Assembly (NCBI GenBank): GCA_013420905.1
Contig: JAAXNY010000011.1
Coordinates: forward strand, 1,736,001 to 1,800,000
Origin: Collybia mongolica
Taxonomy: Eukaryota > Basidiomycota > Agaricomycetes > Agaricales > Clitocybaceae
Direction of reading: 5' to 3'
Length of the DNA stretch: 64,000 nucleotides
Below are positions 1 to 64,000 of this stretch, one piece after another (the stretch's first letter is position 1; each line of letters opens with the position of its first letter). The notes under the pieces were generated by a model. The model was not told where the DNA came from and made no database searches. It was given only the letters and a program-made list of their open reading frames with translations. The position numbers and the translations under genes were made by a program.

Positions 1-606
1 AGTCGCTCGAAGATCGATGTGGGAGACATTGGAATAAAGGAGGTGAGCTTAGCACACGGTGGGACCTGCGTTTCGAAGGTTGTAGTTGACTTCTCTTGCT
101 GCTTGCTTTGTCGGTAGCTGCATGTGCAATGAGCATTCACCCAACGGACCAGGGTGGCGGTGGCTCGGAAGAGTGGGTCTCGGAGATCGGGTGCCGGGTC
201 AGGTGAACAACCGAACACAAGACCCACAACACATGACTCGAAATGTGGCGTGGGAACGGGAGAAGCGTTGATGACTTTTCGAGGTCACAGGGCTTGTGGT
301 CACGACAGTCGTGACCTTCACGTTCCCCCAATTCCCCCTGCCTCCCCCGCCCCCTCCCCCGTCCCTCGTCGACGGCTACAGCAAAGCATCTAGCGCATCG
401 TGCTACACATATAAAGCTGTAAACAGCATAGATCAACAGCAAACGGATCAGCGATTAGCCGCAGCTTTTAAAAATCCACAATTCGCACCACACCACACAC
501 CGACAGTCAATTGCTAGGACCAACCACCTATTTCTACCTGAACGACTTTTATCTAGCGTTCGGATACATAAACCAGTCCTAAATCTAACCAAATAAGCCC
601 ACAACA
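1..606 (+). promoter_or_regulatory. Upstream region of the Cbf1-like gene
   Basis: No convincing gene is seen here. The stretch holds a pyrimidine-rich, C-heavy tract at about 315-367 and a TATAAAG box-like sequence at 410-416, about 190 nt before the start codon at 607. The short ORFs on both strands overlap each other and look like chance. Inference: core promoter and 5' UTR of the downstream gene. Confidence 0.45.
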
Positions 607-2023
607 ATGGCTCCCACTGTCCCCGTCGCCCACGATCCAGCGTTGTCTCATATCGTCGCCAATGCAAACAACCAGCAAGCACCTCAGGGGGCTCCTGGAC
701 TTAATCAGAATATACTGGGAACAGACATGTCGCAAATCAGCTCACTCGATCCAAACCAAATCATGACCCTTCTACGAAGTTTGCCTGGTGTGTTTAATAA
801 GGTACGACCTATAACTGCTCCTTTTTTATCTCTACCCCTCTTTCTCCCACCTTCCACCTTACCCGTCACCTTTTTGATTATAATTTCATCCGTCCCCGAG
901 AACTCCTTGATCGTTATTCGACCACACGTGACTATGTCGCGCTCAGAGCACGAGCGTGTCGTGCACAGTCACGGGGGGGCGACGAGCACCCTTTTTTAAC
1001 TTTTGTACGAAGTCGTTGCTGACTATCGATACAGCTCACCGAAGCAGGAAAGGAGGATGCGGCCCAGACACTCTCGAACCTAGCTCAAGCGCCCTACCCG
1101 CCCGGCACCCACCACCAGCTCCCCGTTCAGCAGCACCCCTATCCCGGGCCACAGCATGCTGGGGCAGGAATGCCTGGTATTAATGATCCAGGCCCATCGT
1201 CTCACCCCCGTGGTCCACCAAATTTGGGGCAACTCTCAGCGGTAGCTATGTCTGCAGCGCCTGCCTCCGGATCGGCACCAAGGCAGCCGCCTCAGCTTCA
1301 AGGCCAAGCTCAAGAGTTGGAGGAGAGCGAGGATGACCGCCGTGCTTCCGGTCAGGCCCCAACCAGCGGAGCATCTACAAAGGAGGGGACAACGTCTTCT
1401 ACGACAACCCGAGCAAGGGGTGGTCGGAGTGCCACGATGGGCAGTGACGAATGGAGTCGGCAGCGAAAAGATAACCATGCAAGTTTTTATCGTCATTATC
1501 TGGAACTATCCACTAACATCGAGTTCCTCAACAGAAAGAGGTTGAGAGAAGACGCCGTGGGAACATCAATGAAGGTATCAACGAGCTCGGGCGGATCGTG
1601 CCAAACGGCTCTGGCGAGAAGGCTAAAGGTGCCATCCTCTCCCGCGCTGTGCAATACATCCATCACTTGAAGGAAAATGAGGCACGCAACATTGAGAAGT
1701 GGACGCTGGAGAAGCTTCTGATGGATCAAGCCATGGGCGACCTCCAGACTCAGCTCGAGGAGGTCAAGAGGATGTGGGATGAGGAGCGGATGGCCCGGCA
1801 ACGAGCGGAGAATGAGTTAGAGGTGTTACGAGGCGTGCATCATGCCACCGTCACTGCTGCAGGCTCCGGAGGCCAGAATACACAGCAGAATCAAAATCAG
1901 ACCCAGAATCAGAACCAAGCTCAAAGCCAGAGCGCCAGCGGAAAAGCTGGAGAGAAGAGGGAAGGGGATGCTGCAGAAGGCTCAGAGGCAGATCGAGATG
2001 GGAAGAGACAACGAACGGAATAA
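607..2023 (+). CDS. CBF1: Cbf1-type bHLH transcription factor
   Basis: Predicted nuclear E-box (CACGTG) binding regulator. Exons 607-801, 1035-1478 and 1535-2023 give 375 residues. The bHLH begins near residue 209 with R-K-D-N-H-K-E-V-E-R-R-R-R, containing the His, Glu and Arg positions that contact CACGTG; the helix-loop-helix runs to about residue 265 and passes into a coiled coil (about 265-315, heptad-like K/E/L). The C terminus is a Q/N-rich stretch followed by a charged tail. In yeast, Cbf1 acts at centromeres and at sulphur-metabolism promoters; the role here is inferred from family only. Intron 2 (1479-1534) begins with GC: only this donor keeps the basic region in frame. Intron 1 (233 nt) is long for this genome and contains a CACGTGAC site. 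The start was chosen because it opens a phase-0 exon ending exactly at a GTACGA donor. Confidence 0.9.
925..932 (+). promoter_or_regulatory. E-box CACGTGAC within intron 1 of the Cbf1-like gene
   Basis: The sequence CACGTGAC is the reverse complement of GTCACGTG, which fits the yeast Cbf1 consensus RTCACRTG. It lies inside the first intron of the gene that encodes the presumed binding protein. Autoregulation is an inference. Confidence 0.4.
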
Positions 2024-2672
2024 TAGCCAAACGTGACACCTGGTCTTTGCTTTTTTTTTTTCATCTTCATTGTTTTCTTTTTGATCTCTTTCTCTTTGTT
2101 TCGACTGTGCCCTTTCACTGGTGGACTTACCGTCATCTTGTATCCCCTTCCCTCACCCTCTTGTGAATACTCCCCCAGTTGTACATGTGCCAATTGTTGT
2201 TCCCTTGTGTCACTTTGCAGGCTGAGCGTTCCCCTTTTTTCACCACCTATGTTTTCCATATGTTTCCTTTCTCTTTTGCGCCCTGTCCATATCAAATGTA
2301 CATAATGTCATCTGCGGTATTGACCAATGGATCAACGGTTCACACCAGTTCGCCGTCAACAATATCGAGCTGAGGTAATGGTAAGTTAAGAGGGTGTTGG
2401 TGCTGAGTAGGAATAGCAACTCAGTGATAGCTGATAGATAGTGGATACTCCAAAGGTGGTGACGGCTGGTGCAGCAACTGTCACCGCCGTTGATGCTATT
2501 GAGCTAGTTATAGTGACTATGAGGGAGGAGGTAGATCAGGGGGAAAACTTTCAATGATGATTCGAGCCAGTGTGAAGATCCAAAAAAGTTGAATTGAATA
2601 TTCCAGACTTTACACACTTGCGTAGTAATAGAGCATATGCTACTACATTTATATCATAGGTATGATATGTAT
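2024..2672. other. Convergent 3' intergenic region
   Basis: Lies between the ends of the Cbf1-like gene (+) and the subtilase gene (-). It is T-rich just after 2040 on the + strand, as in a 3' UTR. No gene, repeat or RNA was recognised. Confidence 0.5.
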
Positions 2673-4699
<2,027 letters not shown>

Positions 4700-7600
4700 G
4701 GCTTTTCTGACTCGAGAGAAGGAAGCGGAGCTAAACAGGGCACTTGAGGAAAGTGTAAAGAATTGTAGAGTTCAGAAAGAACCTTTTATACCTCAAGCTC
4801 GCCTATTGAGCACGTTGTTTGTCGAAGAACGCATGCGGTAGACTTTAGGTCGTGTGTCCCGAGAATTATCTTGGTTTCATTTTTTTCTGAACAAAGGTCG
4901 CATGAGGGAGTCCAAGAAGCCTGTCGTCCGTCGAGTTCCATGTGCTGTATCGCATGGAACGTACAGTCCATCCACGATAAGACAAAGGGCTTTAGTCGCG
5001 CCCCGCTGATGCAATCGCACGGATATTTCGCCATAAATGGGGAATCGACGGAATGCCCTGCACCGTGCGCACAGTTCCGGGCGCGTGACTATGCATTCAG
5101 CCTCCCTACTGTTATCTTCATGACCCGCGCGATGATAGCGCTCACGACTAGAGAGATATCCCATCACAAATGCGAGCTCACATGCTGGAAACCGGAATCG
5201 CTTTGGAAAAGGTACGATCTTTTCAAAGGATGCAGTGTCGAATACGATCGCGTGGTGAAGTTGGTTCTACGACATCCTTTGCCGCTTTGTGCCCGATATC
5301 GCAATATTTGTCTTGGTAGGCGAATCGGAGTAGGACGTCGACATAACTGTTTGCCAAGTCACCATGAGTAACAATGACATGTAAATGGTATACTCGTCAC
5401 TTACGCCACATAGTAAAGATGGTTAACGACTCACTTCTGATAAAATGCCTAACCATTGAAGACCTGTATTCTGACCGCCCTAAGGCAGCTTTGTTTGGAA
5501 TAAACTCATAGTTGTTGAGTATCGGAATGGCCTTGGCATTTAGCCGAAAAAGGGTGTTCATCAAGCACGTCATGACTTTAAGAATGAGCCCAAGACATCC
5601 AGCCCGTTACTATGGATTGTTGTCCAAGAAAAACACTCTGCACTCGTGACTGCCTCAGATTAACGTGTCATGATATGGCCACATGAAGTAGCAAGACCCG
5701 ACTTCAACGTTCTTTCCGACTAGTGTCCCCATGTTGTCTCGAAACATGGCGGTACGGATCTCGTAACATGTCTTGAGAGCGCCAAAACTATATCAATGAA
5801 AACTGCCCTGATATTCCGTCCAGGATAGGTTTGTAGTCGTCCGGGAGTAGTATATGTGTGAGTCGTGCGAGCACGAAGTAGGCATGTGAGGAAAGCGACA
5901 TACAAGAAACGCGAGGTATTGAGAGCGAATTGAGGCTTGGAGGGACGTCCAAGGATCAGGTCAGTAATCAGAGCTTCTGGGCCCGACGTGTTGCGATTAA
6001 GAGGCGTAAAGGATGAGTGTTTTCGTCATTAGGTGTTCACGTTACTTTTGAAAATAACTTTCAAAGGCCAGATTCTCGAACTGTAATCCATTTGGAAGGC
6101 TAGCCAGGAACATTAAGTTCGTTCCGTCAGAATTTTGATATTTATTCGAACGCAAGAATGACCTTACCTCGCTGTATCGCGTGATGAAACTGAACTGAAG
6201 TTGAGCATTGGCACATGCGAGATTGGATCATTGCTTTGACCACTTTCTGCCATTTCAATAATACGACTTTAGACCGTAGATGATCCTGAGGAATCGTCAC
6301 GTTGAGCGAATCTGAGGGTAAGTTGAATGGCAAGTTGAGCTTGAGTTCTGCCTCGGTCCGACCGGAGCCTATCGTTCCGCCTGTTCACGTGACGACGGAT
6401 CTTTGAAAGGGTTTTGGCGCTTTTTGAAGTTTGACAGGAGCTTCGAATTCAACCGATGTTCATCATAGAAAGTGCGAGATCCTCGCTCCGATTCTCCACT
6501 ACATACCACAACGATCCATATAGTTCATGTAGACTTGCTCCGTCCTGTATCCCCACCAATTGCAAGTTGGATTATTTGCGAACGTACCTGGGTGAATCAT
6601 TCTCAAATTACCGTCACTGTCTTTTTCAACGTCGGCCGCCCTTGCTCGCCACCTCCCCGTCTGACACACATAGATGGTTATGAAACCATTACATTTCGCT
6701 TCGCGCTTCGAGGTATATTAACTAGAAAAATACGTCACCCGGGTTTATGTCGTATCTTATGATAATGGATGAGCGGAGTGCGTGGACATAACGTTAGAAA
6801 GAAAGAAAGAAAGAAAGAAAGGACCATTGTCGTGTATCATCATGTGGCCTGTCGGGGTTCGCGACTCCTGAGCGCTACCGCTCGCCTTGCGTCCTCACTT
6901 CAACTTCTCTGTTACTTGTGTGTACAGGTGTAAATATATCATTCATTTTATGAGTCTGATTCGCAAGTCCTCCCGACGCTCACAGTTTACCTTTGACTGA
7001 GAACTGAACGAGTAGCAATACATCTTTTAACGACAGCGTAAACGAATCTGGAATGCCATCTTCAATATTCTAACTTTAACGTACTAAGGGAAATCAGATC
7101 AAGTCAGAAATGCGACCGTGCTGGTCACGACGAGCATTGAGCTTGCTACGGAGACCGTTTGCCTCCGGGGACTTGAAGACTATGTGCAAGCGCGGTAAAT
7201 ATGCCGCACCCCTCTTACGGAATATGGTAGTCTGTCCGTCGCCGAGCGATCTTCGTCTGAACTTGAAAAGAAGGTGTATTGACAGTGGTTTACACGGATG
7301 TCTCCCCTTGGGCAGATTTCGGTGAATGGTTTTACGTATAGAACAAGTACGAGTTCACAAGCTGTATAGACATTTGTGTGGTACATATGCGAATCCGAAG
7401 TCGCGGTTAACAGGAAAGATGATAGTGCTTTAGGCTATTCCAATCAACGTGTACTGGCTTAAAAATCCTCTCCATGCAGTTGTTTAATAACCGAAAACCA
7501 TAACTTCACGAGGCAACGATCATGACGCGACTTTTTGGCAAAGAAAATCGACGTTGGTAGTCTTCGAAACCTAGAACAATGCGACTTATTTCGAAACAAA

Positions 7601-7717
7601 AACTCTCTTGTCCGGTCAACTCAAGTCCTTATGTGTTCTATGTCGCCGACGTTTTTGAGAGCTACGCTGCATTGTAGCCCCGTATAGACATCTTCCGCAA
7701 ATATTAGCATGCTCCTT
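4700..7717. other. Stretch without a secure gene
   Basis: The longest open frame is 4871-5371 (+, 166 codons), with an overlapping minus frame at 4877-5167; neither shows a domain or splice pattern I recognise. The region is not CpG-poor, unlike the transposon block. It contains the (GAAA)n run at about 6797-6822. It may hold decayed or unusual genes, but nothing can be called. Confidence 0.4.
6797..6822. repeat. (GAAA)n microsatellite
   Basis: About six uninterrupted copies of the tetranucleotide are read directly in the sequence. No function is suggested. Confidence 0.85.
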
Positions 7718-9100
7718 CTATCCACAAACATCGGCTTGAACAACTTGGGTAGTTCGGGTGAGGCTTAGGTAAACCGGCAAGGCGGAAGGGGAGACATATA
7801 CAGTCAGGGTATTCGACTGAAGAGTACCTTCGTTTGTGAGATTGGGATGGGAGGGTCCACCAGCTTGGTCGCAGTCGCCGACTCTGAGTGATTCGTCAAT
7901 GCAGCCAGTGGTGTATGGACCCCAGTTTCTATAATCAACGACGCGGCGGATGTCCGACGAATACCCGCGTTCACGCAAGACCGAGAATAAAATATCCAGT
8001 AGAGACACGCTGTGAATAATATCCTTGATATGGGCATACTTTTGGTCCTCACTGATGAATTACATCATAACGCTGAAAACAAATACGGCATTAAGGGATT
8101 CAGCCAAATTCTGCAGAAGATCAGGCACAAACTGGTGCAGGTTAAAGTACATCATCGTGCTTCAGCAGGATGGGCGGAAGGGCCAGATTGACACGTTCAG
8201 GAGAGTTGGAGTTACAACTTGAGGAGAAGAGGACGGGATATTAAGAGCCCCACCGTCGGGTCGCGTCACAAGTGGCCTGCGGGTGTCGGGTGTTTAGAGT
8301 GCGGGAGCCACAATCGTATATGTAGACAAGAAGGTGAATTCGCTTATCAAACGTCCATGAGAAGGCTGATGCTGCTGTGACAAAGTAAGTCATTTTCCTA
8401 TTCGCTCTGAAGAAGTTGGAAATACTGCACGGGGAATCCCGGTACCAATTATATACGTGAAGACATTGAGGCGGGTCTGTGCGATGAGCAGCCTGGAGAA
8501 ATTCATGGCAGGAAAGAACACCGATGAGGTCACCATTCCATTAATCTCAATTCGAACCTCGGTTGAAGGGCCAAACTCGAATGTGAGCACAATGGCGCTT
8601 CTTGAACTGTCAGGATGAAGGGAGGCTCCGGTAGAGAAGTGGAATATTTGTAGAAATTTTTGAACCCCATGATTAAGTGTCGAATCACTATTATTATCAG
8701 TGTATTCTACATACCATCAAGCGTTGTGCATAAACCAGGTTACTCTTACGAGCAGTTGTTCTTTGTCGACACCAAAATCAGAAATACTTTCGGACATCTG
8801 CAAAGGGTAGTCGAACAGTATTGGTTGCTGGAGTAGAGTGACCCCGTGAGGTCCGTTTCCTTTGGCTGGACACGGTCGTGCATACGAAATCGTTGGCCTC
8901 TCCATGAATTCGTCAGTTTTTCAGGGATGTATGTCACAGCTTCTCTGCCGCTCTGCATAGTAAACAAAGGATGGATCATTAAGGAATAAAATGCAGAAGT
9001 TGACACACCTTACAGTCTATTTCCCATTTGCGATCGGAAGAGTAAAGGGCTGTGCGATATAAAATGGTGATTTGGAAGTAGACCTATTAATTTAAACAAA
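7718..9100 (-). pseudogene. Possible uncharacterised gene or gene relic, several coding-like exons
   Basis: On the minus strand several stretches read like real exons with splice-like ends. About 9083-9009 encodes VYFQITILYRTALYSSDRK and on to a GTGTGT donor. A CAG-bounded stretch at 8954-8795 encodes TYIPEKLTNSWRGQRF. Further stretches lie at 8620-8490 (TEVRIEINGMVTSSVFF) and 8047-7850 (DYRNWGPYTTGCIDESLR). I could not join them into one open frame, and no family was recognised. Either a many-exon gene I failed to assemble or a decayed copy. The start is unknown; the BAP31 promoter lies immediately to the right. Confidence 0.3.
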
Positions 9101-9304
9101 AAATCAGCCTTTTGTGGAATATTATAAGACTGGGGGTACAGATTTAGATGTAGCGGTGTCCGTATGACATTCAATGAGTGATTTGGCCATCATTGGTCGG
9201 TTCGTAGTCTGTAGAGCTGCTCGATCTGAGTCGCTCAGGCATTTCGAATTGCACGTGGTTTGTGGCTGTGCTATAATGATGGTGTGTATTTGGCATACGT
9301 GTCT

Positions 9305-9312
9305 TGACGTCA
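9305..9312. promoter_or_regulatory. CRE-type TGACGTCA palindrome upstream of BAP31
   Basis: A perfect TGACGTCA lies 69 nt before the BAP31 start codon. CREB/ATF- and Hac1-type bZIP factors bind sites with this core. Control of this ER gene by such a factor is inferred. Confidence 0.4.
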
Positions 9313-9380
9313 CCTGGCAATCAATTTCAGCTGCGCCTCGCACAGGCTAGTGTCTTTCACTTCTCTTCCTTCCTACCACA

Positions 9381-10326
9381 ATGACTGTCTAGTATGCCGT
9401 TTTCTATGTTTTCTACAGCGCATTATACTAATTCCTGATACAGTTACTCACTCACGTTCATGCTGCTCGCAGCGGAGGTAGTTTGGTCGCGATACACGGT
9501 TTCTTTCATCCTGACGTTTTCTGTAGATGGTTACGTTCTGCCTCCTCGTGGCACCACTTCCACACAAGCTTCGTAAAAAGCTGTTCCATTTTCTGTCAGA
9601 GTCGTATTTCGTGGCGAAGGTCGCATACGCCCTCAAAATTTCTTTCATGTGTGTCGCGCTCCACGTGCACTACCGTACCTCTGTACTCATATCAATGATG
9701 CAGATTTGTGGCTATCTTGTTTGTCGACGCGCTCCAGCGTATGTTCCGTGTGACCGCTGAATCAGACCTCGCAAAATCGGGACAGGGAGGAGCTACCGAC
9801 GTGCGGACAGAAACTAACCTCGCAGCCAGGAAATTCTAGTATGTTTTAACACCCGATTCATTCCGAGACTCTGGCTTATGATATACCTTTAGTTCTCAAA
9901 GAAATACTTACCTCACCGGATTTACCCTCTTCCTCTCCCTTGTCCTTACCAGGACCTTCTACATCCTTCTTGACCTTGTTCAAACTCAAGAACGATACGC
10001 CGAGCTGAAAAAACAGGTCAGTGTACTCCTATCTACAACGAATATATCTCACGGTTCCCGTCTATCTAGGCATCTGGCAAAGCTAATGGACAGAACGATG
10101 ACGACAAGAAGCAGATAGCAGAGCTGAAGAAACAGGTTGCGACTTTGGAGGCGAAGGATAGGGATTTTGGTACGGCTTCCCAATTATCCACCTTTGCTGC
10201 TGTCTTATCATGTCCTTTGCAGAAACCCTCAAAAAACAAGCTTCCCAACAAGCTGCCGAGTTTGATCGCCTCGCTAGCAAATACAATGAGGCCACAGGAA
10301 GCGTCAGCAACAAGCGCTCCGACTGA
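9381..10326 (+). CDS. YET3: BAP31/Yet3-like ER membrane protein
   Basis: Endoplasmic-reticulum protein of 209 residues, of the family that sorts and quality-controls membrane proteins leaving the ER. Exons 9381-9391, 9444-9477, 9527-9648, 9704-9838, 9893-10016, 10070-10169 and 10223-10326 join in phase (630 nt); all introns are 49-55 nt. The first exon is just 11 nt (MTV plus two bases). Three hydrophobic helices lie at about residues 3-25, 40-66 and 105-130. They include the family patterns LPHKLRKKLFHFLSES, LFVDALQRM, and RNTYLTGFTLFLSLVLTR. A cytosolic coiled coil follows (AELKKQ repeated, about 140-200). The C terminus KRSD is not a classical KKXX retrieval signal. A CRE palindrome stands just upstream. 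Confidence 0.93.
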
Positions 10327-10743
10327 GCTGTCTCGACGTAGTGAATTTGGCCTGAGCTCGGTCAGAAATATGGACTCTTATAACAATCTCGGGCAATTAT
10401 CTTGGGCTTTCGATTGGTATTGCGTTGTGTTCTGTTAAGGTTGCTTTTTGAGTATTTCCATCATTTGGTATGAAGCTCGTCTGTATAAAGCTCTGTTAAT
10501 GGCACAACGAAGTACTATCCCAAGTCTCACTTTTGACCTTCCAGAATGTAGCATCAAATTATTTTAAGTAACCTTGATAGTGCTCTTGTTTGGAACTCGG
10601 CAATACTTCCACTCAATAGTCCTGGCGTGTTGGTGGTCGAAAGGCAAGAGAGAACATTAAACCCGTTAAATTTTAAAACATAAGAGTTATGCTACACAAG
10701 CAACAGATAATCTCGATCTGTTCTAGCCACTGCCTGTAAGGCT
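10327..10743. other. Convergent 3' intergenic region
   Basis: Separates the ends of the BAP31 gene (+) and the membrane-protein gene (-). No gene or repeat seen. Confidence 0.5.
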
Positions 10744-12972
10744 TCAAAAGCCTGAGGGAATTTTTGGCACTTCGTTATAGAGTGCCTCTTGGTCACTCCC
10801 ACTACGCTGCAAATTGATGACGGGGCGGAACGAAACAGTGGTTTGCCCCACTGTTTTGCGCCAACCATCCTCAGTAGGGTGAACCGGCTCAGAATCTGTC
10901 AAGAAAGAACGTTAGAGAATTAGAGGAAAAACCAAAGTCAAAAAGGGGACGCACCCGGAGAGATGTGCTCAGCCGCAACCAACGCAGAATGTCCCAGGAC
11001 TAGCCTTCCGACGGCCGTGTGGTTGAGGAAATCGCGGATACGAGAGATTGTGAGCATGCCAAAGAGAAGGACGATGGCCGACCCTATAAATGATGGCGCC
11101 CAGATCAGGAAGAGCACCAGCAGCGGTATGCCATACTTGAGGTCATACGTCACTGAAGGCCCCAGGCTTGCAACAGCAAGTGTGGAATGGCTCTCTGATC
11201 CGACTAAGCTATTAGCAACGATGTCGGTCCAGATGAGGTTGCGGATCTGGGCATGCCCAAGCTCTGGGTTCTTGGCGAGGAGAGACCGCCATTTGGTCAA
11301 CAGCGCATAATTATCCTTGCCACTGTAAGGAAGGTCGCTGCTGGTATCGTATACGTCATTCCAAGCGATGGCAGGGACGGTAGATGGCTGGCCCGAAACG
11401 GAAACACCCCAAATGTCTGCGCCTCCCGCCGGCACATAGAGCCCAGTACTACGGGTTGTCCACAACGAAGGATCCGACTCGTATTTATCTGCGACGTGCC
11501 CCCAGAAGAGGTTAACGTCAGTGATTTTCAGATCGGTCTTCTCAACCGCCCACAACACAGGCGTAGTGCTCGGCTTCCGTGTGATCTGGAGGTTACTGAG
11601 TTCCTTCGTAGAGTTGACACTAAAGGTCATTGTTTGGATGCTTGCACGAGTCGCACTTGCACAAGCGTGGAGGGTCTGCGACCACGTCGAATTGATAGAA
11701 GGAATCCTCTCATCTCCACCATCCGTTCGTCGAGCCGGTGAGGCGAACATCCCGCACTGAACCGCGACATTAGAAATGTTCGCATTGTCAGCACCACCAA
11801 ACCCTTTACACGATATGTCCAGACTGCTGGTAGTGGTGTTCGATAGGAACTTCAAATCAATAGTGGACATATCCCCTACACGGAAAAAAGTGCTGCTGCG
11901 ATTCAAGGGATATGGTTTCCCAATATAACTTTGGTTCCGAGTTAAATTGTTGAATCCCATCATCGTGTAAAAGTTGCTGAGAACAGCCCCTTTATACGCG
12001 TGGTCGTAGAGATTAATGTTCTGCCCATCTAGCGACATCGATGGATACACGGTGGTGAGGTTCGCAAAGCCGCCACGGTCGGTGAGGTTGAACTGATCAG
12101 TGGAGTATTCGTCCTTAAGGATGTAATCGACTGTTAAGTTGGTGTCGACACAAGTTGTGACAGGCTCCAGCCATAACGTGTCCTGAGACCACGTAGCACC
12201 TTCCTTTAAGGAGGGAATGGTATGGTTCAGGAGGCCGATGCCAGGGGAATCACCCATATCAACAATCACTCCTTCAGCACCAAAGATCCCTTCACGGAGG
12301 ACCATTGACTGCACTAAGCCAACCTGGCCCTTTGTCACCGAAAAGTTGTACCCTGCCTCGCTGGTAAAATAACGCCGATATTGCATATCGAATGGGCCGT
12401 GAGGGGTACTCGTAAATGTTTCGTAGACAGGGGGGTATTTCTGTCCTGTTCATGGTTTCGGCGGTGTTTCCAGGACAGATGACGGGTGAGAATGCCCCAC
12501 ATATACGACTGTACTTGAAGTCCTGACGGGGCGAGGTCGCCAGGCCAAGCGGTGAGCTATCTGCAACGAAGGCTGCATCTACGGAACGAAAGTTGGAACG
12601 GACGGGAGGACCTTCTTTGAGGCCAAGAGGGGTAACGATCCCACATATGGCAACGAGCAGGGCGCTGATAAGGGATAATGTGGAAAAGAAGTTGACGCGA
12701 GTGCTAGCATGTGTGCGGCCGCTGGGTAGGATGGTTGCCCAGAGAGAGGTATGAACCTGCCTAGCGGCTACGCTCCAACTGTTGGCAGAATTGATTGGTG
12801 GGAGGAAGTAAAGTAGGAGGGCGACTAATGCGAGACCGAGTGAGTATTGGAGGAAGGTGATGATGGCATTGATAATGGTGGCAGCCTGGGCGACAGTGAT
12901 GTTTCCAATCACTATAGCCATGGAGGCGGGGAAAAAAGAGAGGATCCGGTGAGCAAGAGAATGTTGTTTCAA
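10744..12972 (-). pseudogene. Large-ectodomain fungal membrane protein, frameshifted
   Basis: Exon 1 runs 12972-10955 and exon 2 10895-10744, split by a 59-nt intron with a GTGCGT donor. The first part has two hydrophobic segments (about 30-60 and 95-120 from the first ATG). A long luminal or extracellular region rich in N-X-S/T sites follows, then a C-terminal helix near LLVLFLIWAPSFIGSAIVLL and a short polar tail. It resembles uncharacterised two-ended membrane proteins of agaricomycetes; no catalytic motif is seen. The open frame breaks at a run of six G (12430-12435; C on the coding strand). Downstream of it the next frame continues as a natural protein, and counting one base fewer makes the total length divisible by three (722 residues). 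Start may instead be the ATG at 12921, which has a better context. Either a real inactivating indel or a base-calling error. Confidence 0.75.
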
Positions 12973-14809
12973 TTCAAAAGAGAGGGAATATATTGGGAGC
13001 CAACCTTAGCCAACCTGAAGAATAACAACTAGATCTGATGATAATAATCTGGTAAAGCAGACGGCGATCTGAAAACTCTATTCACCATGTTGCGCAACCC
13101 TTCAATGATCTCGCACGATTCTCGGGATCCCTGGAAGGAAAAAGAAACGTAGAGCGGAGTCACAGTTTTGACATAAAATGCTTTAACCGAGGCGGCTGAG
13201 TGGTCTAAGTCTTTACTTGATTTTAATGTTCAAACTGCACTCCGCTTGTGCAATTTTACGAGGGGCCTATCGTCCTAGATATGGACGTTAACTTCGAAAA
13301 AAGACGCGGTACGCGATAAAGATGCAACCAACCTCAAAATACTCATGTGTCGACGCATTCGTCCCTTGTTGCCAAGTTTTATTGAGCGTTTCCCAGATAA
13401 TATTGCAATGTGCACTTGAGCCTTGGCAGATCTAATTTATCGTGAAATAATGGTTAAACCGGGGGCCCAAAATAGCCATTAGCGAAGATTGACCCACCAC
13501 CTCCTATTCCCGCTTCCATACGGTCAATGGGCGAGCTGCTGGGGCTTCCAGGGGTATTAACACTAACCCTCGTGTTGGCGTTGGGCGGCGGAAGGCTAAT
13601 TTACCCATCCTAGACCAAACCTGTCCGTAACAGAGGAGAACAGAGAGCCGAATAACTAGAAGTTCATTTGCCAAAGCACGTTTTCCGACTCAGGGTTTCA
13701 GACGACCACTCCATGCATAACTGAACGAGCGTTGCAGACTGTAGACTTGGAGTAGCGATTGCGCGCAGATTGTGCGGAGGTCGGTTGTACTTGTGGGGCC
13801 CGCTTGACGGGCGCAAACCTTGGGCAGCAACGTAGCGTCATTATGAGTCACCTCTGTCGGCAAATGTCCTCGTATGTTGTCCCTACGAATACGAGGGATG
13901 GCCCTGGAGCGCCAACACATCAGCTTCTACGTCAAATTAGAATAAAAGCCGTCCAACCTCTATTTCGAAAAAAGAGCGCCGAAAAGATTTTTGGATGGAA
14001 ACCAATCAACACGTGGCATGTCCGTTGTATCGCTTCGTGTCTAGGAATTTGGAACCTCTGGACGAAATTTACTAATAAATTAACGAGTCGGTCCGGTTAA
14101 CGTACGAGGCGTGCTTTCTCCACGCGCAGGAAACTGATAAGACAGCCCGTAGTAAAGATTATGAACTTGAAGACAGCTTGAACGTCTATTGCCAGTGTAT
14201 AAGGCAGCCCAGCCGATGTTTTGGTACCATAATCATTTTTGAAGTTTGGTAAATATGGGCTTTCCTATGCCTGCCAAATTCCTGGCAGCTGTACATGTGT
14301 TTGTGAGCGAGCTCCGAGATGCTTGCTGCGAATATGAGATGGTGGTGGTGAACAAGTCCAGAAATGCTGCGGAGTACGTAGTATGGTTGCTGAACTCCAG
14401 AGTACCGTACCTAGTGGCAACTTGGTGGTCGGATCTACAGGGCGATGCTTCGACATACAAACTTAGCCATAGAGGGCGCTTTAGACCGCAAAAATATTTG
14501 GTCCTATCGGGAGTTTCACTTTAAGTCATTGTTGAGTCCCAATTAAGAACAAAACGTTACAAAAGAAATCAACCCTGATTTATTGCTCTAAATTTAAATT
14601 TTAGGTGAAGCCCCTATTCACACATTTATGGACTAGAAGATCTCTGTGTAGTGCAGTACCAGTTGCAACGGTGGGCTTACAAAGTATATTTTCATATTAT
14701 CTAATCCAGAAATCTCCAGAACCGTTTATATCCAAGACCATCGTATTTTTCACCGATAATCGCTCTGACCGGAGTTGGCAAGGCTCATAGCTGTTGCACA
14801 GGCTCAACC
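12973..14809. other. Stretch without a secure gene
   Basis: Contains open frames at 13759-14100 and 14246-14524 (+) with no recognised domain. A tRNA A-box-like stretch near 13190-13215 was considered and rejected. The right part must contain the promoter of the Set5-like gene. Confidence 0.4.
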
Positions 14810-16294
14810 ATGACAACATTCACACCACCAGAGGTCGAACTGAGAGAAGCCCTTGTGTCACTAAAATTCCACAATCCTGGACTAGGGATCGCGAAGACCC
14901 ATGCTCTCCTCCTCGCGTCGTATCCTTCGTGGGCCGTCAGCGAGAAGCGTGTACGGAAAATTCTCCAAAGCGAAGGGCTTGTCCTGTGTGGGACGCCAGT
15001 TCCAGCATCTGGAAGCGGCACTCCAGCCGTCTACCCGTCGTCTCGAGTCATCCTAAATTTCGATGTGAACAAATGGACTCCAAAGGTCCAGGTACAGTAT
15101 TTCGACCAGAAGAAAGGAAAAGGACTGGTGGCAACGAAGGACATTGCAGAGGGAGAAATAATATGGAAAGAGGATCCATTTGTACTCGCTCCGGAGTGGT
15201 TCGTCCCCTGTATTTAATCGACCGTATTCGTTGTTCAGATAACCACAGGGAATTATTTGACATGCAGTTAACCTCCACTGCTTGTGGGTTCTGTAGCACC
15301 CTCCTTGACATCTCCTCACCTCTTATGATTTCGTGTCCTGCTTCGGCGGCGTCATCGTCCCACTGCCCTATCCGGTTTTGCAATCGATTGTGTCTTGCCC
15401 GTTCATCGCACCACCACCCACTTCTCTGTTGCGCTGCAAATCCTGCTTCCGTTCCAATTCTAAAGTGGGCTCGCGAAACGCAATGGATGGCGCTTCACGC
15501 ACTAGTGCAATGCACCTCCCGTATCCTATTGGCAAATCAGCACGAGAAACTAGAAGAGGACTGGAAGGTTGTTCGTGGTCTTGCGGAGCTCGGTCTTGAA
15601 GAGCGATTCAAATATAGTTTCGGATCGTGAGTATCACACAGTCCATCCGTGTATAACTCTGACCGATCGGCCGATTGAGAAGAGGCGGCCACCCGGAGCC
15701 CGATAGAGTTGCTTGGAAAAAAGCTCATATATTGTTCCTTCAGGCGTTTTCTGAGCCTCAGAACCCTACCGAGAAGAGGAAATTATACAGGATTCTGAAG
15801 AAACCTTTGGGACCAGAGCTGGCAAGAGAGTTATTTGATTATGAAGCGGGGTTTTTGAAAGGATTGGGAAGAATGAGCCTAAGTGAGTTGCTCGAATCCA
15901 TGCGCCGAGAGTGTCCTGGATCTCAATCTGACGACACATACCCTGAATAGATCTAGAAGCGCACGGCGGGTTATATGCTCTTCACTCTCATCTAAATCAT
16001 TCATGTTCGCCCAACGTCTCCGTGAGGCACTTGGATCAGCGCACCGCCCTGTCCCGGATAACCATAATCGCTAAGGGCCCAATTAAGGTTGGGGAAGAAT
16101 TGCTTGTGACATATGTCAATCCGGAAATGCACCTCAAGGCTCGAAGGAACGAACTCGAAGCGTGGGGCTTTGGGATCTGTCAATGTCAGAGATGTGTTGT
16201 GGAGGCACAAGATTACAAAGAAAATGAGACCGGGGAATTAGGAAGTCATGCAGACCTTGAGATTGAACTGAAGGCTGGACTGGGGATAATATGA
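14810..16294 (+). CDS. SET5: Set5-like SET-domain lysine methyltransferase
   Basis: Predicted protein (histone H4) lysine methyltransferase of 436 residues. Exons 14810-15198, 15249-15626, 15683-15882 and 15951-16294 join in phase (1311 nt). The SET domain opens with the KGKGLVATKDIAEGE motif (residues about 102-116). It is interrupted by a MYND-like cysteine cluster (ACGFC... CPIRFCNRLC...) and resumes with NHSCSPN at 338-344 and GEELLVTYVN, the AdoMet and substrate elements. A post-SET CQCQRC follows, with the family-typical ending ELKAGLG. An N-terminal helix-rich segment (residues 1-60) precedes it. In yeast, Set5 methylates H4 K5, K8 and K12 and silences subtelomeres and retrotransposons; the same role here is inference. 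Boundaries were fixed by keeping EWELFDMQ and the NHSCSPN exon in frame. Confidence 0.92.
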
Positions 16295-18148
16295 TGGAGG
16301 TTATGAGTACCCACGCTAGTGCGCCAATTCAAATTTGCTCAAACAATTCATCGACCAGGCCCTGTTGGAGATGTCATTCGTGGCCGCGTACAACCCAAAG
16401 GACTCGGCGATGGTCGTGAAGATACTTTTGTCGATGACCGTGACCTATTGGATGTGGTACGTATTCAGTTTCTGCTCGCCAGTGCTGGCCTAAGGTCCTT
16501 GTCGGCCAAGGCTGATATTTACTGTTATTGAGGCGTGCTGATGCCGGACCCCACTTCGTAAAACCAAACTACACATAGTTTACAGACCGCAAGTGTTCTA
16601 CACGGGAAGCGAGCCTAAACGGCGATCCAGGCATAATGCATAAAGTGTGTAGGACTCAAAAAAGCAAGCGTTTAAAGCAGCAGTCAACTCAACACGTGAT
16701 CATGACCGAAAGACGCCCAATATCTCGTACTGGTAGCGACATAAAACCATGGTGCCAGGCCTTCAGGCCCGAACCACTTCATCGCCTTCGCATACATATA
16801 GGTCGTGCACCTCCAATCCTGGGTATTTCCATACCATGAGAGCTTGCCGACAGTTCTCTTCCACGCGTCCCGGTCAGGGAATACGGACCTACTGACCTGC
16901 CTTCGCACAGGGGGCGCACAGTAGTCGGGCAACCATTACGGACGATCTAGTGACAATGGACCGGACTCTGATGCCTTACTTTCCCGAAATATTGTTGTGC
17001 GCATCCTGGGTTACATGTGAGCCAGGTTATTCCTAGATCGGGGGACCAGCAGAAATCATCGAGATCAACCCCGGTAGAAATACATAATTCTGAGTCTCTT
17101 TACAGTCCCCTCTCTCCAATACTCCGTGAACACCGCGGGAATTATGCGTTCGTCGTTTTTAACCCTGTTAACATGGGGTATGTGTCGCGGACTCGATTCT
17201 TACCCATACGCTGAGCGGCTATTTTGTACCGGCTCCCTTGCCAGAAGTCAATGTAGCCGCTCTTCTAACCAGTAAGTTCTGTGGATACGAAAAATTCGAT
17301 AAGCATGAGTCTAGCTGTATGATGCCAAGCTAACCTTCGTCAGGCCTTCTGCGTGGTGGTCCTTAACACATACCCAGAACGCTAGCCATGGAGCGTACAT
17401 CGGGCGAGATGGTAGAGGTAGATTCAAGCATGACCAGACCTGCCGCAATGAATTCTGCGTGAATAGTGGGTCAACCGGCCACGGCAGCTATCTCCATCGC
17501 TTAATCGTTCTTGGACCGGGGACGCTTCCACGGCAGGAAGGTTTCGTGAGAAAACGTATCTGGGGATATTGCTTTTACAGAATCGAAATCCTCCCTCTTC
17601 AGGCTGAAACACATGTTAACACATGCCACGAATTACGCCGTCGATCTTGTGAGAACAATGCCACTCCTCCACATCCCCATCACGCTAACACAAATTTCCA
17701 GAGTAGCTCGGCTCGCAATGTCGTATATGCCCTCTCTGTTTGGTTTATTTTTAGACGCGTCATGTTGGGTCTGTCTTCCTCGAAGGTCCCGTGCAGCTGA
17801 TGGGCTTCTCAGATGTCTTGGAACCTAGTTGTACATGTGCTGTAGTGTTCATACATGAGAAGCCACATACAGGTAAGGGAGTCGCGTCGGACTGGGACAT
17901 ACTTGGCTGGCGCCCCGAAGGCTGGACGGAATGCATTTGCAGGTGTCGGGCGAGAGTGAATGTCCGCGAAGTAATTTCACGGGCGTTTTCCTGCAAGCAT
18001 TACAGGGAACCAGTTTCGGAAATCCAGCACTCCCGTCCCAGGTCCGACCCCGCCCCTCCGTCTGGAAGTATGATATACGGCTTGAGTGATTTCAAACACC
18101 ACTTATGCCTCCAATTCTAACCCGGGGGATGCCTCGCCCTCCGACTGG
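16295..18148. other. Stretch without a secure gene
   Basis: Short open frames on both strands only; no domain, repeat or RNA gene was recognised. CpG is normal, so this is not part of the transposon block. Confidence 0.4.
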
Positions 18149-19786
18149 CTACTGGGTCGCGGTACCATCATTCCCCTGTTCGTAGCGATGCGCCATTTCA
18201 AACGTGATAGAAGGGTTAGTAACCCGGGTTCGGAATATTATCCGAGTCGACATCCCAAATGCAAGCTCGTCGTCGCCATTAGTGGTGTTATATTGCTTCA
18301 AATTGAGTGTCAGGCGTCCTATCATAGTTGTCGTGATGCTAACCAGGCCCGCGACTTTTAAGGGAAAATGCCGAAGTATTGGCTTATAGATCAGTACTCA
18401 CCATGCGGACCAGCTAACATCAAGGGCGTTAGTCAAGAGAACCTGTACATGTAAATGGGGACTGACGTCTCTAACGATGTAAAGTCACTTTCTCGAACAA
18501 CCTAAGCATGACAACCTTCAGCGAAAGAATACTTCATACAATAATTTCCGACTTACACTGTTGTGCTTCGCCTCGAAGGCAGCCCGGGCTAGGACCCATG
18601 CAAGGTTGCTCGCAAACACAACAAAAAAATATAGTGTTCCGTCTCTGATAATCAGCTGGACCAGCGGCATTTGATTTCGATAACGACCCGAACGTCGATA
18701 GAGGCCCACAGTCAAAAGGATTCCAACGATGGCATCAAATACCACCGCGGGGACAACAAACCACACACCTGACGACGGCCTAAGAAGCCCCATGAACTTG
18801 AACAGATCTTCCCGAGAGAACATAAATTGAACGTACTCTATAAATAAAATCTTTGATATGTTGCCAACTGACAAAAAGAGTGACGCTGTTTATGAAAAGG
18901 GCTTGAGTCAAGGCATTAAGCGCAACCATCAATATGCACCTTGATAGGCAAAAAAGCTCATCGTAGACAGGTGGGCAATCCATAGGAACATCAGAAGTAC
19001 AAGGATAGGTTTGTTGCCACCATAAACGGCGGAGACTCTGCAAGGAGCAAGGAACACATCTTCGTTAACGAAATTTTAAGTGGATAATATCCACTAACCT
19101 CAGAATCAACATAAGCTCTGCAATCAACATAGAAACAATGGTCAAAAGAACCAGAACAAGGACTGGATGGCTAGATGTTGGAAATATGGTAAGTCGGTCT
19201 AACTGATGTGCGAGGAGATGATAAGCTGACAACTGTTAACCGGCAATTTGCCTGATTAGCTCGTATTGATATGTTTAAGATAGATTCCTTACATTTGTGT
19301 CCTCGCCCTGCATAGCACCATCAACCGTAGTCATTGGGACCAAAGTGACCCCAAGCACATATATGACCATCGCTATCAGCGTAAAGTACCTGTTTATGAG
19401 AAAGAGAACATCGACTGATTGGCCTTAAGAGAAGCGTTCCGGCTTGAAACATGAAGGCGTCACTCACTGATTGTCATTCTCCTCCTCCATACGTAGTTGA
19501 TCTAGACAAGCGTTTAGCCCCCACGATATTTAAATGGTGCAGTGGAGACACGACCTCATCCCCGATAGTCAAAACGTGGTCGAACAGGAGGACAACGAAG
19601 GATACAAGGGTCGTATTCTGGAGAAGAAATCAGCATACGTAAGGGCATGACAACAAAAAGCGGAGCTGGCTCACAAGTACCAGTCGGCTGCATACAAGTA
19701 TGAATTCATTGGTAAAATATACGAGACATGTCAAAAGTGTATACGTACTCTGTCCAGAAACGCTCTACAAGCCTGGGGTCACCCAT
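18149..19786 (-). CDS. DUF6533 seven-helix membrane protein, copy A
   Basis: Integral membrane protein of 319 residues; the biochemical role of DUF6533 proteins is not known. Exons (minus): 19786-19749, 19687-19675, 19617-19555, 19501-19468, 19423-19293, 19232-19231, 19170-19099, 19037-18940, 18885-18837, 18779-18557, 18501-18467, 18413-18402, 18338-18149; total 960 nt. The DUF6533 signature is VLLFDHVLTIGDE followed by YVWRRRMTI and LINRYFTLIAM. Further helices are at PVLVLVLLTIVSMLIAELML, NKPILVLLMFLWIAHL, WFVVPAVVFDAIVGILLTVG and GTLYFFVVFASNLAWVL. The last core segment is WSACITTTMIGRLTLNL, and the tail is polar. Phase requires a 2-nt exon (TT) between the NRYFTL exon and the next helix. 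Its exon lengths match copies B and C almost exactly. Confidence 0.85.
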
Positions 19787-20379
19787 GGCTCAAATAGGGC
19801 GCACACTTTCCTGCTCTGAAGGCGAAAGGGTTGTTTATGGAAGAAAACAGCAGCTTGACACTGTAGGGAAGGCGCTGATATATACCCATGTACAGAATCA
19901 TCGTCGGCTCGGGTCTGTCAGTCAAAATTGATCCCATGATCACTATATTCACTTAAGCAAATCCCATCTGGCGTAATCCGGACAGGTAACAACGCGTAGC
20001 TCCACATATACCACCAGCGAACCCCGATCTTTCATTCATTTTCGGTTCTAATGTCGTCATCCTGATACCCAGTCCTGCCTTCTGAGCTTTCGTTATCTTC
20101 GGAAGGGAGTGATGCTAAATGCTATCCTTGCGCTATGCTAGTCAGAATGTGGGTCAGTTTAGAAGTAGAGGAATCTATCCCAGGTTACCAGCCTCGCGGG
20201 TCTGTGTCCCCGAGTTCCGGCAGCGTGGACGAGAACGTCCGCGGCCCGGCTGTCATAGGTTTATAGCTGAGTTTGTAAATTGCGGAGGCGGAGGGTAGGT
20301 ATAGAATTGGGTTCTTATCACCTTTTTAAGTGAGTTTATGATAATTCATCGGTCATGTTGATGGGTTTCTCAGTGCCCC

Positions 20380-20950
20380 TTTAGTACGTATGCCACACCG
20401 CATAAATGTACCCATTGATTGTGGAGACCGAATAAAAAGCCTAGGATTGGTTTCAATTTGCTATAAAACACATATAACAAGATCCTCAAGAATTGTGAAC
20501 TCACTAATCTTAGAATCAACATTGCCTCCACCACGGCTAACCTATACAGAAATCGAGACGACGGCAGGCAAGAAAAACTGGAGATAGGTTAATTCGGTTA
20601 TGTCGAGGTATCGTAACATCGACAACTCTGTTGGTGTCATAAGTTGCAACAACCTAGGGTCAATCCATTTAGCCTTGTTAACACCGCGGTGTACCAAATA
20701 GGTATGCCCACACTCCTACATCGGTAGTGTCAGTTCGGTGTGGGAGCCGATTGTAGAAGATTCAAACACTATTCGAACATGTTTCTTGGAGACATACATC
20801 TTGTCATCAGCTACTTCCAAACAAGCTCTACCTTAGAGCATAGATAAGCAGAAACTTTGATACAACTTACTTCATTTGCAATTGTCAGGATAAGGCGGAG
20901 AAACAAAGCAAATGAAATGGTAAGAGATAGCTATTTCTGGATGTTAGTGT
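20380..20950 (-). pseudogene. Decayed fourth DUF6533 copy
   Basis: Just upstream of copy A and in the same orientation. About 20930-20870 reads SFALFLRLILTIANE up to a GTAAGT donor, matching the SFIVLLFDHILTIGDE exon of the intact copies but with the key residues changed. After a normal-sized intron the next exon reads VELVWK and then a stop. Farther down, about 20560-20500 matches the fourth-exon-group helix (VVEAMLILR) with frame breaks and a lost donor. Degenerate similarity continues to about 20440. This is a tandem relic rather than a working gene. Confidence 0.6.
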
Positions 20951-21568
20951 AATATTGAAAAAAAAAAAATCCGGTCTCACTTTTAACCAAGTGCTGAAGT
21001 AAATGATACGAATGTTCGTGACGACAAGGATAACGCAAGGAACAACCAACTCACCTAACCCAACTAGTCTAGGCAAACGTCCACGACGAATATAACTGGA
21101 TTTCTGGCCAATGGTTTGAAACTTCCTGACATATTCCGAAGGGACATTGATGGCAACGGTTATTGAAGGAGCTTCTGTATTAATTAATACTCGTGTTCGT
21201 TCCCTAACTATTATGATCCTCTTGTGCAAGTCGGATTCGAGACATCCTTTTAGCGGTTTGTATAACTCCACTTGCCAGCACACGGAAACAACATGGAAGT
21301 CCAGAGTCGCTTCCGTGGGTGCCTCTATCCCCAGGCCGCATCCCGAGCCTTGCGCCGGGGCCGTACAATACTAAAGTCAACTTTGTTGTACACAAATCGT
21401 GTTGGGACAAGGAAAGTTGGGTAACAGGAGGAAATGCTGGCTCGGGACTCGGGCCCGGAAGGCTGGTGAAAATAGGAACAAACAAAAGGGACGCGTAACC
21501 TGGAACGCGGGATCCTTTTAATCTTTAGTTATTTGCTTCCTCCCTTCCTCCCTTCTCAATATTTCTAG

Positions 21569-23575
21569 ATGGCACCAATCGCAGTACATATTAAACATGC
21601 TGGAAAAGTCTACGACATCCAGCTCGACCCAGATCTTCCACCAAATGTCTTCAAAGATTCCGTCTACCAGACGACAGGTGTCCCTGTCGACCGGATGAAG
21701 GTCATGGTCAAGGGTGGCGTCCTTAAAGAAGATTCATCATGGAAGAAGATCTCCCCGAAGGAGGGGCAGACCTTTATGGTTATCGGTGCTGCCGGTGAAC
21801 TCCCGAAACCACCTACGAAACAGATTGTCTTTCTTGAAGGTGAATATTACTAATATCGGCAGTGGACTACTTACTGACGGATCTGCAGACATGGATGATG
21901 CTGAACTCGCAGAAGCAGTGAGTGATCGGTTATGTGTGTCGATATCTATCTAAAATAACCAGCTCGCGAAACCTGTCGGATTGCGCAACCTCGGAAATAC
22001 TTGTTACATGAACTCTTCTGTCCAAGCCCTGCGCGCCATCCCAGAGCTGCAGGTTGCCCTCAGTGTGTATGTGTATGACTACATGTGTGCTTTCCCAGCT
22101 GATCTCGCACAGTCCGTCGCTCCAGTCACCTACACCTCTTCCTGGCTCCCTCCGAGACCTGTATGCTACCATGTCGCGCACAACGGATAGCATCACCCCC
22201 ATGACGTTTTTGTCGGTGCTTCGGCAAGTCAACCCTCAATTTGCAGAGATGGATCGGGGATCGAAGGCACATGGAATGATGGCAGGGTATGCGCAGCAAG
22301 GTGGGTCTAAACGCTGCAGATGTGATGCTAACTAATAGTACCTAACAGATGCGGAGGAGTGCTTTGGTCAGATCGTGAACTCTCTACGAAATGTTCCCGG
22401 TCTCCCATCATCGGATGGAGGCTCCACAGAAACGAAGAAGTTCGTAGACCAGTATCTCATGGGTGTGATGCGCAGGGAGCTCAAATGCGATGAGGCGCCG
22501 ACAGAGGAGCCTACCGTTTCTCACGAAAACATCCTCAAGCTCGAATGCAATATTAACATAACGACGAACTTCATGCTCACCGGACTCATGAATTCGCTTG
22601 ATCAAAAGGTTGAAAAATCATCTCCAACGTTGGGGCGGCAAGCTGTATACACGCAAAAGTCGCGCGTGACTCGGCTTCCTGGATATCTTATCGTTCACAT
22701 GGTGCGATTTGCTTGGCGGCAGGATATCATGAAGAAAGCGAAGATCATGGTGAGACTATTATCCTCAGTGAATTCGGGCACTGCTTTAACCATACAACAG
22801 CGAAAAGTAAAATTCCCATTGGAGTTCGACGCGTTAGACCTTGCCACAGAAGATCTCAAAACAAAACTTTTACCCGTAAGCCGCCGCCTGAAGGAAGTGG
22901 AGAAAGAGCGAGCGGAGAGGCGGAAGGTGCGCAAACGGACAAAGGTCGCAGCGCCCACTGCATCTAGTTCCACCCCGGCTGCTGCACCAGCAGGCGAGAC
23001 TGGTAATGTGACAATGGGTGACGAGACAACTACAGAAACAAAGACAACAGCGGGTGGAGAGCTCGAGGAGGAGAGCGTGTACCGTGCAAAGGAACTCGCT
23101 GAATTAGAAGCATTGTTAAGCGATGATGTCAGGAAAGATACAGGGTGCAGCGGTAGCGGGCTGTATGATCTTGTCGGTGAGCAAAGACCTCCCTTTAGTG
23201 TTGGATGATAATGAACGGACCTCGGTAGCTATCGTGACGCACAAGGGTGCAGCTGCAGATGCAGGGCATTACATGAGCTTCGTAAAGAAGAGCGTCTTCC
23301 ACGCATCAAAACATGGACCCAGGGCTTCAAACGGTGAAGCAGAAGCTGGCGCGGTTCCACGTCTCGAGCTCGACGACGACGACGAGGATTGGTACAAATT
23401 CGATGATGACAAGGTGTCTGTATTCCCGAAAGAGAAGTTATCTACACTGGACGGCGGAGGTATGTGCTTTTTGTTGTAAGTCTATGAATTGGTCGCTGAT
23501 GATGTACAACCCTGTCTTGCAGGAGAGGACTCGTCTGCATATGTTTTGGTTTATAAGACCAAATCCTTGGCGTGA
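21569..23575 (+). CDS. UBP6: Proteasome-associated deubiquitinase Ubp6/USP14
   Basis: Cysteine protease (C19) that docks on the proteasome and trims ubiquitin from substrates; 554 residues. Exons 21569-21839, 21889-21917, 21963-22064, 22099-22300, 22349-22749, 22801-23176, 23229-23459 and 23523-23575 (1665 nt). Residues 1-75 form the ubiquitin-like domain that binds the proteasome base. The catalytic Cys is C114 in GLRNLGNTCYMN, the Gln/Asp-rich DAEECF box follows, and the His is H474 in ADAGHYMSFV. The end, GGGEDSSAYVLVYK, is typical for the family. A charged, low-complexity insert (about 330-440: E/K/R-rich, then T/A/E-rich) interrupts the catalytic domain. The intron at 22750-22800 is 51 nt with no in-frame stop, so its retention would add 17 residues. 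The gene lies inside the DUF6533 cluster with no functional link apparent. Confidence 0.95.
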
Positions 23576-24468
23576 TCAGACAAGTGTGTATATAACATAG
23601 TTCTACATACGCGTTCGGTCCATGTGGGAGACAGAGATAGGTGGGCAAAAAATGTGTATCGAAATGAAAACATACCGTTGTTGTGTTTTGATATGTATGT
23701 ACATAGGCTAGCCACATACGTACCATTCAGGGTGACGGACTACGCCTGGCACACCCTTTAATTTTCAAAATCAAGTGTCTAGGAGTTCCCCACATGAATC
23801 CATGCACCAACTTCCACAGTATCATCAAACTTTCATCGGTAGTGATGGCGGGATCACCGGGGTGGACCCATCGAGGAACAACCAATTTTGATATTTTTAC
23901 TGCTTCTGCGTCAGACTCAAAGTGGTCCAACACATTGAAACGTGGCTGTTCCAACCTTGATGGAGTTCAGGTGTGGTGTCCAAGGTTCAACAACCCTCAA
24001 CTATTTTGATGCCGGTCTCTGTTAGAGATACACTGCTAGTCAGGGTATGTTCTCACATCAGCATGCTCTTTACATCAAGTTCTCCAATTCTTATCGATTC
24101 AAACGGCTCATTTATGACGGATCATCTCAATCACGATTCACATCCTCTTGGACTCTTAATGGCGAACGACCCATGATTGATTATGAGTTCCAGGACCGAA
24201 CACGCCTTAAATGAACGTCGGCCGCTTCAAGACGCATCATGCATCATATCTGCACAAGCGAGCATGCAGGCAGTGTCTCCGGACATCATGATTCCATGCG
24301 TGATCAAGGGAAACCCGGAGGTTATCTATAAGGTATATTTGGACAATGTCTTTAGTAAAGGATCAACACGTCGTTGCCCTCCACTCCTCCCACCACCTGT
24401 GATCCCCTTCTTCCCTCTGACTCTTTCCCGGACGAGATCCAACGGATTGAACACCTCGATACTATTCC
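23576..24468. other. Intergenic stretch between UBP6 and DUF6533 copy B
   Basis: Short open frames on both strands (for example 23727-23954 minus and 24177-24485 plus) without recognised domains. It must include the UBP6 3' UTR and the copy B promoter. Confidence 0.4.
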
Positions 24469-25936
24469 ATGGAATACGATCCTGAAAGAGTGGAAGTAGG
24501 CTGGAGCGAGTACGCCCATGGTTGGGAACTTACAAAATAGCTGTGTTGACACTGTTATGCATTACAGGCGGCTTCTTTTCGTAAGCATCTTCTTGATGTT
24601 CACGCTCGCTGCTCGTTGAACCTCAAAATAGAGTACAATCCTCCTATCATTCATCGTTCTACTCTACGACCACCTTCTGACATTCGCTGATGAGGTAGTT
24701 TGATATCTCGCCCCCCATACTCACCCTCATTCAATTACTTCAACACTTCAGGTAGAATATATATGGAAGCGGAGATGGACACCTTGTAAGTTTTCAGCAT
24801 GCGTTGGTACTTGGCCTATTCTAATGTCTGTTTTCACCAGTCAGTGTCCTCTTCATACTCAACAGATATTTTGTGGTCCTTACGATGATTGCTTATCTTT
24901 GCGCCATCTCGGATTTCAATGAACACAAGGTAAGTCTGATTTCGATCACCTGCGGAATTGGCGACGCTGATATCAATTTGGATGATGTGGTAGCTGTCAG
25001 TACTCAATTCATTTATTTTCGCGGACACGTTAGCTGACTTTGAGCTGCAGTCAGCCTGCCTTGATCCTTGTAATCCTGTCATCAGTTACAATATTAGTGG
25101 CTGAGGCCATGTTATCCCTCCGGTAAGCCATACATGTCCATATATTGGAACATCTTGACCGAAACCCACTAGGGTTTACGCGGTTTACAATAATAATAAG
25201 CTAATCCTTGGCCTTGCTTTATCTGTTTGGATCACTCACCTGGTGACCATTTGCATTGCTATTGTTGGGAAAGAAGGTCCAATTTTTTTTTCTTCAGAAT
25301 ATAGTATGAATGGACCCTGACCAGACCCGGGAATAGGTATATTGAATCCCACAAGCCTTGGGTGGAATACTGTCCTCGATATATCCTCGGATGTTCGGCT
25401 TCTATTCGTCCTCCCTGCCGTTGTGTTTGATGCACTCGTCGGAATGCTTTTGACACTAGGACTTTATCGAAATTTTGGACCGTATAGGGTTAAGATGCCG
25501 CTTGTTAGACTCATCATAAGAGATGGGATCCTGTATTTCGCCGTGGTGTTTGCATCCAATGTCGCATGGATCCTTATCAACGCCCTCCTGGCTGATAAAG
25601 TGGTGAGCGCGCTCATATCTCTGCCTTTTTAAAACTCAATTATCGTTTCAGTGGTTGATCGGACTCCAGTTTACTCCAATGGAAATGTGAGTTGTTGAGC
25701 AACTATTCGTTTTCTTCGGGCCGGGGTATATGCTCATCACACCATTAACTCCACAATCTGATAGCTGGTCTGCATGGTGGGCGCTTTTTCTGCATTCTAA
25801 GCAACCTCCAGACTTGACCTCGCTATGTAGTATCACAGCAACCATGATTGGGCGGTTGACCCTCAATCTCAGGATGTACGATCCTGCTGGGAATGACGAG
25901 CTCACCTTCGCCACGATGAGCCTAAAGTTTACTTAA
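24469..25936 (+). CDS. DUF6533 seven-helix membrane protein, copy B
   Basis: Membrane protein of 278 residues, function unknown. Exons 24469-24509, 24568-24580, 24632-24694, 24752-24785, 24841-24929, 24994-24995, 25051-25122, 25173-25276, 25337-25602, 25652-25686, 25765-25776 and 25831-25936 (837 nt). DUF6533 signature: VLLYDHLLTFADE, then VEYIWKRRW and FILNRYFVVLTM. Helices follow at PALILVILSSVTILVAEAML, LILGLALSVWITHLVTI, LLFVLPAVVFDALVGMLLTL and ILYFAVVFASNVAWIL, then WSACITATMIGRLTLNLR. It shares with A and C the 13-, 63-, 34-, 2-, 72-, 35- and 12-nt exons. Unlike them it has no intron between the exons corresponding to their ninth and tenth. The C-terminal tail is shorter than in C. Confidence 0.85.
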
Positions 25937-27082
25937 TTTGACGGAGGCAAGTGATCTTTGTCATTATCCGAAATCTCCCAGACTCATTGCATTGGAAGGC
26001 ACGCCGAGTTTCTGGGGATACAGAAAGATATCGGTCCCCTTAATGCAGGGCTATACCGATTCCCTGGTTCTTCTCTTCGCACCATAGGATAAGGCTCAAA
26101 CAAAAAGCAGACTAGGAGGAAAACCCAGCGAAGGAAGCCTGAGAGCAACGACCGCGGTCAGACACAAAAGCTCTCCTCACAAAGTGTACCATCAGAGAAA
26201 TCCACTTCGTATCGTTACATAAATCGAAGTAAGAGTCACTCATGTCCAAGTAGGAGATTCCGAGTGATCTAACCCTAAATTATTGGCCATGGTTTCTGCT
26301 GGCAACCAATTGCTGTTATAATAATCAATGATACATATCAATACGATTGACATCAGGCCTAGGTGACATAATAGCCGGTTACCGGTTACCTTCAACTCCA
26401 GGCTTCGAGTCAATTGCCGCACTCCTTATATGGCCCCGGTCGAGATGGCTCCGAGTTTTCCTTCCAGCCATCACATGTCCTGTGTGTACACATGGACCTG
26501 TATCGCCATGCCCTGTTTCCTTAGATCGCTAAGTCCATGTGTCAAACAGTCGCGCTCATAATCACAACGGGCGGTGTTGCGGACTCACAGTCATGCCTTG
26601 GACTTAACTTTCAACAGAGGTCAGTACCCCGAAGGTTGGAGTCATATGGCATATAATGGCCATTTTTCACTTCTAAGATTCATACTTATCCTCTGGACCC
26701 CCAGCTCAGTCGTTTATTCGTATCGAAGCAGATTTTTATGCACTCAAAATTAAGAAACTTGCTGATGCGTATCAATGTTTGGCGCAATGTGCCCCTCTGT
26801 TCGCCGAAATTACCCTTATCTCACAAAATGCAAACGCCCGTAATCTACATACGAGTCACCTTGGCATTGGTCATTGGATCCAATTACTTGCTATTTCTGG
26901 AACCTAGCACGTAAACCTACACAGCTGGCCTACATGGGCTGCCCTCCTTCGGCGAATGTACAGCACTGGGTACGTCAAGATCTCTGTCAGACAGTTCCGA
27001 TATCTAAAGGGCAACAAATCCTGCTTTCACACTTTTGCTCTTACCTCCAGAACGAAAAGCGTGCACGCACACTATCCGGGTC
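25937..27082. other. Intergenic stretch between DUF6533 copies B and C
   Basis: No gene recognised; open frames at 26347-26532 and 26874-27086 (+) show no domain. It contains the promoter of copy C. Confidence 0.4.
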
Positions 27083-28756
27083 ATGACTGAGTACACCCTG
27101 TCTCAGCTTGCAGAGCGTTCTCGGATCGAGTGAGTATGCAGAATCGATAAAAGCTCACTCCCCCCCCTGACGCCGTTCGTAATACAGTAAAGTGGTACTT
27201 GTAAAACAGCTCCGTCTTGTTTCATGGTGTAGTGCTGACCCCGTCTGGAGAGTACGACCCTTGCGTCCTTCATTGTCCTCTTATTCGACCACATTTTGAC
27301 GATCGGGGATGAGGTCGTGTGCACACTCAATCAATCAATGCCACAGATGCTAAACTGCTAGCGCTTTTGTCCAGGTCAAATATATCTGGGGGAGAAGGTT
27401 AACAATCAGTAAGTGGACATTCTCTTTTAAGACCCAGTCAAGCCTCAACAGAAATAGTCAGTGGTCTCTTCCTTTTGAACAGATATTTTACACTCATAGC
27501 AATGATTGTCTATTTGGCCGGTGTGACCTCAACGCCAATGACCCCTGTTGGTGGTGTTGCGCCAAATAGTCCAATAAATGTAGGCTGAGTGTCTTACGCT
27601 CGTTTTTTCAGATATTGAGACGAGTATTCTTTGACTAGATGTCAGTTTTTCGCCTTCCAGGGCAAGAGTTGTAGCTCATCACCAACACCATTGAATTAAC
27701 AGTCATCCGGTGGAAGTTATTGTGGTTTTATCCATCGTTTCCGTGTTGATTGCGGAAATCTTGTTAATTTTAAGGTTCGTGGAGTAGTCAGCTAGTAATA
27801 TCCGATTAACTTTCGTTCAAAGGGTTTCTGCTGTTTACCATAACAACAAATTTATTATTGCCTTCCTAATATTCCTGTGGATTGCTCATCTGATAATGAT
27901 GGTATATGTTACCATGGAAGGTGAGTAGTCAACCTTACCACGCTCAATCCTTATATTAAGATACGTCCTACCAATGATCAGCCTCAGAATACCTGTCCGA
28001 AAATCATATCTCTAAGATTTTATTCATAGGGTGAGTCGCACTTTGTCCGCTTTTTTTACGATGGCTTGCTCAACTTCTGTGACTGCATAGGCCATCTGCG
28101 GGCCTGATATTTGTCGTTCCTGCCGTAGTATTCGATACTGTCGTTGGTGTCCTTTTAACCTTCGGCCTGTATCAAAATTCGGGCCGATTTCGAGATCAAA
28201 TGCCATTGGTCAGGTTGATCATGAGGGACGGAACCCTCTATTTTTTTGTTGTCTTCGCGAGCAACGTCACATGGATCTTGACCCAGTCCTTTCTCCAAAC
28301 ACGGATGGGACCTCATACTAGTAGTGTGGGTAAACAAACCGATTTCTGCTTTTTTTTTTCCGCTGAAACTTGGCGTTGTGCTCAGGCTTTCCGAGAAAGC
28401 GACTTGACACCACTTGAAATGTCAGATATAATTTCTTTATACATAGGAGCAGTGGCTAATATTTCTTTGATGTCAGTTGGTCGGCATGGTGCGTTTTCAC
28501 CTGTGAATCACAAATCTAGGCCACTCTCAAGCTAAACTTTGATAGCATCACCACTACGATGATCGGCCGTTTGACACTAAATATGAGGGAATATAACCCT
28601 TCGAATGATGAGGAGTTTACATTAACGCGGTTGAGATTCCGAAGCGAAGTCTCTCGACAACCCATTGGGTCTGAATGGGTGATCGAAGACTACTACGGTC
28701 AGCCGGAGGATAACACGCCAACTCAGCGACCATCGGGAATGAGATACGCCGATTGA
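27083..28756 (+). CDS. DUF6533 seven-helix membrane protein, copy C
   Basis: Membrane protein of 332 residues, function unknown. Exons 27083-27129, 27188-27200, 27251-27313, 27375-27408, 27452-27579, 27639-27640, 27703-27774, 27823-27920, 27982-28030, 28091-28325, 28386-28420, 28477-28488 and 28546-28756 (999 nt). DUF6533 signature: VLLFDHILTIGDE, VKYIWGRRLTI, LFLLNRYFTLIAM. Helices follow at VEVIVVLSIVSVLIAEILL, FIIAFLIFLWIAHLIMMV, LIFVVPAVVFDTVVGVLL and TLYFFVVFASNVTWIL, then EIWSACITTTMIGRLTLNM. The tail of about 60 residues is polar and acidic. It is in direct orientation with copy B, 1.1 kb downstream, as expected from local duplication. The 2-nt exon is AT at 27639-27640. Confidence 0.86.
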
Positions 28757-30133
28757 CATTGTTAAAAAAGGAAATGTTTTGGACGTGCCAAGGCATATAG
28801 AGCGCAAATTTGACAAGTGAGGCAAGAGCCTTTGAGGTTTTGGGCGGTGGTACGGGAAGTACGCGATAGCGTAACAACTGGACGCGCCGAACGTTATTAA
28901 AAATCACGCTATATAATGTTCACAGACAAGCGCATATGTAACGGCCAGTAAATAGTCACGAATAAATCGTTCTCAGCCGCTGGCAGTACAAGAGCTATGT
29001 TTTCGGTACATATACTTAAGGATCATTGGCTGGACCTTGAGGTAAAAGAAGTCTTGCGGATAACTTGAAGTACAGTCGAAGAAGGGTATGTATACAGCTA
29101 CTTCGTCAAGAGGTCATCAATTGGGTTAAATCCAACTTGCCTGATTGGTGAGTGTTGCATATATCACACGAATACAGCAGGACGAAGGTTTGCCAAGAAC
29201 CGTTGAACCCCGCACTGCCTAGGGCATTTACAAGTGTGTGGTAGATGATTTCATGGGACACCTGATCAAAAAAAGCACTGAGCATGATGCATGATGAACG
29301 GGAAGTAACAAGACAGACAAGTTATTGTATGTATCCGTTTTCATCCTGATGCAATAGATGGCAATAGCTTCCTTTTTATGGCATCAAATATGGTGTATTA
29401 TTTAGGAAGGATTGAGTTTCTAGACTGTGCCAGGAGGGATATAGATCATATCTGTGATACTGGTTATGTCGTGCTTATAAGATTGTCAGGTAATAAGAGA
29501 ATGTAGACGCTTGCGAAACCGTTCTGGATTTGGCAGATGTTGGTGTTCGTATTGTGCAGGATCAGGGAGGGTATGGCTTTGACAGGGCGGATGCGGATTA
29601 TGACACGATATCAATTGTTTTCAGTGATGAGGTTAGTTCGGGGTCGAGTGAATTACTCCTCTGCTGAGTAGTGATCTCTAAGGCTTTCAGGGTATGAATC
29701 GCATGCCTTTGTTAAGAGCGCTTTCGACAGGCTGTGACTGCTTGAGAATGGCAAAGTATGGGTCTTCTAGAGATTTCTTGCTTGCAAAGATTGTGAGTTT
29801 ATGGTAAGTGGGATGATTCGACTAGAGGGAACTCATAGAAAATGACAGAAAAAACAGACACCTGTGTTCGTATCAGCAGACGACGTGAGGATGAGCAATG
29901 ATTACAGGTTATATTGTTTCGACGTTGCTGCCGCCAGCTCCGAACAATGATGTGTAAAAATATCAGATGTAGATGATTGGCGGTGACCTCAGGAGATTCG
30001 CATGAGGTTCCGACGGCATCGGCGTTTTCTCGTTGGCATAGATATTAGGCACGATGGCAGTTCAAAAATCGTATGTCGGTCGCCGAAGAAAGATGGGTAT
30101 ATGTTCACTGGAAACGCGTTGAAGAGACTGGTG
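28757..30133. other. Stretch without a secure gene
   Basis: No open frame of note and no recognised repeat; the right end is the 3' flank of ASF1. Confidence 0.4.
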
Positions 30134-30891
30134 TTATGGAGCAGGACCATTCGATTTTGTATCGGCGTCAACTTCCATTGTATCATCAAGATCATTGGCC
30201 GACGGTACAGCGGCAGATGTTGCTGCACCAGCGGCTGCTTGTCCTTGCTGAGGTGGAGCAACATCCCTTCGGGCGAAACGTACAAGGCGTTGGTTGCTGG
30301 AAAGAAACTATCGATGAACGGACGCACCATTTGATTTGAAATCGGGTAACACGCGGCTTTGTGCTGATGTCTCTCACGAGTCGCTCAAACATGATCTTCG
30401 TTGGCGGTGTCTCCTTCATCTCCTCGTTATCATACTCAGTATTTTGGTAATATCCCACACGGACGAATTCCTGTTCCTTGTACGACCCCGTCAAGATGAG
30501 TGCAGCAACACCTAAGACATCTTCTGGTGGTATTTTTGATGGGTCTGGTGGTGAACCTTCGAACTCGAACGAGTTTACTCCTGAGGGTACAGGTCCCACA
30601 AGACAATCGTCAAGCTCTTGATCAAGATCCTCGTTTCCTGGCGATGAGACATATATGAGCTTCCACTCTAGGTCTGCGATATATGATTAGCTGTCAAGGA
30701 CTCAATGAACAGCCCATAATTACCGTCTTTCAGAGGTGCTATACACTCGAAAGTGACACGAAACTGGTAGACGTCCGAAAACCGAGCGGGGTTATTGATA
30801 AATTCAACATTCTGCAATATGATTGACTCCATTAAGAAATACCAGGTAAAAGAGAGAGATTTTGACGCACTCTAATGGTTACAATCGCCAT
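30134..30891 (-). CDS. ASF1: Histone H3-H4 chaperone Asf1
   Basis: Nuclear chaperone that hands H3-H4 to CAF-1 and HIRA during replication and transcription; 195 residues. Exons (minus) 30891-30871, 30811-30724, 30673-30328 and 30266-30134 (588 nt). The conserved immunoglobulin-like core covers residues 1-155. Family motifs seen: NVEFINNPARFSD, LEWKLIYVSSPG, CLVGPVPSGVNSFEFEG, IPPEDVLGVAALILTGSYKE, VRVGYYQNTEYDNEE and KPRVTRFQIKW. The first exon codes for only seven residues (MAIVTIR). The C-terminal tail (about 40 residues) is A/Q-rich then acidic (DLDDTMEVDADT), as in other fungal Asf1 proteins. It is divergent from the Lte1-like gene; the shared upstream region has an ACGCGA element at 30951-30956 that could serve G1/S control. 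Confidence 0.96.
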
Positions 30892-31364
30892 CTAATATAT
30901 ATCAAATACACAGCAAAGTCAGGAGCAAGAGCAGGCTTCAGCGGGGCGCGACGCGACATGAACGTCACACCGCCTCGTCACTTGTGTGACGGAGTACACG
31001 TGATTTCAATTGTCTTGACTTCCGAATCCCGACTTCAACAATCCCATTATAATTTGTTCTCGAAGTTGACGACAACGACGACCGCTCTCAGGAATCAAGC
31101 GAAAGCCTGGTGAGCGCTGAAGGACGCTACGGAGAACTCGAGGATCTAAGGATCGAACGATTGTGGCGGACATCATAGAAGAGCGTATCTCTTGGCGAAT
31201 ATCACTTCTCAAGGTCTCTGTTCTCGCCCATTCTCATTGTGTATCCAACTACGACCACACCTGGGGCGACTACTATGTCTTATTAGCTCTTTAAGTCCCC
31301 TTGTCTCATCCTCGCTTTCTACACCTTTCATCATCACACTGTATACATCTCTCTCACTGCTACA
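30892..31364. promoter_or_regulatory. Shared divergent promoter region of ASF1 and the Lte1-like gene
   Basis: 473 nt between two start codons facing away from each other. It holds ACGCGA at 30951-30956 (MCB-like), a TATATAT stretch beside the ASF1 start, and a CACGTG at about 30999-31004. No RNA gene seen. Confidence 0.45.
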
Positions 31365-34300
31365 ATGTCATTCATTCCCGACTCTCCAGCTGGAGAAGAC
31401 GGCTCATCACGCTTCAGCACAACATCAGCTTCGACATCCTCCCCGACGCAACCGTCAGCACCCAATATTTCCCCAAGAACTTCCTCAGCTCCAGAATCTG
31501 AGCCTGTCAAGGAACTTGACAGTTCAATAACCAATCTTCTTTTGCCTTTACCCCCGTCGTTAGCTATCATATCTTCCCCATCCCCCACATCTTCAGGCGC
31601 GGTTGACGACTCACAAAATGTGGATTTAACATCTCAAGAATTTGCCAAGGCGGATATCTCTGTAGCTCGTCAGTTATAATGGTTCATTGAATTTCACAAC
31701 CGACTGACATATAACACCACAGCTGATGGAAGCTTCATTGAAACATCATCTGGGTTTGCAGCTCGTGAGATAAAGATTCATTGGGATCAGCATATTGGGG
31801 TTGGTAAATCAGTTCGCTCACCATATGTCATCACTGCGTTTGTGAATCAGCATGGAAAGCAAATGTATCGCGTTGGGTATGTCTTGTCTTTTGCCTTATG
31901 AAATTCCACGACTTACTTTACCTATCGATAGCCGTCGTGAAATGTCCGCGCCAGCCGCTTCAGCTGCAGAAGTTGAGCAGCGTGTAACTCAGTCAACGTC
32001 GCCTAGCGAGCACTCTATTTCCCCTCAGGCGGGACGCCGCTCCAGGATGAGCATGCATGCGTTAGCTCCATCTATATTCAGAAATGGAAGCAACTCGTCA
32101 GGAAAGCCGCAAGCTCCGGTGTCTCAAGGTTCTGGGCCGAGGAAGCTTCGAAAAACACGATCAATTCCCGACTTGGGCAGCATCTCTACCAACGCCTCTT
32201 CATCAGTGGACCATCCGTCACAGCACGCCGGGGCTACATCAACATTGACAGGACGCGCGCACTCACACAGTGTAACGGGTGCCGATGTTGCCCCATTCTC
32301 AACAATTGCATCAGCACGGCGTCGTGACCGAGACTTATTTGGAGGGATCATGGAATGGAATACACCATCCACGAGCGACTCGACGAGTTTTTCTACGCAC
32401 AGCTTGTCCCTGCCCAGGCAAGCGCCTAATGAACCTTACGAACCTTCAACTTCTCTCGCTATCATTATTCATCCTTTTGGCCCCGGCGTTACGTTCGATT
32501 CCCCATCTAGAAAACCTGCCACTGAGTATTTACCAACACCACGCTTGCTTCGTGAAATGCAGTCATTTGAATCTGGGCTGACTGCTCGGCAGCCTGAACC
32601 CCAAAGGCGCATAGGACAAGATTCTGCCTTAACCTTGGAAATAAACCCCCTTAATGAAACGACTCGTCCTCCTTCCGCTCTACAAATACACGTTCCAATG
32701 GAACAGGGCACGATCCATCCCGAGATATCAACTGCATCTCCATCGCCAGAAATGACGGCTCTTTCGCGATACTCTACCGATGTCTTTGACGTACTCCAGA
32801 CCTATCGAGGGCTCCCACTGTTGGAGAAGCTATCTCTCGGATCAGAAGAGACGACAGTCATCAAGATGTCGTTGTCCGCGGATGACACTGCTGTTCCGCG
32901 CGATGACCCTCGGTTCGTGATTTGGGGAGAAACACAGAAGGAACAGGACCATGATGACAATTCTGTCTCCCATGAAAGTTTTGCCGAATCGTCCGCTAAC
33001 TCGTCTATGTCTAAACGACGGAACACCCGAGGCAAAGCACCAGAATCGCCGAACGCGAGGTTGCCATTGGAAGGGACGAAAAAAGTCATTATTGCTGCGA
33101 CAATCGAGCGGTGGATAGCCCAATTAACGAGCGACTTGAATTACGATGAACTTCTTGATTTTTTCTTGACCTACCGAACATACGTCGGTGCAGTTGACCT
33201 TTGCCACTTGCTAATTTGTCGATTTCATTGGGCTTTGCAACCCGCTACATCTCCCCGTGACGAGCGCATACGTCAAGTAGTACGGGTCAGGACATTCGTC
33301 GCTATGCGATACTGGGTGGTAACCTTTTTTACCGTGGACTTCTTGCCGAATCGGGAACTCAGGCTTCTTCTTGCAAGCTGGTTGAATACTTTGATCCGCG
33401 ATCCGGTGCTGGATAAGCATAATGACGGGCGGGTAAGCAATTTCCAGTTCCTTCTTTTCTGGTTCGTCGCTCAATTCAAGACGGCCATAGAACATTGTGC
33501 GGAAATTAATGAAAGTTGCAAAGGAATGCAAGCAAGTACACACACGTTCGCCTCCTGTAAATAAGCCTCGAGTTTCCTCAGCACCCTCTAAGACAACGCC
33601 CGGCAAAAAAGAACAGCTATTCGGTGCTGAATTTGCCGCCGCAACGCAGAAACCGAGTATCGATGACGAGGAATCTGACGTTGATTTAGATTTTCTCCAA
33701 GGTGACTCAACATCTGACATACCCTCTGGGTATCTGCATGATTCTGCAAATGCGCACCTTACGGCTGCCCACATGCATGTTGGTGCTACCGGCGTTTCTG
33801 CGACACGACCAGCATCAATTCCATTTTCATCGCTTTCTATCTTACAACGCACCGAACACGCCCCCGGGCCTGCCGAGTTTGATAGCCCCTTCGTCCAAAC
33901 TACCGCAGCATTACCCATTCCCCATGGAGCGCTCTCCCGGGCATTCGTCAGAACTATTGGACGACTTGGGCGCTGGAGACGGGTCCTCAATTCCAGATCC
34001 GTAGCACGTACGTCTTTGGGTGGCTGTGCAGACGTATCTGCTTTTGACCTTGAAGGAAACATCCCCCGAGAGTTGCTGAACGCAAATGGAGGGGTTGAAC
34101 GGTTCCTGGGAGTGATCGGACCCCCACCAAAGTCTTCTCCAACGAAGATAACCATGGCCCCCATAAGCTCTACCTCAGCCACTGCCACTGACCACCCACC
34201 CAGACCCCAAGCAGCACCTGGAGGTCCGCAACTACCCGCTCTATCAATACCTACGCCGCATCCGCCTGCGATGACCGACGAGTCACCCGACATACCGGCC

Positions 34301-36460
34301 ATGACTCTCGAGAAGATCGTCAGCAGAGAGGCATCCACGCCATCTCCACCACCGTCGCCAACCACCGAAGCTGAATCTATAATTTCCGACCCAAGCGAAC
34401 ATGGTCAAAGAGTCAACCTGCCCAATAATCTAGAGTCCGACGACAGGGCTGTTTCATTTCGGTCATCCTCAACAGACTCCCTGGGTACCCCTTTAACCCA
34501 TGGCGGACTTGCGCCTACCTTCCCCCCACTGGCCGAACCCCAGTGGCAGTTCCCGATCGCGTCGATTGAAGATTTGGATCTCTCTGACACATCATCAGAT
34601 CTCCATGTAAGCCCCGCTTCACCTCCAGGTTTACGTCGACAGCCGCGCAAGTTGCCTTTCCGCCGCGAATTCGAGTTTGTACGCAGACCGGATACAGTCT
34701 CCTCAATGGGGCTTGCTTCACATGCGTCAATGATGTCCACTGCGAGCTCGGCCATGTCATCTCCGTCGGTAGTTGGGTTTGGCGGTAACATCGCAGTGTG
34801 GCAGATGAACGCTCTTGTCGATTCTCTGAGTAATGATGGGGAAACCGGAGACGTGGAAGATGCTCTTCGTCGCTTGGAAGGCCAAATAAACCCTCGCGAA
34901 CAGCAAGAAAAAGCTTCAAAGGTTGACGGCTGGGTGCGCACCATGCGAGAACGTATGGCTGCTGGAGATTATGAAGACGAGGAATTCCGAACATCTGATG
35001 ATGAAGATAACCAACAAGAGGACCTCGTTTATAATGCTTTTTATGATAACGATTCCAACAGGCCACACAGCATATCCGTCTTAGCCCCATCCCAAACCGA
35101 ATCAAGTGGTCCATCAAATATGGACGGGACATTCGACTCTATGGACACACCTATCCCCACACAGACATCTCATATGGTTCCTCCTCCACCAGGCCCTGAA
35201 TCACCAACTCGTCCTGAAGCCAAGCCTGCACCTGAGGATGCAGTACCACTTGAAATTCTGCAAAGCAGGGTGTCCTCTCGGCCATCGACACCGTCATCCC
35301 ACAGGCTTTCTATGTCACTATTTGGGACTTCGGAATCTCCTCGAAGCCATCGATCTTTTATCCTTAGTCATCAAACTGCTGAGCTTGCTCGACATTTCGC
35401 GATGATTGACCGGGAACTCTTTATGGGTGTCAAGTTCGAGGAGCTTGTGTTAGATGATTGGATGAGTTGTGCGGAGGTCGATGTTCTAGACTGGGCCCAA
35501 TACCTCAAAGACCGTGCTCGGTGGAAGGCGGAAAACCGCTATCATGATAAAACAAGCGCTCTGGCTGCTGTTCGGGCACGGTTCAACCTCTTGGCTAACT
35601 TCACAATTTCGGAAATCGCTTTGACTCAATCCAGCGAACGTCCAGTCCTTGTTAGTAAATTCATAAGGATTGCTTGGGTTAGTAGTACCATCCTTCTTTT
35701 AAACTATCAGTGCTCATGAGGCACATCAGAAAGCGTACCTGATGTCTAACTTTAGCACCCTGGTTGCCATAATTGCTGCACTACAAAGCGAATGGGTAAC
35801 AAGGGCAATGCGAAAGTGTTCTTGGGGCCGAGTCGGGCTGTGGGAGAATCGCATGTTTAAAGACTTGAAGATCTTTACAACGAATTCCGAGGATTTCAAG
35901 TATATCCGCCAAGTCGTGGAATCCATCGTCGAAGCAAAAACTCTGGATACCAATACACATGCACCCTCCGTTATAAGTGGTGGGGGTGCCGATACCCAAT
36001 CAGGGAAAGGCAAATCAGACCGTTCAGCTACATCGCCAGCCTGTATACCATTCATCGGTGTGTACTTATCGCCATTGTTCTGGCATTAAGCTTATTTGGA
36101 TCTGGCACAGGCATTTACCTGTCGCAGCTCAAGCAGCATAGCAAACTCCCCGACTTAATCGATCCAACGGCTCCGAATGAAGCTGTCGGTATCAACCCGG
36201 AGACATCAAATTTTGATGCACCTGCCCATCCTGAAGTATTTTCAACTCTTGCGCCTCTTCCTGTCTCCATGCATCTTGAACCCTTGATTAATGTCCACAA
36301 ACAACGGCGAATAGCTGGTGTTATCAAGTCTCTTGTTGCTGGTCAACACTTGGCAAGTCGAGTGAAGTTTGACATTGACAAGCGATTGTTCCAAAAGTGT
36401 CTTCGTCTTCGTGGGCTGGATTCTGGTATGCTCCAAAGAGCGCTCGCTGCATCGGAATGA
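31365..36460 (+). CDS. LTE1: Lte1-like Ras/Rap guanine-nucleotide exchange factor
   Basis: Large cytosolic signalling protein of 1607 residues. Exons 31365-31668, 31723-31876, 31932-33432, 33491-35677, 35730-36057 and 36111-36460 join in phase (4824 nt). A Ser/Pro-rich N terminus leads to a beta-rich stretch (DGSFIETSSGFAAREIKIHW). The RasGEF-N domain is near residues 535-680 (TIERWIAQLTSDLNYDELLDFFLTYRTY), split by an intron before NIVRKLMKVAKECK. A long disordered Ser/Pro/acidic linker follows. The catalytic RasGEF domain is at about 1283-1605: AELARHFAMIDRELFMGVKFEEL, FIRIAWKAYLMSNFSTLVAI, IPFIGIYLSQL. In yeast, Lte1 promotes mitotic exit; the target GTPase here is not determined. A long antisense open frame within the linker is a codon-bias shadow. 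Confidence 0.92.
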
Positions 36461-37164
36461 TGGGACTTTATCTACATTTGTTTCTTCGCTATCCATGTTC
36501 CTTGCATATTTAGAGTTCCCCCTTTCTATGTATTCCTAGCCACTCGCCTGATGAAAACACCCGACTTGAGCTGCCGAACCAAAAGGAATTCCTAGTCAAG
36601 GGTAAGTCTGGTTCGGGAACTGGTAAGTAAAGACATCCTAGTACACTGGCTCAGGTGACATTTCGACCCTTCATTTAGTAGCAAGGTAGAAAAAAAAACA
36701 GAAGCTTGATAATTGCTGCAACATCATCCCACATTGCCTTGTTCAAGTCTTTGGGTTTCGAACGGTCGAATTGTGAGTTGCACAGACCTACGGCTGAATC
36801 ACAGTAAGCGTATTTGTCAATTCCGCGGAAGACTACGTTCTAAGTTACAATGCATTTCTCGACTGTAGTGACTAGTAAAATTTTGACCCACCTCCCTTGG
36901 CATTTAGATACCATAATAGCATCTCAAAATGCTCCTGTAGCATGCGCGGAAGAGTCATGGCGTATATGACAGTCCCTGTCGGTGAGGTTAACAAACATTC
37001 ATCCGGCCCAAGTTGATAGCATACTGAGAAGTAGGCGTCAAGATCCACTAGTATCAAGTGGTATGTATAGCCATTGCTATGTATGGCTGGTCCGAGTTCC
37101 ATGATGAAAATTTCAAGTTCAATATTAAGAATAGATGATAAAGATTTAGGCATAGCCATAAAAT
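36461..37164. other. Stretch without a secure gene
   Basis: 3' flank of the Lte1-like gene, then a minus-strand open frame (36872-37159) with no recognised domain. CpG becomes scarce towards the right end, marking the edge of the transposon block. Confidence 0.4.
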
Positions 37165-37349
37165 GCAGATGTGAGAGGGCTCAGGCCCAAACACAAGCAT
37201 ACCCTGTACTGTGCGTGCGTCCTACCAATAGCCACGCACAGTTGCAGACTATGGAACTTTGGGGGTGCCCACCTCCAAGGACCCCTTGACTCCCTTCAGA
37301 AGATGCAGAGGTGCACTGCCCTCTGGATCACTGGTGCTTTCCATACCTC
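37165..37349 (+). mobile_element. LINE (non-LTR retrotransposon) fragment, left part
   Basis: Codes for the C-terminal side of a non-LTR reverse transcriptase: YCACVLPIATHSCRLWNFGG, then LQKMQRCTALWITGAF. This pattern is typical of fungal LINE proteins. It is truncated at its left end. The frame stops where the copia element begins and continues at 42684. The last five bases (ACCTC, 37345-37349) form one copy of the target-site duplication. Confidence 0.75.
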
Positions 37350-37616
37350 TGTTAAAGGTGGAAGCCTAGAGCTGGAGTCCTGAGTAAGAAACTAGTATAT
37401 TCACTAATATAAGTGAGTACTAACCTGGAGTCCTGAGTAAGAAACTGGGGACTCCAGAACGAGCTACTCTACACCTATATACCTGTAGGAACAATAGTAG
37501 AGTACAATAAACAATAGAACAATAGAACAATGGAACAATAGAACAATAGAACAATAGAACAATGAAAGAAGCGAAACAATACCAAGCTAAGCTATATACA
37601 CAGGTCAATTCTAACA
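37350..37616 (-). repeat. 3' LTR of the copia element
   Basis: 267 bp. It is identical to the other LTR except for one base (G in AAGTGAGT versus A) and 24 extra bases, three copies of an 8-bp AACAATAG-type tandem unit. Confidence 0.93.
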
Positions 37617-37628
37617 TACCCCCCTGAC
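37617..37628 (-). other. Polypurine tract of the copia element
   Basis: On the minus strand the sequence CAGGGGGGTA directly precedes the 3' LTR, as expected for plus-strand priming of reverse transcription. Confidence 0.6.
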
Positions 37629-37687
37629 CTGGTGCATCTCAATAAGAGTTACCAAAATCAAAATAGAGTAGTCAGAAACAAAACCAT

Positions 37688-39541
37688 TCAGGGTTTAATA
37701 CCCATCATCTCCCTGCAGTATTGAACCTTGGGGAGTGTAACAGCCTTGGTAAGAATGTCTGCCACTTGAGCTGTTCCAGGAATGTGATAAGTAGAAATAA
37801 TTCCACTTTCCACTTTCTCTCTTAACCAGAATAGTCTGGTGTCAATATGTTTCATTCTTCCATGGTGTTCAGGATTCCTGGTCACATTTAATGAAGACAT
37901 ATTGTCAATCATTAAAATGGAAGAGTTTTGGATAGGATACCCAAGTTCTTGCATGAGACTTCGCATCCAGAGAATCTCCTTGCCTGCCTCCACAGCAGCA
38001 ACATACTCTGCTTCAGTGGTGGACAGTGTGACAATTGGTTGCAGTTTGCTGCTCCAGCCTATTGCTCCTCCCCCCAAAATTGTGACATATCCACCAGTAG
38101 AGTGCCCAGTGTCCACACAGTCTGCATGAGAGGCATCACAGTATGTCTTGAACTCCAGTGGTTCACCATTTGCCTGGTAGGTCAACTTGTAGTCCATGGT
38201 GGCCTTGCAATATCTGAGCATATGCTTTGCAGCAGCCCAATGCTTAGGACCAGGATTGGAGTTATACCTTGCTAGCTTGGCTACACCTGCAGCTAGATCA
38301 CCTCTAGTCATACTGACAAGATATTGAAGTGATCCAACAAGACTGAGATATGGGACATTTCGCATTTCCTCCCTTTCTGCATCTGTCTGTGGGCACATTG
38401 ACTGGGATAGAATAAGTCCTGGGGTCATAGGAGTGCTGATGGGATTGCAGTCTGTCATGTTGTACTTTTCCAGCATGTCCACAATGTACTGTCTCTGGGA
38501 GAGGGCAATGGTGTGATTTGGACGATCTCTGATGATTTCAACACCTAACAGGAACTGAGTGGGCCCAAGGTCACGAAGTTTGAAGTGTCTGGACAGCTCC
38601 TTGACTGTTCTGTCAATTTCTGCATTGGATTTTGAAGCTAGAGTGATATCATCAATATAGATGGGGACAATGATCTTGACTTCTCCCTTTACATACAAGT
38701 AAATGGAGCGGTCAGATTCCAGTCTGGTGAATCCCATGCTGTCAAGAACACCATGTAGCTTCTTGTTCCACTGCCTGGCAGCCTGTTTGAGTCCATAGAG
38801 CGATTTCTTGAGCTTCAAGACCTTGTTTCCAACCACATAACCTGGAGGAGGGCGCATATAAATGTCTTCTTCAAGATCTCCATTGGGGAAAGCAGATGTG
38901 ATGTCCACAGAGCGCAGTTCCATGTCTTCAATTCCAGCAATAGCCAGAATCAATCTCAGAGCAGCTGGGCAAAATGTAGGTGCAAAGACTTCATTATAGT
39001 CAATGCCAGGATGTTGTGCACATCCCTTTGCCACCAGTCTTGCCTTGTAGCGTTCAACTGAGCCATCTGAATTGCGCTTGACCTTGAATACCCATCCAGA
39101 ACCAATTGCCTTCCTATCTTGAGGCAGATCAATGATGTCCCATGTGCCATTCTGTGTCAATGACTCTATCTCTTCATCAACAGCCTTCTTCCACTTGTCA
39201 GCATCCTTAGACTTCATGGCAAGGTGCCAGTTCTGGGGATCTGGCTCAGGATTAAGGGCAGCACCAGCAAAGTGGACAAATTCAAATCCATCCTCATCCA
39301 TTTCACCACATGTGAAGTTAGCCTCAATATCACTATCACCATCATCCAGGACAGGCTTGGATGGCCTTACAATCCAATATTCCTGGGGAGGTCTAGTAGC
39401 CCTAGATGACTTCCTAGTGGGGAGTACAGTGCCTTTGGGAGGCTTTCTACCTCTAGGTCTAACAGGACCATCATCCAAGTCAGGATCATGTTGCTCTGGG
39501 TAATGGGTAATTGGCTGGATCAATGTTTGGGATTTGGACAT
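37688..39541 (-). CDS. pol: Copia reverse transcriptase-RNase H polyprotein part
   Basis: 617 codons from the first Met, open to the stop. It begins with a linker and the copia RT entry motif (GSGWVFKVKRNSDGSVERYK). The RT core follows: VDITSAFPNGDLEEDIYM, SLYGLKQAARQW, and the catalytic YIDD. RNase H comes next (YCDASHADC, LSTTEAEYVAAVEAGKE), then a tail ending MMGIKP. It overlaps the upstream frame by 56 nt and is in the +1 frame relative to it. Copia elements usually have one continuous frame here, so this is either programmed +1 shifting or a mutation. Confidence 0.92.
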   Translation of the reverse strand: MSKSQTLIQPITHYPEQHDPDLDDGPVRPRGRKPPKGTVLPTRKSSRATRPPQEYWIVRPSKPVLDDGDSDIEANFTCGEMDEDGFEFVHFAGAALNPEPDPQNWHLAMKSKDADKWKKAVDEEIESLTQNGTWDIIDLPQDRKAIGSGWVFKVKRNSDGSVERYKARLVAKGCAQHPGIDYNEVFAPTFCPAALRLILAIAGIEDMELRSVDITSAFPNGDLEEDIYMRPPPGYVVGNKVLKLKKSLYGLKQAARQWNKKLHGVLDSMGFTRLESDRSIYLYVKGEVKIIVPIYIDDITLASKSNAEIDRTVKELSRHFKLRDLGPTQFLLGVEIIRDRPNHTIALSQRQYIVDMLEKYNMTDCNPISTPMTPGLILSQSMCPQTDAEREEMRNVPYLSLVGSLQYLVSMTRGDLAAGVAKLARYNSNPGPKHWAAAKHMLRYCKATMDYKLTYQANGEPLEFKTYCDASHADCVDTGHSTGGYVTILGGGAIGWSSKLQPIVTLSTTEAEYVAAVEAGKEILWMRSLMQELGYPIQNSSILMIDNMSSLNVTRNPEHHGRMKHIDTRLFWLREKVESGIISTYHIPGTAQVADILTKAVTLPKVQYCREMMGIKP

Positions 39542-42095
39542 TATGCTGGACAGGTGGTGCTTGGGCAGGGGCTTGGGCAGCAGGGGGAATAGGTACAGGG
39601 GCAGGTGAAGGGGCAGGTGCAGGATGCTTTGGGGCTGATTTTAGATTATCATCATCATTATCATCATCATACCCCCCAAAATCAGGCATATTGCTTGAGT
39701 CTGGCACTGGACTGCTATCAGGACGATTTGGACCAACAAAAATAGGTGGGGGTGGGCCAGAGGGAACAGGGACACTGCCAGATGTCTTCAGACCAGGGAA
39801 ATACCACTCATCAAACTCTGCTTTGTCTGAGATCATGGTCTTCTTGGTGGTGGGGTTGTAGAACTTCCAACCCTTGTAACCATCAGCATATCCAATAAAG
39901 ACACATTTCTCCATGTGTGACTGCAGAGTCTTGCGCTTATCCTTCTGCACAAAGACATAGGAGGTGCATCCCCACACCCTGAGATGACTGATATCAGGTT
40001 TAGTTCCAAACCAGCCATAGTGAGGAGTTTTGGGTGCTACAAGCATTGGAATGCGATTCCAGATGTGTACTTGTGCATCCATGCAATGCTCCCAAAAGGA
40101 TGGGGGCAACTTGGACTCTGCAAGCATAGCAGTAATGTCATCAGACATAGTCCTGTTGGCCCTTTCTGCAACTCCATTCTGCTGTGGTGTGTTTCTGCAT
40201 GTGTGTCTCCTGGTAATCCCACAATGGTCTGTGAATTGAATGAACTCCTTTGACATGTATTCACCACCCTTGTCATCCTGCAATGTCTTAATAGTGTAGC
40301 CCTTGTCCTTCCAATGGTTCTCAGCATAAGCCTTGAACTTCTGGAATGCCTGGAATGCCTGAGACTTTTCCTTGAGTGCCATCACTGCTCTGAAATCCAA
40401 GAAATCATCTATGAAGGTAATCCAGTAAAGTGCTCCAGAGTGCGATTTTGTAGTCATAGGACCATGCAAGTCACTGTGGATGAGTTCCAGGGGCTGTGTA
40501 GCACGATTTCCAGTAGAGGGATAGGATTTAGACTTCATTTTGCCTGCCAGACAAGCCTCACAGATAGGATCTGGCTTGGTTGTAGAATTCATGTCCATGC
40601 CTGTTGCCAACTCCTGTTTAGCCATAGTCTTAACCACTGCATAATTGTGGTGAGCCAGTCTTCTGTGCCATAAGGACAAGTCCAGGGGAAGAGTAGAGGC
40701 AACATTAGCATACTCTGAAATGCATTGGACTGTTCCATCAAGCTGGGCACAGTTGTTGGACTTGATTGTAGCAGAGAACAAGGCCTGAGATGAGTCCTTG
40801 AGTCTGAACCACAATGCCTGACTGTCAATCACAATCTTGAAACCCTTTGCTCTGGTGAGGTATAGGATAGAGAGGAGGTTGTTCCGAAGCCTAGGTACAT
40901 GTAGGACTCTAGTGAACTCCACTGGACGCAGATTCTGCCCTTTTACTACAGGATTAAACACAACTGTCCCAACCCCAGCTGAATATATCACACTATTGTC
41001 TACCAGCCTGATTGGTACAACATGAGGGCAATAATTATGCACCCAATTGCGATGTGGGGTCATATGCAAAGAGGCCCCAGAGTCTGGAAGCCAATTGAAG
41101 TCAGCATCTAGTTGCAGTGGGCCAGACAGATCAGAATGATCTGGGAGGGAGGTACTTGCATTTCCAGCATATTCTGTAACATCCTCATCAGAGGCATTGT
41201 CCTGTGCCTTGTCCTTTTTGTCCTTGGATTCCTCCTTGGACTCCTGTGCCTTGTGTGCAGTCTCCTTGCACTTTTTGCCTTTATTTTTGCCACCATTTGA
41301 AGTCCCATTGGGCTTCTTTGCCTCCTTTTGTGCATTGATGTACAGTGTGCACTTGGTCTGGATGTGACCCCCTTTGCCACAGAAATGACAACTGTTTCCT
41401 GAGGTGGATGCAGCCATGGCAGTGTGCTCTTCTGCCCTTCTGCGACGAGATTGGTCCTCAGTAATGAATGCCTGATGGACTTTTGACTTGTCCAAGTCAG
41501 AAGTGAGGAGTAAACTGGTCACAAAGTGATTATAGTCCTCAGGAAGAGCCCTAATCAAAGTCATGGTTGCTAGTTCTGAGTCCATGTCAGCCAGAGTATA
41601 CTTCTCTGACCTAAGACTTTTGACATTGGTGATGGCTTTTTCAACTCTGTTAATAAGAGTTTGAAGGGACTCTTCCTCTTGCTTTCTGATGGAGAACAAG
41701 TCATCCAGGGCATTAAAGCGAGGTCCAGGACGCTTCTGGACATGTACTTTGGCTAGTGCCTCCCACATTTTGACAGGATCCTCAGCAATTCCATTGAAGT
41801 GGACTCTCTGGGGTTCCTCAACCATAAAGAAGATCTGGCCAGCTGCCTTTTCAACTTTGATGAGGTAGGCTTCCTGTGCATCCAGTTGCTCTTCTGTAGG
41901 AGGGCTACTGAGGGAGGGCACTCTGGCAATGCCTTTGACAATCCTCCAGCTGCCATTAGCCCTAAGCCAGGCAGACATATCAGATGCCCAGGAGGTGTAG
42001 TTGGTGTCATTGAGGAGGGGGAAGGTAGGTTTTGTAAGAGACATGTTGGTAAGGAGTGAAAATGGGGTGTTAACCTCTGTGCAAGTTTGTATCAA
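39486..42095 (-). CDS. gag-pol: Copia gag-protease-integrase polyprotein part
   Basis: 869 codons. The N-terminal gag region carries the copia gag fold (YTSWASDMSAWLRANGSW...) and a zinc knuckle C-X2-C-X4-H-X4-C (CHFCGKGGHIQTKC). The protease active site is WLPDSGASLHM. The pre-integrase zinc region has WHRRLAHHNY and CEACLAGK. The integrase core has the DDE pattern: SDLHGPM, FIDDF, QNGVAERANRT. The tail is Pro-rich. The ATG at 42044 (MSLTKP) may be the real start, since other copia gag proteins begin near this point. Confidence 0.92.
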   Translation of the reverse strand: MIQTCTEVNTPFSLLTNMSLTKPTFPLLNDTNYTSWASDMSAWLRANGSWRIVKGIARVPSLSSPPTEEQLDAQEAYLIKVEKAAGQIFFMVEEPQRVHFNGIAEDPVKMWEALAKVHVQKRPGPRFNALDDLFSIRKQEEESLQTLINRVEKAITNVKSLRSEKYTLADMDSELATMTLIRALPEDYNHFVTSLLLTSDLDKSKVHQAFITEDQSRRRRAEEHTAMAASTSGNSCHFCGKGGHIQTKCTLYINAQKEAKKPNGTSNGGKNKGKKCKETAHKAQESKEESKDKKDKAQDNASDEDVTEYAGNASTSLPDHSDLSGPLQLDADFNWLPDSGASLHMTPHRNWVHNYCPHVVPIRLVDNSVIYSAGVGTVVFNPVVKGQNLRPVEFTRVLHVPRLRNNLLSILYLTRAKGFKIVIDSQALWFRLKDSSQALFSATIKSNNCAQLDGTVQCISEYANVASTLPLDLSLWHRRLAHHNYAVVKTMAKQELATGMDMNSTTKPDPICEACLAGKMKSKSYPSTGNRATQPLELIHSDLHGPMTTKSHSGALYWITFIDDFLDFRAVMALKEKSQAFQAFQKFKAYAENHWKDKGYTIKTLQDDKGGEYMSKEFIQFTDHCGITRRHTCRNTPQQNGVAERANRTMSDDITAMLAESKLPPSFWEHCMDAQVHIWNRIPMLVAPKTPHYGWFGTKPDISHLRVWGCTSYVFVQKDKRKTLQSHMEKCVFIGYADGYKGWKFYNPTTKKTMISDKAEFDEWYFPGLKTSGSVPVPSGPPPPIFVGPNRPDSSPVPDSSNMPDFGGYDDDNDDDNLKSAPKHPAPAPSPAPVPIPPAAQAPAQAPPVQHNVQIPNIDPANYPLPRAT

Positions 42096-42417
42096 CAGGA
42101 ATACAACCAGGTTCCCTTGAAAATAACAAAGGGCAGGGTTCCAAGTTGAGCCTTCAGGAGTGTGTGCAGGAAAGGAGTGCTGAGAGTATTCTACTGTAAC
42201 TACTGAGCAATCCCAATTGTAGCACCTCCAGGATCACCAGGATGATTACTGGGATATTTCCTAGGTAGGATGAAAACCAACCCACTGAAGAGTATGGTCC
42301 CAAAAGTTGGATGCCCTTGTAACTAAAGGGGGTGCAACACACTATAAAGGCAAAAAATGCGAACAGAGGGTGCAAAAATGGCACTGGTGAGTTGTATACT
42401 TGAACTAGAGCTCTTAG

Positions 42418-42435
42418 AGCGCGGGGCCCATAACC
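42418..42435 (-). other. Primer-binding site matching the 5' half of initiator tRNA-Met
   Basis: Directly inside the 5' LTR the minus strand reads GGTTATGGGCCCCGCGCT. Its complement (AGCGCGGGGCCCATAACC) has the anticodon arm of initiator tRNA-Met with CAT. Drosophila copia primes from such a cleaved 5' tRNA half; use of the same mechanism here is inferred. Confidence 0.7.
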
Positions 42436-42678
42436 TGTTAAAGGTGGAAGCCTAGAGCTGGAGTCCTGAGTAAGAAACTAGTATATTCACTAATATAAGT
42501 AAGTACTAACCTGGAGTCCTGAGTAAGAAACTGGGGACTCCAGAACGAGCTACTCTACACCTATATACCTGTAGGAACAATAGTAGAGTACAATAAACAA
42601 TAGAACAATAGAACAATAGAACAATGAAAGAAGCGAAACAATACCAAGCTAAGCTATATACACAGGTCAATTCTAACA
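42436..42678 (-). repeat. 5' LTR of the copia element
   Basis: 243 bp, TG...CA ends, near-identical to 37350-37616. Followed on the right by the second ACCTC copy. Confidence 0.93.
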
Positions 42679-43091
42679 ACCTCCCCTAACGGAGCCCCTG
42701 AAACTCTTGCGGGCTTACCCCCTATTCACCTGCACATTCACAAACTTGTGGATAGGAGCTTTGCCCGCATCTGCACCCTGAAGTGCTCCCATGCATTCAG
42801 AAACCTCATTGATGGAGACTACAAATACTCCATCATGAATCTCCCTCCAGAACAAAGGAGGAGCATTAGGTCAGCTGCCAAGGATGCCTGTGCAAGCATG
42901 AATCCTGCCAACTTTGACCTCAACCCCACCCACCTGCTGAGTGAGCCAGGAAGACATCCCTTGGACCTCATGGAGACCCAAGTCATCTCTGACCTCACAC
43001 CCACTCCCCCTGCTAAAGCAGATGAGAGGAAGGCATTCTTTGAAGAGAGACAAGAGGCCTGTCAGGGCAACCCTAAGTCAAAGTGCATGTG
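42679..43091 (+). mobile_element. LINE fragment, right part
   Basis: Continues the frame broken at 37349: LPPIHLHIHKLVDRSF, then CTLKCSHAFRNLI and a polar C terminus ending at the stop 43089-43091. With the left part it is the end of a LINE reverse transcriptase polyprotein. The rest of the LINE is missing. Confidence 0.75.
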
Positions 43092-44091
43092 ATCACAAGT
43101 CAGCTGACTTCAAACTGGTAGGGGAAATCCTAAGTCTATTGTCTGAGTACATGTCTAAACTACTCACCTGGTAGGGGAAATCCTAAGAGATCAATCTGAG
43201 GATTCCCTACCAAGGTATGACTTGAGATAGAGGGCCATTACTGGCAGATACAAGTCCTTATGTTTTTTTTGATTAACTTTTCTTTATATTTCTTGAACCA
43301 GCTTGTTGCAATAGAACTAGCTATCCAGAATCTCTTCAACTTTATATTACTTTTTGTTGTTGATAAGTTTGGTTCTGGAATGCTTGTCAGACCATGTCCT
43401 AGAATTAGATTGCAGGGTACAGGGAGTAGCTTGACAATGTGGAAGGCCTGATGGATGCACAACATGAAGATGTAATGTGACCACACATTTGAGCTTGCCA
43501 AATACTTGTTGCACTTCTGTAAGGGGTCATGTTGCCAAGAGGCTCAGGCAGGGAGCAGCATATACAATATGAACAGCCATGTAGGGAAGGGATTAGTATA
43601 GAGCACTAGAGGCTTGACCATGAGTAGAGAACCCAATCCGAGTCTATTGCACTGTGAAATGTTAGTCCGGAGTAAACTACTATCTATCAAGGGGTTAAGG
43701 CAAAGCATGTCAGGCTGATAGATGTAACAGTAAGGTTATGCAAGCTGTGCAATAGTAATCCTGTTGGCTAGATGTGGACAACAAGTGATGCCCTTACAAC
43801 TTCACCCATATCCATGGTGTATGATATCAGCAACTCCAAATGAATTGCCAATAGAAGTTGGTGTTTATAGATCCTATACAAAAATCCAACAACAAAAGGT
43901 AATCATATATATCTAGGCACTTCCCTTAAAAACAAGTCAGCTGGTAAAGTAGGGACTCAGACTCTCAGAGATGGACTGTGTGAAAAAATTAACAAACTTG
44001 AAAATATAGATCCATATTTGTATATTCCAAATACACAACCAACTCAGTAGCTTCTCTGGGGATCTTACACTGAGCTACAATATATGGAGGT
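43092..44091. repeat. CpG-poor relic DNA with a gypsy-like fragment
   Basis: No gene. The minus stretch 43240-43500 (FHIVKLLPVPCN...) resembles the linker before a gypsy chromodomain, like 48471-48695. The sequence near 43974-44070 (TGTATATTCCAAATA...) recurs in diverged form near 46146-46240. It is a mosaic of old repeats. Confidence 0.4.
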
Positions 44092-44814
44092 CTTTACACT
44101 AAGCCACATAACCCGTGCGGACTCCGCACGGACACACGGACTCATTTGGCAGGACCATCAGCCAGACAGCAATCCATGTCCACACCAAGTCCGCATCAAT
44201 CCGCATAATTTTACACAGACACGGACAAGCACAGACAGACAGCTTGCAGAATCCGCACAGCCAGTCAATTACTAATCAGATTACTAATATAATTTTTATT
44301 TACTTAAATTATATATACTATTTGTTATTAATAACATAATATAACAGTGCTGAAAAACTTGCAACCAACTAGGTTTGAATGTGTACATGCACAAACATTA
44401 CATAATATGTTTGGCATTCATAACTGTTGGGCAAGACAGACATTCCTAGCTACAGGCTACACTGGCCTCAAGTCAACACATTTAGGTCACATGACTACAA
44501 AGCACATGTAATGGTCACATTACCATTGCCACGTCTTCATTGGTTCTCTTCAACCACATCAACAATGCCTGCCAAACCGCCAATGCCAATGCCAATGCCA
44601 ACACACTGAATGCCAACTGACGCCAACATGACAATGCATGAGACAGTGTGGGGTGAAGGATAGAAACAGACACAGAATGAGGGGACGACGAGGAAAGGGC
44701 GCCCTGAGGGGCAAAGGGAGGTGAGTCCCACATGCCGCTCATCTACACACTCACCATGCAATGTGTCCCCTCCCACTTCAGGAACCCGAGATGAGAAGGA
44801 CATGGCCACCAAAG

Positions 44815-44845
<31 letters not shown>

Positions 44846-45393
44846 CCATGAAGACAGCAGCAGCAGCAACTGTGATGACGGGGCCTGCAGCCATGACAGC
44901 AACAGCAGCAGCAGCAGCCATACCAACAATGGTGCAATGACAATGACAAAGGACGGCAACAAGAACAAGGACAAAGCCAACAACCACCACCATGAGGATG
45001 ACAAAGACAACAACAACTAAGAACAACAGGGACAACAGCCAGAAAAACGGCCTGCACTGGACCATGCCAGTGCCGCTGCCACTGCTACCCAGGCCACTGA
45101 CAATGCTGTGGGGGTGCATCCTGCACCACCTGGTGCCAAAAGCAACAGCAACAATGGCAACAAGGACAGCAGGGGCAGCAGGGGCCCCTGCCCATACTAG
45201 ATTAAGTATTTACAATCATGTAGTCTTCATTATTAATATATCATTTTTATTATCAATCTTATTAGCAAGTATTATAATAGTAAAAGAAAGTGAGTAAGTC
45301 CACATGGAGTCTGTGCAAGTCCATGCAGAGTCCATGCAGACATGTGTGTGTGGTCCGTGTGGAGTCCACAAGGACGTGTGGCTCAGTGTAAAG
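44092..45393. mobile_element. Non-coding element with terminal inverted repeats
   Basis: The left end begins CTTTACACTAAGCCACA; the reverse complement of the right end begins CTTTACACTGAGCCACA. Similarity continues imperfectly for about 48 bp (GGACTCC-CACGGAC core), and several differences are CpG-type transitions. The inside has low-complexity CAA/AGC runs and no transposase. No target-site duplication could be seen. It looks like an old non-autonomous DNA transposon. Confidence 0.55.
44815..44846. repeat. (ACA)n microsatellite
   Basis: About ten uninterrupted trinucleotide copies, inside the terminal-inverted-repeat element. Neighbouring AGC-type runs occur at 44855-44920. Confidence 0.9.
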
Positions 45394-46700
45394 TACAGAA
45401 CTTTACCCCTGTACTATTTGCACAGCTCTAGTAGGCTGATATAGACTTCTGGTACACCCACAGTATTTATCCAATATACCTATTTATAGATTGGACTACC
45501 CAATTGTGAAACTTAAACTACTTGTTTAAATTTTAAGGCAATTAATAAACAAAGAATATACCAAATAGTTAAATCACTAAGGAAGTAATATTGATCCAAA
45601 TGCCTACTTGGGTGGAGTGGGCCAACACACTGTGTGGCAGGTACTCATTCTTTATTTCTTTTCTTAGGAGAAATAAGTCCATTCCACATTCAATAAGTTG
45701 TAAATGACTAGAAACAATGTAGATGAAAGTTTATAGAGGTCATGTGACCATGGGAAAATGTTACCAAGTAAACAAGCAATGCCTGTGCACAAAACCCAAT
45801 GCCATAGCTTGCCTGGTTATGGAGCAAACACAAAAACCATGAGAACTTTTCCCAGGATCATGGACACTAAATAAGCATTCAGATTGTTGTCATGTATTTG
45901 GTATACTTATGTGGTGGAATAGATCATGTGACATGTGCCAATAAATAGAGAAGTCAATCTTATTTGTATTTCAGGTAAATATAGTAGTAGTTGTTGATTA
46001 TTCCAATGTTTAGTGTAATTTCCCACAAGGGTCATGGTTGGTAAGGGTCATTGTTGTTATAAGATGTTTGTTCACCTCTGACATAACACACAGACCTTCA
46101 AAACTAGCTGAATCTGGACATTTCTAATATTTCGCTCAAAATAGACCGTGGGAAAAATGTGCTCAACAAGGAAATTGTAGAGCCATGTTTGTACATTCCA
46201 AATATATAAAAACAAAGTTAATAGCTTTACTGGCTATGGAGAAAAACACAAAATAAAATTTCAAACATGATGCTTTGAAATATTAGATATGCATAATTTT
46301 GATGGCATCATCAAAAGCATTATGTAAGCATCCCAAAAACATGCAAATTATGTTGCAATACTTTGTATTTATGGAGTAATGCTGTAAAAAGCCACAAGAG
46401 AAGAAAAATCCCATTATGGAAATATTTTCCTGCAGTGTTGAAATATGAATGAATGAATGAATCAACTTTTTGCCCAAAACCTGGGTTGATAAAGAACTTG
46501 TAATAATAGAAACAAGTTCCCACAGTATTGAAATGTATATCAACCATTCAACATTTAACATTTTATTTCTAGCTTTGCATCCTGGGTTAATCAAGAACTT
46601 ATCAGATATGCTAAAAATAGAAATATCATCATCAAAGATAAAGTTCAAACAAATGTGTGTACATATGCCTGTTAAGTGTTTTTTGTTGTATTATTGCATA
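45394..46700. repeat. AT-rich relic DNA
   Basis: CpG nearly absent; no coding frame with a domain. It contains a diverged copy of the repeat seen near 43974. Confidence 0.35.
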
Positions 46701-46739
46701 CTAAATTTAACCATACTCATATAGCTAGCCATTGTCAAG

Positions 46740-47640
46740 ATATTGAGCATTATAGATTCCAGGAGCATCCACATTGACTTGTTTGGCTATGCTTATGGCC
46801 AGGTAATATATAAATGTGATATAAAAATAGATATAACAAGAGATTATAATCAAATTTGGAAAGGTACAAACAAATATAAATATACATTTCCTGGTGTACC
46901 CCCTCCATAGGTCTAGGAGTAGTAGCAATTTCAACTGTGTCTGTGAGCCTTGTATTTGCTGAGATATGCATCATCTATATTGTGGGAACTTCATTAATAT
47001 TGTTTGTTTGGCCAGATGTTGGCAAAGTGATATACAGATGATATTCATTTGTAATATGCAGTCAAAAAGTTGTTAATAATGTGATTTGGGAGTGTACAAA
47101 CAACTACAAATACATGTGGATATACACATAATGTAATCCTTTACAATGTCTAGTAGTAGCATGTCCATCAGCTTTGTATTTGCTAAGATATGCATCATCT
47201 ATACTGTGGGAAATTTCTTTAGTATTATTGTTTGTTTGGCCAGATGTGTGATGAAGTGATATACAGACAGTATTCATTTGTAATATGCAGCAAGAAAAAT
47301 GATGTTGATAATGTTTAGAAAAATACAAACAAATATAAGCACATACAAACATATACACGAGGTGGATTTATAGTGTGGGAACTTTGATGGTATTGTTTGT
47401 TTGGCTAGCTGTGTGTGTGTGGCTAACTCATACACAAACTTGATATTCATTTGTAACATGCTTGTAGTGAGAGAGCTGCTTTTGATCATGATGTTTGAAG
47501 GTGTACAAACAAATACAAATACATATAAATATCTACATTGGGTAGCCCCTCACCATATCTAGTAGTAGCAATTTAAATTGCATCCATAGGTCTTGTCATT
47601 GTTGAGATATGCAATGTTTTGTATTGTGGGAAAAGTTTGA
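46740..47640. repeat. Degenerate tandem repeats, about 230-bp unit
   Basis: A block reading GAGATATGCATCATCTATAT, then TGTGGGAA and ATTGTTTGTTTGGC, then a TTCATTTGTAATATGCAG box, recurs. Copies start near 46959 and 47192, a shortened copy near 47371 and a partial one near 47602. The units carry small indels and substitutions. Confidence 0.65.
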
Positions 47641-47670
47641 CCCAAAGCGGAACAAGCCTCTTGTAATTGT

Positions 47671-47726
47671 GCTTACGTTTGTTAACTACGCTGTTAGCTC
47701 TAACAGCGTAGTTGACAAACGTAAGC
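47671..47726. repeat. Large palindrome, 27-bp arms
   Basis: The left arm starts GCTTACGTTTGTTAACTACG and the right arm is its reverse complement with one T/C mismatch, around a 2-bp centre. The symmetry weakens but continues about 10 bp outward on both sides, with transitions only. The arms keep CpG pairs although the surroundings have lost them. Confidence 0.85.
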
Positions 47727-48087
47727 ATGATTATGCCGTGGAGTTATTAATTAATTCTTGAGATATCCCAAGAAAAAGGCCAATTAACTCGAATTTATAT
47801 TAATAAATGCAGCCCATGTTAGCAGTTGCCTTTTTTGCTCAAAATCCGCGCGTCGGCTAATTTTGATTCCCACAGTTAGAAAAATATTTCCACGACTACA
47901 AAGTCTTACTGATGTACTTCAAAATGTTTACTGATCATGTTCTAATGAATTCTCGGAACACTTCAAAATTACTAACCGTGGGAAAAACAACACTGGATCT
48001 TGTTGGGTACGCTGAATTTTCCCCGCAAACCCAGGATGATGAATGAGTTACTTATGTAAACATAAGGACTCGTAACTACTATATTCA

Positions 48088-48332
48088 GGATTGAACAATA
48101 GGATTGCTAATACAGTAGGTACATTCACATGATGGGCCGGCATGATTTCAACAAGTGGTGTGCATATCAGCACAACAGTTTAGTTTGCAATCAGTCAACC
48201 AGTGGTATGGGCTTTGACTGGTGACTCCAATTTGTGATCTCCAACTTTGACTTGTGACTACAATCTCCAATCAATGATTATGACATTGTGCAATGTCATA
48301 CAATGTTGGTGTGAGTGGGCAATCCCCTTACA
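48088..48332 (-). repeat. 3' LTR of gypsy relic 1
   Basis: About 245 bp sharing its order of motifs with 52131-52379 (CAGTAGGTACATT, CATATCAGCACAACAG, GGCAATCCCCTTACA). On the minus strand it begins TGTAAGGGG after a purine tract. The left boundary is uncertain. Confidence 0.65.
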
Positions 48333-51300
48333 TTACCCCCCCCTCTGGGCCAAGCATCCTCACAAATGGGTTGGAAGGGTATACAGCCAGAGCAGATGTG
48401 ATTGACAGGTCATGGGGCCCCCAGGTTCTCTCAGTGAAAGCATGCAACAAGGTTGTCACATCATAGGTTGTCAGCCATCCCAGGAGTTGTGTTTGTACCC
48501 ATAGCCCTTCCAGGCAATGAGGTACTGCAGCTTGTTCTGGAAGAAGTGACTGTCCATGATTTCTTTGACTTCATATTCTTCTTCACCATCAATCACAGTT
48601 GGTTTGGGCATCATGGTAGGTTGTTGGCCAGGGATTGGATCATGTGGGGCAGGCAACAACTTGATGGCATGAAAGACTGGGTGTATGTGCAACATTCTGA
48701 CTGAGAGTTTGAGGTGATAGGCATGTGTCCCAACACAAGCAGTGATTTTGTATGGGCCAAGATATCAATGTGTAAGCTTTTGTGTCAGCCATGTTGTTGC
48801 AATGTCATGTGAGTCAAGGTACATCATGTCACTGATTTTGTACTCAGGTGTGGGACAATGACAATGATTGTAGTATTGTGCCATATTGTCTTTTGCCTTT
48901 GCCTGTCATGAAAATTATATTCCCATTTTTTCTCTGTCTTTTTGATCTTATCTCATCTCTTATCTAGTGGGATTGGCTGTTAATTCATCTATCCCCAGTA
49001 GTTACAATTCTCCCATCATTCCCATCATTCCATTTCATCATTTGATTGATGCTGTACACTACCCTGGTTATGTTTGGTTTACCTCTCTCCATATTTATTC
49101 TACTCTGGTCCCCCTTAGGTAGTTGTATATATACTGCACCTCTAGCTACTTGTCCTGTAGTCTTGATCTTGTCTATTCTCTGCAATATAGACAGGTCTTC
49201 TCAACTCTCTATCTCTGGTGCTCTCTCCCCTCTTCTATTCTCTGATATCCTGCAGTGACTGTTATTGTTGCATCACTGACATTGCCAATACTACACATGT
49301 TTCATTCAGTGTTGTCTTCATATGACTTGTTGGCAGTCTTGATGTGTGAAGGAGTGGTGTGTGGTTCAAAGCCCATGTGTGGGTATCAGCCAGTATTGAC
49401 ATAGAATGGCAAGTGTTATATTGATGAGCGGACATGGTTATTATACTGGAGCTCAGCAAGTGGTAGGAGTTCAATCCAGTTGTCTTGTCACTGGCTGATG
49501 AAGAGTCAGAGGTATTGCTCCAGTTCCTGATTTACCCATTTGGTTTGGCCATCCATTTGTGGGTGATAGGCCATAGATGCTGTCAATTTGATATTGAGAA
49601 GTCAGTAGAGCTCATGAGTGAAGTCAGCAATAAACTGCACCCTGTGGTCCAATATTGTGATCTTGGGCAAGCCATGCAGTTTCCAGACATGTCAAAGATA
49701 CAGATGCACTGCCCCCAAGGCAGTGATCATTGTATGTGTTTCAATGAAGTGTGCACACTTCTCCACTGAGTCTACAACCACCATGATTGCATTGTACCCT
49801 TGTGATTCTGGTAACTCTGTAATGAAGTTGACACTCATGACATCCCATCATCCTTCTGGTACTGGTAACAGCTTGAGCTCACCAATTGGGGTCAATCATT
49901 GCAGTTTTGTCCTTAGACATAGATTGCATGTCTTGCAATACTCCCCAATGTAGCACAACATCTGTGGTCACCAGTAGTTGCATGATATGAGTTCCAGGGT
50001 CTTCCATTGTCCTGCATGGCCAGCAATTCATGTGTTGTGATGCTATTTGACAATCCATTGACAAAGATTGGCATGTTTGGGTATGTAGATGCAATCACAG
50101 AAAAAGAGCAAGCCTTGTGACCATGCCATTCTGCACTGCATACTAACTTGGCATTCAACTTCTTCAGTCCTTGGGCTGCCTCTGCAATTGCATCCTCCTG
50201 TGCACCTTCCTGATTACCTTGTCAAATATCACCCTTGATGCCACATTCTTCCCCCTTGACAATCATGCCTTTGAGTGCATGGATTGTGAACAGCTCCAGT
50301 TTGAGTAAGACAATATCATGGTTGTCATCTCATCTGTCTGCATGATTAGCATATTGTGAAAATGTGTCTGGCTTGATACTTCATCCCAGTTTGTGATGAA
50401 GAAAAAAGTGAATCAGGACAAGTAGAGGGACCACTGGGCTTGTCCTCGATTGAGCTGTTTGGCTGATCAAAAGTACTTTAGGTTTTTATGATCAGTCCAG
50501 ATCTTGATGTCATGTCAGGCACTTTCTAAGTAATGTCACCACTCCTCCAAGGTGTGGATGATGGTGAGCATTTTTTTGTCATGGATCTTGTAGTTGCATT
50601 CTACTGTATTCAGGCTTTCCAACAAGAATGCAATCAGATGCCACTTGCTGTTATCAGTGTTCAGCTATGATAGGGCTGCACCTGTTGCATAGTTGGAGCT
50701 GTTGGCTTCAAGTTGGAAAGGCTGGTTGTTGTTTGCAAAGCTTAGGACTGGCTTGGTGGCCATGGCATTTTTCAGATCATCAAACACAGTCTGTTCAGTG
50801 TCTCCCAATCTCCAGATTGCATTTTTGCCTGTCAAGTTGAAAAGTGGCCAGGCATGGCACAAGAAGCCTTGGAAAAACCACCAATAGAAGTTGACAAAAC
50901 CCAGAAAAGATTGGACCTCTTTCTTTGTCTTTGGTGCTGGCCAGTCTGTGACACCTGTGACCTTGACAGGATCCATTTTGGCCTGTCCTTCTGATATGAT
51001 CAGACCAAGATACTCAATGCATGTCTTCTCAAATTTGCACTTGTCAAGTCAGAGGTAGAGCTTGTGTTGTTGAAGTTGCTCCATGATAAGTCAGGTGACA
51101 TGCCAGTGTTTGTCAAGGGTGCATGTGTAAACCAGGATGTTGTTGATGTAGATGCAGACCAACACTTCTTGATCTTTTACCACCACCATCTGACCATGGG
51201 AATTCATCCCTCCTGCACTAGGTTGTCCCTAAACTACCTAACACCTCATCCCTAATCAAGATTGCCTTTCATCAGACCATTTTTTTGGCCTGGGCCACTA

Positions 51301-52082
51301 TCCTTTTACACCATATCCAAATTTTTAACTTATCAGAGCTGATCCTGACTATCTGCAGGGTCATCTCATCTTGCCTGTACTGGGGTCTTCACTAATCCAT
51401 TCACATCCACCTTATCAACTACCAGGCCACACAAGGACACCACAACTCTTGTACTCTGCTTCATGCAGATCCTTAGGGAGTGTCACTGCCAACATTTTTG
51501 ACAATTTTTACATACTCACTTAACCACTACACCCAAATACAAAAGGAGGAAGGGGTCTGGCCCCCAATCAGCTACTGTCCCTGCACAGAGCACACCTCTT
51601 GGGGAGAATGCCAGGTTATTGTCCAATGGTGGGATTTGGCAGCCTCATTTTGGAGGGGAGTCATTGCTTTGGGAGAGTGGTGTGGAACAGGGGGGCAAGT
51701 AATAGGGGGACTCAGGAGAGGGGGAGCAGGTTCATTTAGATTGGACATTTATCTTCGACACTAGGGGGGAGTAATGGGTTTCCAGGGCAACCTGAAAATA
51801 CCAGGGGGGGAGTGGAATGGGGTACCAATGTGAAGGGAGGGGACCATGCCCCAACAAGCAAAGGCAAACCTTTAAGGTGTTGGGAGGTTCAGACATGGTA
51901 CAGTACAATACCATTGGACTGCAGGTATCCTCAGTCTAGACCTGTAATATGACCTGGAGAGCAACTTAGTGTACAGCTCCACCCTGATGGCCCATTACAG
52001 ATTACTTAGTGGTAATAGGTATTTATGCCCACATATAGCTGGGTCAAACCCACATGCACTTGATATTATTATATGATCAAAA

Positions 52083-52104
52083 ATAAAATAAAATAAAATA
52101 AAAA
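52083..52104. repeat. (AAAAT)n microsatellite
   Basis: Four to five copies of a pentanucleotide, next to the right LTR of gypsy relic 1. Confidence 0.8.
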
Positions 52105-52130
52105 GTATGTACTTCTATTGTTGCCACATC

Positions 52131-52379
52131 TTTCAGGGTTGAACAATAGAGTCACTAATACAGTAGGTACATTTGCATGATGGGCTGACATGATTCCAAC
52201 AAGTGGTGCACATATCAGCACAACAGTTAGTTTGCAATTGGTCAATCAGTAGTATGGGCTTTGACTATTGAGTCTGATTTGTGATCTCTGACTTCAACTT
52301 GCAACCATGATCAATGATCAATAATTACAACATTGTATGACATCATATGATGTTGGCATGAACAGGCAATCCCCTTACA
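52131..52379 (-). repeat. 5' LTR of gypsy relic 1
   Basis: Direct repeat of 48088-48332 with many substitutions, mostly transitions. It ends CCCCTTACA on the + strand, directly before the coding remains of gypsy relic 2. Confidence 0.65.
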
Positions 52380-52766
52380 TGTACAGTCAGTCAGCCATTT
52401 TCGATTTTCTCTTGTGGTTCTCAATCATCAGGACCCTTTTTTCTGGCACTTGCTCCTGTTTTCTGCTACACCCTGCCATGAAGGACATCATTTTCTACAC
52501 CCCCATCAACTCTTATCCCAATACTTTCAAGAAGTATGTTGACTTTGCCATCAACATCGACACATGTGTCCACAAGTGTGAAGTTGAATGCTGCCTTGAA
52601 TCTAAAGCCTCATCATCCAACAAAAATTCCTCCACTGCTCATCCAAACACCACTATGACCTACACCACTCCCTCCACATTGTCCCCAGGGCCCTCAATGT
52701 TGCCTGCTGGAGTACCCATGGAGATTAATGCAACAAAAATGATCAAACCTTGCAGCCCGCTCACTG

Positions 52767-54467
52767 ATGCTGAGAAGAAGTACTGATGTGAACAAAACCT
52801 ATGTATGTATTGCAGCAGGGCAAATCACAAGGCTGCTGAATGCCCCAATATGCCAGAGGTTGCAAAGAAACATTTTGCATCCACCAAGGCTGCTCCTTTG
52901 GGAAAAGCCTGACTGCAGTTCCCCTGTCCCTGGGCTTTTGGTTGATGCTGGGACTCATCTAGCTGCTCCTTGCAAGCCAGAGCCCCAATTTGTCCATACT
53001 GTGGATGAGTCATATATACCCTCTCAATTTACTGTTCCTACTTACATTTTTTCCTCATCCTCTCATTTTTCAGCTAATCATTTCTTTATTTCTATAAAGC
53101 TTTGTTTTACTAACAGGTCTTCTATTACAACATGTGCCATGGTTGACTGTGGCACTACCACATCTTGTATCTCTGAGTGCTTTGCATCTTGTCACTTGCT
53201 CCCTCTTTGTCTTAAGGACATACCCATACCTATTATGGCAGTTGATAACCATCCTATTGCATCCAGATTAATCACCCAGGATGTCTTTGCTAACATTTCT
53301 GTAGGCTCTCACTCAGAAACTTGGGCCCTCACTGTTGTTGCAGTTGGATACCCAGTTATTTTGGTTCTTGACTGGCTTCAGGACTACAATCCCAACATTG
53401 ACTGGGCTGAGTCTCATCTCACACTCAACTGTTGTGGATTCCCTCCAGCCAACCCCTCCAAGGTGTATGCCAAGGGCTTTGGTCCTTCACTACAGCCTGC
53501 CTTAGCTGCATTTCACTCAATTTCAGATGTTGGTTTAGGCTTCAGTCTATCTAACCCAATTCTCTTGCCTTCTCATCCCACACCACCCTCTGCTCCTCAG
53601 GACTACTCCAAACCTCCCTTGAAACCTTGTACCTCATTCCTCTCTGCTTTTGTTGGGATGAATGGCTTCAGTCACTCTACCCCCTCTCCTCTCAAACCCA
53701 CTCCTACCCCTTCAACTCCCAACGTCAAGGTGGTTAGCCCCAAAAAATTCACTTGCCTTGCAAAAGGCAAGGAGGTATGCTATTTATGCTTTCATAATTC
53801 CTCCTCTTCCATTTTTATCAACTTGTTTGGCACTGACCCCCCTCCTCCTGCACCTGATGGGTTATCTATGGCTCCCTCCTCTTTGGATAGTCAGACTGAT
53901 CCTCAGGAGGATTTTCACACTTTTGTTCCAGGTAAATATTGGCCTTGGGCTGATACCATTTTCAATCCTTTGGAATTCAACAAACTCCCTGAGCATCAGC
54001 CATTTGACATTGACATCAAGCTTGAAAAAGGGAAGTCACCACCCTTTGGCCCCATCTATTGCCTCACACCAGCAGAACATGAAGCTGTGGCTGAGTACAT
54101 CAACTCAAACCTCAAGTGTGGTCACATTCATTGTTCCACCTCTTCAGCTGGTGCCCCAGTCCTTTTCATCAGGAAGAAAACTGGTAATATTCAACTTTGT
54201 GTCAATTTCCATGGCTTAAACACCATCACACAGAAAAATAGGTATCCCCTTCCTCTTGTTAATGATCTTCTTGATTGTGTTCAAGGCTGTAAAGTCTTTA
54301 CAGTTATTGACTTGAAGTTGGCCTATAGTCACCTATGCATTCATGATGGTGATGAATGGAAAACTGCTTTTCATACCCACCCAGGTCCCTTTGAACATCT
54401 CATTGTTCCTTATGGACTCACTAATGCCCCAGTGGCATGGCAGTCCTTTATTCAGGACATTCTTTGA
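52767..54467 (+). pseudogene. Gypsy 2 protease-reverse transcriptase frame
   Basis: 566 codons open between stops. It holds the retropepsin-like domain and the reverse transcriptase up to just before the catalytic YLDD, where TGA (54465-54467) interrupts; the same frame resumes at once and continues to 55208. Confidence 0.8.
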
Positions 54468-55592
54468 GATCTGCTGGACATTATCTGTGTTGTCTACCTG
54501 GATGACATTCTCATTTTTTCCAAAATGCAGGAAGAGCATGATCAGCATGTTGGACTAGTCCTTGACCGACTTCATGATGCTCAACTCTGTGCTAACACAA
54601 CAAAGTGTGAATTTGATCTCTCTGAAGTAGAATATTTGGGCTACATCATCAGTGCTGATGGCATTAAGATGAACCCAAAAAAACTTGAAACCATCACAGA
54701 TTGGCCTGAACCAACAAAGGTTAAGGATCTTCAATCTTTTCTGGGTTTCACCAATTTCTATCATTGTTTTATTGATAGTTACTCTTGTTTAACTCTTCTG
54801 CTTACTGAACTTACCAAAAAATCTTCAAATTGGAATTCTGCAGGTGCAGCTCAAGACACTTTTCAGGCATTGAAGGCTGAATTCATTGAATCCCCAGTTC
54901 TTGCCCACTTCAACCCACTCACACCTTGTACCCTTGCCATGGATGCCTCCAATTTTGCCATTTCAGGTGTCCTTCAACAACCAGATAGTGACAGATTCCT
55001 CCACCCAGTTGCTTTCTACTCCCAGAAACTCTCACCAAGTGAAATCAACTATGATATGCATGATAAAGAACTCCTTGCAGTCATTGATTCATTCCACAAC
55101 ATGCATGCTTGGGTCCTTGGTTCTCCATCTCCAATTTCAGTCATTTGTGACCACAAAAACCTTGAGTCTTTCATGTCTTCTCAAATTCTCAACCATTGTC
55201 AAGCATGATGGGCTATGTTTCTCTCTGATTTCAATTTTTGTCTAACTTGGGGTCTGGGTCATTCAAATGTTGCTGATGCCCCATTGCAATGCCCAGATTC
55301 TGTCCCTCAAAAGGGGGATGAGCACCTTGAAGCTCAATGTCAAGTGTTACTGACTAAGTCTCACACTGAGCAACTTTTTCCCTCAGATTCTACCACTTTG
55401 ACACCTATCCCATCCCCCAGTTCCATCACCACACTCTCAATTGACAACTCTCACTTACTAGATTGCTTCAAGTGTACTTTCCAGGAAGACATGGAATGGT
55501 GCAAAGCAATAATGAGAGGTGACTCAAGTTTCACAATGGAAGGTGGTCTGGTGTTTCACCAAGGCCATCTTTACATTCCGCCACCTCTTTGA
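54468..55592 (+). pseudogene. Gypsy 2 reverse transcriptase end and RNase H frame
   Basis: Continuation of the same frame with the catalytic YLDDILIFS, KCEFDLSEVEYLGYIIS, LQSFLGFTNFY and the RNase H stretch MDASNFAISGVL. It is interrupted by TGA at 55206-55208 and ends at TGA 55590-55592, before the integrase zinc region. Confidence 0.8.
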
Positions 55593-57226
55593 GCTGATAT
55601 CCTCTACACCCAACATGACTCTGTTATTGGAGGTCACCCAGGTCAAAATTGCACAATGGGTCTGGTTTCACACAACTACTCATGGCCCAGCATGAACACA
55701 TACATTTGATGTTATGTTGAAGCTTGCGAAACATGTCCAAGAATCAAAACCCCTTGTCACAAACCATTTGGCCTCCTCCAGCCCCTTGACATCCCTTTGT
55801 GCCCATGGCAGTCCATTTTGATGGATTTCATTGTGAAACTTCCCAATTCACATGGATATGATTCCATCTGGGTCATTTGTGACTGTCTAACATGTACTGC
55901 CCATTTTGTGCCATGCAACAAGACACTTACTGCCTCTGACCTCACATGGTTATTCCTCAATTGCATTTTTTGTCTCCATGGATTGCCCCACTCAATAATC
56001 TCTGACCATGGTTCTGTCTTTGTTTTGCACTTTTAACAAACTCTCACCTCTCATTTAAATAAACACTCATACTTCCACAACTCACCACCCACAAACAGAT
56101 GGTCTCACCAAGTGTACCAACCAGACACTTGAGACTTACCTTTGTGCATACTGTTCATACCAGCAGGATGACTGGGTTGATTACCTCCCTCTCACAGAGT
56201 TCATGTTCAACAACCTTGAGAACACATCCACTCAACAAACTCTGTTTTTCACCAACCTTGCATTTCACCCCACATTTGAACCACAGATCACTGAATGTTC
56301 AACTGTTCCTGCTGCCAAAACCCTCACACAATGGCTTGCTCAAATCCATGAAGAACTTTGTGCTGAGCTGGAACATGCACAGAAGATTCAAGCTCATCAC
56401 TACAACCAATGGCACCTAGCAGCCCCAGAGCTCAAGAAGGACCAATTCGTTTGGTTGCTCTGTCAAAACACCAAGACAACACAACCTTCCAACAAGCTCA
56501 ACCACCGTTGCTTGGGCCCCTACCATGTTGTCAAGAAAATTGGCTCCTCCTCCTATCATCTCGACCTTCCTTCCTACCTCTCTTGTTTACACCCCATCTT
56601 CCACAGTTCCCTCCTCAAAGCCTATCACAATCCCTTCTTATTCTGCCCTCATGCTTCCCCTGAACCATTCAACCTCGCCAACAATCCCACACTCACCATC
56701 CAATCCATTCACAATGCTCACAAGATTGGTCACCGCTACAAATATTTCATACAATGGAAAAACCTTCCAGAGTCCAAAAATTCATGGGTTCCCCTCTCTG
56801 ACATCCCTACATTAACTTGTCAACCACTTCCATTGTTGAAATCCTTGCATGCCACATCCTCATACACTTGTTATGAACCAAAATTTTTCCATTCCTATGT
56901 CTACCAACATTCCTTCCGTTTTTACTGAACTAACTCCTCATCCCTCTTCGCCGCACACAGATCCTGTGCCCATTGTACCTCCAAATGCTCCAACACTGCT
57001 CACTGCCCAGCCCTTGCCCAGCCTTGTGCCCCCTGCTGTTCCACTCATTCCTGCAATCCCAGTTGCTGCTGCTCACCCCACTGTTCCTCCAATTGTATGT
57101 CAGAGGTTGGGATCTGAGTACAAACTGCCCACACAGACCATGACACAATCCGGTCACATGTCAAAAACCACTGAGCACTATGACCCCAGAATACCTGGTC
57201 AGTAATCTGAGCATGCATTTCCACCT

Positions 57227-57240
57227 AAAAAGGGGGATAA
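57227..57240 (+). other. Polypurine tract of gypsy relic 2
   Basis: AAAAAGGGGGATAA directly precedes TGTAAGGG, the start of the inferred 3' LTR. Confidence 0.6.
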
Positions 57241-57649
57241 TGTAAGGGTCAGGTCCTTGGACCATGGTCTATTAGCATAATACAGTCTTTCTTAACCACT
57301 GAACATTTACTTACCTTTTCAACCAGCTCTGATGGATCTCGCTTGCTCTCGACATAGTCAAATGGATGCTGTTTGTATGTATTTACACCCGACCATATCT
57401 GGTGGCCAGTTAGCATTTGTACAACTTCATTGAATCAACACCAGTTTCAGGTCTTGTTTCCTTCGCAAACCCTCTTGCTCACTCATAACCACTTGCACTT
57501 GCTTGTTTAATGGCCTGGACCATGCCTTGCCCATGACATATAGATGCTCAATTAAATTCAATTATTGCTTAATATCAACCTTTTGAGAACAAGTAATGAA
57601 TTGTACTCAAAAGTGTGATGGGCCTTGGCCAACCTTACTTGGCCTTACA
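57241..57649 (+). repeat. Inferred 3' LTR of gypsy relic 2
   Basis: Begins TGTAAGG after the purine tract and has a matching inverted end CCTTACA at 57649. No second copy was found in the window, so the extent is inferred from the ends only. Confidence 0.45.
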
Positions 57650-59049
57650 TTGTCCACAAAACTGGAAGACCATACAAGGTCCACCATAATTGGGGTGGGC
57701 ACAATGTTACATTGGAGATAGCTCTTATAAATTCTTATACATCAGGAGTACCAGGTTTGCACCTGCAAACTAAGTTGTAGGCCTTGCATCATGATGTATT
57801 CTGTGGTAAGATACTGGACCTTTTGCTAATGCCACTTGGTATTGATTACCATTCTGGGGACACTGGCATTTAGATATACTATCACTGATCAAGCTTTGCA
57901 AATTCTTACAAGATAAGTGTATTACTTGGCACCCACCTGAGAAGCCTTCAATGCTTGCACCAACCACAAGCCCAATATCACAGCTTTAACAACCTACAAT
58001 TTCTATGTTTTAAAGTAAGGGGAAGGTGGATGCCAGTGTACAATTCTATTTTTCCAAATTTTGTAATGCTCAGGTCACACAACCTCAGTTGCAGCAACTG
58101 TTCAATTTTCATGGCAACACATCAAATTGCTTGACAGGAAGGGTATTGGGTATCAATGGGGCAGAGTTAAATTTTGGCCAGGAAACCATTTCCATTTGTT
58201 ACACCCAAATTTCAATGTACTCATGTTCAGCCATTTCAATCAAGATGGCCCTGGAGAAATTTATTCTGGCTTTATATGTTTCAAGACATGTTATCAAAGG
58301 TTTAAGAGAGCAATATATGTTCACAGCCTCTGGAGGATTACAATGTGAGGGGTTGCATCACTTTGGTATACATCTGAACATTGGCAATTTTACAAGCCGG
58401 AAATGAAGAAAAAAATAATGGACTATAAACCAAGAGGCATAAACACACCCAATCTGTGAGCAATCAGCCTCCGATATACGTTGTTGTGTATATCAGGGCC
58501 GATTTGCAAAACTAGATGAGTTTGCAAAATTAGATTAGTGATAGTATAGACCTTGCATGGTGGTTCCAATAGATTGCCTATCAGAAGTGCAGTGGGTCAA
58601 GGCGGCGATGAAGCTACCTTGTGACTACTTACGAGTATGCTCCCAATCGGCCCGTGTCATGAATGATTGGCACTTTCCTATTCCTGGCAGTAAAATTTTG
58701 AGATCTCCACCTCTAGGCGCACTATCTTGCAATTACCCGAGGTTTTGTCAAACGTGAAGAAAAGTGTGACAAACAAGGCAGTTCCGGCCCGTTTTGGCCT
58801 ACGGTCGCAATACGTTTCTATTTCCTAAAACGCGTTTACCCAGTGTTAGAGGTAGCAGACGACTTGGTAAGACTTGATGTATGACCAACCAGTAAGAGCC
58901 AGTCACTTCAACATCATTCAATCATGGAACCAGGCAAATGCCATTATGCAAGAAACCCATGGTCTTTAAGGCCCTGCGGCTGTAAATGACTAAATGTATA
59001 TTACGTCCTCCGACTGTGAATGATAATGTTATACAAATGAGTGAGTACA
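57650..59049. other. Edge of the transposon block, no secure gene
   Basis: An open frame at 58026-58406 (+, 126 codons) overlaps another at 58127-58348; neither shows a known domain. CpG recovers after about 58550. The right end is the 3' flank of MCM10. Confidence 0.4.
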
Positions 59050-61433
59050 TTACTCGTCTAAATCGACCAGTGCTTGGGGTTCCAAAGGGCCTAAAGGCAG
59101 ATCATCGTCTGATTCGTCAAGGTTAATATCCTTGAGGACAGGCGCGGGAGCGATCACCCCAGAGCGTACTTTTTGCCCAGGACGAGGACCAAGGGCAAAC
59201 CCTTTTCGGGCTGTTTGGGCGGCTTGCAAAGCTTCGAACTAAAATAAAATGAATATAATCAGAGAGATACGGAAGCTCGTTAATCATGCCCAACCTTCTT
59301 CTGCATGTCAGAATCCCCCCCTCTTCGCTGTCCAGCTTTAGCAATAGGATTAAACCCTAGTTGCTTGACTATTTCTGCCGAATACGCGTTTTTGCCCGAG
59401 TGTGTTTCCTGCTTAGAATAGTCGTCATCACTATCTTCCGGCGCCTCTCCCTTTAACCTCGATTTCTTTGATGGCCTTTCCTTCGTCTTTTCCGTACCCT
59501 TGCGCTTCTTCGCTTTCCCACCATCCTCCTCCTCTTTTCTCGCTTTGCCCACTTCTCTCGCCTTCATAACCGCACGCATACCCTCCTTGTCCCGCTCCAA
59601 AAGGCCCTTTAGGGCTCGGTCAGCATCTTTTCCAGAAAGCCTCCGTTTCGCCTTAGCTTGGCCCTCACGGCCAATATTTTCGGTAGTGTATAAAGATCTC
59701 GAGTCCATGCTCGAACCACCAACTATATGGCCCGACACAACATAGGTCGAGCCTGAACCTCCAGAGTCACAGTCTGCAGGCTTAAGACCCCATTGCCTCG
59801 TTGCGTCATATGCTGGCTTCCGCTTGGGTGCTGCTGACGTAGACATCCCTGTTGTACTGAGCCATGTTTTGAACATAAGAAAAAGTCTGGGAAAATAGTG
59901 AGGGTACAACGAACCCAATGGAAAATTCTGGGCGCGCAGCCCGGCGTCTTTCAACGGCATTTTGAATGTGCCATTCACAAACATCGCTCACTCGTTTATC
60001 GCACCAGCTACCACAAGACTTTCCATCTTTCTTAGATACTGTGCACATGCCCAGGTCGCGGGATCTCCCTATCACCATAATAGAGTCTGCAGAATCTGGT
60101 GTGACGGCAAGGATGTTATTGGTGGGATGAGGACTATCATTAGAGCGCTAGACGAAGACGAATATTAATGGCAAGGCCCTGGGGTCATGATGTAGACTCG
60201 CCTGGAAGGGCTTGAGGATTCTCGGATTGAGAAGTACGATCACGTCTCCTTCTTTTACTTTTGTCAAAGACTCGTAAGCACCCCGGCTCCCACCTTTGTA
60301 AACCTTCTTAGGTTTGCTCTGCCCCTCTTCTGTCACCAGATCGAATCTGTCTGATTCAAATAGCAGTAATGACAGGAATGCGTCCCCTCTGATGACAGTT
60401 TTGCCTCCTGTAGCTGATGATGACGACCGTGCACCAAAGTCAATGAGCCTGAAATTAACATATTTCTTCCCGCTTGCTTTCACAGGCTCCTCCTTCCCTT
60501 TCCCCCTTTTCCCCTTCGCATTCCCCCGTTGTTCAAGACCATTTTCGTCGTCTTCCACACCGACTGCAACTGGAGCTCGGCTAAATTTAATGGGCCCGCG
60601 TTCAGCAACCACAGCAATTGTGATCCAATCTCCGGGCACCGGGACGTCATAGCCTTGTTTGTCAGGCAGCAAACGAATAGCTGAGTATAAGCGCGATGGC
60701 GGCAAATAATAACGGCCACGTAAATGGTCTTTGATGTCTTCATGTGAGACAGAGCGAGAACTAAAATAAGATAAGATGTGTTATGTATAACTGAGTAAAA
60801 CGGCAAAGACGCACCTGAGTCGGATCCCCGAGTTTGGCTCAAACAGTTTAAAATCCGGATCATCCAATGGTGGTGTATACTCAGCGGGCCCGGGCTCAAG
60901 GTCTTCCATGAGTGCCAAACGTTCGTCTCTCCGAGGTCCTGAAGGGTCGCCGAAGACATCCTCATTGAGTGGTGGCGCATCGGTGAAAGCTGACGATCGC
61001 ACTACAGCATCTCTCCCGAGTTCATTGGCGGAATGGCGGTTGAGAGCTGCGAGTTTGCTTATGACGTTCGACGGCGCTGGCTTCGGATACTTCATTTCAG
61101 GCGGTTTCTTTGCAGCCGCCTTGAATGGGTCCCCGGAGACATGTCGTGTTACAGGCCTTACTGGCGGCTTTTTCCCATGCTCATAACCAGGTTTCCGTTT
61201 CTCTTCGTATGTTAGTATGTGGACATTGGTATTAGCAATAAGTACTCACTTGGCGAAGGTGTTGGTGGTACAAGCAGGGTCGACTCAGGTCTTTTCCGTT
61301 TGGGTGAGGTTGGCGCAATGGGCGGTGTATCTTCTGGGATTTCCTTCAGTTGTGCCTGGAGTGAGGCTATCTGTTGCCGTAGAGCTTGCTGTTTGAGCCT
61401 TTCCTCTGCTGTTCTGCTCGTTGAAGACTCCAT
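59050..61433 (-). CDS. MCM10: DNA replication factor Mcm10
   Basis: Nuclear replication-fork protein that activates the CMG helicase and binds DNA and polymerase alpha; 704 residues. Exons (minus) 61433-61250, 61202-60815, 60760-60202, 60147-59915, 59856-59295 and 59238-59050 (2115 nt). The N-terminal coiled coil (LKQQALRQQIASLQAQLKEI) is followed by a basic linker. The OB fold (about 200-370: GDWITIAVVAERGPI, NFRLIDFG, GDVIVLLNPRILKPF) leads into the Mcm10 zinc finger with C412, C422, C434 and H437 (C-X9-C-X11-C-X2-H). A basic, K/E/R-rich tail ends in an acidic stretch. The intron at 60148-60201 starts with GC (GCGAGT) and separates OB fold from zinc finger; no GT alternative keeps the frame. 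An ACGCGT site lies 30 nt upstream of the start codon. Confidence 0.94.
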
Positions 61434-61873
61434 GATATGTGTCGTGGACAATAGTAACCGCGACGCGTTGTTGTCATAACTTTGTCGTTGATCAATCTCG
61501 ATCAATTCCCACGGTTCGCTATTTCCAGACCTTCAAACTCAGAGACGATATTGGCTCTGAGGGGGGCTGGCGGAAAGCATTGAAATTCCACCCTAAAAAT
61601 CATTCAAGGGGAGATTAACTTGCCTCATGTGGGCATTCCTCCACGCTTTGTTAAATTTGGAGAATTAGACGTAGTCCGGTATCAAACTCGAGAAGTTGGG
61701 GTACAATGGTTGTCTGATAAAGAGGGTACGGGAGATGCCGCAGTGGCCAAAACCCAACAGTGACTTTTTCTGACACACCTCATCTTGGAATGCTGTGCTG
61801 CGTCGCAGTGGCCTTCACCCATAGTCCATCCGTTTAACCCTCTTTCTCTCTCCTTGTAGTATATCTCCTACTC
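61434..61873. promoter_or_regulatory. Divergent promoter region, MCM10 and unknown gene
   Basis: 440 nt between two start codons facing away from each other. Apart from the ACGCGT near MCM10, there is a pyrimidine-rich stretch just before 61874 (CTCTTTCTCTCTCC), common before fungal starts. Confidence 0.45.
61463..61468. promoter_or_regulatory. MCB element ACGCGT upstream of MCM10
   Basis: A perfect ACGCGT, the site bound by MBF (Mbp1/Swi6 or Res/Cdc10) at G1/S genes, 30 nt before the MCM10 start. Regulation is inferred from the known behaviour of replication genes. Confidence 0.5.
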
Positions 61874-62907
61874 ATGGCGACTCTACCTCTCCCTGCCGTG
61901 CTTTTAAGATTAAAAACTCGAGCAGTCGACATGGCGCAAGAATTGGGCAGCTTGACTCACTTTCTCGAGGCAGCGCAAGCTCTTCGAGCTTGTGACAACA
62001 TCCCACCAGACTTATTCCAAAAGAATAGCAGAAAGGTTGGGCATTATTCCTCGCTTGCCATAATCGTCTCGTTTTAATATATTACCCTTTCAGATTGTTG
62101 CATTGATCGAGGTAGAAATCGGAAATCTCCTATTATCGAAGCAGGGGGCTGACTTTCATATCTCTAATCCTGTGTTGTTAAAGATCGCCCGAAAAACACT
62201 CACCACAGCGGGCATCCCCCTGTATTTATTTGTTGCATGTTCCACAGTATTAGCTCCCTTCAAAGCTGCATACGTGGACTTGCTCTATATGCTGAAAGGG
62301 CACCGTCACAATATCGACGCTACGCTGACTGGTAACCACCGATCCCAATCTATCGTCCAGCTTCCACGATTCTGACCCATAGTAAATAGCCCGTGTCCAT
62401 AGCTTGCTTACCCCACTTCGTACGGGTTTCGTCATCCGGCGAAAGGGCGAGATTTCAAATATCGCCCCCACGCCCGGGGAAAATTGCCAAGTTCCGGAAA
62501 TTCCCCCAGAATCAAGAAACCTATTTTCAAGACCCACAAGTAGTCCCGACTTCATGCCTCGTGAGTTCCTGATGCTCGGATTCGCCTATGTAAGCTGATC
62601 ACTAAAATCCATCACAGCTCCCGATGCATTCCCGACCCTTATAAACTTGGGCCCACGGCTTCATAAAAAACCATCCTCTGTCCCCCGCCGTGTCTGGGGG
62701 CAGGAAGACACCCGCCCAGCTCTCCCCCGATGCCGCCCCCAAATTTTGAAGACTGACCAAGAGAACCTTCCAGCTACGCCGCAACTGCGTGGCTTGGTCC
62801 GCCCGATGTCGCGCCGTTTTGGTATTTTCTGCACAGGGAAAGGCTCCATGCATCAGCCGCCGCAAGAGCGTAGCCGCGTCCGTACTTTGCGACCAGCGAA
62901 GGAGTAA
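61874..62907 (+). CDS. Unrecognised protein, 286 residues
   Basis: I do not recognise the family. Exons 61874-62035, 62094-62331, 62390-62560 and 62618-62907 join in phase (861 nt) with introns of 57-58 nt and good splice signals. The first half is helical and hydrophobic-patterned (MATLPLPAVLLRLKTRAVDMAQELGS; YLFVACSTVLAPFKAAYVDLL) without a clear membrane anchor. The second half is basic and Pro/Arg-rich, probably disordered. The start has a favourable context after a pyrimidine tract and lies head-to-head with MCM10. The coding frame of the last exon is less secure than the rest, being compositionally biased. Confidence 0.65.
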
Positions 62908-63331
62908 TAATGATGGCATCGGTTATGCCAACTAAATTGTACAATTAGCTGCTTCACAAGGTACTGCCTCGCCCCACTTTGACCTCAGTGGCATGCGTTG
63001 ACGATGGCATCCCTTGGTAGTGTCTGTGTTCCCATACTACAGCCTTTTCATTTTGTATTCCTTTTTTGCACCATCTCCACACGCACAGGAACTTCGGAAA
63101 TTTTTTTATTGCCTACGGTTGAAGGATTCGAAGGGTTGTTGATAGTAAATTATTATAACAAGTGATCATTGGGTACACCTCGGGCTGGTTGAGAGATGTT
63201 TGGCAAACTTGGAATGTCATGTTCTAAGCAATGTTGCTCATTCCTAAAGAGGGTGCATGCAAAAAGAAATTATCTGTATTAAAATTGTGATGTAGGATGC
63301 GAGGTCAAATCTGCAATTATACCCGTCTATC
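62908..63331. other. Convergent 3' intergenic region
   Basis: Between the ends of two unrecognised genes. T-rich stretches at 63050-63110 fit 3' UTR sequence. Nothing else seen. Confidence 0.45.
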
Positions 63332-63912
63332 CTAATCAACAAAGATTCCGCCCCTGTCTTCAGGCGATTGCGACAACGCTATTCTGGTTGGTGGCGTCCG
63401 AGCACCCCCGCGAATAACATTGAGTTCATCTCTCCATTCCTTGAACTTTCCTAAGAGGAGATTCTCCTGTCGGGGGTCCCCATGAGCGCGTTCTTCACTC
63501 TCAAGTATCGTGATGACCTCCCCAAACGCACGATCGACATTCTGTAATGCTCCGTGCATTAAATAAGGGTTTCCGATATAGTGGTCTGAGCCGGTCTGTG
63601 AAGGGGTGATTGGCGCGGCTGCAAAAAAAAAGGAGATATTAGTACGTGGGGACCCAAGAGTGAGCCGATTATACCTGACGGATCAGACTTGGGGAATACC
63701 TGGAAGGTGCAGTCGTCGAAAGATCAGCGTAAGCCCTTGCCATAGCGTCCCATACTCACCTGGCCCGGATTTTCTAATGTTGGTGAAGGTGGTAAACCTG
63801 TACCTTGGTTAGCAGTTGGAAACTTCCCGTCCGCTGGGGAATCGGAAACATCATCATCGGCCTGAGTGCGCACTAGAAGATAAAAATAGAACATACCTTC
63901 ACCTAGAGACAT
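63332..63912 (-). CDS. Unrecognised small acidic protein, about 133 residues
   Basis: Family not recognised. Proposed exons (minus) 63912-63897, 63833-63760, 63699-63675 and 63618-63332 join in phase (402 nt). The C-terminal exon is helix-forming and charged (LQNVDRAFGEVITILESEE, LLLGKFKEWRDELNVI). The N-terminal part is Pro/Ser/Gly-rich (GLPPSPTLENPGQ). The first intron is uncertain: its 63 nt contain no in-frame stop, so the sequence could also be retained, which would add 21 residues. The start is the only Met with a clear reading frame before the window ends. Confidence 0.55.
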
Positions 63913-64000
63913 TTTTGGCTCGAGAGGGTATGGATGACCCTACTGGTGGTGGGCGTCCGTATTTAAAAGCGGGCGATAGTTATATGGCCGACCTGTGCGA
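63913..64000. promoter_or_regulatory. Upstream end of the window
   Basis: 88 nt upstream of the last minus-strand gene; a TTTAAA-like AT stretch lies near 63960. Too short to say more. Confidence 0.25.

Follow-up and report, generated by a model that had tools for sequence, protein, structure and literature searches.

A predicted two-nucleotide exon kept at one codon in DUF6533 genes of Collybia mongolica

Among the closest described systems is the one-nucleotide exon of the CYP621A P450 genes of Fusarium, published in February 2026 and termed the first for a fungal gene, in an article that also mentions exons of 2–5 bp for Arabidopsis, Drosophila, and human (PMC12940212). The single-nucleotide exons in plants to which the earlier note on this DNA alluded are indeed published for APC11 and VPS55 (PMC4674806, PMC8831610). 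Short exons of fungi include the regulated 20-nt switch exon of Trichoderma Xlr2 (PMC11121469) and the 8-nt exon of CYP5141A1 from the basidiomycete Phanerochaete (as told in PMC12940212).

The two-nucleotide (2-nt) exon predicted here for DUF6533 genes would join these ultra-short exons, distinct from them by a family-wide conservation of length accompanied by drift of sequence. As with CYP621A, the exon is fungal, is recognized by exon phases that do not match, by an intron that is too long, and by a homolog lacking introns, and would keep a codon in frame. However, it holds 2 nt instead of 1 nt, and the CYP621A case, as presented in PMC12940212, is an ascomycete one, consisting of orthologs of one gene with an identical exon in all of them. 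With APC11 and VPS55 it shares the conservation of an ultra-short exon over long evolution (PMC4674806, PMC8831610), and with APC11 the presence of intronless relatives holding the base or bases inside a larger exon (PMC4674806). The plant exons are 1 nt long, and the DUF6533 exon differs in its letters from copy to copy, with eight forms; moreover, both the plant exons and the CYP621A exon were confirmed with RNA (PMC4674806, PMC8831610, PMC12940212), whereas the DUF6533 exon is predicted from DNA. The exons of Xlr2 and CYP5141A1 are likewise short and fungal, that of CYP5141A1 also being from a basidiomycete, but they are four to ten times longer (PMC11121469, PMC12940212). A 2-nt exon in DUF6533 genes was not found in the literature on 2-nt exons, on DUF6533, or on micro-exons of basidiomycetes and Agaricomycetes, a coverage that mostly excludes subscription journals.

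The window, that is, the whole stretch of 64,000 nucleotides that was analyzed, spans positions 1736001–1800000 of contig C11 in a source genome of 46 Mb and 26 contigs. It contains three DUF6533 genes, named A, B, and C, with the following features:

18149..19786, minus strand: gene A, ATG to stop, 13 exons, 951 nt; DUF6533 (PF20151), 52.4 bits
19293..19414, minus strand: exon 5 of gene A, ending in phase 0
19292-19233 and 19230-19171, minus strand: introns of gene A beside the 2-nt exon, 60/60 nt
19231..19232, minus strand: predicted 2-nt exon TT of gene A, acag-TT-gtcagc; with the next base TTC (Phe)
19099..19170, minus strand: exon 7 of gene A, the helix exon, 72 nt
24469..25936, plus strand: gene B, ATG to stop, 12 exons, 837 nt; DUF6533 (PF20151), 58.9 bits
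24841..24929, plus strand: exon 5 of gene B, ending in phase 0
24930-24993 and 24996-25050, plus strand: introns of gene B beside the 2-nt exon, 64/55 nt
24994..24995, plus strand: predicted 2-nt exon CT of gene B, gtag-CT-gtcagt; with the next base CTT (Leu)
25051..25122, plus strand: exon 7 of gene B, the helix exon, 72 nt
27083..28756, plus strand: gene C, ATG to stop, 13 exons, 990 nt; DUF6533 (PF20151), 55.1 bits
27458..27579, plus strand: exon 5 of gene C (..NRYFTL..SPIN), ending in phase 0
27580..27638, plus strand: intron of gene C upstream of the 2-nt exon, 59 nt, GTAGGC...CTAG
27639..27640, plus strand: predicted 2-nt exon AT of gene C, ctag-AT-gtcagt; with the next base ATT (Ile)
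27641..27702, plus strand: intron of gene C downstream of the 2-nt exon, 62 nt, GTCAGT...ACAG
27703..27774, plus strand: exon 7 of gene C, the helix exon, 72 nt, its first base completing the split codon

Once the 2-nt exon is included, each of the three genes is open from ATG to stop, and the three spliced proteins, which were scanned against the Pfam profile PF20151 leaving out the 16 other copies described below, all exceed its cut-off of 24.1 bits. The 990 nt of gene C are counted with exon 10 running three bases beyond 28325, where this exon probably ends (AGT-gtgggt), and the C protein that was scored is the version with exon 10 ending at 28325. These genes are split into very small pieces: exon 2 has only 13 nt in A (19687-19675), B (24568-24580), and C (27188-27200), and the next-to-last exon has 12 nt in all three.

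The coordinates and sizes that the earlier note had given for the exons and introns around the junction (60/60, 64/55, and 59/62 nt) proved exact, and so did its contrast between an exon that ends in phase 0 and a helix exon that starts in phase 2, which holds in A, B, and C. The helix exon has 72 nt in all three genes and its first base closes a codon; since the two bases open that codon, the reading frame depends on the exon. We consider it highly probable, judging by frame, site scores, and recurrence, that A, B, and C carry a constitutive 2-nt exon between two ordinary short spliceosomal introns. In C, it is the best-scoring reading among those enumerated. The motif AGNTGTCAG occurs three times over both strands of the window, each time at the 2-nt exon of one of the three genes. 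With 8 fixed bases and 128,000 positions, simple arithmetic gives a chance expectation of about 2; the weight thus lies in where the motif stands and not in how often it occurs. Among first-order Markov sequences generated for the intervals of A, B, and C, 6.0%, 4.4%, and 19.6%, respectively, contain by chance an AGNNGT that leaves at least 45 nt for each intron. The pattern AG-NN-GT is unremarkable in any single copy; the same length across 19 copies is not.

Relatives were found by a protein search of the same genome with part of A, which returned 18 stretches (L061-L078) and thus, together with A, B, and C, 21 loci. In the first aligned set of 12 copies (A, B, C, L061, L063, L064, L065, L067, L068, L069, L071, and L073), AG-NN-GT is central in every one, between introns of 52–64 and 55–65 nt. 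L074, L075, and L076, recognized by eye and then checked, likewise carry the 2-nt exon; L066 is devoid of it, L072 lacks an intron there, and the junction region was not located in L062 or L070 among these 18 stretches. A helix-exon profile run on 50 further DUF6533 loci (30 + 20; L011 and L026 overlap) recognized the helix exon in six of them. The 2-nt exon is found in four of the six, namely L012, with a clear profile score of 18.2 bits, and L092, L095, and L097, whose helix exons, scoring 5.4–6.7 bits, are equalled by many false hits and were chosen by eye, while L024 and L083 appear contiguous there. L074, L075, L076, L092, L095, and L097 were picked by eye while seeking the 2-nt pattern, and the seven later copies weigh less than the first 12 because most were recognized in this way. 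When gene structures were searched for automatically in the distant DUF6533 loci, the filters were passed only by L018, L023, L028, L029, and L031; the solutions listed for L018, L023, and L028, at most three per locus, included none of 2 nt, and L029 and L031 gave no solution at all.

Altogether, 19 copies in the genome hold the 2-nt exon at the homologous codon, comprising A, B, C, and 16 relatives, a count that leaves out 46 examined loci (44 of the 50 further loci, L077, and L078). The 16 further genes bear out the interpretation of the earlier note, which is very probably correct, as far as gene structure can tell. In all 19 copies the introns on both sides measure 50–66 nt and lead from phase 0 to phase 2, with canonical GT-AG ends except for intron 1 of L074, which is GC-AG. 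The donor GTCAG that the earlier note had seen after the exon is present in A, B, and C, but among the 19 copies it recurs only in L075; the second donors of the others are GTATGT, GTAAGT, GTGAGT, and so on. GC-AG introns with GCAAGT donors occur at three places in the gene family (L074, L061, and L066). Two of the exceptional loci also deserve a mention. L066 holds at 1290-1345 a sequence, CAG-TG-GTGTATGACAACCAG, that resembles the relic of a 2-nt exon plus a second intron reduced in size, both being part of the coding sequence today. In L072, the distance between the helix exon and the exon after it is about 860 nt, compared with about 50 in other copies, perhaps owing to an intron insertion.

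The length of the exon was examined with splice-site matrices trained on the first 12 genes (34 donors, 36 acceptors), which include the outer sites of the interval and exclude the inner sites under test. Exon lengths (k) of 0–23 nt were scanned, requiring both flanking introns to have at least 45 nt. In the 12 training-set copies, k = 2 fits in 12/12, with a summed score of 102.5, followed by k = 6 (6/12, 32.9), and the frame-equivalent lengths fit in none (k = 5), two (k = 8), two (k = 11), and one (k = 14). In the seven non-training copies (L012, L074, L075, L076, L092, L095, and L097), k = 2 fits in 7/7 with a score of 67.8, and the next is again k = 6 (4/7, 17.0). Two bases are therefore the only exon length fitting every copy (12/12, then 7/7). 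Furthermore, when two-intron readings were enumerated with the outer sites fixed, free of stops, with an exon of 2 modulo 3 up to 59 nt and introns of at least 40 nt, the 2-nt exon ranked at the top in 19/19 enumerations and was the sole stop-free reading in 13. Some sites are weak: the second donor scores 1.0 in A, -0.2 in L061, and 0.2 in L095, versus a training mean of 6.5. A scan for branch points proved uninformative, a branch-point-like motif being absent from 9/24 introns beside the 2-nt exon and from 3/12 control introns.

Eight kinds of dinucleotides are found in the 19 copies (TT in six, TG in four, GT, GC, and TC in two each, and CT, AT, and GA in one each), encoding F, C, V, A, S, L, I, or E across the split codon; it follows that the length of the exon is conserved and its letters are not. 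The possibility that AGNTGTCAG is merely a conserved motif was ruled out, because in other clades the letters differ and only the length is retained. Between clades, flanking-intron identity in 10 pairs drawn from the first 12 copies is 0.14–0.45, against a shuffled baseline of 0.21–0.39 (first introns, five shuffles each), whereas in the closest pair, L064-L065, the introns are alike (0.82/0.84). Pseudogenes were also ruled out: A, B, and C have open frames, and each of the six pairs for which substitution rates were obtained shows a dN far under dS (0.18 vs. 1.56 for A-C and 0.08 vs. 0.37 for L064-L065, with dS saturated for A-B). Paralogs without introns at this point appear to hold a fitting residue in a larger exon: L072 reads straight through as GGT TTC CAG CCC (G-F-Q-P) and L024 as D-V-C. 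The tree of the family is a sketch, with the L066 row in the wrong frame and the P0005 row miscut, and A with P0001 (100/97) is the sole pair involving a window gene that is free of both.

Protein searches returned 26 proteins, 25 of which form the external comparison (P0024 was left out), and the top matches come from the mushroom Collybia nuda. Several of them agree with the 2-nt reading at the junction. P0005 (YPK-F-QPA) and P0012 (YPK-F-RPA) correspond to L067 and L068 (YPK-F-QPG), and the Panaeolus proteins P0023 (KE-V-CDR) and P0015 (RA-V-CDR) equal L075 (QE-V-CGR) in length and residue. Others diverge there: P0001, homologous to A, has one extra residue, P0011, P0016, and P0018 are two residues longer, and P0006, P0014, and P0017 have longer inserts, the last six having been read by eye. 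Among the 25 proteins, no match at the junction was achieved for P0003, P0004, P0007, P0013, and P0021, and in the rest the junction is uncovered, too distant, or left unjudged. This scatter probably reflects gene finders failing on a 2-nt exon, but could be real variation. As for P0001, a guess is that its junction residues LS could be TTGTCA, the 2-nt exon of A having grown to 7 nt with a compensating loss of 2 nt in the next exon.

The most immediate alternative is that each gene has a single intron whose donor or acceptor is shifted in a way particular to that gene, AG-NN-GT being accidental and no 2-nt exon existing. A reading of this type passes the filters in 17/19 copies, some with fair scores: in A, by read-through of the 60-nt second intron (13.0) or with an exon start at 19202 (10.0); in B, with an acceptor leading to an exon start at 25034 (12.0; LTLSCSQPAL); and in L063 (14.0), L064 (13.8), L067 (9.1), L068 (8.1), and L074 (8.4), the donor lying 14 nt downstream in both L067 and L068. 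Due to these open readings, the claim that a length of 2 modulo 3 must lie between the two large exons is too strong for A and B alone. In C, the lone single-intron reading that passes is very weak, scoring -0.1, and L061 and L097 have none. The single-intron sites and peptides are, however, unlike between copies, with no one solution for all, and in several copies (L063, L075, L092, and L095) they lose residues kept by the 2-nt reading. In addition, the Markov-null product for an accidental 2-nt pattern in one copy per clade (A, B, L063, L064, and L073) is about 7e-8. The homologs of C. nuda bear on this point unequally. Spliced with CT, B aligns with the annotated protein P0002 over 278/278 residues, at 89% and gap-free, with 500 bits, versus 494 bits and a 5-residue gap for its single-intron rival. 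For A, the 2-nt reading reaches 119 bits against P0001 and its rivals 119, 118 (a single intron), and 115, so that this comparison, going by the scores, does not discriminate among readings of A. Taken together, the single-intron explanation is very unlikely.

A longer or different mini-exon is even harder to sustain, and we regard it as extremely improbable. The earlier note held that longer alternatives would need 3' introns of 22–35 nt, which is not fully right, given that A and B have other open readings and A can accommodate an 11-nt exon (ANCR) with introns of 41/70 nt. The latter scores 6.5 versus 8.2 for the 2-nt exon, and equals it against P0001 in bits, with two gaps versus one. Nevertheless, none of the other frame-compatible lengths recurs among the 12 copies, and a longer stop-free reading, present in 6/19 copies, always ranks under 2 nt. 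Finally, the whole interval could be a [D1,2] stwintron, a kind well known in fungi (PMC9024468), in which removal of the first intron would create a donor by bringing the exon's last G next to the T after the first AG. As in the 2-nt reading, two introns leave in consecutive reactions and joining of the far sites shifts the frame, and the stwintron would be frame-neutral in the 9/19 copies where the exon ends in G and T follows. Contrary to the [D1,2] stwintrons described in PMC9024468, though, a GT donor cannot be formed in 10/19 copies, A, B, and C among them, and two coding bases would stay in the mRNA. In 9/9 qualifying copies, the composite donor scores below that of the 2-nt exon (-1.3 vs. 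6.9 in L073; -5.4 vs. 0.2 in L095), and the stwintron product of L073 fits P0005 worse (162 vs. 171 bits, with one gap), which leaves this explanation with a negligible probability. The three alternatives were all enumerated and dropped as family-wide explanations, no one solution serving all copies.

The 2-nt exon, which on its predicted structure ranks among the smallest kinds of exon known, may predate the radiation of DUF6533 genes and have persisted at a single codon in many genes throughout the mushroom-forming fungi, where many would be misannotated. We see the arguments for and against this origin as evenly balanced, and hold it no more firmly because most of the distant copies were recognized by eye. 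If true, it would represent a very widespread near-minimal exon, fixed in length while its two letters drift freely. If spliced as predicted, the 19 natural variants of one genome, with eight dinucleotides and donors from strong to weak, would make the order of intron removal, the prevention of skipping, and the minimal exon sequence for the spliceosome directly testable. Frequent errors at this junction would then also be suspected in the annotation of genes for DUF6533 membrane proteins. One such protein is SNB1 of Coprinopsis, for which seven helices are predicted and whose gene is required for fruiting-body patterning (PMC10949477).

The sequence directly shows the position, the frame, and a length shared by 19 genes, and from these we infer that the 2-nt exon is spliced in. 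The two introns would be recognized as separate units of 50–66 nt (intron definition) and removed in succession. Two further introns of these genes are similarly short (47–66 nt in 12 copies and 49–64 nt in 10 copies), so the spliceosome can take each as a unit. Stepwise removal is proposed because U1 on the second donor and the factors on the first acceptor, only 2 nt away, would hardly fit simultaneously; for potato invertase, which has a 9-nt exon, removal begins with the second intron, according to the discussion in PMC4674806. Direct joining of the first donor to the second acceptor, across an intron of 104–128 nt, would be disfavored and would shift the frame. After such skipping, a stop falls inside the helix exon in 7/19 copies, and in L092 and L095 it lies near the end of the helix exon or in the next intron. 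The second intron of A (19230-19171), with 60 nt, is a multiple of three and free of stops in frame, and its retention would add 20 residues.
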